NCBI GenBank assembly: GCA_003141555.1
Contig: PLMN01000011.1
Span: forward strand, 1 to 64,000
Length of the DNA: 64,000 nucleotides
Source: Candidatus Aminicenantota bacterium
Lineage (GTDB): Bacteria; Acidobacteriota; Aminicenantia; Aminicenantales; UBA4085
Direction: 5' to 3'
The position numbers and the translations under genes were made by a program. Shown piece by piece: positions 1 to 64,000 of the stretch (its first letter is position 1; each line of letters begins with the position of its first letter). Below the pieces are notes generated by a model. The model was not told the origin of the DNA, searched no databases, and worked only from the letters and a program-made list of their open reading frames with translations.

Positions 1-62
1 GAAGGGGACACAGAACCCCGATTCCCGTCCGTTGAAGGCTGGTGAGCGTTCTGTGTCCCCTT
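1..62. repeat. Palindromic intergenic element A (REP/MITE-like)
   Basis: Positions 2-16 (aaggggacacagaac) are a perfect inverted copy of 48-62, around a 31 nt loop. The same arms, one base different, recur in the element at 39519-39591, and the loops of the two copies are also alignable when one is reversed. The right arm runs into a T-tract, so it may also stop transcription. The left flank may continue beyond the window. Related palindromes lie near 17.3, 34.1 and 41.0 kb. Confidence 0.7.
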
Positions 63-160
63 TTTCCGAACCGGCGTGCCGACGGCCCCCTCCTCCTTCA
101 CCGCTCCCCGCCCGCCTTGCGCCCCCGAATCGAGGCGTGCTAAAGTACCGCATTCCGACC

Positions 161-1375
161 ATGAAAAAGCGCATCCTCCTCACCTCGTCCATCTTCCACA
201 TGTTGAACGACGCCGCCGGAATCATCACCCCGACCGTCTTCCCCATCCTCTACAGCCAGGGCTTCCTCATCAGCAGCTATTCGCAGATCGGGCTCCTGTC
301 GAACATCGGCCTCATGACGACGCTCATCGTCCAATTCCTCGCCGTCCGCCTCTCCTACCGGTACGAATACCGGAATCTCCTCCTCATCAGCGGCGTGGGC
401 ATATGCGCGGCCATGGCCTTAGTCCCCTTCTCAAAGTCGTTCGGAATGCTGGTCCTGTTCTTCCTCCTCATCCGGGTGTTCACGAGCTTCTACCATCCCG
501 TGATCGTCGCCTGGGTCTCGAAGTCCCGGGCGGGATCCGGCAAGGACCTGGACGACGCCATGGGCATCCAGAGCGGGTCGGGCAACGTCGGGGTGATGCT
601 CGCCTACCTCACCGTCGGCTACATGGTTCAGCGCTGGGGCTGGAAGACGCCGCTCTTCGCCTGGGGCGCGTTCGGCCTAGTCCTCGTCGTCCTGGGCCTC
701 ATCCCCGTGCTTCGCGTGTCGTCGCGCGGGACGGGCCATGCCCCATCCCTGGGCGTCAGGTCCTGGTGGAATTCCCTGCTCGCCGTCAAGAATTATGTCC
801 CGGGCTTTTTCTTCGGCGGGGTCGGCTGGTCGGTCACGGTCTACTACGCGCCTTCGCTCCTCAACCATAAGTTCGGGATCCCCATGGGACAAGCGGGCCT
901 ATATCTCGCCCTCTGGATCGGGCTGGGCACGATCACGGGCTACGGCTACGGAGCCTGGAGCCGGCGCTTCGGCCGGAAGAAGATCTTCCTGCTGAGCCTC
1001 GGCGGGGCGGCGGTCTGCCTCTTCGTCCTCGGGTTCGCCCCGGTCAAGGGCCTGGCCGTTGCGGCCCTGCTTCTCTTCGGCGGCTTCCTCCTGATGACCT
1101 ATCCTTCGCTCCACACGTTCGTCGGCTCGACCGTTCCCCCCGAGGGCCAAACCCAGGCCTTCAGCTGGGTTTCGAACATTCAGCTGATCTCCGGGGCCCT
1201 CATCACGCTCGTCTCCGGCTTCCTCTCGGACGCGCTGGGAATCCAGCTGCCGTTCATCCTGACGGGCGTCTTGACGCTCGGAATCTTCGTCTTCTATGCC
1301 GGCCGGGGCCCCGAGTTTTTCGGAAGCTCGAACGCCCCCGACCCGGGCGCCCGGCCCGAGCCCGAACAGGCCTGA
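161..1375 (+). CDS. MFS transporter (fosmidomycin-resistance-like subgroup)
   Basis: A 404-residue polytopic membrane protein with about 12 hydrophobic helices. The motif MGIQSGSGNVGV after helix 4 and the preceding HPV are typical of the MFS branch that includes fosmidomycin-resistance-type exporters. The substrate cannot be read from sequence. The frame is open further upstream, but the stretch before ATG 161 is Pro/Arg-rich and overlaps the palindrome at 1-62, so the start MKKRILLTSS is preferred. There is no Shine-Dalgarno sequence. A weak promoter-like TAAAGT lies 14 nt upstream of the ATG. It converges with the Asp-box gene to its right. Confidence 0.8.
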   Translation: MKKRILLTSSIFHMLNDAAGIITPTVFPILYSQGFLISSYSQIGLLSNIGLMTTLIVQFLAVRLSYRYEYRNLLLISGVGICAAMALVPFSKSFGMLVLFFLLIRVFTSFYHPVIVAWVSKSRAGSGKDLDDAMGIQSGSGNVGVMLAYLTVGYMVQRWGWKTPLFAWGAFGLVLVVLGLIPVLRVSSRGTGHAPSLGVRSWWNSLLAVKNYVPGFFFGGVGWSVTVYYAPSLLNHKFGIPMGQAGLYLALWIGLGTITGYGYGAWSRRFGRKKIFLLSLGGAAVCLFVLGFAPVKGLAVAALLLFGGFLLMTYPSLHTFVGSTVPPEGQTQAFSWVSNIQLISGALITLVSGFLSDALGIQLPFILTGVLTLGIFVFYAGRGPEFFGSSNAPDPGARPEPEQA

Positions 1376-1418
1376 CGCCTTCCTCTCCCACGGGGAATCC
1401 GGCGGACGCCGCCGCCGG

Positions 1419-4400
1419 TCAAAAGTCCCCGCGGCCTCCCGCCAAGGGGGTCGGCGCAGGCGCGCCCGTGAGCTTGAGGGCCGGGATCTTCCACCCCGCG
1501 ACCGACCCGTTGAAGGCCGGGACACCCTTGTCGATCAGCGCCCGGAAGGCGATCTGAACGTCCTGCAGCTCCTTTTCGAGGTCGGCGACCAGGCCGACCG
1601 CGGTCTCGGTCGGGCCGAAATCGGCGCTGCCGGCGGTATCTCCCCCGCCCGTGCCGATCACCTGGTTGAGCCACAGGAAATTCATGTAAACCTTATAGGC
1701 CTCGACGAAATATTTATCGTCGCTCAGCGCTTCGGAGCGCGAGATCAGCCGGTATTCGACATCCTGAATCTTCTTGTCGAAATCGTCGAGCGCCCGGATA
1801 ATGGGACTCTTGCCGGTCTGGCCGACGAGCGGCTTGCGGGCATCCTCGAGCTGCTTGCGCAGCCACTCCATCTGGTTGACCATGTCGGACGTCAGGCTGA
1901 TGTCGTCCCGGACGCGGAGCTGGAGCTTGACCGAGGCCAGGATGTCGGCTTCGGTGCCTGCGTTCTTGGGAGCCCGCAGCAAGGACAGCGGCTGGGCGGA
2001 GGCCTGTCCATCGAACGTCAACCGGACGGTATAGGTCCCCGGCGCCGCGATCGGCCCGCCCTGGCCCTGGGAGACGCCCCAGTGGGTGATGGGTCGGGTC
2101 ACGGCGTTCTGGAAGCGCGGTTCCTCCCAGATGTGCGGGTTCTGGGGCGGCGTCGTCCGGAGCGCGACATAGCGAGGCGGATCGAGGCGCAGGTCCCAGG
2201 AAGCGCGGTTGAGGCCCGCCCGGCCGGTGACCGGGGCGAGCTTGCCCAAGACCGTGCCGTTAGCGTCCAGAATCTCGATCTGGACGGGATCCTTAGGCGC
2301 TGCCTTCAGGACGAAATCCAGCTGGGCGCGGCCGCCGCGGACCAGCCGGTAGGCGGGTCGCGGGGCGACCAGCATCACGGCCCCGGCGTCCGACGCGCCT
2401 TCCATCCGGCCTTGTTCGAGCGGGGTGATGTTCTCCATGATGTAGAGACCGCGGCCGTAGGTCGAGACGACGAGGTCGTGGGTCTGCTTCTGGACTACGA
2501 TCCACGACACCGGCGCGGGCGGCAGGCCGTCCTTCAGCGGCTTCCAGGTCGCCCCCTCATCGAGGCTGTAGTAGAGGGCGTTGCCCGTCCCGGCAAAGAG
2601 CATCCCCTGCTTGTTGGGGTTCTCGGCCACGACCCGGGCGTAGGCTAGCGGGTGCCCGGTGGGCAGGTTCCCGGTGATCTTGGTCCACGTCCTGCCGAAG
2701 TCCGCGGTTTTGAAGATCCAGGGGTCGCGGTTGTCCATGAGGTGGAGGTCTACGACGACGTACGCCGTCGCGGCATCAAAATGGGACGGTTCTATTTTCG
2801 AGATCGTCCCGAGCGGCGGCACGCCCTTGATGTTCGCCGTGACGTCGTTCCACTTCGCCCCGGCGTCGTCCGTGTACCAGATCTTGCCGTCGTTCGTGCC
2901 GGCCCAAATGAGGCCCTTCTTGATCTCGGACGGGGCGATGGCGAAGACGACCTCGCCGTAGAACTGGCCGAGGTTGTCGCCCACGATCCCGCCCGAGGAG
3001 ACGATGTAGCGCGGGTCGCGAGTCGAGAGGTCGGGGCTGATAATGCTCCAGCTCGAGCCACCGTTCGTCGTCCGGAAGACGAATTGGGTGCCGTAGTAGA
3101 CCGTATTGTGGTCGAATGGGTCGATGGCCAGGGGCGGCGTCCAATGGGCCCGGTACTTGGCCTTGTTCGGTTCGGAGTCGAGCGTCCGCAGCCAGGGGCT
3201 CACCGAGCGGGCGAGCTTGGTCCTGTAGTCGTAGCGGGTGACCTCGTTGCCGTAGCAGGTCGCCCAGATGATGTCGGAGTCGGTCGGGTCGGGGATGGTG
3301 AAGCCCGATTCGCAGCCGCCGATCCCGTGATCCCAGACGCCGGTCGCCCCGCCGCGGAAGCCGCCGGCCGCGGCGCCGGGCGCGGCCTCGGGCGTCGTGC
3401 TGAGGCCGCGCATCGTCCCGTCGTCCTGCATGTTGCTGTAGATGCGGTACGGGATGTCGTTGTCCACGGCCACGTGGTACATCTGCCCGATGGGCAGGGT
3501 GATGCGCCGCCCGGTCTTGCCGTGGTCGGAGGTCATGTACATCCCGCCGTCATCGGTCACCAGGATCCGGTCGGCGTTCGCCGGATCGATCCAGATGTCG
3601 TGCGTGTCGCCGCCCCAGGGCAGCGTCCGGAAGGACTTGCCGCCGTCGAGCGACTGGTGGAAGCTGCTGTTGGCCACCAGCACCTCATCCGGGTTGGCCG
3701 GCGACACCGCCAGCCGGATGTAGTAGCCGGCCCGGCCGATGAGAGCCCGCTGCCAGCTCCCAACCTTCCAGGTCTCGCCGCCGTCGTCCGAGCGCCAGAT
3801 CGAGCCCTGGTCCGCGGTCTGGATCAAAGCGTAGACGCGCTTGGAGTCCTTGGCCGCCACGGCCACGTCGATCTTGCCCAGGGGCGGCTTGGGCAGCCCG
3901 CGGCCCTCGAGCTTTTTCCAGGTCGTGCCGCCGTCGCGCGAGATATACAACCCGCTGCCCGGGCCGCCGCTGAACATGGCGTAGGTGTGCATCTCGACCT
4001 GCCACATCCCGGCGAACAGGATCTGGGGATTGTTCGGATCCATGGCCAGACCGGAACAGCCGGTGTTGGCGTCGACGAACAGCACCCGGCTCCAGGTCTT
4101 GCCGCCGTCGATCGAGCGGTAGACGCCCCGCTCCTGCTGGGGGCCGGTCAGGCGGCCCAGGGCGGCGGCGAAGACGATGTCGGGATTCGTCGGGTGGACC
4201 ACGATCCGGCCGATCCGGCCGGTCTCCTCGAGACCCGAGCGGGCCCAGGTCTTGCCGGCGTCGACGGACTTGTAGATCCCGTCGCCCATCATGTCGACGT
4301 CGCGGACGGCCCAGGCTTCGCCCGTGCCCGCCCAAACGACGCTCGGGTTGGACGGCGTGACGGCCAAGGCGCCGATCGCCGCGGCCGTAATATCGTCCGA

Positions 4401-4667
4401 AACCGCGCTCCAGCGGACCCCGCCGTCCGTGGACTTCCAGACGCCGCCCGAAGCGGCTCCGGCGTAATACGTGTTCGCCTCGCCGGGCACCCCGGCCGCG
4501 GCCGAGATGCGGTTGCCCACGGCGGGCCCCATGAACCGGAAGCGGAGACTTTCGGGTTGACCGCCTCCCGGTCCGCCGCCCCGCTGGGCGAGCCCGAGGC
4601 CGAGGGCGAGCCCCAGCTCGAGGAGAATCGTGACGAGGAGAATCAGGCATCGATGGGTCTTGGACAT
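1419..4667 (-). CDS. Large exported Asp-box (BNR/VPS10-sortilin-like) beta-propeller protein
   Basis: A 1082-residue protein with an N-terminal signal peptide (MSKTHRCLILLVTILLELGL) and at least ten Asp-box motifs of the type SxDGGxTW (for example STDGGVRW, SIDGGKTW, SRDGGTTW, SDDGGETW), the mark of sialidase/sortilin beta-propellers. After about residue 720 the repeats stop and a beta-sandwich-like region and a short charged helical segment (around LRKQLEDARK) follow. Catalytic sialidase residues are not evident, so a glycan- or protein-binding exported factor is as likely as a hydrolase. ATG 4667 has GGGAGGGA 6 nt upstream; the in-frame GTG at 4700 lacks a signal-like start. It follows the 56-residue gene by 29 nt. 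Confidence 0.85.
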   Translation of the reverse strand: MSKTHRCLILLVTILLELGLALGLGLAQRGGGPGGGQPESLRFRFMGPAVGNRISAAAGVPGEANTYYAGAASGGVWKSTDGGVRWSAVSDDITAAAIGALAVTPSNPSVVWAGTGEAWAVRDVDMMGDGIYKSVDAGKTWARSGLEETGRIGRIVVHPTNPDIVFAAALGRLTGPQQERGVYRSIDGGKTWSRVLFVDANTGCSGLAMDPNNPQILFAGMWQVEMHTYAMFSGGPGSGLYISRDGGTTWKKLEGRGLPKPPLGKIDVAVAAKDSKRVYALIQTADQGSIWRSDDGGETWKVGSWQRALIGRAGYYIRLAVSPANPDEVLVANSSFHQSLDGGKSFRTLPWGGDTHDIWIDPANADRILVTDDGGMYMTSDHGKTGRRITLPIGQMYHVAVDNDIPYRIYSNMQDDGTMRGLSTTPEAAPGAAAGGFRGGATGVWDHGIGGCESGFTIPDPTDSDIIWATCYGNEVTRYDYRTKLARSVSPWLRTLDSEPNKAKYRAHWTPPLAIDPFDHNTVYYGTQFVFRTTNGGSSWSIISPDLSTRDPRYIVSSGGIVGDNLGQFYGEVVFAIAPSEIKKGLIWAGTNDGKIWYTDDAGAKWNDVTANIKGVPPLGTISKIEPSHFDAATAYVVVDLHLMDNRDPWIFKTADFGRTWTKITGNLPTGHPLAYARVVAENPNKQGMLFAGTGNALYYSLDEGATWKPLKDGLPPAPVSWIVVQKQTHDLVVSTYGRGLYIMENITPLEQGRMEGASDAGAVMLVAPRPAYRLVRGGRAQLDFVLKAAPKDPVQIEILDANGTVLGKLAPVTGRAGLNRASWDLRLDPPRYVALRTTPPQNPHIWEEPRFQNAVTRPITHWGVSQGQGGPIAAPGTYTVRLTFDGQASAQPLSLLRAPKNAGTEADILASVKLQLRVRDDISLTSDMVNQMEWLRKQLEDARKPLVGQTGKSPIIRALDDFDKKIQDVEYRLISRSEALSDDKYFVEAYKVYMNFLWLNQVIGTGGGDTAGSADFGPTETAVGLVADLEKELQDVQIAFRALIDKGVPAFNGSVAGWKIPALKLTGAPAPTPLAGGRGDF

Positions 4668-4696
4668 GCATTCCCTCCCGCGCGCAGCGCGCACGC

Positions 4697-4867
4697 TCAC
4701 TTTTTCTTGAAGCTGACGGCCAGGCTGCTCCCCTCGGCCGCCATGCTTGTTTCGAAATCCGGAAGGCCCTTCATATAGTCGTAGTAGCCGGCGTTCCCCC
4801 CGCCGAAGGACCGGCCCCGGGGCGAGATGTTGTGGGCGGCCAGAAGTGCCGGCGCCGTTCTTTTCAT
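4697..4867 (-). CDS. Small protein of unknown function (56 aa)
   Basis: A 56-residue frame starting MKRTAPALLAAHN and ending in VSFKKK, preceded by AAGGAG 7 nt before the ATG. It lies 14 nt downstream of the SRPBCC gene and 29 nt upstream of the Asp-box gene, on the same strand, so it fits within one operon. It has a Gly/Tyr-rich middle (GGGNAGYYDYMKG) and no clear membrane segment. I do not recognise a family; it could be the tail of a degraded larger gene. Confidence 0.45.
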   Translation of the reverse strand: MKRTAPALLAAHNISPRGRSFGGGNAGYYDYMKGLPDFETSMAAEGSSLAVSFKKK

Positions 4868-4881
4868 GGAATCTCCTTGAT

Positions 4882-5907
4882 TCAGCCGAAGACCGTGTAC
4901 CGGCCCCGCTCCATGACGAGCTTCAGCCGCAAGGCGCGGACCTGGAAAAAGACAATGGCCGCCGCCAGGAAAGCCAGGCCGAAGATGAGGAAGGCGTCGT
5001 GGGCATAGATCAGCACGAGGTCGGCGTAGATCCAGAATCCGGCGATAAGCGCCCATCCGCGCCGGCCGAAGGCGCGGAAGCCCGCGACGATCAGAGAGAT
5101 CGCCGTGAACCCGACCAGGGCGGAGAGGAGGGCCTTGGCCAGGATCGCGATCGCCAGGGCATAAAGGGCGGGGAGAAGGATCCAGAGCTTTTTCCGGGGC
5201 CGGGTCACGATGATCATCGCCCCGATGAAGGCCGCCAGGAGAAACCCGAGACCGGCCGGGGCCGACAGCAGCCGCATCGACTCGGGACGCCCCTCGGCGA
5301 GCCGCTTGATCTCGACCATCATCCGCTTCTCCATCGTGAAATGGATGGGATCGAAGAAGAGGCCGAGCAGCATCTTGGCGATGGGCTCCGCCGGATTGCC
5401 GCGGCTGCGGATGAGAAACCGCGTCCGGGCGGCGCCTGCGGGCTCGAGGACGAACGGTCCCCAGCCCGGATCGAGGTACATCATGCGGCTTTCGGCCAGG
5501 ACGTCGAACCGCCACCCGTTGACGCCCGGCTTGGGGGCGCCGAACTGGAACGAGCGGACGAATTCCCCCGCGGCGCGGACCGGGACCGCCGGGTCGAGGA
5601 TTTCGTTGTTATGGATCCCGGAGAGGAAGAGGTTTTCGAGCCAGTCGTAGCTGTAGAAGCCCCCCTGGCCGATGCCGAGACGGGCGAGCCAGGGCCAGAC
5701 TTTTTCGAGCGGAGCGTCGATCGTAATCGCGCGCGTGCACTGGTAGCCGAAGACGGGATTGCGCTCGTCGCCGGGCAGGGCGCGGGCCGTCTCGGCGTCC
5801 GTCGCCCCCCAGCGCAGGAAGCCCGGCCGGATTGCGGCGAAATATAGGACGATCCAGGCGGCCAGGAGCCCGAGCGCGATGACGATGAAGGGCTTTGGGC
5901 GCCTCAT
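4882..5907 (-). CDS. SRPBCC-family membrane protein
   Basis: A 341-residue protein with an N-terminal anchor helix (FIVIALGLLAAWIVLYFAAI), then a soluble START/SRPBCC-like domain at about residues 50-210 (core ITIDAPLEKVWPWLARLG, with GGFYSYDWLENL), then several C-terminal transmembrane helices. The soluble domain is of the kind that binds hydrophobic ligands; the role is unknown. Its ATG overlaps the stop of the dut-like remnant (ATGA at 5904-5907). Confidence 0.75.
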   Translation of the reverse strand: MRRPKPFIVIALGLLAAWIVLYFAAIRPGFLRWGATDAETARALPGDERNPVFGYQCTRAITIDAPLEKVWPWLARLGIGQGGFYSYDWLENLFLSGIHNNEILDPAVPVRAAGEFVRSFQFGAPKPGVNGWRFDVLAESRMMYLDPGWGPFVLEPAGAARTRFLIRSRGNPAEPIAKMLLGLFFDPIHFTMEKRMMVEIKRLAEGRPESMRLLSAPAGLGFLLAAFIGAMIIVTRPRKKLWILLPALYALAIAILAKALLSALVGFTAISLIVAGFRAFGRRGWALIAGFWIYADLVLIYAHDAFLIFGLAFLAAAIVFFQVRALRLKLVMERGRYTVFG

Positions 5908-6011
5908 CCGGACAGCCCTATCCGGCCGAAGCCGCCTTTGCCGCTCGACGCTTTATCTCGCAAATCGGCCTCGACGAGCTTGTCGATCTCTCGAGAGGCC
6001 AAGCCATTCAT
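5904..6011 (-). pseudogene. dut 3'-end remnant (35-codon frame with dUTPase motif V)
   Basis: A 35-codon frame whose C-terminal half (VEADLRDKASSGKGGFGRIG) aligns with the end of the intact dUTPase encoded at 8083-8505 (VEADSLDDTPRGEGGFGSTG). The DNA at 5928-5977 matches 8104-8153 at 40 of 50 positions without gaps, including an identical 15-mer AATCGGCCTCGACGA. Similarity fades before the local ATG. A good ribosome site (GGAGGA) precedes it and the stop overlaps the next start (ATGA), so the fragment may still be translated as a leader for the SRPBCC gene. The best reading is a displaced or duplicated dut tail. Confidence 0.55.
5928..5977. repeat. Direct repeat, left copy (dut 3'-end sequence)
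   Basis: Left member of a 50 bp direct repeat (40/50 identical to 8104-8153) that brackets the aminotransferase-nucleotidyltransferase pair. The identical core is at 5963-5977. Confidence 0.7.
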
Positions 6012-6124
6012 CGCGTTCCTCCGATCCCGCGGCGCGGCGCCCCGGGAAAGATGAAATTCATATCACAAAACGGGATGTTTTAAAACGCGGCCGGAGCGCC
6101 TCCGGCGAATCCCGAGGTTATGCG

Positions 6125-6154
6125 TTGAATTGGGAGGGCATAATGCGATATCAT
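6125..6154 (+). promoter_or_regulatory. Candidate sigma70-type promoter for the phosphonate-type operon
   Basis: TTGAAT at 6125-6130, an 18 nt spacer, and TATCAT at 6149-6154. The predicted start near 6161 leaves a leader of about 70 nt containing a short TTCCGG/CCGGAA hairpin. Confidence 0.45.
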
Positions 6155-6230
6155 TTGGGGACTAAGGAACCGCTTATTTCCGGCGGATTCCGGAATCTCG
6201 CAAAACGTCATGTCTGACTGAGAGAACGCC

Positions 6231-7319
6231 ATGGACAAGAACAAGGAATTCTATATCTTTACGCCCGGCCCCGTGAAGATGCCCGACTACGTCCTCGAGG
6301 AAGGAAGAAGGCAGCTCCCCTATTTCCGGACGGACGACTTTTCCCGGCTGGCCTTGGAATCCCAGGAGATGATCCTGGAGCTCGTAAAGGCCGGGCCCGA
6401 TTTCAAAGTGATCTACATGGCGGCCTCCGGCACCGGGGTCATGGAGGCCGTGGTCCTGAACCTCCTGTCCAAGACCGAAACGGCGCTCGTCATCAACGGG
6501 GGGACGTTCGGCCAGCGGTTCGTCGATCTGTGCCGCGTCCTCTCCGTGCCGTGCTTCGAGCACAAGCTCCCCTACGGCGAGCCGCTCGAAACCGCCGCGA
6601 TCGCGGCGGGCGGGGCGCGGTCCGCGACGATGCTGATTAACGGCCATGAGACGTCGACGGGCGTCCTGTTCGACATCGCTCGTACGGGGGAGTACTGTTC
6701 GAAGAACGGCCTGATGCACGTCGTGGACGCCATCAGCATGTTCCTCACGGACGAGATCGACATGCTCAAGATGAACATCGACGCCCTCATCCTGAGCTCC
6801 CAAAAGGGCCTGGCCCTGGCCCCGGGCCTCGGCCTCCTCGTCCTCTCGCCGCGCGCCCAGGAGAAAATCCGGGAGAGCGCCGCCCGCCTCGGCTCGCTGT
6901 ACTTCCGGCTCGCCGACTATTTGAACGACATGGCCCGGGGGCAGAATCCGTACACCCCCCCGCTCTCGGTCATGTTCCAGATGTATGCGCGACTGAAGCA
7001 CATCCGGGCCCACGGAGGCGCGGCCGCGGAAATCCGTCGGGCCCAAAGGGTCGCCGCCTACTTCCGGGCCCATATCCAGGGGCTGCCGCTGGCCGTCTTC
7101 TCCAAGTCCCCGCCGAACGCGATGACGTCGCTGTCCCCGACCGACGGCCGCTTGGCCCACCGCATCGTCAAGGACATCGAGGACCGGTACAACATTTTCG
7201 TCTGCCCGAATGGCGGGGAGCTCAGGGACAAGGTCTTCCGGGTCTCCCATATGGGCGACATCGACGAGGCGTATACGGATGTCCTGATCCGGGCGCTTCA
7301 GGACTATTATTCTCGCTAG
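6231..7319 (+). CDS. PLP aminotransferase, 2-aminoethylphosphonate-pyruvate transaminase-like
   Basis: A 362-residue class V aminotransferase (fold type I). It opens with FTPGPVKMPDYV, the phosphate/product loop of PhnW and serine/alanine-glyoxylate transaminases. D166 (VVDAIS) should pair with the PLP ring nitrogen and K192 (LSSQKGLALAPG) should form the Schiff base. PhnW interconverts 2-aminoethylphosphonate and phosphonoacetaldehyde. The link to phosphonate chemistry rests on the neighbour 10 nt downstream, a CMP-transferase-like protein; fused or adjacent pairs of this kind activate 2-aminoethylphosphonate for attachment to lipids or glycans. No phosphonatase or PEP mutase is in the window. 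Another amino-group acceptor is possible. Confidence 0.7.
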   Translation: MDKNKEFYIFTPGPVKMPDYVLEEGRRQLPYFRTDDFSRLALESQEMILELVKAGPDFKVIYMAASGTGVMEAVVLNLLSKTETALVINGGTFGQRFVDLCRVLSVPCFEHKLPYGEPLETAAIAAGGARSATMLINGHETSTGVLFDIARTGEYCSKNGLMHVVDAISMFLTDEIDMLKMNIDALILSSQKGLALAPGLGLLVLSPRAQEKIRESAARLGSLYFRLADYLNDMARGQNPYTPPLSVMFQMYARLKHIRAHGGAAAEIRRAQRVAAYFRAHIQGLPLAVFSKSPPNAMTSLSPTDGRLAHRIVKDIEDRYNIFVCPNGGELRDKVFRVSHMGDIDEAYTDVLIRALQDYYSR

Positions 7320-7329
7320 GGGAGCTATC

Positions 7330-8046
7330 ATGAAAATCATCATCATGGCCGCCGGCCGGGGAACGAGGATCAGCCGCCACATCCAGGGCCGGCCCAAATG
7401 CACGATCGACATCGACGGCCGGCCGCTCATCGCCCGGACGTTCAAGATCCTGTCCGAATTCCCCGGCACGGACATCGCGATCGTCACGGGCTACAATGAA
7501 CAGGCCGTCATCGAGGCGATCGGCCGTCACACGTACACGAAATTCCTGAATCCCTTCTTCGATGTGACGAATTCCATCGCTTCCCTCTGGTTCGCCCGGG
7601 AGTTCATCCCGGCCGACGACGACCTCATCGTCATGAACGGCGACCTCTTTTTCGAGAAGAAGGTCATGGAAACGCTGTACGCGGAAGCCCGGTCTCCGGT
7701 GATGCTGGCCGACAGCTCGCGGATCAAGGAGGCGGACTACCGCTTCAAGTGGTCGGGCGATGTCCTCCAGAAATACGGCAAGGACCTGTCGAACGATGAA
7801 ACCACGGGAGAATACGTCGGCTTGGCCAAGATCAGTCGCACCTCGATTCCGGCCTTCCGGCAAAGGATGCACGAGCTGATCGACGCCCAGGCGCACGGGA
7901 AATGGTGGGAGGACATCCTCTATTCCTGGGTTCCAGAGGGCCACAGCGTCTTCGTGAAGGACGTGAAGGGGCTGTTCTGGGGCGAGGTGGACTACATCGA
8001 GGACATCGAGCGGCTCCGGGCGGAGGCGAAGCACCGCGGTTTGTGA
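7330..8046 (+). CDS. Sugar/choline-phosphate-type nucleotidyltransferase (PntC/LicC-like)
   Basis: A 238-residue Rossmann-like NTP transferase. The N-terminus has the nucleotide-binding loop IIMAAGRGTRISRH with GRPKC in place of the usual KPK-type lysine motif; NGDLFF (about residue 105) and EVDYIED near the C-terminus supply metal-binding acidic residues. The length and lack of a left-handed helix domain fit phosphocholine or 2-aminoethylphosphonate cytidylyltransferases rather than glucose-1-phosphate enzymes. It starts 10 nt after the aminotransferase and has GGGAGC as ribosome site, so the two are one operon. CMP-aminoethylphosphonate formation is an inference from this pairing. Confidence 0.7.
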   Translation: MKIIIMAAGRGTRISRHIQGRPKCTIDIDGRPLIARTFKILSEFPGTDIAIVTGYNEQAVIEAIGRHTYTKFLNPFFDVTNSIASLWFAREFIPADDDLIVMNGDLFFEKKVMETLYAEARSPVMLADSSRIKEADYRFKWSGDVLQKYGKDLSNDETTGEYVGLAKISRTSIPAFRQRMHELIDAQAHGKWWEDILYSWVPEGHSVFVKDVKGLFWGEVDYIEDIERLRAEAKHRGL

Positions 8047-8082
8047 ATCGCCGGCCCGGGGGCGATGCCCCGCCGCGCGGGG

Positions 8083-8505
8083 CTAGAAAAGCCCCGTGCT
8101 CCCGAAGCCGCCTTCCCCGCGCGGCGTGTCATCGAGCGAATCGGCCTCGACGATCTCCGCCTCACGGACGGGCTGGATGAGCATCTGGGCGATCTTCATG
8201 CCCGCCTTGATCTCGTACGGCTCGCGCCCAAGGTTGATCATCACCACCCGGACTTCGCCCCGATAGCCCGCATCGACGACCCCGGCCAGCTTGTGGACGC
8301 CCTTGAGCGAGATGCCGCTCTTGTCCCAGATCAGGCCGACGAACCCGCGCGGGATGGCCAGGGCGATGCCCGTAGGGACGGGCTTGACCTCGCCCGGGCC
8401 GAGGGTGAGGCCGGCGGAGGCGAACAGATCGAACCCGGCGTCGCCGGGATGGACATGGACGGGGAGCTTGGCGTCCGGAGAGAGCCGCTTGACCTTGAGT
8501 TCCAT
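8083..8505 (-). CDS. dut: dUTP diphosphatase
   Basis: A 140-residue trimeric-type dUTPase hydrolysing dUTP to dUMP and diphosphate. Motif I is DAGFDLFA; motif II is DKSG, where RSG is more usual; motif III GVVDAGYRGE carries the catalytic Asp; motif V is RGEGGFGSTG. ATG 8505 is chosen because AAAGGGG precedes it and the family begins MELKVKRL; the longer frame to 8538 would overlap the upstream nrdG. Its last 50 bases are repeated at 5928-5977. Confidence 0.93.
   Translation of the reverse strand: MELKVKRLSPDAKLPVHVHPGDAGFDLFASAGLTLGPGEVKPVPTGIALAIPRGFVGLIWDKSGISLKGVHKLAGVVDAGYRGEVRVVMINLGREPYEIKAGMKIAQMLIQPVREAEIVEADSLDDTPRGEGGFGSTGLF
8104..8153. repeat. Direct repeat, right copy (inside the dut 3' end)
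   Basis: Right member of the 50 bp direct repeat described at 5928-5977; the identical 15 bp core is 8139-8153. Both copies have the same orientation and are 2176 bp apart. Confidence 0.7.
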
Positions 8506-8521
8506 GGCGTCCCCTTTCCTT

Positions 8522-9220
8522 TCAAATCCCCTCGACACGGACCTCGCCGAAATGGGGCTGGGCGATCGCGGCCATCTCCAGGATCTCGCCCCGGCCGTAG
8601 GGCTTGACCTTCGCCATCTCGGGATCGAGGGTATTGAAGGGCGAAAAGGCCTGGATCTGGTAGACCGGCGCCCCGCTCAGGAGACGGGCGATGGACCGGA
8701 CATCCTCCGCCCCGACCAGGCCCGGGACGACCGTGGTTCGGAAGAGGGTGGCGATGCCGGTTTCGCGGATGAGGTCGAGGGTGCGCCCGATGTCCTCGAA
8801 TACGGCCGGGGAGCGGGTCACCTCGCCGTAGCGGTCGGGGGCGGCCTTGATGTCGAAGGCCAGACGGTCGACGAGCTTCTCCCGGATGAGATCCGCCAGG
8901 CGGCCGGGCTCCGAGCCGTTGGTATCGATCTTCACCATCAGATCCCGCCCCTTGATGACGGTCAGCAGGTCCTCGAGCCCGGGGGCGAGGAGCGGCTCCC
9001 CGCCCGACACGCAGATCCCCTCGAGCCAGCCCTTCCGGGCGTCGAGGTAGGCCAGGAAAAAGTCGGGCGGGATGTCGGCGAGCGTCCCGGGGCGGAGGAT
9101 GAGGTCGGGGTTATGGCAGTAGGGGCAGCGGAAGTTGCAACCGGCCACGAAGACCGTCGAAGCGATGAACCCGGGAAAGTCCTTGGGAGCGAACTTCTCT
9201 AGCCCCTTGAGCTCAACCAC
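8522..9220 (-). CDS. nrdG: Radical SAM activase of anaerobic ribonucleotide reductase
   Basis: A 232-residue radical SAM protein with the cluster motif C28-N-F-R-C32-P-Y-C35 and the SAM-binding GGEP (CVSGGEPLL). It generates the glycyl radical on NrdD. The GTG at 9220 is chosen because it is preceded by AGGAG and lies inside the 3' end of the redoxin gene, a 23 bp overlap typical of coupled translation; the open frame extends further but the upstream part is the redoxin gene in another frame. Operon order is nrdD, redoxin, nrdG, then dut. Confidence 0.88.
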   Translation of the reverse strand: MVELKGLEKFAPKDFPGFIASTVFVAGCNFRCPYCHNPDLILRPGTLADIPPDFFLAYLDARKGWLEGICVSGGEPLLAPGLEDLLTVIKGRDLMVKIDTNGSEPGRLADLIREKLVDRLAFDIKAAPDRYGEVTRSPAVFEDIGRTLDLIRETGIATLFRTTVVPGLVGAEDVRSIARLLSGAPVYQIQAFSPFNTLDPEMAKVKPYGRGEILEMAAIAQPHFGEVRVEGI

Positions 9221-9465
9221 GCCTCGAGCTCCTGCCGGGTGTTGATGACCGCCGCCACCGCGCCGTTCTCCCGGAGGACGAGCGTGGGGAGGATGATCGA
9301 GCCCTTGTCGTCCCGCTTGACGTAAGGCAGGAACTCCCGGATCCTCATCCGGCCGGCCTTCTCCTCGACCTTGAACTTCGCGGGCTCGATGGTCCGCTCC
9401 CGAAGGCAGGCCTCGAGGTCCGCGCACCTCGGACAATTCGGGTAAGTGAAGAGCAGGTAGTCCAT
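9199..9465 (-). CDS. Glutaredoxin/NrdH-like redoxin
   Basis: An 88-residue protein with the active-site motif C11-P-R-C14 in a thioredoxin-like start (YLLFTYPNCPRC) and a cis-Pro-type segment (ILPTLVL). It lies 9 nt downstream of nrdD and overlaps nrdG. In class III reductases that do not use formate, a redoxin supplies electrons, so this position suggests it reduces NrdD. Confidence 0.8.
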   Translation of the reverse strand: MDYLLFTYPNCPRCADLEACLRERTIEPAKFKVEEKAGRMRIREFLPYVKRDDKGSIILPTLVLRENGAVAAVINTRQELEAWLSSRG

Positions 9466-9474
9466 GGGACCCGG

Positions 9475-11550
9475 TCAGCCGAGCGCCACAAAGGGCGTGC
9501 GCTCTTTGAATTCCTGCTGCTTGCCGTCGTTCCAGGTCCGCACCGGCCGGAGGTAGCCCACGATCCGGGAATAGACCTCGGTCGCGGTCCCGCAGTCCGG
9601 GCAGGTGGGTTTCTGGCCGCGGAGGTAGCCGTGGTTCTCGCAGACGCTGAAGGTCGGCGTGATGCTGAAATACGGGATCCGGGTCGCGGCGATCTTCCGG
9701 ACGAGCTTGCGGCAGGTGTCGGCGTCGATCGCCTCGGGCAGGAAGGTGTGAAAGATCGTCCCCCCGGTGTACAGGCTCTGGATGTCCTCCTGGTGATTGA
9801 GAGCCTCGAAAACGTCCCGCGTGGCATCGACGTTGAGCTGGGTGGAGTTCGTGAGGTAGGGGTGCTTCTCCGTGCCGGCCGTGACGATGTTGTGGTACTT
9901 CTGCTTGTCAAGCCGAGCCAGGCGGTAGGAGGTGGACTCGGCCGGGGTCGCCTCGAGGTTGTAGAGGTTGCCCGTATCGTCCTGGTAGATTTTCAAAACG
10001 CTGCGCATGTATTCCAGGATCTCGATGGCGAACTCCTTGCCTTCGGCGGTGCCGATCCCCTTGCCCAGGAAGTTGAGGCAGGACTCGTGCATCCCGCAGA
10101 TGCCGATCGTCGAGAAGTGGTTGTTGAAGTGGCCGAGGTAGACCTGGGTATAGGGCATGATCCCCCGCCCGAGCATGGTGTTGACGATTTCGCGCTTGAC
10201 CTCGAGCGACTCCTTGGCCAGGTCCATGAGCTCCCGGAGCCGGGCCTTGTACTCGGCGCGGGTCTTGGAGGTATAGCCGATCCGGTTGAGGTTAATCGTG
10301 ACGACGCCGATCGAGCCCGTCGAGTCGCCCGGGCCCCAGATGTTGCCCGGCCGGCGCATGAGCTCCCGCTGGTCGAGGTTCAGGCGGCAGCACATGGCCC
10401 GGATGTCCCCCGGGCTCATGTTCGTCCCGATGTAGTTCTGGAAATAAGGGATGCCGTACTTGGCCGTGACCTCGAACAGGAGCCGGGCGTTGGGCGATTC
10501 CCAGTCGAAATCCTTGGTCAGGTTGTACGTCGGGATGGGGAAGGTGAAAACCCGGCCCTGGTGGTCGCCCTCGACCATGAGCTCAAGGAAGGCCCGGTTG
10601 ATGACGTCGACCTCGGCTTGGTAGTCGCCGTAGCACGTGTCGAGCTCCTGGCCGCCGACGACCACCCGCTTGTTCTTCATGTCCTCGGGAATGGTCCAGT
10701 CAAAGGTCAGGTTGGAGAAGGGCGTCTGCCAGCCCCAGCGCGAGGGGACGTTCAACCCGAAGACGAGCTTTTGGATGTCCTGCTTGACGTGCGCAAAATC
10801 GAGCTTGTCGTGCCGGACGAAAGGAGCGAGGAACGTGTCGACGCTGGAGAAGGCCTGGGCGCCGGCGAACTCGCCCTGCATCGTCCCGATGTAGTTCACC
10901 ATGTGCAGGGTCGCGGTCTCGAGGTGCTTGGCCGGGGCGGAGTGGACCTGGTTGGGCACGTGGCCGAAGCCGCGGCGGAGGAGGGCCTCGAGCGACCAGC
11001 CGGCGCAGTAGCCGACGATCGGGTAGGACAGGTCGTGGAGGTGGAAGTCGCCCTCCTGGTGGGCGTTTTTGACGTCCTCGGAATAGATCTGGTTGAGGGC
11101 GAAGCTCGAGAGGACCTCGCCCGAAACGCGGGCGTTCAGCCCGGAGAAGCTCATCGTCCCTTCGTTCGAGTTCTCCCGGATCTTCCAGTCGGCGTCGTTG
11201 ATATAGTCCTTGATCAGGCGCTCGAGGTTGACCCCGATCGTCCTGGCTTCGCGGATTTCCTTGTGCCGCTCGCGGTAGAGGATGTAGGACTTGGCCACGT
11301 CGTGGTACCCGCGGCGCATGAGGACCATCTCGACGATGTCCTGGACCTGCTCGACCGAGGGGATTGTGTAGCCGCCGAACTTTTCTTCGCAGACGTAGGT
11401 CACGATGTCCGAGACGGTCCTGGCGTCGCCGTTCATGGAGACGCCCTGCGAGGTCATGGCCTTGGCGATGGCGGTGGTGATCTTGTCCTGGGCGAAATCG
11501 ACGATGCTGCCGTCCCGCTTCCTGATCCGGGTAATGACGCGCGAATTCAT
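9475..11550 (-). CDS. nrdD: Anaerobic (class III) ribonucleoside-triphosphate reductase
   Basis: A 691-residue enzyme making deoxyribonucleotides without oxygen. The N-terminus is an ATP-cone (KRDGSIVDFAQDKITTAIAKA). The C-terminus has a zinc site from C637, H640, C650 and C653 and the glycyl radical loop RIVGY with the radical on G665. Family length is normal. ATG 11550 follows GGAGGAGGAG. It heads an operon with a redoxin and nrdG and has two NrdR boxes upstream, so dATP/ATP-responsive repression by NrdR is expected. Confidence 0.95.
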   Translation of the reverse strand: MNSRVITRIRKRDGSIVDFAQDKITTAIAKAMTSQGVSMNGDARTVSDIVTYVCEEKFGGYTIPSVEQVQDIVEMVLMRRGYHDVAKSYILYRERHKEIREARTIGVNLERLIKDYINDADWKIRENSNEGTMSFSGLNARVSGEVLSSFALNQIYSEDVKNAHQEGDFHLHDLSYPIVGYCAGWSLEALLRRGFGHVPNQVHSAPAKHLETATLHMVNYIGTMQGEFAGAQAFSSVDTFLAPFVRHDKLDFAHVKQDIQKLVFGLNVPSRWGWQTPFSNLTFDWTIPEDMKNKRVVVGGQELDTCYGDYQAEVDVINRAFLELMVEGDHQGRVFTFPIPTYNLTKDFDWESPNARLLFEVTAKYGIPYFQNYIGTNMSPGDIRAMCCRLNLDQRELMRRPGNIWGPGDSTGSIGVVTINLNRIGYTSKTRAEYKARLRELMDLAKESLEVKREIVNTMLGRGIMPYTQVYLGHFNNHFSTIGICGMHESCLNFLGKGIGTAEGKEFAIEILEYMRSVLKIYQDDTGNLYNLEATPAESTSYRLARLDKQKYHNIVTAGTEKHPYLTNSTQLNVDATRDVFEALNHQEDIQSLYTGGTIFHTFLPEAIDADTCRKLVRKIAATRIPYFSITPTFSVCENHGYLRGQKPTCPDCGTATEVYSRIVGYLRPVRTWNDGKQQEFKERTPFVALG

Positions 11551-11624
11551 ACTGCTCCTCCTCCCCCGTGATCTCTTATCCTATACCCGAATCCCCCGGC
11601 GGAAACGCCGGCCATCCCGTCAGT

Positions 11625-11672
11625 CGTCAATATCTTGTGGAAAAAATGAAAAGTAAATACTACATCTTGTAT
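11625..11672 (-). promoter_or_regulatory. Pair of NrdR boxes over the nrdD promoter
   Basis: Two near-matches to the NrdR box (acaCwAtATcttGtgt type): cgtcaatatcttgtgg at 11625-11640 and atactacatcttgtat at 11657-11672. Their cores are 32 bp apart, about three helical turns, as is usual for NrdR pairs. The second box sits inside a perfect gtaaatac/gtatttac inverted repeat. On the minus strand TTTACT-N17-GATATT places the first box over the -10 region and the second by the -35. Confidence 0.7.
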
Positions 11673-11751
11673 TTACGCTTGGAATTTACGCTTTCGAGGA
11701 AGCGCTGTCAAGAGGGAATATCAACTTCGTAAAAAGATTCTTCGGGGGGGC

Positions 11752-12354
11752 TCAGGCGAGTCCGAATTTGGCCAGCTCGGCCGCGAGATCGGTCCCCGGC
11801 GTGACATGGATCCCGGCCATGCCCAGCCGTCGCGCCTCCTCGACGTTCTCGGCCAGATCGTCGATGAAGACGGCGCGTTCGGGCTCGACGCCGACCCCGG
11901 CCAGGGCTCTCCGGTAGATCGCCGGGTCGGGCTTCATAACCTCCGCCTCGAACGACAAGGCATAGGCATCGAAGAAGAGGATCTCGGGAAAGCGGCTCTT
12001 GATGAACGTCCAGCGGCGGACGTCGGTATTGGACAGGAGGGCCATCCGGCGGCCGGGCTTGAGGCGGCGGAGGGCCTCGATGGCCGGGGGGTTGGGGACG
12101 AAGACGTCGGTGTAGGCCGTGAAGAATTCCTCGAAGGTCGCCCGGGCATCGAAGAGGCCGCAGGCGTGCTCATAGAACTCTCGGGGCGACATCCGGCCGC
12201 ACTCGAACCGGGCGAGCAGGGCGGTGTTGTCCTCGGTGACGCGGCGGATCTCCTCGACCGTCCGGGCGGTGGAGGCGGCCATCCGCCGGAAAAAGATCGT
12301 GTTGTCGAAGAAAAGGAGGACGTTGCCCAGGTCGGAGACGACGGCGTCGATCAT
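11752..12354 (-). CDS. HAD superfamily hydrolase (YihX-like)
   Basis: A 200-residue HAD subfamily IA protein. Motif I is SDLGNVL, with Gly where the second Asp usually sits, as in YihX-type glucose-1-phosphatases; motif II is LLSNTD; motif III the Lys of MKPDPAIY; motif IV FIDDLAENV. It probably dephosphorylates a small sugar phosphate or nucleotide. It lies 7 nt downstream of the MFS gene and is likely co-transcribed with it. Confidence 0.82.
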   Translation of the reverse strand: MIDAVVSDLGNVLLFFDNTIFFRRMAASTARTVEEIRRVTEDNTALLARFECGRMSPREFYEHACGLFDARATFEEFFTAYTDVFVPNPPAIEALRRLKPGRRMALLSNTDVRRWTFIKSRFPEILFFDAYALSFEAEVMKPDPAIYRRALAGVGVEPERAVFIDDLAENVEEARRLGMAGIHVTPGTDLAAELAKFGLA

Positions 12355-12361
12355 GGCCGTC

Positions 12362-13726
12362 TCAGGCCGCGACTTTCCTGGGCGCGCCCTCCAGCACCCC
12401 GCCCTCCCGCCGGTCCGCCCGCTTCAGCAGGATGGCGAAGACCAGCCCGCAGACTCCCAGGCCGGAGAACATCAGCATGCTGCTCGTGTAGGACTTTGTC
12501 CAGTCCCGGAGCATCCCGTTCAGGAGGGGGAAGACGGCCATCCCGATGTTCTGGATCGCGGTCATGAGCCCGAAGGCCATGCCCACGCGTTCCTTGCGGA
12601 CGATGAGCGGCACCGAGGGCCAGAGGGCGGCCGGGACGAGGACGAAGGCCGCGCCCAGGGCGAGCATCGGGTAAACCGGGTTGATCTTCGTCAAGCCCAT
12701 GGCCAGGTGGCAGGGGATGAGGATCAGCGCCCCGAGGATCATCAGCGAGGCCCGCCGGCCGATCTTGTCGACGAGCCGGCCGGCGAAAGGCGCCAGGATC
12801 ATCGAGGCGAAGATGATGATCGACGAGATCCCGCCCGCGGTGCTGAACAGGTGGAGGAAGTTGTTGAAGACCTGATGGAGGAACCCGCCCCCGGTCACGG
12901 CGGTTTTGGCGATCCCCCACTTGTCGACGAAGAAGTCCGTGGACAGGTTGGTGAAGGGGAAGATGGCCCCGTAGAAGGTCAGGCAGAGGAATGTCACGTA
13001 CCAGAAGGACGGCTTGAACTCCTTGATGTCCCGGAGGACGATCTTGTCCCCGCCGCCCGCGTCCTTGAGGGCCAGGATCTTCTCCGCCCGCCGGTCCATG
13101 GCCACGTAGATCAGATTCCCGACGAGCGAGATCAGGCAGGCCGCCACCGCGACGAAGAGGCCCGCCCGGTAGCCCTTCAGCCACCCGATCGTCGAGTCCT
13201 TGAAGTAGCTCGAGAAGAGCTCCCCGGTGTTGAAGGCGAAGAGCGATCCGAACCGGCTGACGGTCAGCGTGATCCCGAACGACAGGGCCAGCTCCTTGTT
13301 CTTGAACCACCGGGCGAGGATGGCGCTCTGGGCCACGATCAGCGGCTCCGAGCCGGCGCCGAAGACGAACCGGCCGATGAAGAAGACCGGGACGCTCCGG
13401 GCCTGCCAGACGATGGCCGCCCCGGCGAAGACGAGCACCGAGAACATGAGGCTCGCCTTCCGCGTCCCGAGCTTGTCGATCAGCATCCCGCCGACGAGGA
13501 CGGCCAGGACGGCCGCGACGCTGTAGGCCGTGAAGAAGGCGCCGACCGTCCCCCGGGCGGCCTTCAGGTCCTCGACGAGCGTCGGGGCCATCGCTCCGAC
13601 GATGTCATAGGCGAAGTAGCTGCCGAAGGACAGGGCCGCGACGAAGATCAGGATCGTGAAGCGGTAAAGGGACTTCGCCGGGTGGAAGAGGCCGGCCGGC
13701 GCGGGCGCCGCGAGCGTCGTGGTCAT
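12362..13726 (-). CDS. MFS transporter (MFSD1-like)
   Basis: A 454-residue protein with 12 predicted helices, including FAYDIVGAMAPTLVEDLKA in helix 1 and the loop 2-3 motif GGMLIDKLGTRKA. The architecture and the long central loop resemble MFSD1-type peptide or organic-anion carriers; the substrate is not known. No Shine-Dalgarno is seen, but the upstream gene stops 8 nt before the ATG, so translation may be coupled. Confidence 0.75.
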   Translation of the reverse strand: MTTTLAAPAPAGLFHPAKSLYRFTILIFVAALSFGSYFAYDIVGAMAPTLVEDLKAARGTVGAFFTAYSVAAVLAVLVGGMLIDKLGTRKASLMFSVLVFAGAAIVWQARSVPVFFIGRFVFGAGSEPLIVAQSAILARWFKNKELALSFGITLTVSRFGSLFAFNTGELFSSYFKDSTIGWLKGYRAGLFVAVAACLISLVGNLIYVAMDRRAEKILALKDAGGGDKIVLRDIKEFKPSFWYVTFLCLTFYGAIFPFTNLSTDFFVDKWGIAKTAVTGGGFLHQVFNNFLHLFSTAGGISSIIIFASMILAPFAGRLVDKIGRRASLMILGALILIPCHLAMGLTKINPVYPMLALGAAFVLVPAALWPSVPLIVRKERVGMAFGLMTAIQNIGMAVFPLLNGMLRDWTKSYTSSMLMFSGLGVCGLVFAILLKRADRREGGVLEGAPRKVAA

Positions 13727-13733
13727 GAGCCGG

Positions 13734-14138
13734 CTATTTCTTGACGCCGGCGACGCCGACGGTCAAGCCCATCTCGACGACGGTCATCGCCCCTTCGAGC
13801 TTTCCCCCGCCGAGCTTCAACTCGGACTTGACGAGCCGCTCGGCGCCATCGGGCGGAGTGGGGATCTTGGCGTCGAACTTGAGCGTCGTCCCGTCGAACT
13901 CGACGTTGGCCAGGGGCACATCCTTGAACATGCCGTTCTGTTCGCTCAGGCCGCCTTCGAGCTTTTCGTCATTCAGCCTGAGGTCGAGCGTCAGGTAGTA
14001 GAGCTCCCCGCCCGCGTTCACTTCGAGAGCCCAAGCGCCGGCCACGCGGCCCGGGTCGGGCTTCTGTTGGGCCGGGGCCGTCCCGGCGACGAGGACCAGG
14101 GCCGCCGCGGCGAAGAGGATTCCGGGGATGTTTCTCAC
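13734..14138 (-). CDS. Small exported protein, lipocalin/DUF-like
   Basis: A 134-residue secreted protein with a signal peptide ending in GTAPAQQ and a body of alternating beta-type strands (LYYLTLDLRLN, VEFDGTTLKFDAKI). This pattern is common among periplasmic proteins of unknown function next to hydrolases. The start is GTG with AAGGAGG 7 nt upstream. No catalytic motif is evident. Confidence 0.65.
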   Translation of the reverse strand: MRNIPGILFAAAALVLVAGTAPAQQKPDPGRVAGAWALEVNAGGELYYLTLDLRLNDEKLEGGLSEQNGMFKDVPLANVEFDGTTLKFDAKIPTPPDGAERLVKSELKLGGGKLEGAMTVVEMGLTVGVAGVKK

Positions 14139-14215
14139 GGGAGGACCTCCTTGATGATATCCGCGCTGTCGCGAGGAGCGATTGTAACACGGGCGTCGTC
14201 GCGCGTGTCAACCGC

Positions 14216-14252
14216 AAAAAGAAAAGGCCGGCTCCCTTTCGAGAGCCGGCCT
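14216..14252 (-). terminator. Rho-independent terminator after the 14.3 kb lipoprotein gene
   Basis: Perfect 10 bp stem aggccggctc/gagccggcct (14225-14234 with 14243-14252) around an 8 nt loop; on the minus strand it is followed by TTTTCTTTTT. Confidence 0.85.
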
Positions 14253-14280
14253 GGGGGATGTCGGTTTCGGGTCGCCGCGA

Positions 14281-15054
14281 TCAGTAAAGACCGATGAAGA
14301 CGATCTCGGCGTGGAAGACTTCCTTGGCCTTCGCCCGCAGCTTCGGATCCACGGAGTCCTTGATGTTAAAATAGAACCATGTGGTGTCGAACAGCCGGAG
14401 CTTCTTGAGGTAATAGGCGGCGTAATCGGAGATGGAATCGACGATGATCCGGGCCGTTTCCTTGCCCTTGTCGTCGAGGGCGGAGATCGCGACCGGCTTG
14501 CCGTCGGCACCGACGATCAGCTTGCCGCTGATCTTGCCCTTGCCCTTGCCTTCCCAGTCCGCGCTTTTGGCAATGTTCGTAATCTTGATCTCGGCATAGT
14601 CGGCCCGGTCCTTCTGGAGGAAGAAATCGGCCGGCGCGGCGGCGTCGGGCTTGGCGAAGACGCTCTTGAACTGAGCTTCCCCTTCCTTGATCTCGATCGA
14701 TTGGGCGACGAGGAGGGATGGCTTCTCGCGGTTAAAGGCGGCCTTCACCCGGACGTCCTTGCCGAGAAGCGTCGACGCATCGCCGCCCTCGATCGCTCCG
14801 TCGGCCAGGATGTCGAATCCGGGAAGCTGGCCGAGGTAGAAGTACTTGCCCAAGGCGCTCTTGACCGTTCCGGCGATCTCGTTGACGCCTTCCTTGACGG
14901 CATTGATCTCCTTGGCCTTATCCGGTTCGCCGGCCTTGGCTCCCGGAGCAGGGTTCTGCGGGGCCTTCTTGCAGGCGACGCCCGCGGACAGGATCAGGAG
15001 GAAGGATAAAACTCCGACGCCGAGGACGACGGCGAATCTGCTCTTGCGTATCAT
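14281..15054 (-). CDS. Predicted lipoprotein of unknown function (257 aa)
   Basis: Starts MIRKSRFAVVLGVGVLSF with a signal helix and a lipobox ending SAGVAC, so it should be lipid-anchored. A helical stretch with EINAVKEGVNEIAG is followed by a beta-rich region that could be an OB- or DUF-type fold. ATG 15054 has GGAGGTTAG upstream, better placed than the in-frame ATG at 15069. It is a single-gene unit ended by the terminator at 14216-14252. Function unknown. Confidence 0.7.
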   Translation of the reverse strand: MIRKSRFAVVLGVGVLSFLLILSAGVACKKAPQNPAPGAKAGEPDKAKEINAVKEGVNEIAGTVKSALGKYFYLGQLPGFDILADGAIEGGDASTLLGKDVRVKAAFNREKPSLLVAQSIEIKEGEAQFKSVFAKPDAAAPADFFLQKDRADYAEIKITNIAKSADWEGKGKGKISGKLIVGADGKPVAISALDDKGKETARIIVDSISDYAAYYLKKLRLFDTTWFYFNIKDSVDPKLRAKAKEVFHAEIVFIGLY

Positions 15055-15127
15055 GGCGCTAACCTCCAATGCGTGAGTCTTCTCCAGGGGAAACAGGATA
15101 TTTCATATCACCGAAAAAAGCAAATGT

Positions 15128-15166
15128 AAAGAAGAATATCCCCCGGGAAGCGGGCCCCCGGGGGAT
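15128..15166 (-). terminator. Rho-independent terminator after the FecR/DUF6600 gene
   Basis: Ten-base stem atcccccggg/cccgggggat (15138-15147 with 15157-15166), followed on the minus strand by the U-rich run ATTCTTCTTT, 11 nt beyond the stop codon. Confidence 0.8.
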
Positions 15167-15176
15167 GCGTTCGAGC

Positions 15177-17135
15177 CTACTTGCGGGTGTGCCCGCCGGA
15201 GGATGATCCGGAGCTCCGCGAGCTACCGCCGCCGGACGAAGACCGGGAAAGCGAGCCCGAAGAGGAGGACGAGCCGGAGCTTCGGGACGGAGCGCTATAG
15301 CTATGCGACGGAGCGCTGTAGCTCCGTGACGGAGCGCTATAGGTTCGGGAGGGGGAGCTGTAGCTCGGGGACGAGGATCTGCTGTTGCGCGACGGAGAGC
15401 TGTAGCTTCGGGACGGAGCGCTATATGTTCGGGAGGGGGAGCTGTAGCTCGGGGATGAGGAACTTCCGTTGCGCGACGGAGAGGACATGGAGGTACCGCC
15501 CTCTCCCCCGCTCCTTCTCGAAGGGAAGGAGCGGATCGTGCTGCGGCTGACCGTGTCGCGGCTGCGGGAAGTGATCCCGGATCCGGACGTGGCGTTCCCG
15601 GACCCCATTCGCGAGGGGAAGCTCCGAAGCTGCGAGGAGGACGAGGAGGAGCCGCTTCCGACTCTGGGCAGATAGGTTCCCCGCTCGACGGCCTGCCGCC
15701 CGGCCGAACCGGTCCCGCCCGTATTGCCCCGGGACAGAGATCGGGATGAAATGTCCCCCGAAGAGGACTGGATGTTCCGGTCGGCCCCCATGGCCCCGAC
15801 CGTGGACCGCGAGGAGGATCTCTGCATGTCCGACGACAGGCGCCGGCCGGTCGAGAAGCTCTGGTTCACGGACCGGAGGCCGTCCCGGGAGAGCGCTTGG
15901 CGGGCCCGGTTTGCCACGTCGCCGTTCGCGTTGAAAGAGGACCGCCCCTCGGGCTGCATCCTGCTCATGGACATGTTGCCCAGCCGGCCCATCCCGTTCC
16001 GGTCGAGGGCGGTATTGGACAAGCGCCGGTTCTGGAGCTGGTCGCGATGGACGACGGTCATGGCCATGGAACGGTTCGGATAATAGCGGTCGGAATAGCG
16101 GCCGTAGAAACGGCCGTTCATCAGGACTCCCGGATAGCCGTAGTAGCTCAGCGGGCACCAGCCGATGTAGTCGCCGTAACCGTACCAGCTCACCCAAGCC
16201 GGGCCCCAGCCCCAGGAGCGCTCGGGGATCCAGTACCAGCCCAGGCCGGAGCCCCAGCCCCAACGGCCGTAATGCGAAGTGCACCAGCCCCAGGACTCGT
16301 CGGATGCCCAGGTCCAGCCGATGATCGGATACCAGGACCAGTGGCCGTAATAATAAGGCCGCCAATCGGAATAAGAAGAAACGTTCGGCACCCAGACGTT
16401 GCCGTATTCCGCTTCGTTGACCCACCGGCCGTTGTCGGCGAGCTCGCCTTCGTAGTCACTATAGTCGGCCGGGAGATACGTCTGGCTAGGCGTCCGGGCA
16501 AAGACGGCGTCCCGGGACGCGTTCCAGTCGTCAAAGTCGCCGCTCCCGGCGATCAGAGAGCCGGGCGAGGAGACGAGCCGCCCGTTCTCAGCCGTGACCT
16601 GCTCGCGGGCATTGACCACCACCGAGCCTTCCGCGCCGGCCGCCTCCGCCGAGCCGCTGAGGACGGCGAACTCGGTTTGGCGGTTCTCCCGGACCTCGAT
16701 CCGGTAGAGTCCGCTTTCGAGGATGTAGAACGAGGCGTCGGGAGTGTGGATCTCGAAATTCTTCTCGCCGTCCATGGCGGCGACCCGGAGGAAAGCCCGC
16801 CCTGCCAGCAGATGGAGCTTGGTCCGATCGCCGCCCTGGCGGGGCAGGGTCACGATGTCCACCTGGGTGTCATCGCCCAGGCGGAGGTAGTTGCGCCGCC
16901 CGAGTTGGAGCTCGAGCCGGCCGTTCTTTGTTCCGATCTTGTCGCCTTCCTGGACGACCAGGTTCAGCTCGCCCTGTTCGTATGCCGCATCCTGCCCGTG
17001 CTGAACATAAACATCTCCCTTGATGAAGCTCATCCGGGAGAAGCTGCCGCCGTAGTAGCTCTCCGAGCCCTGGGCGAACGCGACCGGGGCGAACAGAACC
17101 GCCGCGAGCACCGCCAACAGGATTGCTTTTCTCAT
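15177..17135 (-). CDS. Exported FecR-domain protein with Trp/Tyr-rich DUF6600 region and Ser/Arg repeat tail
   Basis: A 652-residue secreted protein. After a signal peptide (ends VAFAQ) comes a FecR-like domain (about 35-200: VVQEGDKIGTKNGRLELQLG, FEIHTPDASFYI), then a Trp/Tyr-rich segment at about 225-345 (GHWSWYPIIGWTWASDESWG, HYGRWGWGSGLGWYWIPE) typical of DUF6600, then about 280 residues of low-complexity Ser/Arg/Gly sequence with an imperfect 28-residue repeat around SYSSPSRTYSAPSRS. A cell-surface or matrix role is likely. AAGGAG precedes ATG 17135. Confidence 0.75.
   Translation of the reverse strand: MRKAILLAVLAAVLFAPVAFAQGSESYYGGSFSRMSFIKGDVYVQHGQDAAYEQGELNLVVQEGDKIGTKNGRLELQLGRRNYLRLGDDTQVDIVTLPRQGGDRTKLHLLAGRAFLRVAAMDGEKNFEIHTPDASFYILESGLYRIEVRENRQTEFAVLSGSAEAAGAEGSVVVNAREQVTAENGRLVSSPGSLIAGSGDFDDWNASRDAVFARTPSQTYLPADYSDYEGELADNGRWVNEAEYGNVWVPNVSSYSDWRPYYYGHWSWYPIIGWTWASDESWGWCTSHYGRWGWGSGLGWYWIPERSWGWGPAWVSWYGYGDYIGWCPLSYYGYPGVLMNGRFYGRYSDRYYPNRSMAMTVVHRDQLQNRRLSNTALDRNGMGRLGNMSMSRMQPEGRSSFNANGDVANRARQALSRDGLRSVNQSFSTGRRLSSDMQRSSSRSTVGAMGADRNIQSSSGDISSRSLSRGNTGGTGSAGRQAVERGTYLPRVGSGSSSSSSQLRSFPSRMGSGNATSGSGITSRSRDTVSRSTIRSFPSRRSGGEGGTSMSSPSRNGSSSSPSYSSPSRTYSAPSRSYSSPSRNSRSSSPSYSSPSRTYSAPSRSYSAPSHSYSAPSRSSGSSSSSGSLSRSSSGGGSSRSSGSSSGGHTRK
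15343..15511. repeat. Tandem repeat, 84 bp period, in the FecR/DUF6600 gene
   Basis: A block beginning gttcgggagggggagctgta at 15343 recurs at 15427, giving an in-frame 84 bp (28 codon) period. The copies differ by a few bases, so length variation by slippage or recombination is plausible. Confidence 0.7.
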
Positions 17136-17268
17136 CTGATTTCTCCTTCCGCCCTATATAAAAGCAAGAGACGTGCCATGTTGAGCCCCCTGGAAAGCGG
17201 GAATCATGGAGGGGAATTGAGGGAAAAGGTGTCCTCGAATCAGGACAGATGGCCTATCGAGCAAAAAA

Positions 17269-17334
17269 GGGGACGGTTCTATTTTTCGCCCTCTCTCTTC
17301 TGGGAATCCCGAACAAAAAAATAGAACCGTCCCC
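17269..17334. repeat. Palindromic intergenic element B
   Basis: Eighteen-base perfect inverted arms (ggggacggttctattttt at 17269-17286 and its complement at 17317-17334) around a 30 nt loop. It has the same GGGGAC tip as elements A and D but a different arm sequence. It stands between the promoter region of the FecR/DUF6600 gene and the Spy-like gene's terminator. Confidence 0.75.
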
Positions 17335-17349
17335 ACTCACAGAATCGGT

Positions 17350-17397
17350 AAAAAAAATCCCCCGTCCACCCCGGATGCCCGGGGGGAGCGGGGGATT
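17350..17397 (-). terminator. Rho-independent terminator after the Spy-like gene
   Basis: Stem aatcccccg/cgggggatt (17356-17364 with 17389-17397) extended by a C-rich/G-rich inner helix; on the minus strand it runs into eight T residues. Confidence 0.85.
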
Positions 17398-17426
17398 CGG
17401 CGCTTGTCGTGCTCGGGCCTAGTCCA

Positions 17427-18131
17427 TTACCACCAATCGGCGAAGCGGCCGCTCATGCGCCGCATCTGGAGGAGCCGCCGCAGGACGGGGAACCGCCGCA
17501 TCAGCCGCTGCAGTAAACCGCGGCCCATCATCTGGCCCTGGCCGCGCATGCCCATCCCGCGGCCCATCATCTGGCCCTGGCCGCGCCCCTGCATCCCCGG
17601 GCCGCGCATGCCCATGCCCGGCTGGCCCAAGCCTCCGGGACCCATGCCCTGGCCGCGGAAGAAATTCATCAGCCGCTGCCGCATGGCGGGCGGGGCGTTT
17701 TTCAGCTTGTCCGCCTGTTCGGGAGTCAGGATCTTCTGCAGTCCGCCCCGGCCGGCCAGCACCCGCTTGGCCCGGTCGGCGCCGAGCTTGGCGATCTGGT
17801 CGATCAGTCCGTTCATCTTGCCCTGGTCTGCCTTCTCGTCGCGGAGGAGGGGCCGCAGATCGCCGCGGAGCTTTTGCATCTGGTCGCGGAAAGACTTTTG
17901 CTCGTCCTGGCGGCTCTTCTGGACGTCATTGATCTTCTGGATCTGCTCGGGCGTCAGCTTGAGATAGTCCGCCAGCCGGGCCATCGGCCCCTGCCGGCCT
18001 TGGGCCTTGTCGCCGGGCTGGCCCTGGGGGGCGGGTTTCTGCGGTTTTGCCGGGGGCTCTTGCTGGGCAAATGCTCCCAAACCCAAGAGCAGCATCCCCG
18101 CAATGGCCAAAATGGCTGTCTTTTTCTTCAT
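17427..18131 (-). CDS. Spy/CpxP-like periplasmic LTxxQ protein with Met/Gly-rich tail
   Basis: A 234-residue exported protein: signal peptide (MKKKTAILAIAGMLLLG...AFAQ), a helical middle with LTPEQIQKINDV and ILTPEQADKL, the LTxxQ motif of Spy/CpxP chaperones and metal sensors, then a tail in which GRGQGQMMGRGMGM repeats, followed by a basic end (RLMRRFPVLRRLLQMRRM). Spy-like proteins bind unfolded envelope proteins or metals; the Met-rich tail might bind copper or iron. ATG 18131 is chosen for its AAGGAG. A TATATA lies upstream. DNA at 17521-17547 is repeated exactly at 17560-17586. Confidence 0.72.
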   Translation of the reverse strand: MKKKTAILAIAGMLLLGLGAFAQQEPPAKPQKPAPQGQPGDKAQGRQGPMARLADYLKLTPEQIQKINDVQKSRQDEQKSFRDQMQKLRGDLRPLLRDEKADQGKMNGLIDQIAKLGADRAKRVLAGRGGLQKILTPEQADKLKNAPPAMRQRLMNFFRGQGMGPGGLGQPGMGMRGPGMQGRGQGQMMGRGMGMRGQGQMMGRGLLQRLMRRFPVLRRLLQMRRMSGRFADWW

Positions 18132-18247
18132 GCTGTTTCTCCTTACGCTAAACATTCAGCATATATATAGACAGTATCGGGGGAAAATCCTTGGTGAAAA
18201 TAAGCCCTTCAGACGATCAGGTAGAGCTCTCCCGCGCCCTTATTCCT

Positions 18248-19291
18248 TCACTCTTCCCAGGATTTCAGGCCTTCCGCGGACAGGGATACCGGGATGATCC
18301 TGATCCCGTTTCCCATCCTTTCGATCCTGTCGAGCATTCGGCGCCGTCGGACGCCGTCCTCGGGCCCCAGGAGGGTCATCGACCCTCCGTCTCCGCCCGC
18401 GCCGTTGACCTTCCAGCCCGCGGCGCCCGCCTTCCGGGCGATCGAGGCCACGGCGTCCGCGTCTCCCGACACGAGCCCGGCGTGAAGAGATCGCTGGCTC
18501 TCGTTGTTCCGGATCATGGCCTCGCCGTATGAAGCCAGATCGCCGCTCTCCAAGGCCGCCGCCGCCTCGTCCGCAGTCCTGGCCAGGTCGCGAAGGACGA
18601 TCATTTGGGGGCCGCCCGTTTCGAGGCGGGCGATCACCTGTTCATGAAGGGCGCTCGACTCGTGGGGCCGGCCGAGATACACCAGGGCCAGCCGCCGATC
18701 GAGCGCGGCCCACGTCTCCCGGTCGATGCGCACGCGCCGGACCCGCGAATCAGGGTAGCTGTCCATGGCAATGAACGAGATCCCGCCGTGGGCGGCGCAG
18801 ATCTGATCCTGGATGCCGCTTTGAAGCCCCAGCTTTTCGGTCTCGACGCGGTGGGCGAGCCGGGCGATTTCGGCCCAGCCCCGCCCTCCTCCGGAGAGCC
18901 GGTCCAGCCCCCCCAGAAGGGCGACCGAGACCGCGGCGGACGTCCCCGTGGAAATGCCGGCCGGCACGGGCGAAAACAGACGGATTTCGAGGAGGACGTC
19001 GGCGGGGATGGGCACGCTCGCAATCGTGAGCTGGAGGAGAGGATGGGGCTCGCGGCGCGGGGCGTCGGGGTCCATGTCGAAGGTCTCATTGTAGTTCTCG
19101 GCCCGGACCCGGACCCTCTTTTTCCGCCGGTCCGGGTTGTCGAAGACGAGGATCCGGACTTCCACGGCGGGCGCGACCGCGATGTTCAGGACGCGGCCGC
19201 GGCCGGCGAACCAGGTGTCCGTCCACCCCCCAATATCGTTCACCCGGATGGGGGCCCGGGCATGGACGGTCTTGAGGAGGGTTCCGTCCAT
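18248..19291 (-). CDS. GHMP-family sugar kinase
   Basis: A 347-residue kinase of the galactokinase/heptose-kinase superfamily. Motif 1 is ARAPIRVNDIGGWTDTWFAG, closest in pattern to fucokinase and D-glycero-D-manno-heptose-7-phosphate kinase types; motif 2, which binds ATP phosphates, is PVPAGISTGTSAAVS; motif 3 is VNGAGGDGGSMTLL. It is last in an operon after a ribose-type ABC importer, so it probably phosphorylates the imported sugar. ATG 19291 has GAAGGA at good spacing; a GTG at 19303 overlapping the permease stop is the alternative. The substrate is not determined by sequence. Confidence 0.8.
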   Translation of the reverse strand: MDGTLLKTVHARAPIRVNDIGGWTDTWFAGRGRVLNIAVAPAVEVRILVFDNPDRRKKRVRVRAENYNETFDMDPDAPRREPHPLLQLTIASVPIPADVLLEIRLFSPVPAGISTGTSAAVSVALLGGLDRLSGGGRGWAEIARLAHRVETEKLGLQSGIQDQICAAHGGISFIAMDSYPDSRVRRVRIDRETWAALDRRLALVYLGRPHESSALHEQVIARLETGGPQMIVLRDLARTADEAAAALESGDLASYGEAMIRNNESQRSLHAGLVSGDADAVASIARKAGAAGWKVNGAGGDGGSMTLLGPEDGVRRRRMLDRIERMGNGIRIIPVSLSAEGLKSWEE

Positions 19292-19299
19292 CGCGTCCT

Positions 19300-20274
19300 T
19301 CACGCGGTCCGGCGGTGACGGACCTGGTCCAGGGCTACGGCCGCGACGATGATGACCCCGATGATGATTTCCTGGATGTAATTGGGCCAGCCCATCATCG
19401 TGCAGCCGTTCCGGAGGAAGGCCATGATGAAGACGCCGATCATCGAGCCCATTATGCTCCCCTCGCCGCCGCTCAGGCTGCCGCCGCCGATGACAACCGC
19501 GGCGATGATGTCGAGCTCGAGCCCGACGGCGACCGTCGGGTCGCCGACCGTCAGCCGGGAGAACTCCATCACCCCGGCCAGGCCGAGGAACAGGCCGGAC
19601 ACGGTGTAGAACAGGATTTTCGTCCGGACCGTCCGGACCCCGCACAGGCGGGCCGCCGCCTCGTTCGAACCGATGGCGAAGATGTGGCGGCCGAAGACGG
19701 TATAGCGCAGGACGACGGCCATGACCACCGCAAAGACGATCATGAGCCACACGCCCGGCGCCAGCACGAGCCAGGGCGGGTGGGGCGACTTGGACATGAG
19801 CTCGTTGATCCAGGTCAGCGGGGCGTCGATCTTCTGGTTGCGGGCGATCCACTTGGCTGCGCCCCGGGCGATGCCCATCATGCCCATGGTGATAATAAAG
19901 GGCACGAGCTTGAGGCGGGTGATCAGGGTGCCGTTCACGAGCCCGATCAGGCCGCCGGTCAGGATGCCGAGGACCAGGCCGAGGAGGGGCGGCAGGCCGG
20001 CGTTGATCGCGTAGGCCGCGATGACGCTCGACAGGGCGATGTTCGAGGCGGCGGAGAGGTCGATGCCGCCGCCGATGATGACGAGGGTCATGCCCAGGGC
20101 GCCGAGGGCCACGATCACGGACTGGGTGGCCACGCTCTTGAGATTGGCCGCCCGCAGAAAGCGCGACTGGACGTCGGGCATTGCCGAGAAGAGGGCGATG
20201 ACCAGGATGAGGCCCATGAAAGGGGCTACCAGGTTCAGGACGGTCTGGATCTTGATCTTGGGTCGGAGGGTCAT
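19300..20274 (-). CDS. ABC sugar importer, permease subunit (RbsC-like)
   Basis: A 324-residue membrane protein with about ten helices and the BPD_transp_2 signatures ALGMTLVIIGGGIDLS and GRHIFAIGSNEAAARLCGV (EAA-like loop contacting the ATPase). It belongs to the ribose/xylose/galactose type. It sits between the ATPase and the GHMP kinase. An in-frame GTG at 20283 that overlaps the ATPase stop is an alternative start. Confidence 0.88.
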   Translation of the reverse strand: MTLRPKIKIQTVLNLVAPFMGLILVIALFSAMPDVQSRFLRAANLKSVATQSVIVALGALGMTLVIIGGGIDLSAASNIALSSVIAAYAINAGLPPLLGLVLGILTGGLIGLVNGTLITRLKLVPFIITMGMMGIARGAAKWIARNQKIDAPLTWINELMSKSPHPPWLVLAPGVWLMIVFAVVMAVVLRYTVFGRHIFAIGSNEAAARLCGVRTVRTKILFYTVSGLFLGLAGVMEFSRLTVGDPTVAVGLELDIIAAVVIGGGSLSGGEGSIMGSMIGVFIMAFLRNGCTMMGWPNYIQEIIIGVIIVAAVALDQVRHRRTA

Positions 20275-20279
20275 GGGAT

Positions 20280-21821
20280 TCACGCTTTTCCGGTCATCGA
20301 GGCCGCCATCAGGCTTTCGTCGGTCCATTCCGCGGCGGGCCGGTCGGCGACGATCCGGCCCCGGTGGAACACGACGATCCGGTCGCAGACGCCGAGCAGC
20401 TCGGGGAAATAGGAGCTGACGAACAGCAGGCCCTTGCCCTCCGCGGCGGCCCGGCCCATCCAGTCGTAGATCTGGGCCTTGCTCATGACGTCGATGCCCC
20501 GCGTGGGCTCGTCGAGAAGGAGGACGTCGGCGTCCTGGTGGAGGAGGCGGGCGAGGGCCACCTTCTGCTGGTTGCCGCCCGAGAGCCCGGCCACGGGCAG
20601 TTGCGGGCCCCCCGCCTTGATGTTCAGCGCGGCGATCCAGCCGGCGGCGGCCGCGGCCCTCTTTTTCAGGCTGAGGAAGCCGCGGCGGCGGTACGGCCCG
20701 AGCCGGCTGAGGGTGACGTTGTCCGTGATCGACCGGGAGAGGGCCAGACCTTCGCCCTGCCGGTCCTCGCTCAACAGGCCGAACCCGCGGGCGATCATCC
20801 GCCACGGCCGGCCCGGGCCCGCCGCGCGCCCCTCGAGCTCGACGCCGCCGGACGCGGTCGCGTCCAGGCCGAACACGGTCCGGAGCGTCTCGGTCCGGCC
20901 CGCGCCGATCAGGCCGGCAAGCCCGACGATCTCGCCCCGGCGCATCTCGAGGCTCACCGCGCCGCCCATCCGGACGCCCTTCAGCGCCTTCAAGGCGAGG
21001 AGGCGATCGCCTTGCTCCCGCGGGACGCGGGGGAAGAAGTCGGACATCTTCGACCCGACCATAAGGCGGATGATCTCCTCAAACGACGCGTCCGCCATCC
21101 GGCCGGCGCCCACGTTCCGGCCGTCGCGGAGGACGGTGTAGACGTCGGCGACCTCCCGCACCTCCTCCAGGAAATGGCTGATGTATATGACGCTCACCCC
21201 TTCGGCCCGGAGCTTGCGGATGACCTGGAACAGCCGCTCGGTGTCCTCGCGGGCGAGACTGCTTGTCGGCTCGTCCATGACCAGGATCGACGAGCGGTCC
21301 ATGATGGCCCGCGAGATCTCGACGATCTGCCGCGTCCCGACGCTCAGCCGCCCGGTGGGGACGTCGAGCGGGATCTCGGAATGGCCGAGGAAGGCGAGCG
21401 TCTCCCGGATTTTTTCACGGACCCCACGCCTTTTCAGGAATCCGCCGACACTCGCCTCACGGCCGAGAACTACGTTCTCCTCGACGGTGAGATGGGGGGC
21501 GAGGTTCAGCTCCTGGTAGATCATCGAGATGCCGGAGAGGCGGCCGGCGAGCGGGCCCGGCGGGTGGAACGGCCGGCCGGCGAGCCGCATGACGCCCCGG
21601 TCGGGCCGGACCGCGCCGCTGATGATCTTGACCAGGGTGCTTTTCCCCGCTCCGTTCTCGCCAAGGAGGGCGTGGATCTCGCCCCGTCCGAGGGTGAAAT
21701 CGACGTCGTCGAGGGCCACCGTCGCGCCGAACTGCTTGCGGATGCTCCGCATTTCAAGGGCGGAGCCGTCCTCCACGCCCCGGAGGCGCGGGACGGGAGC
21801 GGCGTCCGGGTTGGCGGTCAT
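20280..21821 (-). CDS. ABC sugar importer, double ATPase subunit (RbsA-like)
   Basis: A 513-residue tandem ATPase. The first domain has Walker A GENGAGKS, signature LSVGTRQIVEI and Walker B ILVMDEP. The second has a degenerate Walker A (GLIGAGRTE), as is normal for RbsA, signature LSGGNQQKVALARLL and Walker B VLLLDEPTRGID. It overlaps the binding-protein gene by 4 bp (ATGA). Confidence 0.92.
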   Translation of the reverse strand: MTANPDAAPVPRLRGVEDGSALEMRSIRKQFGATVALDDVDFTLGRGEIHALLGENGAGKSTLVKIISGAVRPDRGVMRLAGRPFHPPGPLAGRLSGISMIYQELNLAPHLTVEENVVLGREASVGGFLKRRGVREKIRETLAFLGHSEIPLDVPTGRLSVGTRQIVEISRAIMDRSSILVMDEPTSSLAREDTERLFQVIRKLRAEGVSVIYISHFLEEVREVADVYTVLRDGRNVGAGRMADASFEEIIRLMVGSKMSDFFPRVPREQGDRLLALKALKGVRMGGAVSLEMRRGEIVGLAGLIGAGRTETLRTVFGLDATASGGVELEGRAAGPGRPWRMIARGFGLLSEDRQGEGLALSRSITDNVTLSRLGPYRRRGFLSLKKRAAAAAGWIAALNIKAGGPQLPVAGLSGGNQQKVALARLLHQDADVLLLDEPTRGIDVMSKAQIYDWMGRAAAEGKGLLFVSSYFPELLGVCDRIVVFHRGRIVADRPAAEWTDESLMAASMTGKA

Positions 21822-22855
21822 TTCTCCAGGATCGAGAGGTCCGGCGAGAGGAGGGCCTTGATCTCGGGCGTGTCCATGTTTTCCAGGGTGGCGAGGGTCA
21901 CGCCCGTGTCGATGCGCTCGGGGATTTTTTCCCCGCGGATCGCCTTGACGATCTGAAGGACGCCGAGGTAGCCCATCTTCACCGGGTTCTGGAGGACGAT
22001 CCCGTGGAGATGCCCGTCGCGCAGGGCCTGGACGAGCTTGGGCGAGCTGTCGAAGCCGACGAACTTGACCTTGCCCGCGAGGCGCGCCTCCTGGAGGGCC
22101 CGGAGAGTCCCGAAGGTGCTCGATTCGTTCGGACAGAAGACGCCGTCCACGTCGGGGAACCGGCCGAGCAGGTTCTCGGCCAGCTGGTAGGCCGTCTCCG
22201 TGGTCGCCCCGGCGTACTGGTCCTGGATAAGGACTTTGATCGCCGGGAATTCCTTCGTGAGGGTTTCGAGGAACCCGTTTTCCCGGTCGGTGGTCGAAGC
22301 CGAACCCGCCTGGTAGCGGATGCGGAAGATGCGGCCCTTTCCCTGAAGAAGCTCTCCCATCCGGCGGGCGGCGAGGATGCCGCCTTGATAGTTGTCCGTG
22401 GCCACGAAGCTGAGATAGTCCTTGCCCTGGAGGCCCGAGTCCATGATCACGACCGGGATCTTCTCCCGCCCCGCATCCTGGACGGGCCGGACGAGGGCCC
22501 GGTCGTCGAGCGGGGCGAGGACGATACCGTCGACCCCGCGGCTGATGACGTCCTCGACGACCGTAATCTGCTGCGCCCGGTCGTCTTCCTTCTGCGGGCC
22601 TTTCCAGAGGACGTCCACGCCCATCTCCCGGCCGGCCTGGACGGCGCCGGCATGGATCGATTTCCAGAACTCATGCGTGGTGCCCTTGGGGATGACCGCG
22701 ATCGTCAGCGTCTTGGGCGCCGCCCCGGCCGCGTTTGTCGTCGTACCGGCAGCGGCGGCCCCCGCCGGGACGGGGGCGTCGGCCTTGGGGCCTCCGCAGG
22801 CTGCAGCGAGGAGTGCGGCCGCGGCGAGAATGCGGAACTTGACCTGAAAATTCAT
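21818..22855 (-). CDS. ABC sugar-binding lipoprotein (RbsB-like)
   Basis: A 345-residue periplasmic binding protein with lipobox LLAAAC20. It has the type I fold pattern of ribose/galactose binders: TIAVIPKGTTHEFWKSIHAG at the start, DGIVLAPLD in the hinge region and FCPNESSTFGTLRAL later. It heads the importer-kinase operon. No Shine-Dalgarno is present and a strong promoter ends 6 nt before the ATG, so the mRNA is predicted to be leaderless. Confidence 0.88.
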   Translation of the reverse strand: MNFQVKFRILAAAALLAAACGGPKADAPVPAGAAAAGTTTNAAGAAPKTLTIAVIPKGTTHEFWKSIHAGAVQAGREMGVDVLWKGPQKEDDRAQQITVVEDVISRGVDGIVLAPLDDRALVRPVQDAGREKIPVVIMDSGLQGKDYLSFVATDNYQGGILAARRMGELLQGKGRIFRIRYQAGSASTTDRENGFLETLTKEFPAIKVLIQDQYAGATTETAYQLAENLLGRFPDVDGVFCPNESSTFGTLRALQEARLAGKVKFVGFDSSPKLVQALRDGHLHGIVLQNPVKMGYLGVLQIVKAIRGEKIPERIDTGVTLATLENMDTPEIKALLSPDLSILEK

Positions 22856-22861
22856 GAAGGG

Positions 22862-22890
22862 AGTATATCCCGAAGGATTTCCGGAGTCAA
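22862..22890 (-). promoter_or_regulatory. Leaderless-type promoter of the sugar ABC operon
   Basis: On the minus strand TTGACT (22885-22890), a 17 nt spacer and TATACT (22862-22867). The -10 box ends 6 nt before ATG 22855, putting the expected start site on the A of the ATG. Confidence 0.75.
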
Positions 22891-22924
22891 AAAGCCGAGG
22901 ACGGCAGGCGCCGGCACGCGCCGC

Positions 22925-25492
22925 TCAGTCGGCCAGGGCCGCGGAAACCAGGCGGACGACTTCCGCCGCGTCGGCCGCGGCCTTGAGGCCGTCGCGAAAC
23001 TCGTCGTGGACGAGGCGCCGCGACAGCCGGGCGAGGTATTTGAGGCTTCCCTGCTCCGCCGGCGCTGCGTGCTGCTCCGCCGGGGCGTCGCCCTTCGATT
23101 TCTCGATCGCCGGGATGGCCAGCATCAGGGCCAGTTCCACGGGCCGGCCGTCGGCCGAGTCCCAAGCCACGGGATTTTCAAAGCGCAGCACGCCGACGCT
23201 CGCCGCCCGGACGGCCGGCGATAGGCAATGGGGAATGGCCATGCCGAAGCCGATGCCGGTCGAGAACGTGTCTTCCCGCCGCCAGAGGGCGGCTTCGACC
23301 TCGGCCCGATCCGCAGCCCGGTCCGCGCCCTCCAGGAGGGCCGCCAGCTCTTGCAGGGCCTCGAACTTCGTCCGGCTCGTCGACCGCAGGTTGACGAGGG
23401 CGGGGACGATGAGCCCATCCTTCGACGGGCCGGCCGCCGAGAAGCCGTCGAGCGCCTCCTCGACTTCGCGGACGAGACCGGAGGTGAGGACGCCGCGGAC
23501 GAGCTCCCGGCAGGCTTCGCCGTCGAGCGTCCGGAGGCGGGCTTTGATATCGGGGACGGCGGACGGGGTCATGCTGAGCTCGTCGAAACCCAGGCCGACG
23601 AGGACGGGGAGAAGCCGCGACTCGGCGGCGATCTCGCCGCACAGGCCGACCCATCGGCCCCGCTCGTGCGCCCCGTCCACGACCGACCGCAGGAGCCGAA
23701 GGAAGGCCGGATGCAGGGGCCGGTTCAAGCCGCGGACGGCGGGGTTGCCCCGGTCGGCGGCGAACGTGTACTGCAGCAGGTCGTTCGAGCCCACGCTGAA
23801 GAAATCCGCGTAGTCGGCAAGGCGGTCGACGATGAGCGCGGCCGAGGGGACCTCGACCATCATCCCGAATTCGACGTCGGGCCGGTGCGGTATGCCGGCC
23901 GCGGCGAGCCCCGCCCGGGCCTTCTCCAAAAGCCCGCGGGCCGCGACGAGCTCCTCGGCCGTGGCGACCATGGGAACCATGATCTTCAGCGGGCCAGATG
24001 CGGCCGCGCGGAGGAGCGCCCGCATCTGGACGAGGATGAGATCGGCAAACCGCTCATAAAGCCGGATCCCGCGGAATCCGAGGAAGGGATTGCTCTCTGC
24101 GGGAAGGGGCAGGAACGGGAGCGGCTTGTCGCCCCCGATATCGAAGGTCCGGACGATGACCGGCTTCCCGCCCGACTCGGTCGCCAAGCGCGTGTACAGC
24201 GCGGTCTGCTCCTCCTCGTCCGGCGCCGAGCGTCGCCCGAGGAGAAGGAGCTCGGTCCGGAAGAGACCGACCCCCTCGGCTCCTTCGGCCAAGGCGCCCG
24301 CGAGATCCTGGGGGTCCCCGATGTTGGCCGCGATCTCGACCCTCCGGCCGTCGGCCGTCCGTCCGGGGAGGACGGCCCTGGCCCGCCGGAGACCGGCCCG
24401 CTTCTCCTCCGCGGCCGCCTCGCGCTCGTAATAGCGGGCGACCGCGGCCGAGGGAGCGGGGACGGCCAGCCCCCGGCCGCCGTCGAGGAGGACGGCTTCG
24501 CCCGGGCGAAGCCGGGTGAGGATGCCGGGGCAGCCGGCCATCGCCGGGATGCCGCGGGTCCGGCAGAGAATCAGGGTGTGGGACGTGACGCCCGCCTTTT
24601 CGAGGATCAAGCCCCGGAGAAGGGTCTTGTCCATGAGGATAAACTGCGAGGGAGACAGGTCTTCGGCGGCGAGGATAACGGGTTCGGAGAGGACGATCTC
24701 CGGCTCGGAAGCCGGCGCGGCCGGGCCCGCGATCCGCGCGGCAAGCCGGCGCGAAATATCCCGGACATCGGCCATCCGCTCCTGCAGATACGGGCTGGGG
24801 CTTGCGCTCAGCATCTCGGAGAAATGGCGGCCGGCCAGAAGCGCGGCCGCGGCCGCGCCCCGCGTTCCGGAGGCGATGATCTCCTCCACCTTGGCCGTGA
24901 ACGCCCGGTCGCGGAGGATGGCCAGATGGGCGGCGAGCACGGCCCGCTCCGTCCGCTCCCGGCTTTGCTCGCGGCGCCCGAGGATCCCGGCGGCCAAGTC
25001 GTTCGCCGCGGCCCGGAAGGCGGCGGTCTCGACCTCGGGCGACCGGACGGGGCCGGATCGATCTTCGGCTTCTCCCGGCCCGGGATCATGGATGAACGCC
25101 GCGCCCCGGGCGATGCCGGGCCCGGCCGGCACGCCGCGGAAGAACACGGCTTTCTCCGCGAGCAGGATGCGGGGGATATCGGACGCGGCGGCGGGCGCGG
25201 CCTCCTCGGCCGCGGACTCGAGGCGCGGAAGGGTTTCGAGGATCAGGCCGCGGAGTTCCCGGCCGGCTTCGGCGCCTTCGGGCCCCGCGATCCGCACTCG
25301 GCACGGGTCGCGAAACCGGGTGTCGGTGGCGACGAGCGACAGCACGCTCTTGGCGTCGGCGGCCAGCCCGTTCCGGAGATTCTCCCAGACGACGTCGCCG
25401 GCGAAGGATTCGGCTTTTTCTTGAATCACCCCGGCCGGGCGGGCGTGAAGCCCCAACGGCAGGGGGAAGGCGAATTCGAATTCAAAGGCCAA
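22925..25492 (-). CDS. Fused PTS phosphotransferase HPr-EI-EIIA (fructose type)
   Basis: An 855-residue protein holding the complete soluble phosphorelay. Residues 1-90 are HPr with phosphohistidine H16 (PLGLHARPAG). About 110-680 are enzyme I: swivelling-domain H305 in GVTSHTLILCRTRGIPAM, then the PEP-binding barrel (GLFRTELLLLGR, FSVGSNDLLQYTFAADRGN, GLCGEIAAE). About 700-855 are EIIA of the fructose/mannitol family with H755 in GMAIPHC. Phosphate should pass from PEP to H305, H16 and H755, then to the EIIB encoded 11 bp upstream with overlap. The order differs from E. coli FruB (EIIA first). Confidence 0.9.
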   Translation of the reverse strand: MAFEFEFAFPLPLGLHARPAGVIQEKAESFAGDVVWENLRNGLAADAKSVLSLVATDTRFRDPCRVRIAGPEGAEAGRELRGLILETLPRLESAAEEAAPAAASDIPRILLAEKAVFFRGVPAGPGIARGAAFIHDPGPGEAEDRSGPVRSPEVETAAFRAAANDLAAGILGRREQSRERTERAVLAAHLAILRDRAFTAKVEEIIASGTRGAAAAALLAGRHFSEMLSASPSPYLQERMADVRDISRRLAARIAGPAAPASEPEIVLSEPVILAAEDLSPSQFILMDKTLLRGLILEKAGVTSHTLILCRTRGIPAMAGCPGILTRLRPGEAVLLDGGRGLAVPAPSAAVARYYEREAAAEEKRAGLRRARAVLPGRTADGRRVEIAANIGDPQDLAGALAEGAEGVGLFRTELLLLGRRSAPDEEEQTALYTRLATESGGKPVIVRTFDIGGDKPLPFLPLPAESNPFLGFRGIRLYERFADLILVQMRALLRAAASGPLKIMVPMVATAEELVAARGLLEKARAGLAAAGIPHRPDVEFGMMVEVPSAALIVDRLADYADFFSVGSNDLLQYTFAADRGNPAVRGLNRPLHPAFLRLLRSVVDGAHERGRWVGLCGEIAAESRLLPVLVGLGFDELSMTPSAVPDIKARLRTLDGEACRELVRGVLTSGLVREVEEALDGFSAAGPSKDGLIVPALVNLRSTSRTKFEALQELAALLEGADRAADRAEVEAALWRREDTFSTGIGFGMAIPHCLSPAVRAASVGVLRFENPVAWDSADGRPVELALMLAIPAIEKSKGDAPAEQHAAPAEQGSLKYLARLSRRLVHDEFRDGLKAAADAAEVVRLVSAALAD

Positions 25493-25793
25493 GTTCGTCC
25501 TTGATCCGGACGAAGAGCGCTTCCGGGCTCTTGATCGCCTCCTGGGGCGAGATCTCGTAGATCTTCTTCCCGTCGAAGCGCTCGCGCTTCAAAACGGGGA
25601 TGCCGACCGCCAGGACGACGGCGGCCGCGTCCCGGACATCGGCCGCCGAGAGCTCGTTCTCGATGCCCATGGCCCCCTGGGTCTCGACCTTGATCTTGAT
25701 CCCGAGCTTGCGCCCGGTCCGTTCGAGCTGTTCGGCCGCCATGTACGTATGGGCGATGCCGGTGGGACAGGCGGTGACGGCAACGAGGGTCAT
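25482..25793 (-). CDS. PTS fructose-type EIIB
   Basis: A 103-residue cytosolic EIIB with the phosphocysteine C9 in TACPTGIAHTYMAAEQLE, the standard fructose-family motif. It transfers phosphate from the EIIA part of the fused protein to the sugar bound in EIIC. It lies 10 nt downstream of EIIC and overlaps the fusion gene. Confidence 0.92.
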   Translation of the reverse strand: MTLVAVTACPTGIAHTYMAAEQLERTGRKLGIKIKVETQGAMGIENELSAADVRDAAAVVLAVGIPVLKRERFDGKKIYEISPQEAIKSPEALFVRIKDELGL

Positions 25794-25803
25794 GGGAATC
25801 TCC

Positions 25804-26826
25804 TTATTCCGAGGGCGCGCGGACCGCGCGGCGCTTGAGGAGCGACATGAGGCCGGCCACGGTGAACGCGCCGGCCAGGATGGCGACGACGAACATCAGG
25901 CGATGGTCCACGACCGGAAGGACGATGGGCCCTCCGTGGGGCGCATGGTCCCCCACCTTGCCCAGCATCGCCACGACCGCCCCGACGCTCGACCCGGCCA
26001 TGATCACCGGGATGACCCGCAGGGGATCCGCGGCGGCGAAGGGGATCGCCCCCTCGGTGATGCCGATGGCGCCCATGGCCAGCGCGGCCAATCCCGCTTC
26101 CTTCTCCTGGTCGGTCCAGAGCTTCCGGTTGAGCAGGGTCGCCAGCCCGAGGCCGAGGGGCGGGATGCAGATGGCGGCGGCGCAGGCGCCCATGACCGTA
26201 TAGCTCCCCTGCTGGATCATGGCCGCGCCGAAGAAGAAGGCCACCTTGTTGACCGGGCCGCCCATGTCGAAGGCGATCATGGACCCGAGGATGACGCCCA
26301 GGAGGGCCTGGCTGCCGGAGTTCATCAGCACGAGCCAGTGCTGGATGGCCGTCATCGTGTCCCGAATGGGAGCGCCGACGATCTTGTACATGACGAACCC
26401 GACCACGAGCGAGGACAGGACGGGGATGACCAGGATGGGCATGATCGGCCGCAGCGCACGCGGGGGCTTGAGCTTCTTGATCGCGGCCACGAGGAAGCCG
26501 GCCAGAAGGCCGGAAATGAGCCCGCCCAGGAAGCCCGCCCCAACCTGACCGGCGATGTAGCCGCCGACGAAGCCCGGCGTGAGGCCCGGCCGGTCGGCGA
26601 TCCCGAAGGCGATGTAGCCGGACAGGACGGGGATCAGGAAGGAGAAGGCGGCCGCGCCGATGTCGTTGATCAGCTTGAGGAACGGCGCGTGGGAGAAATC
26701 GGGCCCCTGGGAGGTCATCGGGGCGAAGGCGATCGAAACGGCGATCAGAATGCCGCCGCTCGCCACGAAGGGGATGGCATAGGATACGCCGGAGAGGAGG
26801 TATTGCTTGAAGCGTCGGGCGTTCAT
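25804..26826 (-). CDS. PTS fructose-type EIIC permease
   Basis: A 340-residue membrane protein with about nine hydrophobic segments and motifs of the fructose EIIC family (SYAIPFVASGGILIA, GFVGGYIAGQVGAGFLGGL, ITEGAIPFAAADP). It is the first gene of the PTS operon; GGAG lies 9 nt before its ATG. No phosphofructokinase gene accompanies it, so the sugar is inferred only as fructose or a related hexose. Confidence 0.88.
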   Translation of the reverse strand: MNARRFKQYLLSGVSYAIPFVASGGILIAVSIAFAPMTSQGPDFSHAPFLKLINDIGAAAFSFLIPVLSGYIAFGIADRPGLTPGFVGGYIAGQVGAGFLGGLISGLLAGFLVAAIKKLKPPRALRPIMPILVIPVLSSLVVGFVMYKIVGAPIRDTMTAIQHWLVLMNSGSQALLGVILGSMIAFDMGGPVNKVAFFFGAAMIQQGSYTVMGACAAAICIPPLGLGLATLLNRKLWTDQEKEAGLAALAMGAIGITEGAIPFAAADPLRVIPVIMAGSSVGAVVAMLGKVGDHAPHGGPIVLPVVDHRLMFVVAILAGAFTVAGLMSLLKRRAVRAPSE

Positions 26827-26990
26827 CGGGGGACTCCGCTTTTCCGAAAAAACAAACTAAAAAAAGAGGTCAACCCGGACCCTCCAATCTGGGGAAACGC
26901 GGCCCCCGGACTCGGGAACGCACCGTCGTCCGGAGTGCGCTCGAGCTTGATGAGGCGCCGGCTTGACCTTGAAACGAAACGCGGGACGGT

Positions 26991-27188
26991 TTACTTCTTC
27001 TTGAGGATAGGCATCCCCGTCTTGGTCGTCTCCATGACCATGTAGCCTTCGGGGACGGCGTCGAGCGCGCCCGGACGGACATCGCGGGCGAAGAAATAGA
27101 TCCTCTGCGCACGGCCGCCCTTGAGCGTGACTTCACGGGAATGGAGGAAATAAGCCACCCCTTTGGAGTTCTTGAATTCAAAGGCCAT
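26991..27188 (-). CDS. Small conserved-looking protein (65 aa)
   Basis: A 65-residue basic protein starting MAFEFKNSKGVAYFLHSREV and ending in LKKK. I recognise this as a type of short hypothetical protein seen widely in bacteria, without known function. GGGAGGT lies 9 nt before the ATG and a promoter (TTGACT-N17-GATACT) lies about 100 nt upstream. It stands alone, 160 nt from the PTS operon. Confidence 0.65.
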   Translation of the reverse strand: MAFEFKNSKGVAYFLHSREVTLKGGRAQRIYFFARDVRPGALDAVPEGYMVMETTKTGMPILKKK

Positions 27189-27291
27189 GATGCAATACCT
27201 CCCGGCTCAAAATTTTTTCGTCCGCACCCAGGACATCAACGGACATCATCAGTTCTATGTGATGCTTGGATGGTTCGGACGATCTCGATTC

Positions 27292-27320
27292 AGTATCGAA
27301 AAATTTCCGGACAAAGTCAA
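27292..27320 (-). promoter_or_regulatory. Promoter of the 65-residue protein gene
   Basis: On the minus strand TTGACT (27315-27320), 17 nt spacer, GATACT (27292-27297). The predicted leader is about 97 nt. Confidence 0.5.
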
Positions 27321-27370
27321 GGCTGAGTTTCCCGTCCGCGGCCCCGGGGAAAAATATTTTGAAAATTGTG

Positions 27371-27398
27371 TTGCAATTTGAGATTGGCACACTATAAT
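27371..27398 (+). promoter_or_regulatory. Strong sigma70-type promoter facing a non-coding stretch
   Basis: TTGCAA (27371-27376), 16 nt spacer, and a perfect TATAAT (27393-27398). Transcription should begin at about 27403-27406, exactly where the 5' arm of the RNA stem described next begins. Confidence 0.6.
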
Positions 27399-27402
27399 AA
27401 AT

Positions 27403-27541
27403 CTGGCTTTCTTGCGCGGGCTGGAGAGAGCCCCCACCTTTTGGTTCCCATCATCAACCCCCCTTTTGCTGACAACAGCCCGCAACCACCCCCCGGGGGG
27501 GCTTGTCAACTTGATCCCCCAGAGATGAAAGCCGGCGTTTT
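27403..27541 (+). ncRNA. Candidate structured small RNA, class unknown (about 139 nt)
   Basis: Bases 27403-27411 (ctggctttc) pair with 27527-27535 (gaaagccgg), 9 bp with one G-U. Directly inside on the 5' side, 27412-27423 pair with 27476-27485 (cagcccgcaa), 10 bp with a 2 nt bulge. A third hairpin closes ggggg/ccccc at about 27496-27520. The outer stem begins at the predicted transcription start and is followed by cgtttt, so one transcript would start and end on the closing stem. The layout is loosely 6S-like but shorter, and I cannot match it to 6S, SRP RNA, tmRNA or RNase P by known motifs. Confidence 0.45.
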
Positions 27542-27635
27542 CCCGCGGCAAAGGACTTTGTCGCGCGAGCGGACCGGAGATTGAAAATTCCCCTCTCCAC
27601 TCCCCCGCGGGTTTTAACGCGAGCGCGCACGGCGG

Positions 27636-27675
27636 GAGCGGCGCCCCGGGCTAAGCCCGGGGCGTCGCGCCGCTC
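27636..27675. repeat. GC-rich perfect hairpin
   Basis: Outer arms gagcggcg/cgccgctc enclose inner arms ccccgggct/agcccgggg with a single-base inner loop. A similar design (ccccaagc/gcttgggg) occurs at 62284-62302. No T-run follows on either strand, so it is not a standard terminator. Confidence 0.6.
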
Positions 27676-27676
27676 G

Positions 27677-27796
27677 TCAACGATCGATGGGCTCACCCTC
27701 CTCGTAGGCGTCGATCACTTCGCGCGGCACTTCGAAGACGCGGTTCCATCCCCCGAGGCGGTTCACGAGATCGGCCTGGGCCGGTCTTGGGAACAT
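27677..27796 (-). other. Possible small ORF or gene remnant (39 codons)
   Basis: The frame reads naturally (NRLGGWNRVFEVPREVID, ending EEGEPIDR) and stops just before the GC hairpin. There is no ribosome site, and the ATG overlaps a TATAAT on the same strand, so this ATG is doubtful. It could be the tail of a decayed gene. I do not recognise the family. Confidence 0.25.
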
Positions 27797-27845
27797 TATA
27801 AGAGGACGCGGCCCGGATTTCCAATATCGGCCGCGGGGAAGATAT

Positions 27846-27877
27846 ACACCCCTGGCTCGCCTTCGAGTCAGGGGTGT
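27846..27877. repeat. Hairpin
   Basis: Arms acacccctg/caggggtgt enclose ctcg-cctt-cgag, giving 13 pairs plus one G-T. No U-run follows on either strand. Purpose unknown. Confidence 0.5.
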
Positions 27878-28155
27878 CATTAAAGGAGGGTCGGGAGAGG
27901 ATCCTAAATCCTCGCCCCTTCAGCAACCTTGGCGTTGCGTCAGCTCGGGATGACTGCCATCTTCCCGATTGCTTCCATTATCGGGCGGAGGCCGGGAAAG
28001 GACAATCGCTCTTCCCGGCGAACGGCGGGGTGATTTTTACCGCCCCCGCCTCACCCCCCGCGGCCGCCCGCGGCTAGCCTTCCCCCTCACCCTGCTTCCT
28101 TTTTTCGCCGGGCGCATATATAATTTTCGGGCGAATCCGGAACGGAGGAGGGCCC

Positions 28156-28215
28156 ATGAGGAAGATCACCCGGACGATCGGGACACGGGCAGGCGCGGTC
28201 AAGGGCCTGGCCTGA
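28156..28215 (+). CDS. Micro-ORF 1 (19 aa)
   Basis: ATG with GGAGGAGG 6 nt upstream opens a 19-codon basic peptide beginning MRKITRTIGTRAGAV. A TATAAT lies at 28119-28124. Its TGA is inside the ribosome site of the next micro-ORF (ctgaggagg), suggesting coupled translation. No family known. Confidence 0.4.
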   Translation: MRKITRTIGTRAGAVKGLA

Positions 28216-28225
28216 GGAGGCCGCC

Positions 28226-28360
28226 ATGGACGCGGTCACGACCTCGATCAAGACGTCCCAGTATTTCTACCCGTACACCGTGGCCCCCCTGCTCAACCTA
28301 GGCGCGGATTTTTATGCGACGCTCGACCCCGACACCTTGAATCACGTGGTGGCGGATTGA
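28226..28360 (+). CDS. Micro-ORF 2 (44 aa)
   Basis: A 44-codon frame with GAGGAGG 5 nt before its ATG, beginning MDAVTTSIKTSQYFYPYTVA and ending LNHVVAD. It lies 10 nt after micro-ORF 1 and 35 nt before the S9 peptidase gene. It contains three Tyr, no Cys and no signal peptide. I do not recognise it; it may be a real small protein or part of a leader. Confidence 0.45.
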   Translation: MDAVTTSIKTSQYFYPYTVAPLLNLGADFYATLDPDTLNHVVAD

Positions 28361-28395
28361 CGTCCGTCCCGAACGCCATACCCTTGGAGGCTTCC

Positions 28396-30777
28396 ATGCA
28401 ACGTCCCCCTCATCGCATCCGTCGGGCCGCGCTCTGTGCGCTCCTGCTCCTGCCGCTTCTCGGCGCGGCCCAAGCGCCCGCCCCCGCGCCGGCGCCCTTC
28501 AAGCTGACCATCGAAAACGTGATGCGCGGCTCGGACCTCGTCGGCGCCGAGCCGTCGGCCGTCCAATGGTCGGTCGACGGCTCCCGGCTCTATTTCCGCT
28601 GGAAGAAGCCGACGGAAAAGGCCGCCGAGCTCTACATGCTGGCCAAGCCCGACTGGACGCCCCGGAAGATCACGCCCGAGGAGATGGCCAAGCTCCCGCC
28701 CGCGGCGGGCGAGGGGGGCCGGATGATGGGCGGGTTCATGGGCCCGGGCGGCGGGGTCCGGTTCGACCGGGAGAGGAAGCGCGGGCTCGTCGTCCAGGGC
28801 GGCGAGATCAGCCTTCTCGATCCCGCGACCGGCAAAGCCACGCTCCTCGTTTCCACCGATTCGCGGAAGCTCAATGTGAATTTCACCGGCGACGGGAAGA
28901 AGATGGCCTTCACCATGGACGACAACCTGTTCGTCTTCTCCCTCGCCGACCGGAGCCTCGCCCAGATGACCTCGATCACGCGGCGCACCCCGCCGCCCGA
29001 CCGCGGCCGGCCCGACGAGCTGGCCAAGTGGTACTCCGACCAGCAGCTCGAGCTCTTCCAGCAGTTCAAGCTTCAGACCGGCGGCGGACGGGGAGGCGGG
29101 CGCGGCGGCTTCGGCGGCCCGGGCGGCGGCGCGTCCGCAGCGGCCCGGCGCCGTCCGTACAACCTCAAGGAGGACCAGAGCGTCTCGTTGGCGCTGTCGC
29201 CGGACGAGAAGTCGGTCTTCCTCACGCTCAGCGAGCCTCACCCCGACGAGAGATCGACCGTCGTCCCGACCTATGTCACCCGCTCGGGCTTCACCGACGT
29301 CATCGATTCCCGGGCCAAGGCCGGCTATCCCTCGCGGATCGTCAAGGCCGGCTTCATGGACACGGCTACGGGAGAGGTCAAATGGCTCGACTACGGCCTG
29401 GGAACCCGGGCCGTCACGCCGGGCGGGGCGCTCTGGTCGCCCGACGGCAAGACCTGCCTCATGACCGCCCGCGCCGAGGACCACAAGGACGCCTGGCTGC
29501 TGAAGGTCGACCCCGCCACGGGCAAGACTACGGTCATCGAGGCCGTCCACGACGAGGCCTGGGTCGGCGAGCTGGGCCTGACCGGCCTTTTCTGGTGGCC
29601 GGACAGCCTCCACGTCTCCTTCCTCTCGGAGCAGGACGGCTTCGCCCATCTTTACAAGATCGGGATCGACGGCAAGGACAAGATCCAGCTGACGAAAGGC
29701 CGTTTCGAGGTCACATCGGCCCAGCTCTCGCGCGACGGGAGGACGATCTATTTCACTTCGAGCGAGGTCCACCCGGGCGAAACCCACTTCTATGCCATGC
29801 CGGCCGCAGGCGGGCCCCGGACGAAGATCACGAGCCTCGTCGGCCTCAACCAGACCTTCCTCTCGCCCGACGAAACGCAGCTCGCCGGGCTCTCCTCGTA
29901 CGCCACCCGCCCACCCGAGCTCTTCCTCCAGGCGAACAAGCCGGGCGCGGCCGCGCGTCAGATCACGGTCTCGACCACGGACGAGTTCCGCTCGTTCGCC
30001 TGGGCCGATCCCGAGGTCGTGGCGATCAAGGCCCGCGACGGCGCGGACATCTACACGCGCGTCTACAAGCCGAAGAATCCCCACCCGGCCAAGCCGGCCG
30101 TGATCTTCATCCACGGCGCGGGCTATCTCCAGGAAGCCCACAAGGGCTGGAGCTCGTATTTCCGGGAATATATGTTCGACAACATCCTGCTGGATAAGGG
30201 CTATACCGTCCTCGACCCGGACTACCGCGGCAGCTCGGGCTACGGCCGCGACTGCCGGACGGGCATCTACCGCGACATGGGCGGCAAGGACCTGAGCGAC
30301 GTCGTGGACGTGGCCCAGTGGGCGGTCAAGGCCCTGGGCGTCGACCCGAACCGCATCGGCTGCTACGGCGGGAGCTACGGCGGGTTCCTGACCCTGATGG
30401 CCATGTTCAAGGCGCCCGGAGTGATGAAGGCCGGGGCGGCCCTCCGGCCCGTCACGGACTGGGCGCACTACAGCGAGGGCTACACGACCGAAATCCTGAA
30501 CCTTCCCCAGAAGGATACCGAAGCCTACAAGCGGAGCTCGCCGATCTATTATGCGGACGGGCTGAAAGGCGCCCTCCTCATCTGCCACGGCGTCGTCGAC
30601 ACCAACGTCCATTTCCAGGACTCGGTCCGGCTCGTCCAGCGGCTGATCGAGCTGGGCAAGGACGGCTGGGAGCTCGCCATTTATCCCGTCGAAAACCACA
30701 GCTTCGAGAACGCCGCGTCCTGGACGGACGAGTACAAGAGGATCTTCAGGCTGTTCGAGGCGAACCTCAAGAATTGA
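28396..30777 (+). CDS. Secreted S9-family peptidase (DPP IV/acylaminoacyl-type)
   Basis: A 793-residue exported serine peptidase: signal peptide (MQRPPHRIRRAALCALLLLP), a beta-propeller (about 35-540) and a C-terminal alpha/beta hydrolase domain. The predicted triad is S660 (GGSYGG), D735 (GVVDTNVH) and H768 (ENHSF). Such enzymes cut short peptides from the N-terminus, often after Pro or Ala. A Gly/Arg-rich insert at about 235-255 is unusual. ATG 28396 is chosen because GGAGG precedes it and the signal peptide follows. The stop codon overlaps the -35 of the next promoter. Confidence 0.92.
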   Translation: MQRPPHRIRRAALCALLLLPLLGAAQAPAPAPAPFKLTIENVMRGSDLVGAEPSAVQWSVDGSRLYFRWKKPTEKAAELYMLAKPDWTPRKITPEEMAKLPPAAGEGGRMMGGFMGPGGGVRFDRERKRGLVVQGGEISLLDPATGKATLLVSTDSRKLNVNFTGDGKKMAFTMDDNLFVFSLADRSLAQMTSITRRTPPPDRGRPDELAKWYSDQQLELFQQFKLQTGGGRGGGRGGFGGPGGGASAAARRRPYNLKEDQSVSLALSPDEKSVFLTLSEPHPDERSTVVPTYVTRSGFTDVIDSRAKAGYPSRIVKAGFMDTATGEVKWLDYGLGTRAVTPGGALWSPDGKTCLMTARAEDHKDAWLLKVDPATGKTTVIEAVHDEAWVGELGLTGLFWWPDSLHVSFLSEQDGFAHLYKIGIDGKDKIQLTKGRFEVTSAQLSRDGRTIYFTSSEVHPGETHFYAMPAAGGPRTKITSLVGLNQTFLSPDETQLAGLSSYATRPPELFLQANKPGAAARQITVSTTDEFRSFAWADPEVVAIKARDGADIYTRVYKPKNPHPAKPAVIFIHGAGYLQEAHKGWSSYFREYMFDNILLDKGYTVLDPDYRGSSGYGRDCRTGIYRDMGGKDLSDVVDVAQWAVKALGVDPNRIGCYGGSYGGFLTLMAMFKAPGVMKAGAALRPVTDWAHYSEGYTTEILNLPQKDTEAYKRSSPIYYADGLKGALLICHGVVDTNVHFQDSVRLVQRLIELGKDGWELAIYPVENHSFENAASWTDEYKRIFRLFEANLKN

Positions 30778-30802
30778 ATGGCGCCCCGGCCCCGTTTATA
30801 AT
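30774..30802 (+). promoter_or_regulatory. Leaderless-type promoter of the ABC/pilD operon
   Basis: TTGAAT (30774-30779, over the stop codon of the peptidase gene), 17 nt spacer, perfect TATAAT (30797-30802), then 9 nt to ATG 30812 without a Shine-Dalgarno. Confidence 0.65.
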
Positions 30803-30811
30803 AAGCAGACG

Positions 30812-31729
30812 ATGAGCACGATCCTCTCCATCGACGGCCTTCGAAAGACGTTCTCCCAGGGCTTCATCCCCCGGCGCAAGGAGATCTTGAAGGGGATCTC
30901 GTTCGCCGTGTCCGAAGGCGAGATCTTCGGCTACTTGGGCCCGAACGGCTCCGGCAAGACCACGACGATCAAATGCGTCCTGGGCCTGATCTTCCCCGAT
31001 GCGGGCCGGATCGAGCTCTGCGGAAGGCCGCACCTCGACCCCCGGTCCAAGGAGAAGGTCGGGTTCCTGCCCGAAAACCCCTACTTCTACGACTACCTGA
31101 CCGCCCGGGAGTTTCTCGATTTCTACGGCCAGCTCTTCCGCCTCGCCCCGGACGTGCGCCGGGAGCGCATCCCCGCCCTCCTCAAGCTGGTCGACATGGA
31201 GCGGGCGGCCGACCTCTCTCTCCGGAAGTTCTCGCGGGGCATGCTCCAGCGCATCGGTCTGGCCCAGGCGCTCATCAACGAGCCGTCGCTCGTCGTCCTC
31301 GACGAGCCGCTCGGCGGCCTCGACCCGATCGGCCGCAAAGAGATCCGGGACATCATCCTCCGCCTGCGGAGCGAGGGCAAGACCGTGGTTCTCTCGTCCC
31401 ACATCCTCCAGGACATCGAGATGATCTGCGACCGGGTGGCGATCCTCGTCGACGGCCGGATCCTGAGCCAGGGACGGCTGACCGACCTCGTCTCCGAGAA
31501 GATCCTCTTCACCGAGATCGTCCTCTCGGGCGTCGGCGACCGGGAGCTCGCCGCGCTCGGCGAGCCGCTGTCGGCCCAGGCCGGCCGGACGCTCCTCAAG
31601 GTCTACGACGAGGCGCGCATCCAGGCCGTGCTCGACCTCGTCCGCGACCGCAAGGGGAACGTCCATTCCCTCCTCCCCCGGACCCAGACGCTTGAGGACC
31701 TGTTCGTCGGCATGGTGAGGCCCCGATGA
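30812..31729 (+). CDS. ABC transporter ATPase (PilH-like by context)
   Basis: A 305-residue single ABC ATPase: Walker A GPNGSGKT, signature LRKFSRGMLQRIGLAQALI (SRGM instead of SGGQ), Walker B LVVLDEPLGGLDP, and a C-terminal extension of about 80 residues usual in ABC-2 exporters. It overlaps the permease gene by 4 bp (ATGA). With that permease, a TPR protein and prepilin peptidase following, the set resembles the pilH-pilI-pilG-pilD genes of Myxococcus, whose ABC transporter is needed for pilus assembly. That equivalence is an inference. Confidence 0.88.
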   Translation: MSTILSIDGLRKTFSQGFIPRRKEILKGISFAVSEGEIFGYLGPNGSGKTTTIKCVLGLIFPDAGRIELCGRPHLDPRSKEKVGFLPENPYFYDYLTAREFLDFYGQLFRLAPDVRRERIPALLKLVDMERAADLSLRKFSRGMLQRIGLAQALINEPSLVVLDEPLGGLDPIGRKEIRDIILRLRSEGKTVVLSSHILQDIEMICDRVAILVDGRILSQGRLTDLVSEKILFTEIVLSGVGDRELAALGEPLSAQAGRTLLKVYDEARIQAVLDLVRDRKGNVHSLLPRTQTLEDLFVGMVRPR

Positions 31730-32490
31730 CCGTCAAGGTGATTGCGGTCAACACGTTCAAGGAGGCGGTCCGCGACCGCATCCTCTATCTGCTCCTCTTC
31801 TTCGCCGCAGCGGCCATTCTCCTCTCCCGCGTCCTGGCCATGTTCACGGTCGGCGACCGGACCAAGATCATCAAGGACGTCGGGCTGGCTTCGATCTCGA
31901 TCTTCGGCGCCCTCATGGCGATCCTCATCGGGACCGGGCTGGTCTATAAGGAAATCGAGAAGCGGACGATCTTCACCCTGATCTCCAAGCCCATCCGACG
32001 TTCCGAGTTCCTCCTGGGCAAGTATTTCGGCCTGGTCCTGACCCTGGCCGTGATGCTCGCCAGCATGGGCCTCATTTTCCTCGCCCTCATCCTCATCCAG
32101 ACCGGGGCCCTCGAGGGCCGGCTCCTCCTGGCCATCCTCTTCATCTTCTTCGAGCTCGTGCTCCTCACGGCCGTGGCCATCCTCTTCTCCTGCTTCTCGA
32201 CGCCCATCCTGAGCTCGCTCTTCTCCCTGGGATTCTACGTGATCGGCCATTTCTCCTGGAGCCTCGAGACTCTCGTCAAGAAGGCCCGGCCGGGCCTCGG
32301 AAAAACCCTCCTCCGCCTTCTCACCGCGGTTCTCCCCGACCTCGAAAATTTCAACATCCGGACCGAGGTCGTTCATGGGCTGCCCCTGCCCGCCTCGTTG
32401 CTCCTCTATTCCGCGGCCTATGGGATCGTCTACGCGGCCTTCGTCCTGACCGTGGCCGTCCTGATCTTCCGGCGACGGGACTTCATCTGA
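31726..32490 (+). CDS. ABC-2 type permease (PilI-like by context)
   Basis: A 254-residue membrane protein with six predicted helices and the ABC-2 pattern (NTFKEAVRDRILYLLLFFA, then LVYKEIEKRTIFTLISKPIR). It pairs with the ATPase just upstream. The transported substrate is unknown. The next gene starts 3 nt after its stop. Confidence 0.82.
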   Translation: MTVKVIAVNTFKEAVRDRILYLLLFFAAAAILLSRVLAMFTVGDRTKIIKDVGLASISIFGALMAILIGTGLVYKEIEKRTIFTLISKPIRRSEFLLGKYFGLVLTLAVMLASMGLIFLALILIQTGALEGRLLLAILFIFFELVLLTAVAILFSCFSTPILSSLFSLGFYVIGHFSWSLETLVKKARPGLGKTLLRLLTAVLPDLENFNIRTEVVHGLPLPASLLLYSAAYGIVYAAFVLTVAVLIFRRRDFI

Positions 32491-32493
32491 TCG

Positions 32494-33330
32494 ATGAAAA
32501 AGAAGCTCGCCCTGGGCCTGATCCTCGTCTTTCTGGCGGCGTCCTTCGCCGGCCTGGAGCTTACCCTGCGCCGCCTGCCCCGCCGCAAGGTGCCGGGAGC
32601 GGGCATCCTCTACATCCCCTCCGGCAGGTATCTCAAGTACGCCACGTTCGGCTTCTCCCCCCTCATAGCCGATATCGTTTACCTCTGGGCGATCCAGTAC
32701 TACGGCAACGAGGAGATCGCCGACCGCTACGATTCGCTGCTTCACATCTTCGGCATCATCGCCGAGCTCGACCCACGCTACGTCGACCCTTATGAAGTCG
32801 GCGCCCTGATCGCTACCAACGACATGGGGGACATGCCCCTGGCCCTCAAGATACTGGACCTCGGCTTCGAGAAGAACCCCGGCCAGTGGATTTTCCCTTT
32901 CGAGGCGGGCCACTACGCCGCCATCGCCAAGGACTACCCGACCGCCCGAGCTTATTTCAAGAAGGCCATGGAGGTCCCGGGCTCGCCGGCCATCGCCAAG
33001 CGCAAGTACGCCGACACCGCCTTCAAGACGATGGACCTCAAGACGTCGTGGGAGACGTGGCTCGAAGTCTTCAACACCGCCCAGGACGACCAGATCCGGA
33101 AGATCGCCTCCAACCATCTCTACCAGGTGAAGTCTGTGGCTGACATCGCCGCGCTCAATAAGGCCGTGGCCCGGTTCAAGGAAAATGCGGGCCGCACGCC
33201 CGCGGAGCCCGGGGAGCTCGTCCGGGCGGGCCTCCTGCCCCAGCTGCCCAAGGACTACGACGGGAACGATTATGTCTACGATCCGGGGACGGGGGAATTC
33301 CGGACGGGAGTCATCCCATGGAAACGCTGA
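32494..33330 (+). CDS. Membrane-anchored TPR protein (possible PilG counterpart)
   Basis: A 278-residue protein with one N-terminal anchor (KLALGLILVFLAASFAGLEL) and a helical, TPR-like body: LWAIQYYGNEEIADRYDSL, DMPLALKILDLGFEKNPGQW, DYPTARAYFKKAMEVPGSP. The extreme C-terminus (DYDGNDYVYDPGTGEFR) looks like the short end motif of pseudopilin-associated proteins. It overlaps pilD by 13 bp. A scaffold role for the ABC pair is inferred from gene order. Confidence 0.7.
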   Translation: MKKKLALGLILVFLAASFAGLELTLRRLPRRKVPGAGILYIPSGRYLKYATFGFSPLIADIVYLWAIQYYGNEEIADRYDSLLHIFGIIAELDPRYVDPYEVGALIATNDMGDMPLALKILDLGFEKNPGQWIFPFEAGHYAAIAKDYPTARAYFKKAMEVPGSPAIAKRKYADTAFKTMDLKTSWETWLEVFNTAQDDQIRKIASNHLYQVKSVADIAALNKAVARFKENAGRTPAEPGELVRAGLLPQLPKDYDGNDYVYDPGTGEFRTGVIPWKR

Positions 33331-34088
33331 TCGTCGTCATCCTCTTCGGCCTCATCTGGGGCAGCTTCCTCAACGTGGTGATCTACCGGGTCCCGGCCGG
33401 CATGAGCCTCCTCTGGCCGCCGTCGGCCTGCCCCGCCTGCAAGGCGAGGATCCGGCCCTACGACAACATCCCCGTCATCTCTTTCCTCGTCCTCGGGGGC
33501 AAATGCCGCCGCTGCGGGGCGAAGATCCCGATCTCCTATTTCCTCGTCGAGCTCCTGACGCCGGCCGCGCTCGCCGTCCTCTACCTTCGCTTTTCCTGGG
33601 GATGGACCTTCGTCGCCGCGGCGCTTTTCACCAGCGCCCTTATCGCCCTCGGGGTCATCGATTTCCGCCACAAGATCCTGCCGGACAAGATCACGTTCCC
33701 GGGGATCGTCCTCAGCCTCGTCTTCTCCTTCTTCAGGGCCGACCTGACCTTCCCCCAGGCCCTGCTCGGAGCGGCCGTCGGCGGGGGATTCCTCCTTGTC
33801 GTCTACGGGGCCTACTACCTCCTCAGGAAAAAAGAGGGACTCGGCCTGGGCGACGTGACCATGATGCTCATGGTCGGCGCGTTCCTGGGTTGGATGAACG
33901 CCCTCCTGACCCTGATTCTGGCCTCGGTGGCGGGAGCCGTCGTCGGCATTCTGATCATGGTCCTGAGGAAAAAGAACCTTCAATACATGCTTCCCTACGG
34001 GTCGTTCCTCGCCCCGGCGGCCTTCGTCGCTCTCGTCTGGGGATCGCGCATCTGGGCGGCCTACTTCGGCCTTTTCCCGGGCCGGTAA
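33318..34088 (+). CDS. pilD: Prepilin leader peptidase / N-methyltransferase
   Basis: A 256-residue type IV prepilin peptidase. The cytoplasmic zinc loop has C38, C41, C63 and C66; the catalytic aspartates are D115 (GVIDFRHKILPD) and D179 (GLGLGDV). The residue after GDV is Thr where Lys is usual. It cleaves and methylates pilins. The pilus assembly operon it would serve lies 20 kb away at 54.6-62.1 kb. Confidence 0.92.
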   Translation: METLIVVILFGLIWGSFLNVVIYRVPAGMSLLWPPSACPACKARIRPYDNIPVISFLVLGGKCRRCGAKIPISYFLVELLTPAALAVLYLRFSWGWTFVAAALFTSALIALGVIDFRHKILPDKITFPGIVLSLVFSFFRADLTFPQALLGAAVGGGFLLVVYGAYYLLRKKEGLGLGDVTMMLMVGAFLGWMNALLTLILASVAGAVVGILIMVLRKKNLQYMLPYGSFLAPAAFVALVWGSRIWAAYFGLFPGR

Positions 34089-34100
34089 TCGGGGCAGCGG

Positions 34101-34177
34101 TAGGGAAATCGGTGACACGATCCCAATTCAAGAGAATTGGGTCGCGTCACCGAATTCCCTTGTCACCGATTTCCCTA
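34101..34177. repeat. Palindromic intergenic element C
   Basis: Perfect 17 bp arms tagggaaatcggtgaca (34101-34117) and its complement (34161-34177), with a second hairpin inside (cccaattc/gaattggg). It lies 12 nt after the pilD stop. The GGTGACA tip matches that of element E. Confidence 0.8.
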
Positions 34178-34196
34178 GAGCCGCCGGGCAGACCGG

Positions 34197-34225
34197 TTGA
34201 ATTTCGCCGCTTAAAATGGTATTGA
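34197..34225 (+). promoter_or_regulatory. Leaderless-type promoter of the membrane protein gene
   Basis: TTGAAT (34197-34202), 17 nt spacer, TATTGA (34220-34225), then 8 nt to ATG 34234. No Shine-Dalgarno. Confidence 0.45.
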
Positions 34226-34233
34226 TTTAGCTC

Positions 34234-36075
34234 ATGTTACAGGACAGGAAAGGGCCTGCAGCGGCGCTCGCCCTGGTATCGATTTTCTTCCTAGGCGCCT
34301 CTCTCTTCCTCAACATGCCGGTCCTCCACAATTCCTCGACCGAGGATATCAGGGGATACCTGCCCGGCGATCAGTCCACCTATTACGCCATGGCCCAGAG
34401 CATCGCCTTCGACGGGGACCTCGAATACACCCGGAAGGATCTCCTAAGATACGACGAGGATTTCGCGGCGGGCCCCCTGGGCATTTTCCTTAAACGGATC
34501 AAGCAAGGGGACGGGGAAAAGCTCTACTATGCCAAGAACCTCGCGTATCCCCTGTTCGCGGCCCCGTTCGTCCGCGTCTTCGGCCCGAACGGTCCCCTGG
34601 TCCTCCATGCCGTCCTCCTGTTCCTCATCCTGCTCATGGGCTATTCCTACTTCGGCCTGACCGACGCGCCCGCCCTGTCGCTCCTCCGGGTCCTGACCTT
34701 CCTTTTCGCCTCCGTGGCCTGGATCTATTATCTCTGGATCGCGCCCGATTTCTTCAACCTCGCCCTGGTGTTCGCCGCGCTTTTCTTCTGGCAATACAAG
34801 CACCGGGGTCAGGAAGCCGGCTTCCCGCCCCCGGGTCCCGCGACCGGAGGACTGCACCGTTTCCTCATGTCGGACGGCTCGGATTACCTGGCCGCGTTCA
34901 TCGGCGGGATCGCCGTCTATTCCAAGCCGCCGAACGTGGCCGTCCTCGGGGCGATCTTCCTCGGACCTCTCCTCCGCAAGAAATTTCTGAAGACGGCGGG
35001 ACTGGCCCTCTCCGCGGCCCTCAGCCTCGGGCTCCTATTCGGGACGACATACGTCCTGACCAGGGAATGGAACTACCAGGGCGGCGAACGGAAGAGCTTT
35101 TACTACAGCTATCCCTACGAAAGGCCGAACGTAACCTTCGACTCCGCCCCCGGCCAGGAGATGACCGCCGACGGCTACATGGGCAAGTCGCTCATATCCC
35201 CCAAATTCGTTCCTCGCAACATCTTCTATTACTTCTTCGGACGCTATACCGGCGTCACCTGGTACTTCTTTCCAGCCGTCCTCTTCCTTCTCCTGTTCGT
35301 CGCCGGGAAGAAAAGCCTCGACCGGTGGCTCATCCTGATCGCCCTGGCCGGCGAGATCCTGATCTACGTCGTGATGATGCCCACGAACTACGGCGGCGGC
35401 GGCGGATCCCTGGCCAACCGATATTTCGTGAGCATCTATCCCTTTTTCCTGTTCCTCCCGGCGTCGAGGATCAAGCCCCGGGAGATGATCCTCTCCTGGG
35501 GAGCGGCGGCGCTTCTGCTCGGTCAGATCTTCATGGCCCCGTTCATGTACTCGGAGCATCCGTCGATCCAGGGCAAGCGCTTCCCTTTCACCCTGTTTCC
35601 CATCGAGAGAACGCTGATCAACGATCTGCCGACGAACACCAACCCCCAGGCGTTCCGCCTCGAATGGACCAGCCCCGCGACCAACGACCGGTTCCTCTAT
35701 TTCTTGAACGACAATTTCCACAAGAGGGAGGGGACGGAGGACGGCTGGTGGACGCGCGGCGACAGGGAGCTCGACATGATGCTCCGGACGTTCATCCCGA
35801 TCAAGGAAGTCCGGTTCCATCTCACCGGCAGCCTCCGCCAGGCGAACGAGATCACCGTGAGCGTCGAAGGGCGGACTCAAAAAGTCACCCTCGGCCCCGG
35901 CGAGAAGGCGATCCTGGACTTCCCGGTGGACGACGGCTTCATGATCCGCCAATCGCACCAGTACCGCATCAAGCTTCGCGCCTCCAAGGGGGCGACGCCC
36001 TACTTTGAGGACCGGAAGAGCGGCGACCGGCGCTGGCTCGGCGTCCTCTTCCTGCCCGAGGTCGTAGGCCGGTAG
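34234..36075 (+). CDS. Polytopic membrane protein, GT-C glycosyltransferase-like
   Basis: A 613-residue protein with about ten transmembrane helices up to residue 435 and a soluble C-terminal domain of about 170 residues. The first extracytoplasmic loop carries acidic residues (YLPGDQSTYYAMAQSIAFDG), as in GT-C enzymes that use polyprenyl-phosphate sugars. It is followed after 2 nt by an asparagine synthetase, a pairing often seen in surface-polysaccharide loci. The donor and acceptor are unknown. Confidence 0.65.
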   Translation: MLQDRKGPAAALALVSIFFLGASLFLNMPVLHNSSTEDIRGYLPGDQSTYYAMAQSIAFDGDLEYTRKDLLRYDEDFAAGPLGIFLKRIKQGDGEKLYYAKNLAYPLFAAPFVRVFGPNGPLVLHAVLLFLILLMGYSYFGLTDAPALSLLRVLTFLFASVAWIYYLWIAPDFFNLALVFAALFFWQYKHRGQEAGFPPPGPATGGLHRFLMSDGSDYLAAFIGGIAVYSKPPNVAVLGAIFLGPLLRKKFLKTAGLALSAALSLGLLFGTTYVLTREWNYQGGERKSFYYSYPYERPNVTFDSAPGQEMTADGYMGKSLISPKFVPRNIFYYFFGRYTGVTWYFFPAVLFLLLFVAGKKSLDRWLILIALAGEILIYVVMMPTNYGGGGGSLANRYFVSIYPFFLFLPASRIKPREMILSWGAAALLLGQIFMAPFMYSEHPSIQGKRFPFTLFPIERTLINDLPTNTNPQAFRLEWTSPATNDRFLYFLNDNFHKREGTEDGWWTRGDRELDMMLRTFIPIKEVRFHLTGSLRQANEITVSVEGRTQKVTLGPGEKAILDFPVDDGFMIRQSHQYRIKLRASKGATPYFEDRKSGDRRWLGVLFLPEVVGR

Positions 36076-36077
36076 CG

Positions 36078-37979
36078 ATGTGCGGCATTTGCGGGTACGT
36101 CAACGCCCGGGGCGCCGGCCCCGCGTCCGCCGAGCTCCTGGCCCGGATGTGCCGGGAGATCATCCATCGCGGCCCGGACGATGAGGGCTTGTACGTCGAA
36201 GGCCCGGCCGCCCTCGGCAACCGCCGGCTGAGCATCATCGACGTCGAGGGCGGCCACCAGCCCCTGTCGAACGAGGACGGCTCGCTCTGGATCGCCTACA
36301 ACGGCGAAGCCTACAATTTCGCCGAGGTCCGGGACGAGCTCCTCGCCCGCGGCCACGCCTTCCGGACCCGCTCGGACACGGAGGCCATGGTCCATGCCTT
36401 CGAAGAATGGGGCGGGGCGTTCCTCGATCGATTCCGGGGCATGTTCGCCTTCGCCCTCTGGGAGGCGAAAGGGCGCACCCTCCGCCTCGTCCGGGACCGG
36501 GTGGGCATCAAGCCCCTGTATTACACGCTCCTCCCGGACGGCACGATCGTCTTCGGCTCCGAGCTGAAGACCATTCTCGTCCATCCCGGCGTGAAGCGGG
36601 CGATCGAGCCCCGGGCCCTCGACCTCTTCCTGACCCTCGAATACGTCCCCGCCCCGTATTCCATGTTCCGGGGCATCCACAAGCTCCCGGCCGGATCCAT
36701 CCTGACCTGGGAGGACGGGAAGATCTCGATCCGGCGGTACTGGGATATCGAGCCGCCGGGCGAGGCCGCGACGGAGAAGCCCCGCCCGCTCGCGTCGCTC
36801 CAGGACGAGCTCTACGCCCTCCTCAAGGAATCGGTCCGCCTGAGACTCGTGAGCGACGTCCCGCTCGGCGCGTTCCTGAGCGGCGGGATCGACTCCTCGA
36901 CCATCGTCGGCTTGATGCGCGAGCTCGGCGCGTCGCCCCTCCGGACGTATTCGATCGGGTTCAAGGACGCCTCGTACAACGAGCTCGACCACGCCCGGAG
37001 GATCGCCGAGCGCTTCGAAACCGAGCATGAGGAGCTCATCCTCGAGCCTCGCGCCCTGGAGCTGACTGAGAAGCTCGTCCGCCACCTCGATGAGCCGTTG
37101 GGCGACTTCTCGATCTTCCCGACGTACCTCGTCTCGACCATGGCCCGCAAGCACGTCAAGGTGGTCTTGTCGGGCGACGGCGGGGACGAAGTCTTCGGCG
37201 GCTACGAGCATTACCAGGCCCAGAAGATCGCCCGCCTGCCGGGCGTCGCCGCGGGCGGACGGCTGGCCGCCCTGGCCACGTCGCGCCTCCGGCCGGGCGA
37301 GAAGAAAAAGGGGGCCTGGAACAAGCTTCGGCGGTTCACCCAGGCGTTCGACCACGAGGCGGGGTTGCGCCATTTCCGGTGGATGATGTTCCTCACCCGG
37401 GCCGACCGGGCGGCGCTGTATTCCGACGGATTGAAAAAGGACCTCGGCGGCCTCCCCGCCCTCGACGCCACGGCCCCGTTCGACGAGGTCATCCGCCGGA
37501 TGGCGGACTTCGACCGGACGACGGGCGAGCTCTACCTCGACCTCAAGACCTACCTCGTGGACGACATCATGGTCAAGGTCGACCGGATGAGCATGGCCGC
37601 GTCGCTCGAGGCGCGCGAGCCGCTCCTCGACCACAAGCTGATCGAGTTCGCCTTCCGCCTGCCCGGCCGGCTCAAACTCCACGGGCTGACGACGAAGTGG
37701 ATCTTCAAAAAGACCGTCGAGCGGCTGCTCCCCAAGGATAATATCTACCGCCGCAAGGAAGGCTTCAGCATCCCGATCAAGCACTGGCTCCGCGTCGAGC
37801 TGCGGGAAATGATGGAGGCGTATCTCGGCGAAAAACGGATCGCGGACGCGGGTTTGTTCAATCCGGCGCCCGTCCGGGCGATGGTCGACGCCCACGTCCG
37901 GGGCCGGGAGAACTACAGCCACCAGCTCTGGGCGCTGCTTATCTTCGAAATCTGGCGGGAGACGTACCTGAAGCCTTAG
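36078..37979 (+). CDS. asnB: Asparagine synthetase, glutamine-hydrolysing
   Basis: A 633-residue enzyme. The N-terminus MCGICGYV gives the catalytic Cys2 of a class II glutaminase domain (about 1-210; HRGPDDEG, AYNGEAYN). The synthetase domain has the PP-loop SGGIDSS. Length is normal. Many AsnB paralogues next to glycan genes amidate sugars or peptides rather than aspartate. Its stop overlaps that of the convergent tilS by 3 bp. Confidence 0.9.
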   Translation: MCGICGYVNARGAGPASAELLARMCREIIHRGPDDEGLYVEGPAALGNRRLSIIDVEGGHQPLSNEDGSLWIAYNGEAYNFAEVRDELLARGHAFRTRSDTEAMVHAFEEWGGAFLDRFRGMFAFALWEAKGRTLRLVRDRVGIKPLYYTLLPDGTIVFGSELKTILVHPGVKRAIEPRALDLFLTLEYVPAPYSMFRGIHKLPAGSILTWEDGKISIRRYWDIEPPGEAATEKPRPLASLQDELYALLKESVRLRLVSDVPLGAFLSGGIDSSTIVGLMRELGASPLRTYSIGFKDASYNELDHARRIAERFETEHEELILEPRALELTEKLVRHLDEPLGDFSIFPTYLVSTMARKHVKVVLSGDGGDEVFGGYEHYQAQKIARLPGVAAGGRLAALATSRLRPGEKKKGAWNKLRRFTQAFDHEAGLRHFRWMMFLTRADRAALYSDGLKKDLGGLPALDATAPFDEVIRRMADFDRTTGELYLDLKTYLVDDIMVKVDRMSMAASLEAREPLLDHKLIEFAFRLPGRLKLHGLTTKWIFKKTVERLLPKDNIYRRKEGFSIPIKHWLRVELREMMEAYLGEKRIADAGLFNPAPVRAMVDAHVRGRENYSHQLWALLIFEIWRETYLKP

Positions 37980-39433
37980 GCGGCGCCCTTCGCGGCCGGC
38001 GGCCGCGGGAGCCCCGACTTCCGGATCATGAACACCCTCGTCGTCCGGGCCGTGACCTTGAATTTCTCGGCGACGGGCAGTCCCGGCGCCCAAACGATCT
38101 CGTCCCCCGAGCAGAAGACCGGAAGCGCGCTCCGCTCCCCGGCCGGGACCCTCTTGGCCCGGAGAATCTCCTTGAGCTTTTTCCGGCCGGGCGCTCCGCA
38201 GGGCCGGTACCGGTCACCGTCGCGGCGCGTCCGGACGACGAGCGGAAAGGCGAGGGCCTCGAGGTCGCAGAAAGCTAAGGCGCCGTCGTCATAAGCGGGC
38301 CGCCCGCGCGTCGCGCTTCCGAAGCGGCGGCCGGAGAACACGGCCCCCGCGGCCGGAATCGGCAAGCGGCCACGCCCGTCCCAAAGATAGAGATAGGCGG
38401 CCGGCGGCGACGGCCGGTCCGGGGACGCCAGTCGATCGCCCTTCCGTCGGACGATGAGGCCGTCGGGAAGAGTGACGGTCTCGCCGTCCTTCAATCCCCG
38501 CACGGCCTCGACATCCTCGAACCCGATCTTGCGCAGGTCCCCTTTGAGGTCGCGGAGAAACTGCCGGACGCAGCGGCGGGCGAGGGCCGCGGGCAGGCCG
38601 GCAAGGCGCCGGGCATCGAGAGCCGCGCCTTCGCGGCGGCCGGGGCCGCCCTCCCTTGCGGACTCCCCTTGCTTAGGCTTCCCCGCGAGCCGGGCATACG
38701 TCCGGGCCGCAAATGTTTCGAGAAGCCCGTCCTCGTCCCGCAGGATTTCCGCCGTCCGGCCCAGGCTCGACGCGAGCCCTGGGCCGAAATTCCGCTCGAG
38801 GTAGGGCATGAGGCGCAGGCGGACCCGATTGCGAACATAGCGGAGGTCGGCATTCGTCTCGTCGCGCCGGAAGGCCAGCTTATTCCGCCGGCCATAAGCC
38901 AGGATCTCCCTCCGGCTCAAGCCGAGCAGGGGTCGGATGATCGTCCCCTCGACGGTGGGGTGGATTCCGGAGAGGCCGCGCGGGCCGCTGCCCCGCAGGA
39001 GGCGGATGAGGACGGTTTCCGCCTGGTCATCCAGGGTGTGGCCCGTCGCGATTTTCGAAGCCCCGGCCCGGGCCGCGGCCTTCCGCAGGAATTCGTAGCG
39101 CAGGGTGCGGGCCGCCTCCTCGAGGTTGAGCTTTCGGGCCCGGGCGAAGGCCCTCACGTCACGGCGGGCCGTCAGGCAGGGGATTCCGAGGCGGGCGGCC
39201 TCCCGGCGGACGAAGGCCGCGTCCGCGTCCGCGGCAGGCCGCAAGCGGTGGTTGAAGTGGGCGGCCGCGATCTCGAACGGAATTTCAGCCCGCAGCTCCA
39301 GGAGCAGGTGCAGGAGGGCCGTGGAATCGGGGCCGCCGGACCAGGCGACGAGGACTTTATCGCCCGGCCGGATGAGGCTGTGGCGGGCAACCGTCCGGCG
39401 GAGGTTGGCCAGGGGAGAATCGCGGACCGTCAT
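37976..39433 (-). CDS. tilS: tRNA(Ile)-lysidine synthetase
   Basis: A 485-residue protein with N-terminal PP-loop SGGPDS (residues 32-37), ATGHTLDDQAETVL and RPLLGLSRREI motifs, and C-terminal substrate domains. It converts C34 of tRNA-Ile(CAU) to lysidine. ATG 39433 is preferred over upstream in-frame codons because a promoter (39443-39471) lies right before it and family N-termini start near here. A tRNA gene with a CAU anticodon is 234 nt upstream. Confidence 0.92.
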   Translation of the reverse strand: MTVRDSPLANLRRTVARHSLIRPGDKVLVAWSGGPDSTALLHLLLELRAEIPFEIAAAHFNHRLRPAADADAAFVRREAARLGIPCLTARRDVRAFARARKLNLEEAARTLRYEFLRKAAARAGASKIATGHTLDDQAETVLIRLLRGSGPRGLSGIHPTVEGTIIRPLLGLSRREILAYGRRNKLAFRRDETNADLRYVRNRVRLRLMPYLERNFGPGLASSLGRTAEILRDEDGLLETFAARTYARLAGKPKQGESAREGGPGRREGAALDARRLAGLPAALARRCVRQFLRDLKGDLRKIGFEDVEAVRGLKDGETVTLPDGLIVRRKGDRLASPDRPSPPAAYLYLWDGRGRLPIPAAGAVFSGRRFGSATRGRPAYDDGALAFCDLEALAFPLVVRTRRDGDRYRPCGAPGRKKLKEILRAKRVPAGERSALPVFCSGDEIVWAPGLPVAEKFKVTARTTRVFMIRKSGLPRPPAAKGAA

Positions 39434-39442
39434 GGCGGTACG

Positions 39443-39471
39443 ATTATGGGTCAAGGACGGACGGAAGACAA
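39443..39471 (-). promoter_or_regulatory. Leaderless-type promoter of tilS
   Basis: On the minus strand TTGTCT (39466-39471), 17 nt spacer, CATAAT (39443-39448), then 9 nt to ATG 39433. No ribosome site. Confidence 0.55.
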
Positions 39472-39518
39472 GCGCGGGTCCTGTCGCCGGCCAGCCCCAG
39501 CGGCAGAAGCGAATAGGA

Positions 39519-39591
39519 CGGAAAAAGGGGACATAGAACGCCAACCAATTCTTAGCAAGCAATCATCGGGGTTCTGTGTCCCCTTTTTCCG
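39519..39591. repeat. Palindromic intergenic element D
   Basis: 21 bp arms, 20 of 21 paired (cggaaaaaggggacatagaac at 39519-39539; partner 39571-39591), 31 nt loop. It has the same arms as element A at 1-62; the loop is homologous in reverse orientation. It lies between tilS and the tRNA gene. Confidence 0.8.
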
Positions 39592-39666
39592 TAGGCCGTT
39601 GGGGCGCCCCGGCCGGCGCCAGGACCCGCGCGATGATTTAAAAGGGGGAAGATGAGGGAGGAAAAA

Positions 39667-39740
39667 TGGCGGCGCAGGGATTTGAACCCCGGACACTACG
39701 GATATGAGCCGTATGCTCTGACCTACTGAGCTACGCCGCC
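39667..39740 (-). tRNA. tRNA-Met (CAU)
   Basis: A 74 nt cloverleaf: acceptor GGCGGCG/CGCCGCC, D arm GCTCAGTAGGTCAGAGC, anticodon arm TACGG-CTCATAT-CCGTA with CAU, T arm with GTTCAAAT, discriminator A, no encoded CCA; TTTTTC follows. The 5' half GGCGGCGTAGCTCAG resembles elongator tRNA-Met. A tRNA-Ile2 reading is less likely because the 4-69 and 5-68 pairs are G-C, not the C-G pairs TilS recognises in E. coli. Confidence 0.9.
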
Positions 39741-39856
39741 CTCGGGCCAAGATTTTAAGGGAAACGGGGGGCCAAGTCAACGTAGAGCCGATGCTTCGCC
39801 GGCCCGCCGAGGGGCGGCGCCGGGATCGCAGGCTGAGGCGGACGGGCCGCCGTCGT

Positions 39857-39885
39857 TTGCCCGGCCGGTCTGGCTCTGTTAGAAT
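39857..39885 (+). promoter_or_regulatory. Leaderless-type promoter of the URO-D-like gene
   Basis: TTGCCC (39857-39862), 17 nt spacer, TAGAAT (39880-39885), then exactly 6 nt to ATG 39892; no Shine-Dalgarno. Confidence 0.65.
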
Positions 39886-39891
39886 CGATTC

Positions 39892-40986
39892 ATGGACGCC
39901 GCCTCAAGCCGCGAGATCGTCACGGCCATCCTGCGCGACAAGCGCTGCCCCGAGCGCATGGGCGTCCACGAATGGTTCTGGCGGGACACGCAGGCCGAGT
40001 GGGAAAAGCAGGGGCTTCCGCCGGGCGTCGACATCCTCGACCACTTCGACCTCGACGTCCGCGAGGTCCAGGGCTCCTATTTTCGGACCACGGGCCGCCC
40101 CGTCGACGACGTCGTCCTCAAGGACGAGGGCGAGACCATCGTCCTGGTTGACGGCTGGGGGGCCAAGCGCCGCGAATGGAAGAACCGGCCCGGCACACCC
40201 GGGCCGATCTCGTTCGAGCTAGTCGACGCGGCCGCCTGGAAGGCCAAGTACCGGGAGGGGCTCCGATCCCTCGACCTCCGCCGCTTCCCCGACCTCGCGG
40301 GCACGCGAGCGAGCTACGCCCGGCTCAAGGCGTCGGGCCGCTTCGCCGTCTATCACCAGATGCTGTTCGTCGAGATCATGCGCCGGGCGATGGGCGACGT
40401 CGTCTTCCTCGAGTCCATGGTCCTCGACCCGGACTGGATCCACGACTTCTGCGGCGTCATGACGGAGGCCATCATCCTCCACCTCGACTACCTCATCCGC
40501 GAGGTGGGCAAGCCCGACGGGATCTGGACCTACGACGACATGGGCTACACCCGCGCCCCGTTCTTCTCGGCCGCCTATTACCGCGAGTTCATCTTCCCCT
40601 ATCACAAGCGGATCGCGGGGTTCGCCCACGACCACGGCCTACCGATCGTCCTCCACGCCTGCGGCAAGATCCGGCCGTTCCTTGACGACATCGCGGCGGC
40701 GGGCTTCGACGCCCTGCATTCCCTGGAAGCCAAGGCCGGACAGCACGTGGTCGAGATGGCCCTGGCGACGGGCTACAAGATGGCCTTCGCGGGGAACCTG
40801 GATATCCGGGCGTTCGAGGCCAACGATCCGAAAGCCCTGGAGGCGGAGATCGTCCCCAAGCTCAAGGCGATCCGCGGGCGGCGGATCCCCTACATCTTCT
40901 TTTCCGACCACTCCATCCCCAAGAGCGTGACCCTGAAGACGTACGAATACGCCCTGGAACTCTTCCGGAAATACGGCCGCTACTGA
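39892..40986 (+). CDS. Uroporphyrinogen decarboxylase-like (URO-D superfamily) protein
   Basis: A 364-residue (beta/alpha)8-type protein of the URO-D/MtaA superfamily, with DDMGYTRAPFFSAAYYREFI and IVLHACGKIRPFLDDIAAAGFDALHSLE; the HACG stretch corresponds to the zinc/thiol region of cobamide methyltransferases. The N-terminal Arg-rich porphyrin site of HemE (FMRQAGR) is absent, so it is not a haem enzyme. Relatives act as methyltransferases or have unknown substrates. It is transcribed alone. Confidence 0.75.
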   Translation: MDAASSREIVTAILRDKRCPERMGVHEWFWRDTQAEWEKQGLPPGVDILDHFDLDVREVQGSYFRTTGRPVDDVVLKDEGETIVLVDGWGAKRREWKNRPGTPGPISFELVDAAAWKAKYREGLRSLDLRRFPDLAGTRASYARLKASGRFAVYHQMLFVEIMRRAMGDVVFLESMVLDPDWIHDFCGVMTEAIILHLDYLIREVGKPDGIWTYDDMGYTRAPFFSAAYYREFIFPYHKRIAGFAHDHGLPIVLHACGKIRPFLDDIAAAGFDALHSLEAKAGQHVVEMALATGYKMAFAGNLDIRAFEANDPKALEAEIVPKLKAIRGRRIPYIFFSDHSIPKSVTLKTYEYALELFRKYGRY

Positions 40987-41142
40987 ATTCGGTGACAGTA
41001 ACCTGATTTCCGAATTACTTCAGCTATCCGTTTAATTCGCAATGAAATATAGAAAAGTCGCCCTCTCGCTCACGCGATTTACCAGCTAACATGTTGATTG
41101 GCAACAAATTAAATTCGGCAATCAGGTTACTGTCACCAATTT
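40986..41142. repeat. Palindromic element E (MITE-like, 157 bp)
   Basis: Near-perfect inverted ends of about 30 bp (40986-41016 and 41112-41142; one mismatch and one single-base gap) around an AT-rich centre of about 95 bp without ORFs. The tips read AATTCGGTGACAG / CTGTCACCAATT. It fills the whole gap between two convergent genes, and each gene's stop codon overlaps its edge. Confidence 0.85.
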
Positions 41143-42115
41143 ATGAGGGACGGCCGACGCGCTCGAAACCGCTGACGCAGATGTAGTTCAGCGGCCCGTT
41201 CGCCCGTTCGACCTCGTCGAGGAGCAGGTTGAGACCGAGCGTATCACTCGAGATGTGCCCGGCGATCACCACGTTCAGGCTCGCCTTCTTGGCGTTCGCC
41301 AGGTGCTCCTCGGTCATGTGCATCCCGACGATCGTGCTCACCCCGCCGGCCGCCAGCTGGTCGAAGATGTCCTTGGAGCCCGAGGTCCCGCCGGTCATGT
41401 CGACGTAGATCTTTCCGCAGGAGTTGCCCTCCGCGCCGCTGATGATCTTGGCCGGGTTCTGGAGGCGGGCGGCCCGCTCGTATTCCGGGATCGCCCGCAG
41501 GAGCCTGAGTAGGTCCTTGAGCCGGGCCGGCTTCTCGCCCTCGAATAGGCGCGTCAGGAACGTGGTCACGCAGTTGTCGGCCGGCGTATGAAGGCAGACG
41601 AGCGGAATCCCCAGCTCCCGGGCGGCGTCGATTTCGCGGGCATGGTTGATGGGCATCAGCCGGCGCTCGACCTCCGCGATCCGCTTGTCCATGAGCTGTT
41701 CGGCGACGCTGATCGTGACCCCGACCTTGGCCAGGAGGGCCGATTGGAGCCGCATCACGTCGAAGAGCTGGGCCTGGGCCGTGCCCATGGGATGGTGGGC
41801 CAGGACGAGATCGATGCCCGCCCGGCGGTCCCGGTTCAGGGTATAGGCCAACAGGAGCTCCGAGGGGTCGACGTCGATCCCGGCCATGATCTTGCGGACA
41901 TCAAGCCCGCCCTCCGCTCCCCCGCCATACAGAATCCGGCTGTCGGCGTAGGGATTGAAGAGCTTGTCCGTGTCGTAGAATTTGCGGTCGTCGTCCTTCA
42001 GGTCCCCGTACCGCTCGTTCTCCTCGGCCAGGAGAAGGCGGGCCACGGCCTCGCCCCGGGGATCGTTCACGATACCGGCTTCGATGGCGGCCTTATAAAA
42101 CGTCTGAAGCTTCAT
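41141..42115 (-). CDS. NIF3-like dinuclear metal protein
   Basis: A 324-residue member of the NIF3/YbgI superfamily. Likely metal ligands are in VLAHHPMG, PADNC and GMHMTEEHLANAKKASLNVV with AGHISSDTLG; the family forms hexameric toroids with a two-metal centre and no settled activity. It is last in an operon after a sodium/solute symporter, 9 nt apart. GGAG precedes ATG 42115. Confidence 0.82.
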   Translation of the reverse strand: MKLQTFYKAAIEAGIVNDPRGEAVARLLLAEENERYGDLKDDDRKFYDTDKLFNPYADSRILYGGGAEGGLDVRKIMAGIDVDPSELLLAYTLNRDRRAGIDLVLAHHPMGTAQAQLFDVMRLQSALLAKVGVTISVAEQLMDKRIAEVERRLMPINHAREIDAARELGIPLVCLHTPADNCVTTFLTRLFEGEKPARLKDLLRLLRAIPEYERAARLQNPAKIISGAEGNSCGKIYVDMTGGTSGSKDIFDQLAAGGVSTIVGMHMTEEHLANAKKASLNVVIAGHISSDTLGLNLLLDEVERANGPLNYICVSGFERVGRPS

Positions 42116-42124
42116 TCCATTCTC

Positions 42125-43945
42125 CTATCGCGGGATCGACGGCGCGATCGGGTCCTTCTCCCAGAGGCGGTTGACCACCCGCAGCAGGATGGACCCGCTG
42201 ACCAGGAAAACCGCGAACAGGCCGCCGGCATAGGCCCAGCGGCCGTAGAGGACGTTGCCCACGGTGAAGAGAGCCGACCAGATCGTCGCGACCCCCGAGG
42301 TCCAGCCGACGAGCGCCAGGGGGATGTTCTCGTGCTTCGTCCGCGTGTCATCCAGGGTGATGCCCGCTTCCCGCCGGATCCAGCCCCAACCCGCGCCGAA
42401 CGGCCGGACCTTCTTGTAGAACTCGACGAGCGTCTTCGTATCCGTCTTCGGGCCGAGATACGCGGTCAGGACCCAGGTGACGGTCGTCACGGCGATCGTG
42501 ATCAGCAGGGCGTAGTGGCTGGCGATAACGATCCCCATCCGTCTCAGGACGAGAAACGCAATGGACACGGCGAACGAGCTGATCATGGCGTTCACTTCAC
42601 ACCAGGCGGTGATCCGCCACCAGAACCAGCGGACGAGGTAGAGCAGTCCCGTTCCCGCGCCGATTTGGAGGATGATGTCGAACGAGGCCTTGGCCGTATC
42701 CAGGAGGAAGACCAGTCCGGAGGCGCAGAGGAAAAGGAACACCGTCGCCAGCCGGCCGGCCTGGACGTAGTGATGCTCGCTCTGGCCCTTGTGAAGGAAG
42801 CGGCGATAAAAGTCGTGGACGAGATACGACGCTCCCCAGTTGAGGTGGGTCAGGATGGTCGAAGAGTTGGCCGCGATCAGCCCGCCGACCATCAGCCCGA
42901 TGAAGCCGACCGGCAGGAACTTGAGCATGGCCGGGTAGGCGATGTCGTGGCCGATCAGGCTCGGATCGAGGTGGGGGAAAGCTTTTTGAATGTCGGAGAG
43001 CTGGGGGTAGACGATCAGCGAGCACAGGCCGACGAGGATCCACGGCCAGGGCCGGAGGACATAATGGGCGATATTGAAGAACAGGACCGAGCCGAGCGCG
43101 TCCTTCTCGGATTTCGAGGCCAGCATCCGCTGGGCGATATAGCTCCCGCCGCCGGGCTCGGCGCCGGGGTACCAAACCGCCCACCACTGCACGGCGATGG
43201 GCATGATGAAGATGGCCAGGGCCATGTCCCAGTTGTTCTTAAAGTCGGGCAGGATGCTCAGGTAGTTCAGCCCGTGCGGCCCGGCCTTGGCTGAGAGTGT
43301 GGTGACCATGGTCCCCAGCCCGCCGACATACTTGACGGCGAAATAGGCCGCGGCGATGACGGCCGTCATCTTGATGAAGAACTGGACCATGTCGATGACG
43401 AGCACGCCCCAGAGGCCGCTCACGGCGGCGAAGGCCACGTTGAGGAGGAATATGAAAAGGAGCGTCTGCCAGCGGGGCAGGCCGAAGAGCACGGCCGCGA
43501 TCTTGCACGCGGCCAGGTTGACCGTGGCCATGATCATGCAGTTGAAGAAGAGCCCCAGGTAGACAGCCCGGAAGCCGCGCACGAAGCGGGCCGCCTTGCC
43601 CGAATACCGGATCTCATAGAATTCGAGGTCGGTCATGACGTTCGACCGGCGCCACAGGCGGGCGTAGAAGAAGACCGTGGCCACGCCGGTCAGGGTGAAG
43701 GCCCACCAGACCCAGTTGCCGGCGACGCCGTTGCGGCGGACGATGTCCGTCACCAGGTTGGGCGTATCGCTGCTGAAGGTCGTGGCCACCATGGACAGCC
43801 CGGCCAGCCACCAGGGCACGGACCGGCCGGAGGCGAAGAACTCCGTGGTGCTCTTGCCCGCCCGCCTGCCGAAGAACAGGGCGGGGATGAAGCAGATCGA
43901 GAGCGAGGCGAGGACGATGACCCAATCGATGGTCTGGAGATGCAT
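42125..43945 (-). CDS. Sodium/solute symporter (SSS family)
   Basis: A 606-residue membrane protein with about 13 helices and the SSS pattern (FFGRRAGKSTTEFFASGRSV, GGLIAANSSTILTHLNWGAS, residues that would line the sodium site). The C-terminal half is extended by 2 helices as in sugar-transporting members. ATG 43945 is chosen because AAGGAAG precedes it; the frame runs far upstream but that is the DUF5107 gene in another frame. It lies 23 nt after the DUF5107-TPR gene, so a carbohydrate or glycoside substrate is likely. Confidence 0.85.
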   Translation of the reverse strand: MHLQTIDWVIVLASLSICFIPALFFGRRAGKSTTEFFASGRSVPWWLAGLSMVATTFSSDTPNLVTDIVRRNGVAGNWVWWAFTLTGVATVFFYARLWRRSNVMTDLEFYEIRYSGKAARFVRGFRAVYLGLFFNCMIMATVNLAACKIAAVLFGLPRWQTLLFIFLLNVAFAAVSGLWGVLVIDMVQFFIKMTAVIAAAYFAVKYVGGLGTMVTTLSAKAGPHGLNYLSILPDFKNNWDMALAIFIMPIAVQWWAVWYPGAEPGGGSYIAQRMLASKSEKDALGSVLFFNIAHYVLRPWPWILVGLCSLIVYPQLSDIQKAFPHLDPSLIGHDIAYPAMLKFLPVGFIGLMVGGLIAANSSTILTHLNWGASYLVHDFYRRFLHKGQSEHHYVQAGRLATVFLFLCASGLVFLLDTAKASFDIILQIGAGTGLLYLVRWFWWRITAWCEVNAMISSFAVSIAFLVLRRMGIVIASHYALLITIAVTTVTWVLTAYLGPKTDTKTLVEFYKKVRPFGAGWGWIRREAGITLDDTRTKHENIPLALVGWTSGVATIWSALFTVGNVLYGRWAYAGGLFAVFLVSGSILLRVVNRLWEKDPIAPSIPR

Positions 43946-43968
43946 GCGCGCTTCCTTTCGCGAACCGC

Positions 43969-46900
43969 TCAGCGGTTCAGGGCAGTCAGGGCGTCCATGA
44001 TGTCCTTGGCCGGCCGGGGGGCATTCTTCAGGACGTCGGCCGCCTTCGGGCCTTGGCCCAGGCGCTCCAGGGCCAGCCCGCCGAAGTAGGCGCCGGCCTC
44101 CCGGCCGTCGGAATGCTTGAGCGTATAGTCGGCGACGGACGCGAGGGCGTCCTTGGCCTTCCCGGCCTGGCCCGCATTCTTGAAGGCTAGGTACTCGAAG
44201 TAATCCTGGAGGCGGGTGTCGGGCTCGAAGGGCTTCCCGGAGCCCAGCTTTTCGGGATACTCCTTGGAGCGCTCGAGGGCGGCCACCGCCCCCGCCCAGT
44301 CGCCCGTCCGGGCGGCCTTCAGCCCGAGGCGGATATGGGCCTGGGCATAAAGGGAATGGATTTCGCTCGCCCCCTCGAAGGGCAGGGCGTCGATCTTGTC
44401 GAGGGCCGCGGCCGCCTCCGCGTCCTTGCCGGCCGCCAGCTCGGCCTTGATCAGGTCCACCTGGATGGGCGTCTCGCCCGGGAATCGGTCGGCCGCCGTC
44501 TGAGCCGTGGCCAGGGATTTTTCGGGGCGGCCCTGCCTCAGGTGGAAGTCGGCCAGCGCATGCCATGTCCGCCAGGACGCGGCCTCGAGCGCAACCGCTT
44601 TTTCATAGTCGGCCAGGGCGCGGGCTGGGTCGGCGGCCTGGACAAGGGCCGCCCGCGCCAGGAAGAACGGGGCGAAATCGGCCCCGTCACACTGATTGAA
44701 CAGGGCCAGGGCTTCGTCGGTGCGGCCCTTTCCCCAGAAGATCAGGCCGAGATAGTATTTCGGCTTCCAGTCGCCGGGCCGCTCCGCCGCCGCCCACTGG
44801 TAGAGCGGGATCTCCTCTTCACGGAAAGGAAAGACCAGCCGGGGCGAGAGAGCGAGGGCCTTGTCCAGATAGTCGCGGCTCTTGTCCGGCGCGGTTTGCC
44901 TGTTGAGAAAGGCGAGGAGGGCGTAGACCGTCGGATGGGCGGGCGCCCGCTCCAAGACCGCGCGCGCGTCGTCCTCGAGGCCCCGGCGGAGGTAGCTGTG
45001 GGCCATCTCGATGTAGCTCTCGTGGGGGATCTCGTTCCGAATGAGCGACGTGAATTCCTCGAGCGTCTTGGGGCTCTTGTCGAGAAGGTAGGTCTCGAAG
45101 CGCCCGAGGTGGTCGAGCGGGTCGATTTCGAGGAGCTTGCGGACCGCGGCCCGGGCTTCCTCCGTACGGCCCGCCTTGCGCTCCGCGGCGGCTATAATCT
45201 CATAGCCGCCGCTATTGAAGGCGTTGGCCTCGATCGACCGCCGGGCGTAGTCGACGGCCTGGTCGAAGCGGCTCTCGCTCAGGGCGATTTCCGCGAGGGC
45301 GGTGTACGCCGCCGGCCGAAGCTCGAGCGAGCGCGAGGCCCAGCCGAGCGCTTCCTTCGCGTCGACGAGCTCGCCGGTCCGCCGGGCCAGGATGCCGTAG
45401 ACGTAGTTCGCCCCGGGGTCGTACATGCCGATCTCGAGCGCTTTGCGGGCGAGGCCGCGCGCCAGGTCGTATTCCCCGCGCCGCATGCGGAGCTCCGCCG
45501 CGCGTGCGAGGGCGCGCAGATGGCGCGGGTCCTTGGCCAGGCAGGCCTCATATTTTTGGAGGGCCGGGTCGAAATAGCGGGCCTTCTCCTGCTGGAGGCC
45601 GGACTGGTATAAACCGTCGGCCGTGGACTCGTCGGGAGCCGTGAAGACGAGCGGCCGCTTCAGGTCGTTGGCCGCGGGATCGCTCCGATAGACGATCTTC
45701 TCCCCGATCTTGACCGTGAAGGTGGCATCCCCCAGGGAGAGCTTCAATTCCCTCTTCAGGCTTTCGGCCGGCTTCAGGGCCAGCCGTTCGCGGTGGAGCT
45801 CTTTGCCGGCCGAGGCCACGACGAGATCGTCGTCCAGGGCCTGGAGGGCGTAGAGCCCCACCTTCAGGGAATCGGGACCGGCCTCGGCGCTCAGGACGCC
45901 GAAGGGCGAGGACTCGGCCATCGGCCCGATGCCGCCGTAGGGGAACCAGATCTCGCGCCAGCGGTCGGCCCGGCCCGGGGTGAACGCCTCGTGGTCGGAC
46001 TGGTTGAGGAGGCGTCCGGCCTGCGGCTCGGTGTACTGGCCGTCCTTATCCGTGAGGAGGTCCGCCCAGATCTCGCCCGCCCGGGACTCGTCCCAGACCC
46101 AGACCTTGCGGCCAGGCATGTCGTCATAGAGCGCCCAGTGGCCGAAGCCGGAATCCGACGTCTTGTACCAGGCGCCGTAGAATTCCTCGTACTCGCCGAC
46201 CGTGAAGTAGCTCTTCGAGTCGGGGAAGGCGTTGTTCTTGTACCAGGAGAGGTCCCGGCCCTGGGAATCGACCGGCCAGGGCGAGAGTGGGACGTTGTAG
46301 TTGTGGCCGATCTGGAACCGGCCGGGGAAGATGTAGCGCAGGTCCTCGGCCGTCTTGATTGCGGCGCATGACCAGTAATAGTAGGACTGGCTGTAGAGCG
46401 AGGGATTGTACCAAGCGCCGGACGTCTCGAAATAAGCCTTGTCTTTGGGCAGGGTGACGGTGACGCTCCAGCGCGTCCGCGAGGGCAGGTCAAGGGCCCC
46501 GACAATACAGCTCACACTCCCGTCGGCGTTCGACCGAAGGACGTAGTCCACGGGCGTGGCCGTCGAGGGCGCGTGGCCCACGATCCCGAAGTTGAACTCG
46601 ATGCCGCCCGAGGTCCACGGGCCGCGGAGGGCGATCTCCCGGAACTTCAGGACGTGATTGGTGTAGAGGAAATCGCGCTTCGCCGTCTTGTCCGCCGCGC
46701 CCCAGACCTTGCCCCCGACCTGGGGCAGGACGGCCACGGAGAGGTAGGGATTCTCGAGCCGGACGACGGTCCATTCCTTGTCGACGCCCGCGGCGCTGAA
46801 CGTGTTGTAGAAATAATAGGGGTAAAGTCGGGATCCTCCTCCCGAGCCGAGCCGGGCGAAGATCGGGACGGGGTCGGGGTCGGAGAACGGATAGGTTTTG

Positions 46901-47040
46901 ATGACCTCCTTGCGCTCGACAATGCTCGACCCGGCCGTCGTGGCCGCCCCCCTACCCGGGCCCGCCGAGCCGCGGCAGGCGGCGAAAAATCCGGAAGCGA
47001 CGATAAGGGACAAGCCCAGGACGAAGGGTGCTTTTTTCAT
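43969..47040 (-). CDS. DUF5107-TPR lipoprotein
   Basis: A 1023-residue predicted lipoprotein with lipobox ASGFFAAC. The first half (about 40-360) matches the DUF5107 pattern: RLENPYLSVAVLPQVGGKVW, TSGGIEFNFG, WYKNNAFPDSKSYF and WALYDDMPGRKVW, a galactose-mutarotase-like beta fold. The second half (about 480-1000) is a run of TPR units. Such proteins sit in carbohydrate-use loci and may bind or hydrolyse sugars at the cell surface. ATG 47040 gives the normal MKK signal start; ATG 47049 and 47058 are further options. Confidence 0.82.
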   Translation of the reverse strand: MKKAPFVLGLSLIVASGFFAACRGSAGPGRGAATTAGSSIVERKEVIKTYPFSDPDPVPIFARLGSGGGSRLYPYYFYNTFSAAGVDKEWTVVRLENPYLSVAVLPQVGGKVWGAADKTAKRDFLYTNHVLKFREIALRGPWTSGGIEFNFGIVGHAPSTATPVDYVLRSNADGSVSCIVGALDLPSRTRWSVTVTLPKDKAYFETSGAWYNPSLYSQSYYYWSCAAIKTAEDLRYIFPGRFQIGHNYNVPLSPWPVDSQGRDLSWYKNNAFPDSKSYFTVGEYEEFYGAWYKTSDSGFGHWALYDDMPGRKVWVWDESRAGEIWADLLTDKDGQYTEPQAGRLLNQSDHEAFTPGRADRWREIWFPYGGIGPMAESSPFGVLSAEAGPDSLKVGLYALQALDDDLVVASAGKELHRERLALKPAESLKRELKLSLGDATFTVKIGEKIVYRSDPAANDLKRPLVFTAPDESTADGLYQSGLQQEKARYFDPALQKYEACLAKDPRHLRALARAAELRMRRGEYDLARGLARKALEIGMYDPGANYVYGILARRTGELVDAKEALGWASRSLELRPAAYTALAEIALSESRFDQAVDYARRSIEANAFNSGGYEIIAAAERKAGRTEEARAAVRKLLEIDPLDHLGRFETYLLDKSPKTLEEFTSLIRNEIPHESYIEMAHSYLRRGLEDDARAVLERAPAHPTVYALLAFLNRQTAPDKSRDYLDKALALSPRLVFPFREEEIPLYQWAAAERPGDWKPKYYLGLIFWGKGRTDEALALFNQCDGADFAPFFLARAALVQAADPARALADYEKAVALEAASWRTWHALADFHLRQGRPEKSLATAQTAADRFPGETPIQVDLIKAELAAGKDAEAAAALDKIDALPFEGASEIHSLYAQAHIRLGLKAARTGDWAGAVAALERSKEYPEKLGSGKPFEPDTRLQDYFEYLAFKNAGQAGKAKDALASVADYTLKHSDGREAGAYFGGLALERLGQGPKAADVLKNAPRPAKDIMDALTALNR

Positions 47041-47135
47041 GGCGGTCATCCTCTCCATATTGCGGCATCCATCTTATTGATTTTGGGGAAGGGACACAAT
47101 ACGGAGACGAAGCCGTCCGTGGAAAGGACGCCGTC

Positions 47136-47732
47136 CTATTTCTTCCGGGTGCAGCGCATATCCATGCTCTTGAATTCCTTGCCGTCAGGCAGGCCCATGA
47201 ACTGTTCGAACACATAGCTGTCCGGCCCGCTGAACGTTACCACGGCCCGAACCTTCGACATGCCGCCGGTCGTCGGGTCCGGCAATTCGCCTTTCTGGTT
47301 GATGACTTCTTTATCGGCTTCGCGGGGGCCGGCTAACAGGAAGAACGCGGTGCTCGAGTTGTCGATCCAGAGGGTGATGAATTTTTTCTGGAGGTTGTCG
47401 TAGCCAATGATCTGAAAGCCCTCGAATGGTTGGCCCATCATCGTCCCGTTGTAGGAGAGAGAGACGAACCGTCCGCCGAGAATCATCTTCCCTTCGAACG
47501 GGTTTTGGGACGTGGTCGGCGGCTGGCCCGGAAAGGCCCACATCGTCGTCTCGGCCTGCCAGGAACCGGCGAAGCGTTTCAGAAAAGCGTGGTTCTCGGT
47601 CACCGCTCCCGCTTTCATGTAGGCTTCCATGGCTTTCTGCTGGTCCTGGGGCGAGGTCTGGGCTCTAAGTGGTACCAATCCGCCCAAGACGATGACAGCC
47701 GCTAAAAGACACGTCGACGTGATCTTGTTCAT
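47136..47732 (-). CDS. Exported DUF1579 protein
   Basis: A 198-residue secreted protein: signal peptide (ends PLRAQ), then the DUF1579 pattern FLKRFAGSWQAETTMW, ILGGRFVSLSYNG and EGFQIIGYDNLQKKFITLWID, a lipocalin-like barrel of unknown role. The start at 47732 is chosen since GGGAG would touch the ATG at 47738. It lies 95 nt upstream of the DUF5107 gene on the same strand. Confidence 0.8.
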   Translation of the reverse strand: MNKITSTCLLAAVIVLGGLVPLRAQTSPQDQQKAMEAYMKAGAVTENHAFLKRFAGSWQAETTMWAFPGQPPTTSQNPFEGKMILGGRFVSLSYNGTMMGQPFEGFQIIGYDNLQKKFITLWIDNSSTAFFLLAGPREADKEVINQKGELPDPTTGGMSKVRAVVTFSGPDSYVFEQFMGLPDGKEFKSMDMRCTRKK

Positions 47733-47939
47733 GATCATCTCCCTTTCTCCGATAGAATGAAGAGAATTTAGCGCCTGAGACGACAGTTGTCAAGGCCGCC
47801 GGATTCCCCCTCTGCGTTCCCGCCGCAACCTTTCCGGCGATGCGGCCAGGAGGGAGTTCTTCGCCGCAAACGCGGCGCATGCCTCGCCCCAAAAAACGCT
47901 CATGGAGTCCCGGCTCGCGCGCTACAAACAGATGTATGA

Positions 47940-48062
47940 GCGGGTGGAGGCTACTCCACGGCCGCCGATCTCCTGAAAATCACGGTCGCCTTGGAAAAGG
48001 GCTTGTTCGGCGCGGCCTGCGCTGCGCCCTTGCTCCCGGCCTCCTTGACTCTCCTTCGGAGC
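47940..48062 (+). pseudogene. Remnant of a beta-lactamase-family serine hydrolase
   Basis: The frame from 47940 reads AGGGYSTAADLLKITVALEK, close to the conserved GGxYSTAADLxKF segment of class C beta-lactamase-like esterases. A stop codon precedes it immediately and the similarity ends after about 25 codons. No start or catalytic SxxK is nearby. It is part of the 358 nt gene-poor stretch 47739-48096, which otherwise holds only the promoter for the next gene. Confidence 0.5.
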
Positions 48063-48074
48063 CGGCGATATAGT
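48045..48074 (+). promoter_or_regulatory. Candidate promoter of the QueG-like gene
   Basis: TTGACT (48045-48050), 18 nt spacer, TATAGT (48069-48074); the start codon at 48097 has GGAGG at normal distance. Confidence 0.5.
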
Positions 48075-48096
48075 TGCCAACCGGAGGAACGTGCGG

Positions 48097-49155
48097 ATGA
48101 GTTTCTCATTGACCTCGAGAATCCTTCGTCACGCCACCGATTCCGGCATTGACCTGGTGGGGATCGCCTCGGCCGAGCCTTTCGTCCGGAACGGAAAAAT
48201 CATCGACCCCACGGAGTCCCTGCCCGGCGCCCGGTCAATCATCGTCTCCGGCTTCTTTATGAAGTAAGAAGGCCTGAACCCGCCTGTTGCGCCGGACCGG
48301 CCGACCGGACGGTTTTCGTCGGCCTACAACGTCCGGGCCTTCACGGCCATGGAAGCCCATTACTTCGAGATCATCCGCCGGGCCTTGGCCCGGGAAGGAT
48401 TCGAAGCGGTCCTCAACGACAAATACCGTATTCCGGACAAGCTGGCCGCGATTCGGGCCGGGCTGGGCCGCTACGGCAAGAATTCGGTGGTCCTGACCGA
48501 AAAATTCGGCTCGTGCCTGATGTTCGTCACCGTCCTCACGGACGCGCCCCTGAAACCGACGGGCCCGGCCTGGGAAGGGGATCCTTGCGGCGGATGCGAT
48601 CTCTGCCTGAAGTCCTGTCCGACCCACGCGTTCCCGGCGCCCTACAAAGTCAGCCGCAAATTGTGCATCACGAACTGGCTGTGGGGCATCCCCGCTCCGC
48701 GCGACCTGCGTGACAAGCAGGAGAACCGGCTGTTCGGCTGCGGCGATTGTGTCCGGATATGCCCGAAAAACCGCAAGCTCGAACCCCGGACGAGCTATCC
48801 CGTCCGGCTGGAGGATGTGCCGGACCGGCCCGAGCTGATTCCCCTGGCCGCGGCAGAGCCCGAATTTTTCCGGAAGACCTTCGCCGCCTTTCCCCTCCGG
48901 GCAGGGATCGACGCGCTGCGCGGCAACGCCGTCATCGCCCTGGGCAACACGGCGGACGAGGCGGGAATCGAGCCCCTCCGGCGGACGATCCATCACAAAA
49001 AACTCCAGATCAGGGCCTATTCGGCCTGGGCCCTGGGCCGGATCGGGGGCGAAGAGGCTCGGAACGCTTTGCGCGAAGCGAAGTCAGGGGAGCTCGAAAG
49101 GGCGGTCATCGAGGAGATCGACATGGGCCTTTTGCCCTCCCCGGCCCGGCATTGA
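48097..49155 (+). pseudogene. Epoxyqueuosine-reductase-like iron-sulfur protein, interrupted by a stop codon
   Basis: The frame from ATG 48097 (MSFSLTSRILRHATDSGIDL) reads 56 codons, meets TAA at 48265-48267, and goes on in the same frame as FSSAYNVRAFTAMEAHYFEI and onward to 49155. The body is a double 4Fe-4S protein like QueG: CGGCDLCLKSCPTHAF and CGDCVRICPKN, then HEAT-like repeats (RTIHHKKLQIRAYSAWALG). Without the stop it would be 352 residues, near QueG length. A start at ATG 48349 would lose the N-terminal cobalamin-contacting part. It is a recent nonsense mutation, a sequencing error, or a recoded stop. It may not be QueG itself but a relative. Confidence 0.75.
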
Positions 49156-49206
49156 GGAGGTCGGAGTCAAAGTTGGAAGGCCGACGCCGACAAATAGAAT
49201 CCGCCC

Positions 49207-49620
49207 TCAAGCCGCCGCGGACCGTTTGATTTTGTCGTATTCGTAAATGTCGAGCGCGACGTGCGCCGGATCCCTGGGATCAACCCGGACCGGGACGATG
49301 GTCCCCGGCTGGATCCCGGCGATATCGAGCCGCGAAATCCGAAGCTTCGTCTGGGCCTCATAGACCGGCCGGTCTTCCCGGCGGACTTCAAGCAAGAATC
49401 CAACCACGGGATCCTCATTGACCGTCATCCCGGTATCCCAGATCCGGAGGATCTTCGCCGTCGCCGATTCTCCGTGGGCCTGGAGATTCCGGGCGTCCGC
49501 GACGCCGCTCATCCGGTCGATGACGGCGCAACCGGGCAAGGCAAGGATCAAAGCCGCTCCGATCGCAAGAACCGGCGCCCTCCCGCCTGTCGCCCGTCCG
49601 GACGCTCCCCGGCGGATCAT
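49207..49620 (-). CDS. Small predicted lipoprotein
   Basis: A 137-residue protein with signal helix and lipobox LALPGC, then a beta-rich domain (ATAKILRIWDTGMTVNEDPV, FLLEVRREDRPVYEAQTKL, GTIVPVRVDPRDPAHVALD) that resembles the DUF3592-type or OB-like fold. Its start overlaps the peptidase stop by 4 bp (ATGA). Function unknown. Confidence 0.65.
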   Translation of the reverse strand: MIRRGASGRATGGRAPVLAIGAALILALPGCAVIDRMSGVADARNLQAHGESATAKILRIWDTGMTVNEDPVVGFLLEVRREDRPVYEAQTKLRISRLDIAGIQPGTIVPVRVDPRDPAHVALDIYEYDKIKRSAAA

Positions 49621-51737
49621 TGATACCCCGGCTTTGCGCCCACATTGAAGAGGAAGAAGGCGTATTCGTCGGCCGTCGACTCGATGGCCTTCGTCACGTT
49701 GCTCGAGCCGTGGCCTGAGCGCGTCTCGATCCGGATGAGGACTGGCGCGGTCCCGGCCTGCTTCTCCTGGAGCGTGGCGATGAACTTGAACGAGTGGGCG
49801 GGCACGACCCGGTCGTCGTGGTCGGCCGTCGTGACAAGAGTCGCCGGGTACGACACGCCGGCCTTGATGTTGTGGAGAGGCGAGTAGGCGATCAGGTTCC
49901 TGAAGCTCGCCTCGTCGTCGCTCGAGCCGTATTCCACCGCCCAGCCCCAGCCGACCGTGAACTTGTGGTAGCGAAGCATGTCCATGACGCCCACGGCGGG
50001 CAGGGCGACCTTGAACAGGTCGGGCCGCTGGGTCATGACCGCGCCAATGAGCAGGCCGCCGTTCGACCCGCCGGCCACGGCCAGCTTGGCGCTCGAGGTG
50101 TACCTTTCCCGGATCAGGTACTCGGCCGCAGCGATGAAGTCGTCGAAGACGTTCTGCTTCTTAAGGAGCATGCCCGCCTTGTGCCAGATCTCGCCGTATT
50201 CCCCGCCGCCGCGCAGGTTGGACTCGGCGAAGACGCAGCCGTTCTCGAGGAGGACGATGTTCGCCGGGCTGAACGCCGGCTGCATGCTGATGTTGAACCC
50301 GCCGTAGGCCGTCAGGAAGCAGGGATTCCGGCCGTCGAGGGCCAGGCCCTTCTTATGGACGATGAACATCGGGACCTTGGTCTTGTCCTTGCTCTCGTAG
50401 AAAATCTGCTTGACCTCGTAATCCTCGGGGTTGAATTTCACCTCGGGCTTGCGGAAGACCTGGGAAGTCCCCGTGGCGATCTCGTATTTATAGATCGTCG
50501 ACGGGAACGTGAACGAGGTGAACGTGTAGAAGATCGTCGTGTCGTCCTTCCAGCCGCCGAACCCGCCGGCGGTGCCCAGGGCGGGCAGCGCGATCTCGCG
50601 GACGAGCTTGCCGTCGAGCCCGAACTGGAAGACCTTGGTGTTCGCGTCTTTGAGGTAATGGACGAAGAGCTGGCCGCCGGCGGTGCTCGCCGCGAGCAGG
50701 ACTTCGGGCCTCTCGGGGAGGACCGTCATCCAATTCTCCTTGGCCGGCTTCTTCGGGTCGACGAGGACCAGCTTGAAGTTGGGGGCGTCGAGGTTGGTCT
50801 GGACGAGGAACTTGTCGCCGACGTTGTCCACGACGCCGCTGTCGTTGTCGAAGCCCTTGATCAGGAGCTCGAACTTGGAGCCCGCCTTGGCCAGGTCCTT
50901 CCACCAGGTCTCCGTCCCGGAGGTCCCCTCGGAGACGCTCAGGAAGGCGTATCGTTCGTCCTCGCTCACCCCCAGCCCGTAGTAGCGGAGCGGGTGCTTG
51001 GGGTCGTCGAAGACGAGCGCGTCCTTCTCCTGCGGGTCGCCCAGCTTGTGGTAGAAGACTTTCTGATACTCGTTCTTGGCCGTCAGCTCCTTGCCGGCCG
51101 CCGGTTTGTCGTAACCGCTGTAGAAGAAGCCGTTCTTGAACCAGGACGCGGCCGAGAACTTGTTCCACCGGATGCGGTCGGGCAGCTCCTTCTTGGTGGC
51201 CAGCTCGAGGACCCGGATCTCGGACCAGTCCGAGCCCGCCTCGCCGCGCGAGATGGCCGCGTATTTTTTGTCGCCGGAGAAGCCCACGAGCCCGATCCGG
51301 ATCGTGCCGTCGGCCGAGAGGGCGTTCGGATCGATTAGGACCTCGGGCGTCCCCTCCAAGCCCTTCTGGATGTAGATCACGGACTGATTCTGCAGCCCGT
51401 CGTTTTTGGAGAAGAGGTAGTACGCCCCGACGCGGAAGGGCGACGAAAAGCGCGGGTAGTTAAAGATGTCGGTCAAGCGCTTTTTGATCCCGTCGCGGAA
51501 CGGGATCTTCTTCAGGTAGTCGAACGTCACGGCGTTTTGGGCCTCGACCCATTTCGCGGTCTCGGCGGACTTATCGTCCTCGAGCCAGCGATAGGGATCG
51601 GCGACCTTCGTCGCGAAGTAGTCGTCCACCTGCGCGCCCTTCTGAGTCGCGGGGTAGGCGATCCTTTCGGCGGGCTTACACATGGGCAGCGCGAACAGGA
51701 TCGCCAGGACGGCGAGCGTCCATCTTCTTCTTGTCAT
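49617..51737 (-). CDS. Prolyl oligopeptidase (S9A)
   Basis: A 706-residue serine peptidase. The N-terminus could be lipid-anchored (lipobox-like LFALPMC). The family entry motif DPYRWLEDDKSAET is followed by a seven-bladed propeller and the hydrolase domain with S558 (GGSNGG), Asp in DHDDRV and H676 (SGHG). It cuts after proline in peptides up to about 30 residues. GAGGAG precedes ATG 51737. Confidence 0.93.
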   Translation of the reverse strand: MTRRRWTLAVLAILFALPMCKPAERIAYPATQKGAQVDDYFATKVADPYRWLEDDKSAETAKWVEAQNAVTFDYLKKIPFRDGIKKRLTDIFNYPRFSSPFRVGAYYLFSKNDGLQNQSVIYIQKGLEGTPEVLIDPNALSADGTIRIGLVGFSGDKKYAAISRGEAGSDWSEIRVLELATKKELPDRIRWNKFSAASWFKNGFFYSGYDKPAAGKELTAKNEYQKVFYHKLGDPQEKDALVFDDPKHPLRYYGLGVSEDERYAFLSVSEGTSGTETWWKDLAKAGSKFELLIKGFDNDSGVVDNVGDKFLVQTNLDAPNFKLVLVDPKKPAKENWMTVLPERPEVLLAASTAGGQLFVHYLKDANTKVFQFGLDGKLVREIALPALGTAGGFGGWKDDTTIFYTFTSFTFPSTIYKYEIATGTSQVFRKPEVKFNPEDYEVKQIFYESKDKTKVPMFIVHKKGLALDGRNPCFLTAYGGFNISMQPAFSPANIVLLENGCVFAESNLRGGGEYGEIWHKAGMLLKKQNVFDDFIAAAEYLIRERYTSSAKLAVAGGSNGGLLIGAVMTQRPDLFKVALPAVGVMDMLRYHKFTVGWGWAVEYGSSDDEASFRNLIAYSPLHNIKAGVSYPATLVTTADHDDRVVPAHSFKFIATLQEKQAGTAPVLIRIETRSGHGSSNVTKAIESTADEYAFFLFNVGAKPGYQ

Positions 51738-51787
51738 GGGATTCTCCTCGTTTGATGAATGGCATGGATGGTCATCTTATCGGAATC

Positions 51788-53878
51788 TCAAGGCAGGTAT
51801 TCGTCCAGCAACTCCGCCGTGTGGGCCGCGCGGACGGCCAAGCCCTTGCTCCGGCAGCCGCCCCGGATCTGGAGCAGGCAGCCGGGACAATCCATGGCCA
51901 CGATCCCCGCCCCCGTCTTCTCGATCGCGGCCAGCTTGTCGGCCAGGAGCCCGGCCGAGATCTCGGGATTGTCGACGCAGAATGTCCCGGCGAAGCCGCA
52001 GCACGTGTCGGGCTGGTCCATCTCGACGACCGACGTTCCCAGCGCGGACTCGATCACCCGCCGCGAGTCCTTCTCCGCCGCGAGCACGTTCTTGTGGTGG
52101 CAGGAATCGTGATAGGTGACCGAGAGGCCGGCCGGCCCCGCCGCTCGCCCTCCCCCGACGGCGGCGAGCTCCTTTTCGACGATGAACCGGCTGAAGGGGA
52201 CGATCCGGGCCGCCAGGGCCCTGGCCTTCTCCGAGCCGTCGATCTCGGGACCGCGCCGGGCGAGCATCGTGGTACAGGTCGGGCAGAGCGTGACGATGGC
52301 CCCCTCGCCTTCCATGGCCCGGAGGACGGCGCCGAAGGCTTTGCCCGAGGCCTTGCGGTAGCCGGCGTTCGAAGGCGGGAAGCCGCAGCAAAGCGCCGGC
52401 CCCGCCTTCACCTCGTAGCCGAGCCTGGTCAGGACGCGGGCCGCGGCCATCCCGATTTCGGGATAGAAATGCTCGATCAGGCAGCCGCCGAAGATCGTGA
52501 CGGCGCCTTTGGAGGGGCGCGTCCCCGCGCCGGCCCGGCCGAGCTCCTTCTTGAACCGGCGGGTGAACGTCGTCGCCGCGGGCGCCGGAAGCGCGCGGAA
52601 ACGGTCGTATTCCTTCATCCAGGCCGGAAGCCGCCGGAAGAAGCCGTCCTTCCGGCCGATGACCTTACGCCCGGCCTGGGCGGCCTTGAAGGCCGACTGC
52701 AGAATCACCGGCCGGCTCATGACGCCGTCGAACGCGAGCCGCTTCCAGGCGACCTTTCCCGTCTCGCTGTTCAAGCGCTCGGCCAGGGCGGTGATCAGGC
52801 CGGCGATGGGGATTTTCGCCGCGCAATAGGCCTCGCAGCGGTGGCATCGGAGGCAGTACTTCACCAAGGCTTTGGACTTGTCCAGGCCGTGGATCCAGGC
52901 CGTGAAGAGCGTGCCGATGCCGCCCATGTAGATGTGCGAATATTCCTTGCCGCCGAGGAGCTGGTAGACGGGGCAGACGTTGAGGCAGGCCGAGCACTTG
53001 ACGCAGCGCAACGCCTCGCGAAAGACCGGGTCGGCGGCCATCTCGGACCGGTGATTGTCGAGGAGGATGATGTACTGGGCCGTCCGGTGGGGACCGGCGA
53101 TGAACGAGACGTAGCTCGTGATGCTCTGGCCGGTGGCGTTGCGCGGCAGGAGCCGGAGGAGGTCGAGCGCCTCGGCCGCCGAGGGCACGACCTTCTCGAT
53201 GCTGGCCAGGACGATGTGGACCGGCGGGACGGTGGTGACCATCCGGCCGTTGCCCTCGTTCGTGACCAGGAGGATCGCGCCGCTCTCGGCGATCAGGGCG
53301 TTCGCCCCGGTCAGCCCTGCCTCCGCGGCGAAGATCTCCTTCCGCATTTCGCCCCGGGCGATCCGGACCAGGGCCGGGATGTCGTCGGGCACGGGCCGGC
53401 CGAGCGTCCGGGAGAAGATCGCGGCCACATCGCGCCGGGTCAGGTGAATCGCAGGCATGACCATGTGCGTCGGCCGCTCGCCCGCCAGCTGGACGATCCA
53501 CTCGCCGAGGTCGGTCTCGCGCGCCGCGACGCCGTGCGCCGCCAGATAGGCGTTCAACCCGGTCTCTTCGCTGACCATGGACTTGGCTTTGGCCAGCCGG
53601 CTGATCTTGCGCTCGCGGCAGATCCGCAGGATCGCGGCGTTGGCCTCGTCCCCGTCGGCCGCCCGCAGGACAACGCTCCCGTGGGCCCGGGCCCGCTCTT
53701 CGAATGTCGCGAGGAGCTCCGCGTTCCGGGCCAGGGCGGCGTCCTTGAGCGCCGCGAGGCGGGTCCGCAGCTCCTCGAAATCGTAGCCCGCGAGGACGGC
53801 CCCCCGCTTGGCCAGGTAGCTCCGGGAGAACTCCTGGAGGACGCTCTTCAAGGCGGGATCGATCAGATTTTTCTTCAT
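51788..53878 (-). CDS. LutB-LutA fusion, iron-sulfur lactate oxidase subunits
   Basis: A 696-residue fusion. Residues 1-290 are a LUD domain; 292-302 (C-VK-C-SA-C-LNV-C) and CLRCHRCEAYC are two 4Fe-4S sites, together LutB. The C-terminal part (about 440-696) has two cysteine-rich CCG-type domains (ALCCGFP, CPTC, DTCCGFAG, DCPGC), equal to LutA. With LutC the complex oxidises L-lactate to pyruvate. In Bacillus the three are separate genes. It overlaps lutC by 4 bp. Confidence 0.88.
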   Translation of the reverse strand: MKKNLIDPALKSVLQEFSRSYLAKRGAVLAGYDFEELRTRLAALKDAALARNAELLATFEERARAHGSVVLRAADGDEANAAILRICRERKISRLAKAKSMVSEETGLNAYLAAHGVAARETDLGEWIVQLAGERPTHMVMPAIHLTRRDVAAIFSRTLGRPVPDDIPALVRIARGEMRKEIFAAEAGLTGANALIAESGAILLVTNEGNGRMVTTVPPVHIVLASIEKVVPSAAEALDLLRLLPRNATGQSITSYVSFIAGPHRTAQYIILLDNHRSEMAADPVFREALRCVKCSACLNVCPVYQLLGGKEYSHIYMGGIGTLFTAWIHGLDKSKALVKYCLRCHRCEAYCAAKIPIAGLITALAERLNSETGKVAWKRLAFDGVMSRPVILQSAFKAAQAGRKVIGRKDGFFRRLPAWMKEYDRFRALPAPAATTFTRRFKKELGRAGAGTRPSKGAVTIFGGCLIEHFYPEIGMAAARVLTRLGYEVKAGPALCCGFPPSNAGYRKASGKAFGAVLRAMEGEGAIVTLCPTCTTMLARRGPEIDGSEKARALAARIVPFSRFIVEKELAAVGGGRAAGPAGLSVTYHDSCHHKNVLAAEKDSRRVIESALGTSVVEMDQPDTCCGFAGTFCVDNPEISAGLLADKLAAIEKTGAGIVAMDCPGCLLQIRGGCRSKGLAVRAAHTAELLDEYLP

Positions 53879-54393
53879 GTGAGGATGATGACCAGCCGCG
53901 CCGGGCCGTGGACGCCGATCGTCAATTGATTTTCGATGTCGGCGGTCCGGCTGGGCCCGGTGACGAGCGACACCTGGGGCGAAGGGATATCGGTTCGGGC
54001 AAGGTGTTTCGAGATTTCCGGGGCGATCGCCTCCAGGGCGGCCGTCACGTTGCCGGCGTCGAGGACGCAGAGGCAGACGTCGGGAAGCGTCCAGGCGTTC
54101 TTCTCGTCGTCGCCGTAGTCGAAGTGGACCAGGGTCCCGGTTTCGGCCACGCCGTAGTCGGCGGCGACGATCCCCGCGTCCACCCAGAGCGCGCCGCCGG
54201 CGGGCGCGGTTCCGACGCCGGCGAACGCCGCGTCGAACGGCGGCCGGGCTTTCAAGTCCGGCGAAATGATCGCCGTCTTGAGGCCCTGGCGAACCAGGAA
54301 ATCCCGGATGAAGTCCACGGCCGCGCCTGCGCCCTGGAGCGGGACGACCTCGGCGCCCGCTTTTTTGGCATTTTCGATAAATCTATCGATCAT
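53875..54393 (-). CDS. lutC: LutC-like LUD domain protein
   Basis: A 172-residue LUD (YkgG/LutC) protein: VGTAPAGGALWVDAGIVAADYGVAETGTLV is the family's most conserved block, followed by QVSLVTGPSRTADIENQLTIGVHGP. It is first in the operon. The ATG at 54393 is the best guess: no strong ribosome site precedes it, and the frame is open further upstream through the promoter region. Confidence 0.82.
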   Translation of the reverse strand: MIDRFIENAKKAGAEVVPLQGAGAAVDFIRDFLVRQGLKTAIISPDLKARPPFDAAFAGVGTAPAGGALWVDAGIVAADYGVAETGTLVHFDYGDDEKNAWTLPDVCLCVLDAGNVTAALEAIAPEISKHLARTDIPSPQVSLVTGPSRTADIENQLTIGVHGPARLVIILT

Positions 54394-54425
54394 AAACAAC
54401 GTCGCACTTGAAAAATCCGCTTCAA

Positions 54426-54482
54426 GCGGTGGAAACAAGGATACTAAATCGGGGGAGCCGTGACAAGGCGGATTTCCACCGC
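54426..54482 (-). promoter_or_regulatory. lut promoter flanked by an inverted repeat
   Basis: On the minus strand TTGTCA (54461-54466), 17 nt spacer, TATCCT (54438-54443). A perfect 10 bp inverted repeat, gcggtggaaa at 54426-54435 and tttccaccgc at 54473-54482, brackets it, one arm at the expected start site and one just upstream of the -35. A further aatccgc/gcggatt copy is at each arm. This is a likely operator for a repressor not in the window. Confidence 0.55.
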
Positions 54483-54578
54483 TCAACCCGCCGCCCATCG
54501 TAGGAAAGACGGCCGGGATGCCGCCGGCGGCGGCCTCGAGCGGGACGGGGGGTGCCGCCCCGCTCCTCGGCTCCCGCC

Positions 54579-56756
54579 TCAGCGGACGACGATGCGCGCC
54601 TGCTGGGGCTGGAGGTTGATCATCCCGCCCGCCGAGGCCATGGCCGAGACGTTCGCGGCCGTAATCAGGCATTCGCCGGGGGCTTTGGCCTCGAACCGCA
54701 GGGCGGCCAGGGTCGAAGTCCCCTTGAAGCCCCGGCTCTGGCTCGGGCTGGTGAAGCCCAGGGTGCACGCCCCCGCGGTGTTGTCCACGTTCTTGAGGAA
54801 GGGCATCTTCTCGCCGCCGAACTGCCGCGACAGGCCGCCTTCGGTCACGTCCTTCAGGGTGACCACCTGCGGGTTGTAGTTGAGAACGAGCGACATGTTC
54901 CCGATCTCCTGGTCGGAGTTGATGTTGACCGCGATCGTGAACTCGCGGCCCGGAGGGACCTCGAGGCTGGCCGGCGAAAGGACGACCGCGTTCATTCCGA
55001 GCTCCTGCGGCCGCCGCTGGCGGAGGCTGGCCTCGGCCGCCGCGGGGTTGATATCCCTGGACAGGATATTCTCCTCGAACACGCCCTGGGCGGCGCTCGA
55101 GGGGGGGGTCTCAACGTCCACCCACACCGCCTTCGCGTCCTCGGGGGTGAGGGGCACGGCCCGGACGATGTACGGGGTGATGGTCAGGATGACGTCGGTC
55201 TGCTCACGGGTGGTGCTCTCGGCCCCGAACAGGCGCCCGATGAGGGGCAGATCCTTGAGGCCGGGCACGCCCGTCAGCGATTTCCGCTCCTCGTCCCGGA
55301 GCAGCCCGGCGACGAGGTTCGTCTCGCCGTTGTGAAGGCGCATGACGTTCTTGATTTCGCGGTTGTTGATGATCGGAATGTCGGCGTAGCCCGTGCCGCC
55401 GAGAGAAGTGATCTTGATCTCGCAGGCGAGCGTGACATCGGAGTCCCTGTGGATCGTGGGCTTGATCTTGATCTCGATGCCCACGTCCTGCTGGTCGTAG
55501 TTCGTGATCGGGACGCTGTTGACCCCGCCCGCGGCGGTCGTGGCGAACGTCGTCTTGGGGATGGGGACCTTCTGCCCGACCTTGTGGTTGATCTCCTCGT
55601 CCGAGACGCCCCGGATCCGCGGCTGGGCGATGACCTTGGTGTCGGAATCCGTCTCCAGGAACTGGAGGAACGCGGTCGGCAGGCTGATCGTGTAGTTCTC
55701 GGCCTTCGACAGGGCGAGGCCGGCCAGGCCGAACCAATTGGCGCTCGTCGTGGTGCTCGTCGATGAGGACGAGCTTGTCGTCGCGCCGTACTGCAGTCCG
55801 ACGGTGTTGGCCGCCCCCGCGTTCGAGAAGCTCATCCCGAGCTGGCGGAGCCGCGAGCGCGAGACCTCCATAATCTCGAGGTCGATGAGGACCTCGGCCT
55901 TGGGCTTGTCCCACATGGCGATCAGCTTCTCGGCCAGGTCGACGACCTGGGGCGTGTCGCGGATCGTCACCCAGTTGAGCGTCTTGTCCGCGATCAGGGT
56001 CGGGGCCTTGACCGTCGATCGGAGCATCTGGGCCAGGGACGCGACCAGCGTGTCGGCCGGGATGTTGGTCAGGTAGAAGGTCTTGATGACGTTGACGTCA
56101 TACTGGATCCGCTTCATCGGCGTGTCGGGGATGACGACCACGGTCCGCTCGTCGATGATCCGGTAAAAGTTCTTGCTCGGCAGGCAAAGGGACTTCAGGG
56201 CCTGCTCGAAGGTCATGTTGCTCAGGTCCGTGGAGAAGGGGACGTCGCGGAACGTCTCGTCGAAGACGAGGCTGATCCCCGCCGCCTTGCCGAGGGCGAG
56301 GAAGATCGACTTCAGGCTGGACTCCACGGGGAACCGGAGCTGGAGGGCCTCGTCCCGGGCCTTGAGCTTGATGGGGAACTCGATCTTTTCCTTCTTGGGC
56401 TCGGCCGCCGGGGCGGCCGAGGTCATGAGCCGCGCTTCCTGGGCGATCGACAAATCCCGGGGGTTGTAAGCGATCGATTTCGCGTACTCGGCTTTGGCTT
56501 CGTCTTTTTTCCCGAGGGCGACGAGGGCCCGGGCTTCCTGGAGATGGAATAGGCCGGCCCCGAGCTTGGCCCGCTCCAGGGCGAGGCGGTAGACCGGCTC
56601 GCGCGGGTTCTCGAGGCTGGCCCGCTCGTAGGCCTGGATCGCCTCGTCCCATTTCTTGTTCATCTCGGCCTCGGTCCCGAGGCGGTATTGCGAGCTCATC
56701 GGGAGGCAGGCCCAGGCGCTCCAGGCGATCACGAGTAGAAGCGCGGTCTTCTTCAT
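54579..56756 (-). CDS. pilQ: Type IV pilus secretin with TPR and cohesin-like domains
   Basis: A 725-residue outer membrane secretin. The signal peptide has a lipobox-like end (WSAWAC). About 30-115 is TPR-like (NKKWDEAIQAYERASLENP); 145-215 an STN domain (KSIFLALGKAAGISLVFDET); 220-300 an N1-type domain; 300-545 the secretin core (VGQKVPIPKT, NGETNLVAGLLRDEERKS, GVPGLKDLPLIGRLFG). The last 130 residues (VLSPASLEVPPGREFTIAVN, EIGNMSLVLNYNPQVVTLKD) look like a cohesin-type fold, unusual for PilQ. It ends the pil operon. Confidence 0.88.
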   Translation of the reverse strand: MKKTALLLVIAWSAWACLPMSSQYRLGTEAEMNKKWDEAIQAYERASLENPREPVYRLALERAKLGAGLFHLQEARALVALGKKDEAKAEYAKSIAYNPRDLSIAQEARLMTSAAPAAEPKKEKIEFPIKLKARDEALQLRFPVESSLKSIFLALGKAAGISLVFDETFRDVPFSTDLSNMTFEQALKSLCLPSKNFYRIIDERTVVVIPDTPMKRIQYDVNVIKTFYLTNIPADTLVASLAQMLRSTVKAPTLIADKTLNWVTIRDTPQVVDLAEKLIAMWDKPKAEVLIDLEIMEVSRSRLRQLGMSFSNAGAANTVGLQYGATTSSSSSTSTTTSANWFGLAGLALSKAENYTISLPTAFLQFLETDSDTKVIAQPRIRGVSDEEINHKVGQKVPIPKTTFATTAAGGVNSVPITNYDQQDVGIEIKIKPTIHRDSDVTLACEIKITSLGGTGYADIPIINNREIKNVMRLHNGETNLVAGLLRDEERKSLTGVPGLKDLPLIGRLFGAESTTREQTDVILTITPYIVRAVPLTPEDAKAVWVDVETPPSSAAQGVFEENILSRDINPAAAEASLRQRRPQELGMNAVVLSPASLEVPPGREFTIAVNINSDQEIGNMSLVLNYNPQVVTLKDVTEGGLSRQFGGEKMPFLKNVDNTAGACTLGFTSPSQSRGFKGTSTLAALRFEAKAPGECLITAANVSAMASAGGMINLQPQQARIVVR

Positions 56757-57256
56757 TTGCGTTCTCCTTCCAAGGGAAGCTTGAGGGATTTCCCGTCGGC
56801 GCCCTGGATTTCGATCTCTCCCGCCGCGATCCGGATGACTTTGCCCGCCGCCCCGGCCTCGTCTCCTTCGGCCAGCGCGGCCGCCTGGCCGTCGATCAGG
56901 ACGAGGGCCAGGAACTTCCCCGAGGCGCGGACGAACCCGACGTAGCGGACGACCACCGCCGCGACCTCGCCGGCCGGCTTCTCCTCCTCCGGCGCCGCGG
57001 CCGGCCGCGGACGCCCACCGGGCAGGGTCGGAAGGACGAGCAGGGCTTCGGCGCCGGCGCCCTGGGGAAGGAAGATGTCCCGGCGGACCGGGGAAGGGAC
57101 CGTCCGGAGCGAAGCCAGGAGGTCTTTCCGGATGAGGGGACCGGACGGCCGGGCCGCCGCCTGCTTCTTCGCCCGCGGCGCCGCGGTCTGGGCCGATGCC
57201 CCGGAGGTGGCGGCCAGGACGGCCCCAAGGACGACCGCGATCGCTCTAATACGCAT
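56753..57256 (-). CDS. pilP: PilP-like pilus assembly protein
   Basis: A 167-residue exported protein: signal peptide, a Pro/Ala-rich linker and a C-terminal beta domain (VVRYVGFVRASGKFLALVLI, VIRIAAGEIEIQGADGKSLKL) of the PilP/GspC HR type that links the inner membrane complex to the secretin. It overlaps pilO and pilQ. Identity rests on position and fold pattern. Confidence 0.72.
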   Translation of the reverse strand: MRIRAIAVVLGAVLAATSGASAQTAAPRAKKQAAARPSGPLIRKDLLASLRTVPSPVRRDIFLPQGAGAEALLVLPTLPGGRPRPAAAPEEEKPAGEVAAVVVRYVGFVRASGKFLALVLIDGQAAALAEGDEAGAAGKVIRIAAGEIEIQGADGKSLKLPLEGERK

Positions 57257-57806
57257 AGGTCCCCGCGAACGTCACCCGGAGGTCCATGACCCCGGGCTGC
57301 TTGGTCATGCTGAGGAAGTCGATCCGCTCGACATAGAGGAAGCGGGGGGTTCTCTCGACGGTATCGAGGAGCCGCTTGAGGACCGGGTACGAGGCCGCGA
57401 AGCGGAAGTCGGCGCTCACCTTCTGCAGGGCGCCCTTGACGAGGTCCGTGTAGCCGTAGGTGATGTCGGAGGCCGCGATCCCGGAAGCGTCGAAGATCCG
57501 TTGCAGGTCCATCCGCATGTCCTCCAGGCCTTTCGTCCCGTCATAGAAGCCCGTCGCTTTGAGGGAGGCCAAGTCTTTCTGGGCGTCCTTCCAAGCCTGC
57601 CATTCCTTCCGGACCAAGCCCCGGTCGCGGTCGAGGACCTGGCGGGCCTCGTCGGCGGTCCGGAGCTCGGCGGCGGCCCGGGAGGCGGCGCCCCGCGACG
57701 CCGCGGCGGCATAGAGCAGGACGCAGGCCGCGACCCCGACGACGACGCCGCAGATCGCGGCGATCCGCCGTTCCTTTTCGGTCAGGAGCTCAAAGAGGTC
57801 TTTCAT
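57246..57806 (-). CDS. pilO: PilO-like pilus assembly protein
   Basis: A 186-residue bitopic membrane protein: one N-terminal helix (IAAICGVVVGVAACVLLYAA), a coiled coil and a ferredoxin-like domain, the usual PilO layout. The start overlaps pilN by 17 bp. Confidence 0.75.
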   Translation of the reverse strand: MKDLFELLTEKERRIAAICGVVVGVAACVLLYAAAASRGAASRAAAELRTADEARQVLDRDRGLVRKEWQAWKDAQKDLASLKATGFYDGTKGLEDMRMDLQRIFDASGIAASDITYGYTDLVKGALQKVSADFRFAASYPVLKRLLDTVERTPRFLYVERIDFLSMTKQPGVMDLRVTFAGTYAY

Positions 57807-58350
57807 GGCTGAACGAGATTTCGGACACGAGGCGGCCGTCGACGGTCGCCTCGTTCTTGACCGAGATGTTCTTGAAGCCGAGTCCGCCCAGCTTCTGGAT
57901 GAGGGCCAGCAGGTCGGTGAGGTTCGGCGAGACCACCCGGAAGCTGAGGTTGAGTCGCCCGTCGCCCGGCTCCACGGGGGACATCCCGGCGACGTAGCTC
58001 CCGGCCGGGAGGGCGTCCTCGAGGCGGCTGAAGACGTCGACCAAGGAGAAGCTCTTGCGCAGGAGGACGCCGTTCACCGCGTCGACCGTCGGCTGCAGCG
58101 TGCGGGCGAGCTCCGCCGCGTCGGCGGCCAGGCCGTCCCGTTCCTTCTGGGCGGCCGCGGCCGCCTGCCGGACCCGGCTGAGATCGGCCCGGGACTCCGA
58201 TTCGCGCCGACGCGAACCAAGGATGGTGAGCCCGGAACCCAGCGCGATCAGCATGAACGCGGCCGCGAGCGCGGCCAGGATCGCCGTGAAAAACCGCCGG
58301 TTGCGGAGCGGCCGGCTGGCCAGGTTCACGGCCACGTTCTTGGCGCTCAT
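57790..58350 (-). CDS. pilN: PilN-like pilus assembly protein
   Basis: A 186-residue protein beginning with the short cytoplasmic motif VAVNLASRPLRNRR (the PilM-binding INLxP-type segment), one membrane helix, a coiled coil and a ferredoxin-like domain. ATG 58350 overlaps pilM by 4 bp (ATGA), and this sets the start. Confidence 0.82.
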   Translation of the reverse strand: MSAKNVAVNLASRPLRNRRFFTAILAALAAAFMLIALGSGLTILGSRRRESESRADLSRVRQAAAAAQKERDGLAADAAELARTLQPTVDAVNGVLLRKSFSLVDVFSRLEDALPAGSYVAGMSPVEPGDGRLNLSFRVVSPNLTDLLALIQKLGGLGFKNISVKNEATVDGRLVSEISFSHERPL

Positions 58351-59282
58351 CGCTCCCCCTGCCCGACGAGCGGCGCGAGGAAATGCCGGTCCGGGGGCCG
58401 GACCGCCGCCGGGAACGCCGGTTCGCGGACCGCGAGGCCGGGAAGCCTCGCCTGCAGGCCGGCCACGGCCGCCTCCGGCTCGGCAACGTCCGCCCGGACC
58501 CAGGCCGCCGCGATTGTTTTCTTCTCGCGGTCCTCCACGAACCGGACCGTGGTTTCGACTTCGGCCGCCGCCTGGTCGATCTTTTCGGCCAGGGTCATGG
58601 GCCTGAGCGGGTCCTGGAGGAACGGCTTGAACCGGTACAGCGCCGCTCGGCCGTCGAGAAGCGCGGTCAGGCTCAGGTGATCGTCCTCGAGGTTGACGAC
58701 GAGGGCATGGCCCGCCGCGTCGGGCCGGGCGAAAGCAAGAAGGTTCAGGGCGGGGATTCCGACGTCCCGGACCGTCAGGCCGGCCCGGCTGAAGGCGTCC
58801 TCGTATTCCCGCACGACCGCGACTCGGGCCAGGGCGAGGACGACGCGGGGATGCCCCGCCGTCTTGAGGACGGCATAGGACAGTCGCATCTCCGCGGGCG
58901 GGAGAGGCGCAAGCTTGGCCAGGCGCCAGCGGAGGACCTCGTCCCTCTCGCGGGGCGAGGTCGGCAGCCCTTCGAACGGCAGGACGAAGACCTTCAGGCA
59001 GGCTTCGGGGACCATGAGTCCAACGGGCCCGCCGTTGCGTCCGAGGCGGGCGGCCGCGTCGCGGACCGCCCGTTCGAGGGCCGCCGGGTTGGAGACGTTC
59101 CGCTTGTCGAACGAGGGTTCGAGGACGCCGGGCGCCAGGGGGACGACGGCCTGGCCGGCAATCCGCCCGTCCCTCCCCGCGCGAACCAGCCCCCCGACGC
59201 GCGTCCGCGATACGAGGAAAACGGCCGGAGGGTGAAGAGGCTCGGTGAAGGTGCCCCGGATCCGGTCGAAACGGAATCTCAT
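58347..59282 (-). CDS. pilM: PilM-like actin-fold pilus protein
   Basis: A 311-residue cytosolic protein with the SHS2/actin-like pattern of PilM (LVRAGRDGRIAGQ, VGLMVPEACLKVFVLPFEGL, EVLRWRLAKLAPLPPAEMRL). It is more diverged than usual and lacks the clear N-terminal GIDIG motif, so ATP binding is uncertain. It lies between pilB and pilN. Confidence 0.75.
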   Translation of the reverse strand: MRFRFDRIRGTFTEPLHPPAVFLVSRTRVGGLVRAGRDGRIAGQAVVPLAPGVLEPSFDKRNVSNPAALERAVRDAAARLGRNGGPVGLMVPEACLKVFVLPFEGLPTSPRERDEVLRWRLAKLAPLPPAEMRLSYAVLKTAGHPRVVLALARVAVVREYEDAFSRAGLTVRDVGIPALNLLAFARPDAAGHALVVNLEDDHLSLTALLDGRAALYRFKPFLQDPLRPMTLAEKIDQAAAEVETTVRFVEDREKKTIAAAWVRADVAEPEAAVAGLQARLPGLAVREPAFPAAVRPPDRHFLAPLVGQGER

Positions 59283-59285
59283 CGC

Positions 59286-60896
<1,611 letters not shown>

Positions 60897-60897
60897 G

Positions 60898-62106
60898 TCA
60901 GCGCGCCACCTTGATCATGTTGAAAATCGGAGTGTACACCGAAAGGAGCATGACCGCCACGAGCAGGCCCATGCAGATGATCATGATCGGCTCGATGAGC
61001 GAGACGAAGGTGTCGATCCGGGCCTGGATGCTCTCGTCGAACACTTCGGCCACCTCGCGGAGCATCCCCCCGAGGTCGGCCGAGCTTTCCCCGATCCGGA
61101 TCATGTCCAGGGCCAGCGCGGGGAAAATCCCCGTCTTGACCAGGGATTCGGAGAGCGGCTCGCCGTTCTTGATCGAGCCGGGAAGCCCGGACGCCCGGGC
61201 GACGAGGTATTTGTTCGGCATGGCCTGGGACGCGAGCCCGACCGAGGTCAAGAGCGTGACGCCCGCCTGGAGCAACAGGCTCAGCGTCCGGCAGAACAGG
61301 GCCACGGCCGATTCGACCCAGATGACCTTGCCCAGCGGGATCTTGAGCTTCATCCGCTCCATCCAAAGCCGGGTCGCCTCGCGCCGCCTCATCGCCCGGA
61401 AGCCGAGCACGGCGGCCACGGCGAGCGCGATCCAGATGGGCCAGTGCCCCCGGACGAACACGGAGAATCTGATCAGCCATTCGGTGAGGAGCGGAAGGGC
61501 CGCGTCGAAGTCCTTGTAGAAATCCGCGAAATTGGGGAGGACGAAATTAATCAGGATGCCCAGGAGGCCCATCGAAAACACGAGGAGAAGCGTGGGATAG
61601 ATCAGGGCGGACCGGATCCGGGACTTGGTCCGGGCGACGACCTTGGCGTATTGGACGAACTGGGAGAGCGTCTCGGGAAGGTTTCCGCTCTGTTCGCCGG
61701 CAAGGAGGGCGGCCGTATAGATCTTGGAGAAGCGGTCTTCGAACGGGGCGAACGAATCCGAGAGCGACTTGCCGTGCCGGATGTCGATCTCGACCTTGCC
61801 CAGGATCTCCTTCAGGTACGGGCTCTTCGTCCGGTTGGCGATGACCTCGATGCTCCGGAGCACGGGAAAGCCCGCCCGGACCAGGGCCATGAGCTCCTGA
61901 TTGAACATGATGAAATCGCGGTCCTTGACTTTCCTTTCGAGGGAGAACGAGGAAATCCGAAACTTCGTCCAGTCGCGCCGGATCGACAAGACGCAGAAGC
62001 CCCGCGATTCGAAGTAGCGGCGGCAATCCGCGGCCGAGATCGCGAGGTGGGCTTCCGTGAGGACGCGCCCGTCCTCGGCGGTTATACGGGCTTTGAACTG
62101 AGGCAT
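60898..62106 (-). CDS. pilC: Pilus inner-membrane platform protein (PilC/GspF)
   Basis: A 402-residue protein with two GspF domains (about 70-190 with FIMFNQELMALVRAGFPV, GKSLSDSFAPFEDRFSKIYTAALLAGEQSG; and about 270-395 with FCRTLSLLLQAGVTLLTSVG, IRIGESSADLGGMLREVAEV) and three membrane helices. It is first in the operon; AAGGA precedes ATG 62106. Confidence 0.93.
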   Translation of the reverse strand: MPQFKARITAEDGRVLTEAHLAISAADCRRYFESRGFCVLSIRRDWTKFRISSFSLERKVKDRDFIMFNQELMALVRAGFPVLRSIEVIANRTKSPYLKEILGKVEIDIRHGKSLSDSFAPFEDRFSKIYTAALLAGEQSGNLPETLSQFVQYAKVVARTKSRIRSALIYPTLLLVFSMGLLGILINFVLPNFADFYKDFDAALPLLTEWLIRFSVFVRGHWPIWIALAVAAVLGFRAMRRREATRLWMERMKLKIPLGKVIWVESAVALFCRTLSLLLQAGVTLLTSVGLASQAMPNKYLVARASGLPGSIKNGEPLSESLVKTGIFPALALDMIRIGESSADLGGMLREVAEVFDESIQARIDTFVSLIEPIMIICMGLLVAVMLLSVYTPIFNMIKVAR

Positions 62107-62180
62107 ATACGAATTTCCTTCTATATCTCCAACTCTAAAATATTCAAGCGGTTAGAAGAGTAGTCCATCAGAGTCGCCAT

Positions 62181-62209
62181 ATATTAGGGAAATACCCGGA
62201 CCAAGTCAA
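62181..62209 (-). promoter_or_regulatory. Promoter of the pil operon
   Basis: On the minus strand TTGACT (62204-62209), 17 nt spacer, TAATAT (62181-62186). The predicted leader is about 68 nt. Confidence 0.55.
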
Positions 62210-62237
62210 TTAGGTTAAGGGGCGCTCACCTGCCTAG

Positions 62238-62302
62238 CACTCACTCGCGATTGTAGGCGCGAGCGAGTGCGGCGGAACCTGATCCCCAAGCAAAGCTTGG
62301 GG
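62238..62302. repeat. Two adjacent hairpins between divergent genes
   Basis: cactcactcgcg (62238-62249) pairs with cgcgagcgagtg (62258-62269), 11 of 12; ccccaagc/gcttgggg pair at 62284-62302 around aaa. The second resembles the inner stem of the hairpin at 27636-27675. Confidence 0.55.
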
Positions 62303-62351
62303 CACCGGCTGGCGCGGGGGTGCGGCCAAAGCGCCGCCCCTGCCGCCGCCG

Positions 62352-62380
62352 TTGACAAATTGGGGCCGAAGGGATACGTT
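62352..62380 (+). promoter_or_regulatory. Leaderless-type promoter of the 87-residue exported protein
   Basis: TTGACA (62352-62357, consensus), 17 nt spacer, TACGTT (62375-62380), then exactly 6 nt to GTG 62387. The -10 is weak, but the geometry equals that at 22862-22890 and 39857-39885. Confidence 0.45.
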
Positions 62381-62386
62381 GAGGAA

Positions 62387-62650
62387 GTGATCAAACGCTT
62401 GCGATCCGGGCGCCGGCTTTGGATATGGAGCCTGGGAATTCTCCTCGCCGCCTTCCTCCATTCCCAGGACAACGCTCCCGTCCGCCAGAGCGAACCATCT
62501 AAAAGGCAGGCGAACGATTACATGAGCCTGCTCCTCCAGAGGGACACGGCCCAACTCGGCCTGAAGGAGGATCCGGCCCTGACCCGTCTCCTGAAGCAGC
62601 CGAGCATCGATTGGGCCATCCGCGCCTCGGCCCGCCACATCCTGAATTAA
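62387..62650 (+). CDS. Small exported protein (87 aa)
   Basis: Starts GTG with a signal peptide (IKRLRSGRRLWIWSLGILLA...LHSQ) and a short polar helical body (ANDYMSLLLQRDTAQLGL, DPALTRLLKQPSIDWAIR). The frame is open further upstream, but that part covers the hairpins at 62238-62302. It is divergent from the pil operon. Not recognised. Confidence 0.5.
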   Translation: MIKRLRSGRRLWIWSLGILLAAFLHSQDNAPVRQSEPSKRQANDYMSLLLQRDTAQLGLKEDPALTRLLKQPSIDWAIRASARHILN

Positions 62651-62693
62651 TTGACCGGAATTAATTGACCGGATAGAATTTTTTTTGTACGAT
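62645..62693 (+). promoter_or_regulatory. Tandem 14 bp repeat and promoter before the PDZ-7TM gene
   Basis: aattaattgaccgg occurs twice in tandem (62645-62658, 62659-62672); the second copy supplies TTGACC (62665-62670), followed by a 17 nt spacer and TACGAT (62688-62693). The repeat could be an operator or a simple duplication. Confidence 0.5.
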
Positions 62694-62714
62694 GGATTCA
62701 ATTTTTTGGATTCC

Positions 62715-64000
62715 ATGAAGAAATGGGCATATTGGCTCCTGGTTCCGCTCGCGATCCTGGTGTTCCTGGGCGGGCTCAACGTCTACCGGAAGATCGTCTG
62801 GAAGGAGCCCACGGACGGCGTGGACTGGCAGACCCGGTCGACGGGCCTGACCGCGATCAAGGTCGATCCGAACGGGCCGGGCTATATCTACGCGACCATC
62901 AAGCCTGGCGACATCCTCTTCACCATCAACGGGGTCCCGATCAACAACAAGATCGACCTGGTGAAGATCCTGTGGACGGCGTCCCGAATGAACCAGAAGC
63001 TCACCTACCAGATCAACCGCCAAGGAGACTTGATGTTCTTGTCGCTGATGACCGCGATGAAGGGCGTCAGCCTCAATTACTTCTATCTGGCCTTGATCGG
63101 GCTCATGACCCTCATCATCGGCCTCATCGTCCTGTTCAACTCCCCCCGGCCGTTCGCCCCGCCCAACACCTACTATTATCTCCTGACGGTCATCCTCTTC
63201 GCGTTCTACATCTTTTCCCATACCGGCCAGCTCGACCTTCTGGACAGCGTCTTTTACTGGCTGAACAACGCGGCCTTCCTTGCCTTCCCTCCGCTGCTTC
63301 TCCATTTCTTCCTCATCTTCCCCCAGCGGAAGAGATTCATCCGCCAGAAGCCGTCCTGGATCAGGATCCTCTACCTTCCGGCCGTCCTCCTGCTCGCCGC
63401 CCGGATCGCCTTCCATCTTCCCCAGCTCAACAACCTCGACGCCTCCCTGACCTTCCGCATCTACGAGACCCTGGAGAAGATCTACCTCTTCCACTTCGCC
63501 CTCTTCACGCTCTTGACCCTGGCCACCCTGATCCACAGCTACCTCCGCCATCCGGGCTACCTGGTCCGCAAGCAGCTCAAGTGGGTCGTCTACGGCCTTG
63601 GTTTTGGGATCGTCCCCTTCACCGCCCTCTACGTCATCCCCTACCTCGCGGGACACACGCCCGGCCCGGTCGCCGAGCTGACCATCCTCCTCCAAGCCCT
63701 CGTCCCCCTGTCTTTTTCCTATGCCATCTCCCGCACCCGGGTGACCGACATCGAAGTCCTGATCAAGAAGGCGGCGACCCTGGTCTTTTCCTATTTCGTC
63801 CTGGCTCTGCTGTACGTGGCCGTGGGCGCCCAGACCAAGATCTTCGCCGAGAACCGGCTGAACGCCATCCTCCTCTGGCTCCTGGCTATCGTCCTGGGGA
63901 GCACGCTCTTCACCCCATTGAAAAAGCTCGTCCAAGCCCTGTTTGACCGCCTGTTCTACAAGCGGAGCTACCAGTACCGGAAGACGCTTCTCTCGATCAG
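62715..64000 (+). CDS. PDZ plus 7TM signalling protein, N-terminal part (runs off the window)
   Basis: Open from ATG 62715 to the window edge, at least 428 residues. An N-terminal anchor (WAYWLLVPLAILVFLGGLNV) is followed by a PDZ-like domain at about 45-110 (GYIYATIKPGDILFTINGVP), about eight membrane helices, and then LFDRLFYKRSYQYRKTLLSI. This last segment normally leads into a GAF, histidine kinase (ComP-like) or SpoIIE phosphatase domain, so it is probably a membrane sensor. The output domain is outside the window. Confidence 0.75.
   Translation, partial: MKKWAYWLLVPLAILVFLGGLNVYRKIVWKEPTDGVDWQTRSTGLTAIKVDPNGPGYIYATIKPGDILFTINGVPINNKIDLVKILWTASRMNQKLTYQINRQGDLMFLSLMTAMKGVSLNYFYLALIGLMTLIIGLIVLFNSPRPFAPPNTYYYLLTVILFAFYIFSHTGQLDLLDSVFYWLNNAAFLAFPPLLLHFFLIFPQRKRFIRQKPSWIRILYLPAVLLLAARIAFHLPQLNNLDASLTFRIYETLEKIYLFHFALFTLLTLATLIHSYLRHPGYLVRKQLKWVVYGLGFGIVPFTALYVIPYLAGHTPGPVAELTILLQALVPLSFSYAISRTRVTDIEVLIKKAATLVFSYFVLALLYVAVGAQTKIFAENRLNAILLWLLAIVLGSTLFTPLKKLVQALFDRLFYKRSYQYRKTLLSI

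Follow-up and report, generated by a model that had tools for sequence, protein, structure and literature searches.

Downstream of dut in a genome of Candidatus Aminicenantota (G000), two genes encoding an aminotransferase and a nucleotidyltransferase lie between the 3' end of dut and a second, degraded copy of that same end. The window analysed here is a stretch of 64,000 nt (contig PLMN01000011.1, positions 1 to 64,000). Insertion of the gene pair with a duplicated dut tail is well supported, because the repeat is real, empty sites are seen in two relatives, and the pair, with homologues in distant bacteria, was found in no other genome searched from the order and phylum. The pair and its dut scar are an ordinary gene-insertion event, and do not show dut to serve mobile elements as a docking site. 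They provide a clean, datable case of a small acquired pair placed beside a conserved gene with no visible mobile machinery; empty site, filled site and scar can all be seen.

The dut gene (8083–8505, minus strand) encodes a dUTP diphosphatase of 140 aa that is intact, including motif V (PF00692, E = 1.5e-30; TIGR00576 above cut-off). Direct sequence comparison reproduced exactly the 50-bp repeat that a sequence-only reading of this DNA had described: 40 of 50 positions are identical, ungapped, between 5928–5977 and 8104–8153, and the two copies have in common an identical 15-bp core, AATCGGCCTCGACGA. When extended, the repeat measures 67 nt at 76% identity (5914–5980 and 8090–8156, both on the minus strand), with a core at 5926–5980 that is 80% identical over 55 nt. 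The right copy is the 3' end of dut itself. The left copy, the orphan, lies 2.1 kb downstream of dut in the same orientation. As had been claimed, it is an orphan frame encoding motif V, here in degraded form (SGKGGFGRIG versus RGEGGFGSTG in dut; peptides KLVEADLRDKASSGKGGFGRIGLSG and EIVEADSLDDTPRGEGGFGSTGLF, respectively). When the final 100 bases of dut were searched against the whole 3.79-Mb genome, 5926–5980 was the sole second match (E = 1.8e-7, next 0.09), which confirms the orphan as the remnant of a dut 3' end.

Chance similarity or an assembly artefact might be suspected, given that the repeat is short and that the protein-level match of the orphan to dut, taken alone, is weak (E = 0.03). 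The genome-wide E value speaks against this, as does a comparison with 2000 dinucleotide-preserving shuffles of the 5908–6230 spacer, none of which reached the observed alignment score of 55 (shuffle maximum, 32). Moreover, the orphan sits at the very point at which dut terminates in the empty-site genomes, and collapse or duplication during assembly would not yield copies that are only 76–80% alike. Such an origin is thus exceedingly improbable. The second dut 3' end beside the gene pair is real, and chance is excluded for practical purposes.

The empty site is seen in G001, a member of the same genus, and in G005, of the same family. In both genomes, dut is followed directly by a homologue of the gene at 4882–5907 (minus strand; below, the 4885–5907 gene), with no pair between them and with one dut tail and one motif V each. 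The sequence-only reading had proposed, as a check, to look for relatives without the pair in which dut, with a single motif V, runs straight into the next gene; these two genomes are of that kind, and they bear out an insertion between dut and the 4885–5907 gene. The name given to the latter, SRPBCC, could not be retained, as its product has no Pfam or NCBIfam match. The spacer between dut and the next gene is 145 bp in G001 and 52 bp in G005, whereas the orphan abuts the 4885–5907 gene. The far junction is therefore an imperfect copy of the native junction. We looked in G000 for a counterpart of the G001 spacer and found none.

A different origin for the orphan would be a second full copy of dut, of which deletion, no later than the arrival of the pair, spared only the 3' end. 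The orphan has the orientation expected of such a remnant, and inspection indicates that the alignment, if one codon gap is allowed, could extend slightly upstream. However, the spacer yields a single alignment and no further dut remnant, and relatives have one dut at the locus, with nearly all of them carrying one copy in total. We consider this origin improbable.

The pair sits between the two repeat copies, as the sequence-only reading had it. Its first gene (6231–7319, plus strand) encodes a class V aminotransferase (PF00266, E = 4.4e-15; PDB 3f0h, E = 3.8e-87), and its second (7330–8046, plus strand) a MobA-like/LicC-like nucleotidyltransferase (PF12804, E = 2.2e-12), for which LicC is the best solved relative (PDB 1jyk, E = 1.4e-6). 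No orthologue of the aminotransferase was found in 58 other relatives, where matches are only paralogue-level (at most ∼33% identical, a 41% fragment excepted). Close homologues of the nucleotidyltransferase were absent from 94 genomes of the order and 347 of the phylum, and the pair itself was found in no other genome of the order or phylum that we searched. Side by side and with the gene order kept, homologues do occur in a Methylococcaceae MAG (49% and 51% identity) and in Fusobacterium vincentii (43% and 40%). Given this patchy distribution, the pair was probably acquired horizontally. Composition gives no sign of foreignness, GC3 of the pair being 0.87–0.89, like that of neighbouring genes. 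Scans of viral contigs with both proteins returned no relative, and nucleotidyltransferase matches in phage records were weak and mostly partial. The plasmid search yielded aminotransferase homologues of <60% identity, the best being on plasmid-labelled Fusobacterium (a 2.1-Mb record) and Ruminococcus records, and no donor of the pair. In the Methylococcaceae MAG (L051:1847–9633), the pair has as neighbours a protein that combines Mur-ligase domains with a weak match to Fic and, on the other side, one whose matches are receptor-L/leucine-rich and esterase-like (UPF0227), a cluster unfamiliar to us.

The pair had been called phosphonate-type. LicC-like enzymes can take phosphocholine or aminoethylphosphonate (PMC6697681), and a class V aminotransferase beside a LicC-like PF12804 nucleotidyltransferase recalls the combination of PntC/LicC cytidylyltransferase and AEP transaminase (PMC6697681). 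Unlike that system, the genome yields no PEP mutase that reaches its cut-off (31.5 bits for PF13714, where the best match scores 20.4), and neither protein of the pair passes an equivalog cut-off; the aminotransferase scores 156.8 bits against PhnW-AepZ, where 360.8 is needed. With the PEP mutase and aminotransferase scores below their cut-offs, the label is not supported as stated, and a phosphonate role would be a lead only, unproven as it stands. On the Ruminococcus albus plasmid pRUMAL01 (L074:6139–11909), a homologous aminotransferase adjoins a cytidyltransferase-family gene in a capsule-type cluster that also includes three LicD genes. Because this homologue sits among LicD and capsule genes, its neighbourhood suggests, by analogy, that the pair may participate in surface-glycan decoration.

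We then consider where the two dut ends came from. According to the sequence-only reading, the inserted DNA carried a dut end of its own, which took the place of the resident one. In a tree of dut bodies, G000 groups with G001 (96/91), and identity between the two is 83% over the body and 72% over the tail. Comparable tail drops are seen in G004–G007, G044–G052, G046–G052 and G052–G058, and the tail data do not reject a clade of G000 and G001 (AU p = 0.288). Of the tails compared, that of G000 itself comes closest to the orphan, with 51 of 69 positions identical compared to 35–47 for other tails; outside the 15-bp core this advantage is small (36 versus at most 35 of 54). Trees of the two dut tails, a further check proposed in the sequence-only reading, pair the orphan with the G000 tail (92/84), although this grouping, based on 69 columns, is not starred and not conclusive, and the alternative grouping with the G001 tail is not rejected (p = 0.333). 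Within the grouping, the orphan has the long branch (0.45 versus 0.11). Since the orphan is nearest its own genome's tail, the tail drop is ordinary and the G000+G001 tail clade is not rejected, duplication of the resident dut end is favoured over import of a foreign end, and the proposed displacement, though conceivable, is not supported.

A foreign end could have arrived by homology-assisted acquisition. Here, DNA of a relative, carrying dut and the pair, would have recombined inside dut and been joined illegitimately in the old tail, so that the orphan would be the original end and the end now on G000 dut the foreign one. Homology-facilitated illegitimate recombination is known (PMC3240628), and the process described there would generate the same layout without a recombinase. 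The G000 tail is also closer to that of G008 (80%) than to that of G001. Against this, the orphan does not group with the G001 tail, the tail test does not reject G000+G001, and no donor with dut beside the pair was found, since no order or phylum genome searched has the pair. We view this route as possible but doubtful.

Some integrative elements are known to give their target gene, be it a tRNA gene, dusA, guaA or another, a new 3' end. One feature of such elements is present at this locus, in that the insert lies between direct repeats of its target's 3' end, and, as in those elements, a complete gene is accompanied by a displaced 3' end in which the core is identical. An integrase-bearing element might accordingly have attached at the dut 3' end, supplied a replacement end and later shrunk to the pair; target gene, insert and displaced tail are in the order that this would leave, and the lower G000–G001 identity in the tail than in the body is in line with it. 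The wider survey points the other way. Our search covered tyrosine recombinases; none was found in or beside the insert, near dut in 39 genomes or on the contig of the window (C19), and 7 lie elsewhere in the genome. Among 20 relatives, the sequence downstream of dut showed no second tail (stretches of 0.2–17 kb, some ended by contig ends), and we found no recurrent use of the site, as a different insert at the same junction in G010 lacks a second tail. The G000 tail is not demonstrably foreign, and a literature search for dut as an attachment site returned nothing relevant. In having no such recombinase, no recurrence and no demonstrably imported tail, the locus differs from the known elements. 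We regard site-specific integration as unlikely, and the data lend no support to the suggestion that dut is an integration target. In a variant of this idea, the dut 3' end would be an attachment site for small recombinase-less cassettes mobilised in trans, with the pair as one such cassette that imported its dut end. Were dut a true docking site, an essential gene of nucleotide metabolism would join the known integration targets; the data do not point that way, and we hold this variant to be very unlikely.

The explanation that we put at slightly better than even is that an acquired pair was inserted without a recombinase, that dut's own 3' end was duplicated in the process, and that the decayed orphan possibly became a leader. 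In the ancestor, dut was followed directly by the 4885–5907 gene, as it is in G001 and G005. The pair was then inserted between these two genes in the opposite orientation, as the empty sites show, and beyond the insert a second copy of at least 55–70 bp of the dut 3' end was left behind. The mechanism was most likely recombinase-free, by a single crossover of circularised DNA carrying a 3' fragment of dut or, alternatively, by an illegitimate join that duplicated the dut end. The complete end stayed with dut under selection, and the orphan decayed.

In E. coli, DNA circles that carried the end fragment of a gene have, through a single crossover, produced partial gene duplications of 109–950 bp (PMC3240628). 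Like the present case, the crossovers at lacZ in that study placed the 3' part of one gene on both sides of the insert without a recombinase. Those lacZ duplications are recent, however, and the one described here is old and measures only about 55–70 bp. In a study of three species, 10–18% of small variable segments are flanked by direct repeats, and the segments are attributed largely to illegitimate recombination (PMC2884548). As at our locus, a short insert of non-mobile genes, edged by a direct repeat, interrupts a gene order that is otherwise conserved; the repeats there are mostly <30 bp, as opposed to 55–67 nt, diverged to 76–80%, at dut. Recombinase-free duplication of the resident end has its limits as an explanation: the mechanism is one that we infer, the duplicated stretch is shorter than those made experimentally, and no repeat arrangement marks the joining of the other end. 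The imperfect far junction and the tree grouping from 69 columns also count against it.

Divergence between the copies is 26% (51/69 identical), similar to the third-position divergence between G000 and G001 (31%); hence, an old event after the G000–G001 split needs no foreign tail. When the orphan is compared with the dut of its own genome, 3 of 14 changed codons are synonymous, versus 76 of 123 among functional tails (Fisher p = 0.008), a small sample in which the G000 tail was set against nine functional tails and the comparisons, all sharing G000, are not independent. Within the bounds of this small sample, the orphan is under relaxed selection and has lost the dUTPase constraint.

The orphan tail now forms the end of a 35-aa open frame (5904–6011, minus strand; MNGLASREIDKLVEADLRDKASSGKGGFGRIGLSG). 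We considered this frame as a known small protein and dropped the idea, as it has no Pfam match. GGAGG lies 6 nt before its ATG (frame 6011–5904), and its stop and the start codon of the gene that follows overlap as ATGA; the start of that gene at 5907 agrees with relatives. Given the good ribosome site and the overlap, a leader role is possible, and the frame may plausibly act through coupling as a translational leader of the 4885–5907 gene. A gene-end remnant may in this way gain a new use.

On the other side of dut, the order nrdD, small glutaredoxin-like protein, radical SAM protein, dut is conserved (window 8083–11550 and the dut loci of relatives). This block, conserved across the order, is apparently an anaerobic deoxynucleotide-supply operon.

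The downstream flank is far more variable. The distance from dut to a convergent MFS transporter is 67, 752, 3025, 3315, 4749, 6710 and 6920 bp in seven family members (L055, L057, L058, L060, L062, L063 and window 1376–8085), and the contents of the interval are mostly unrelated among them. In G010 (L062:8150–10260), a PadR-type regulator and a 307-aa protein without a Pfam match separate dut from the same downstream gene; this insertion is independent and has no second dut tail. With an interval that varies from 67 bp to 6.9 kb and the insert in G010, this flank of dut is, within the bacterial family, a spot of gene turnover, and an insertion beside dut is accordingly unremarkable.
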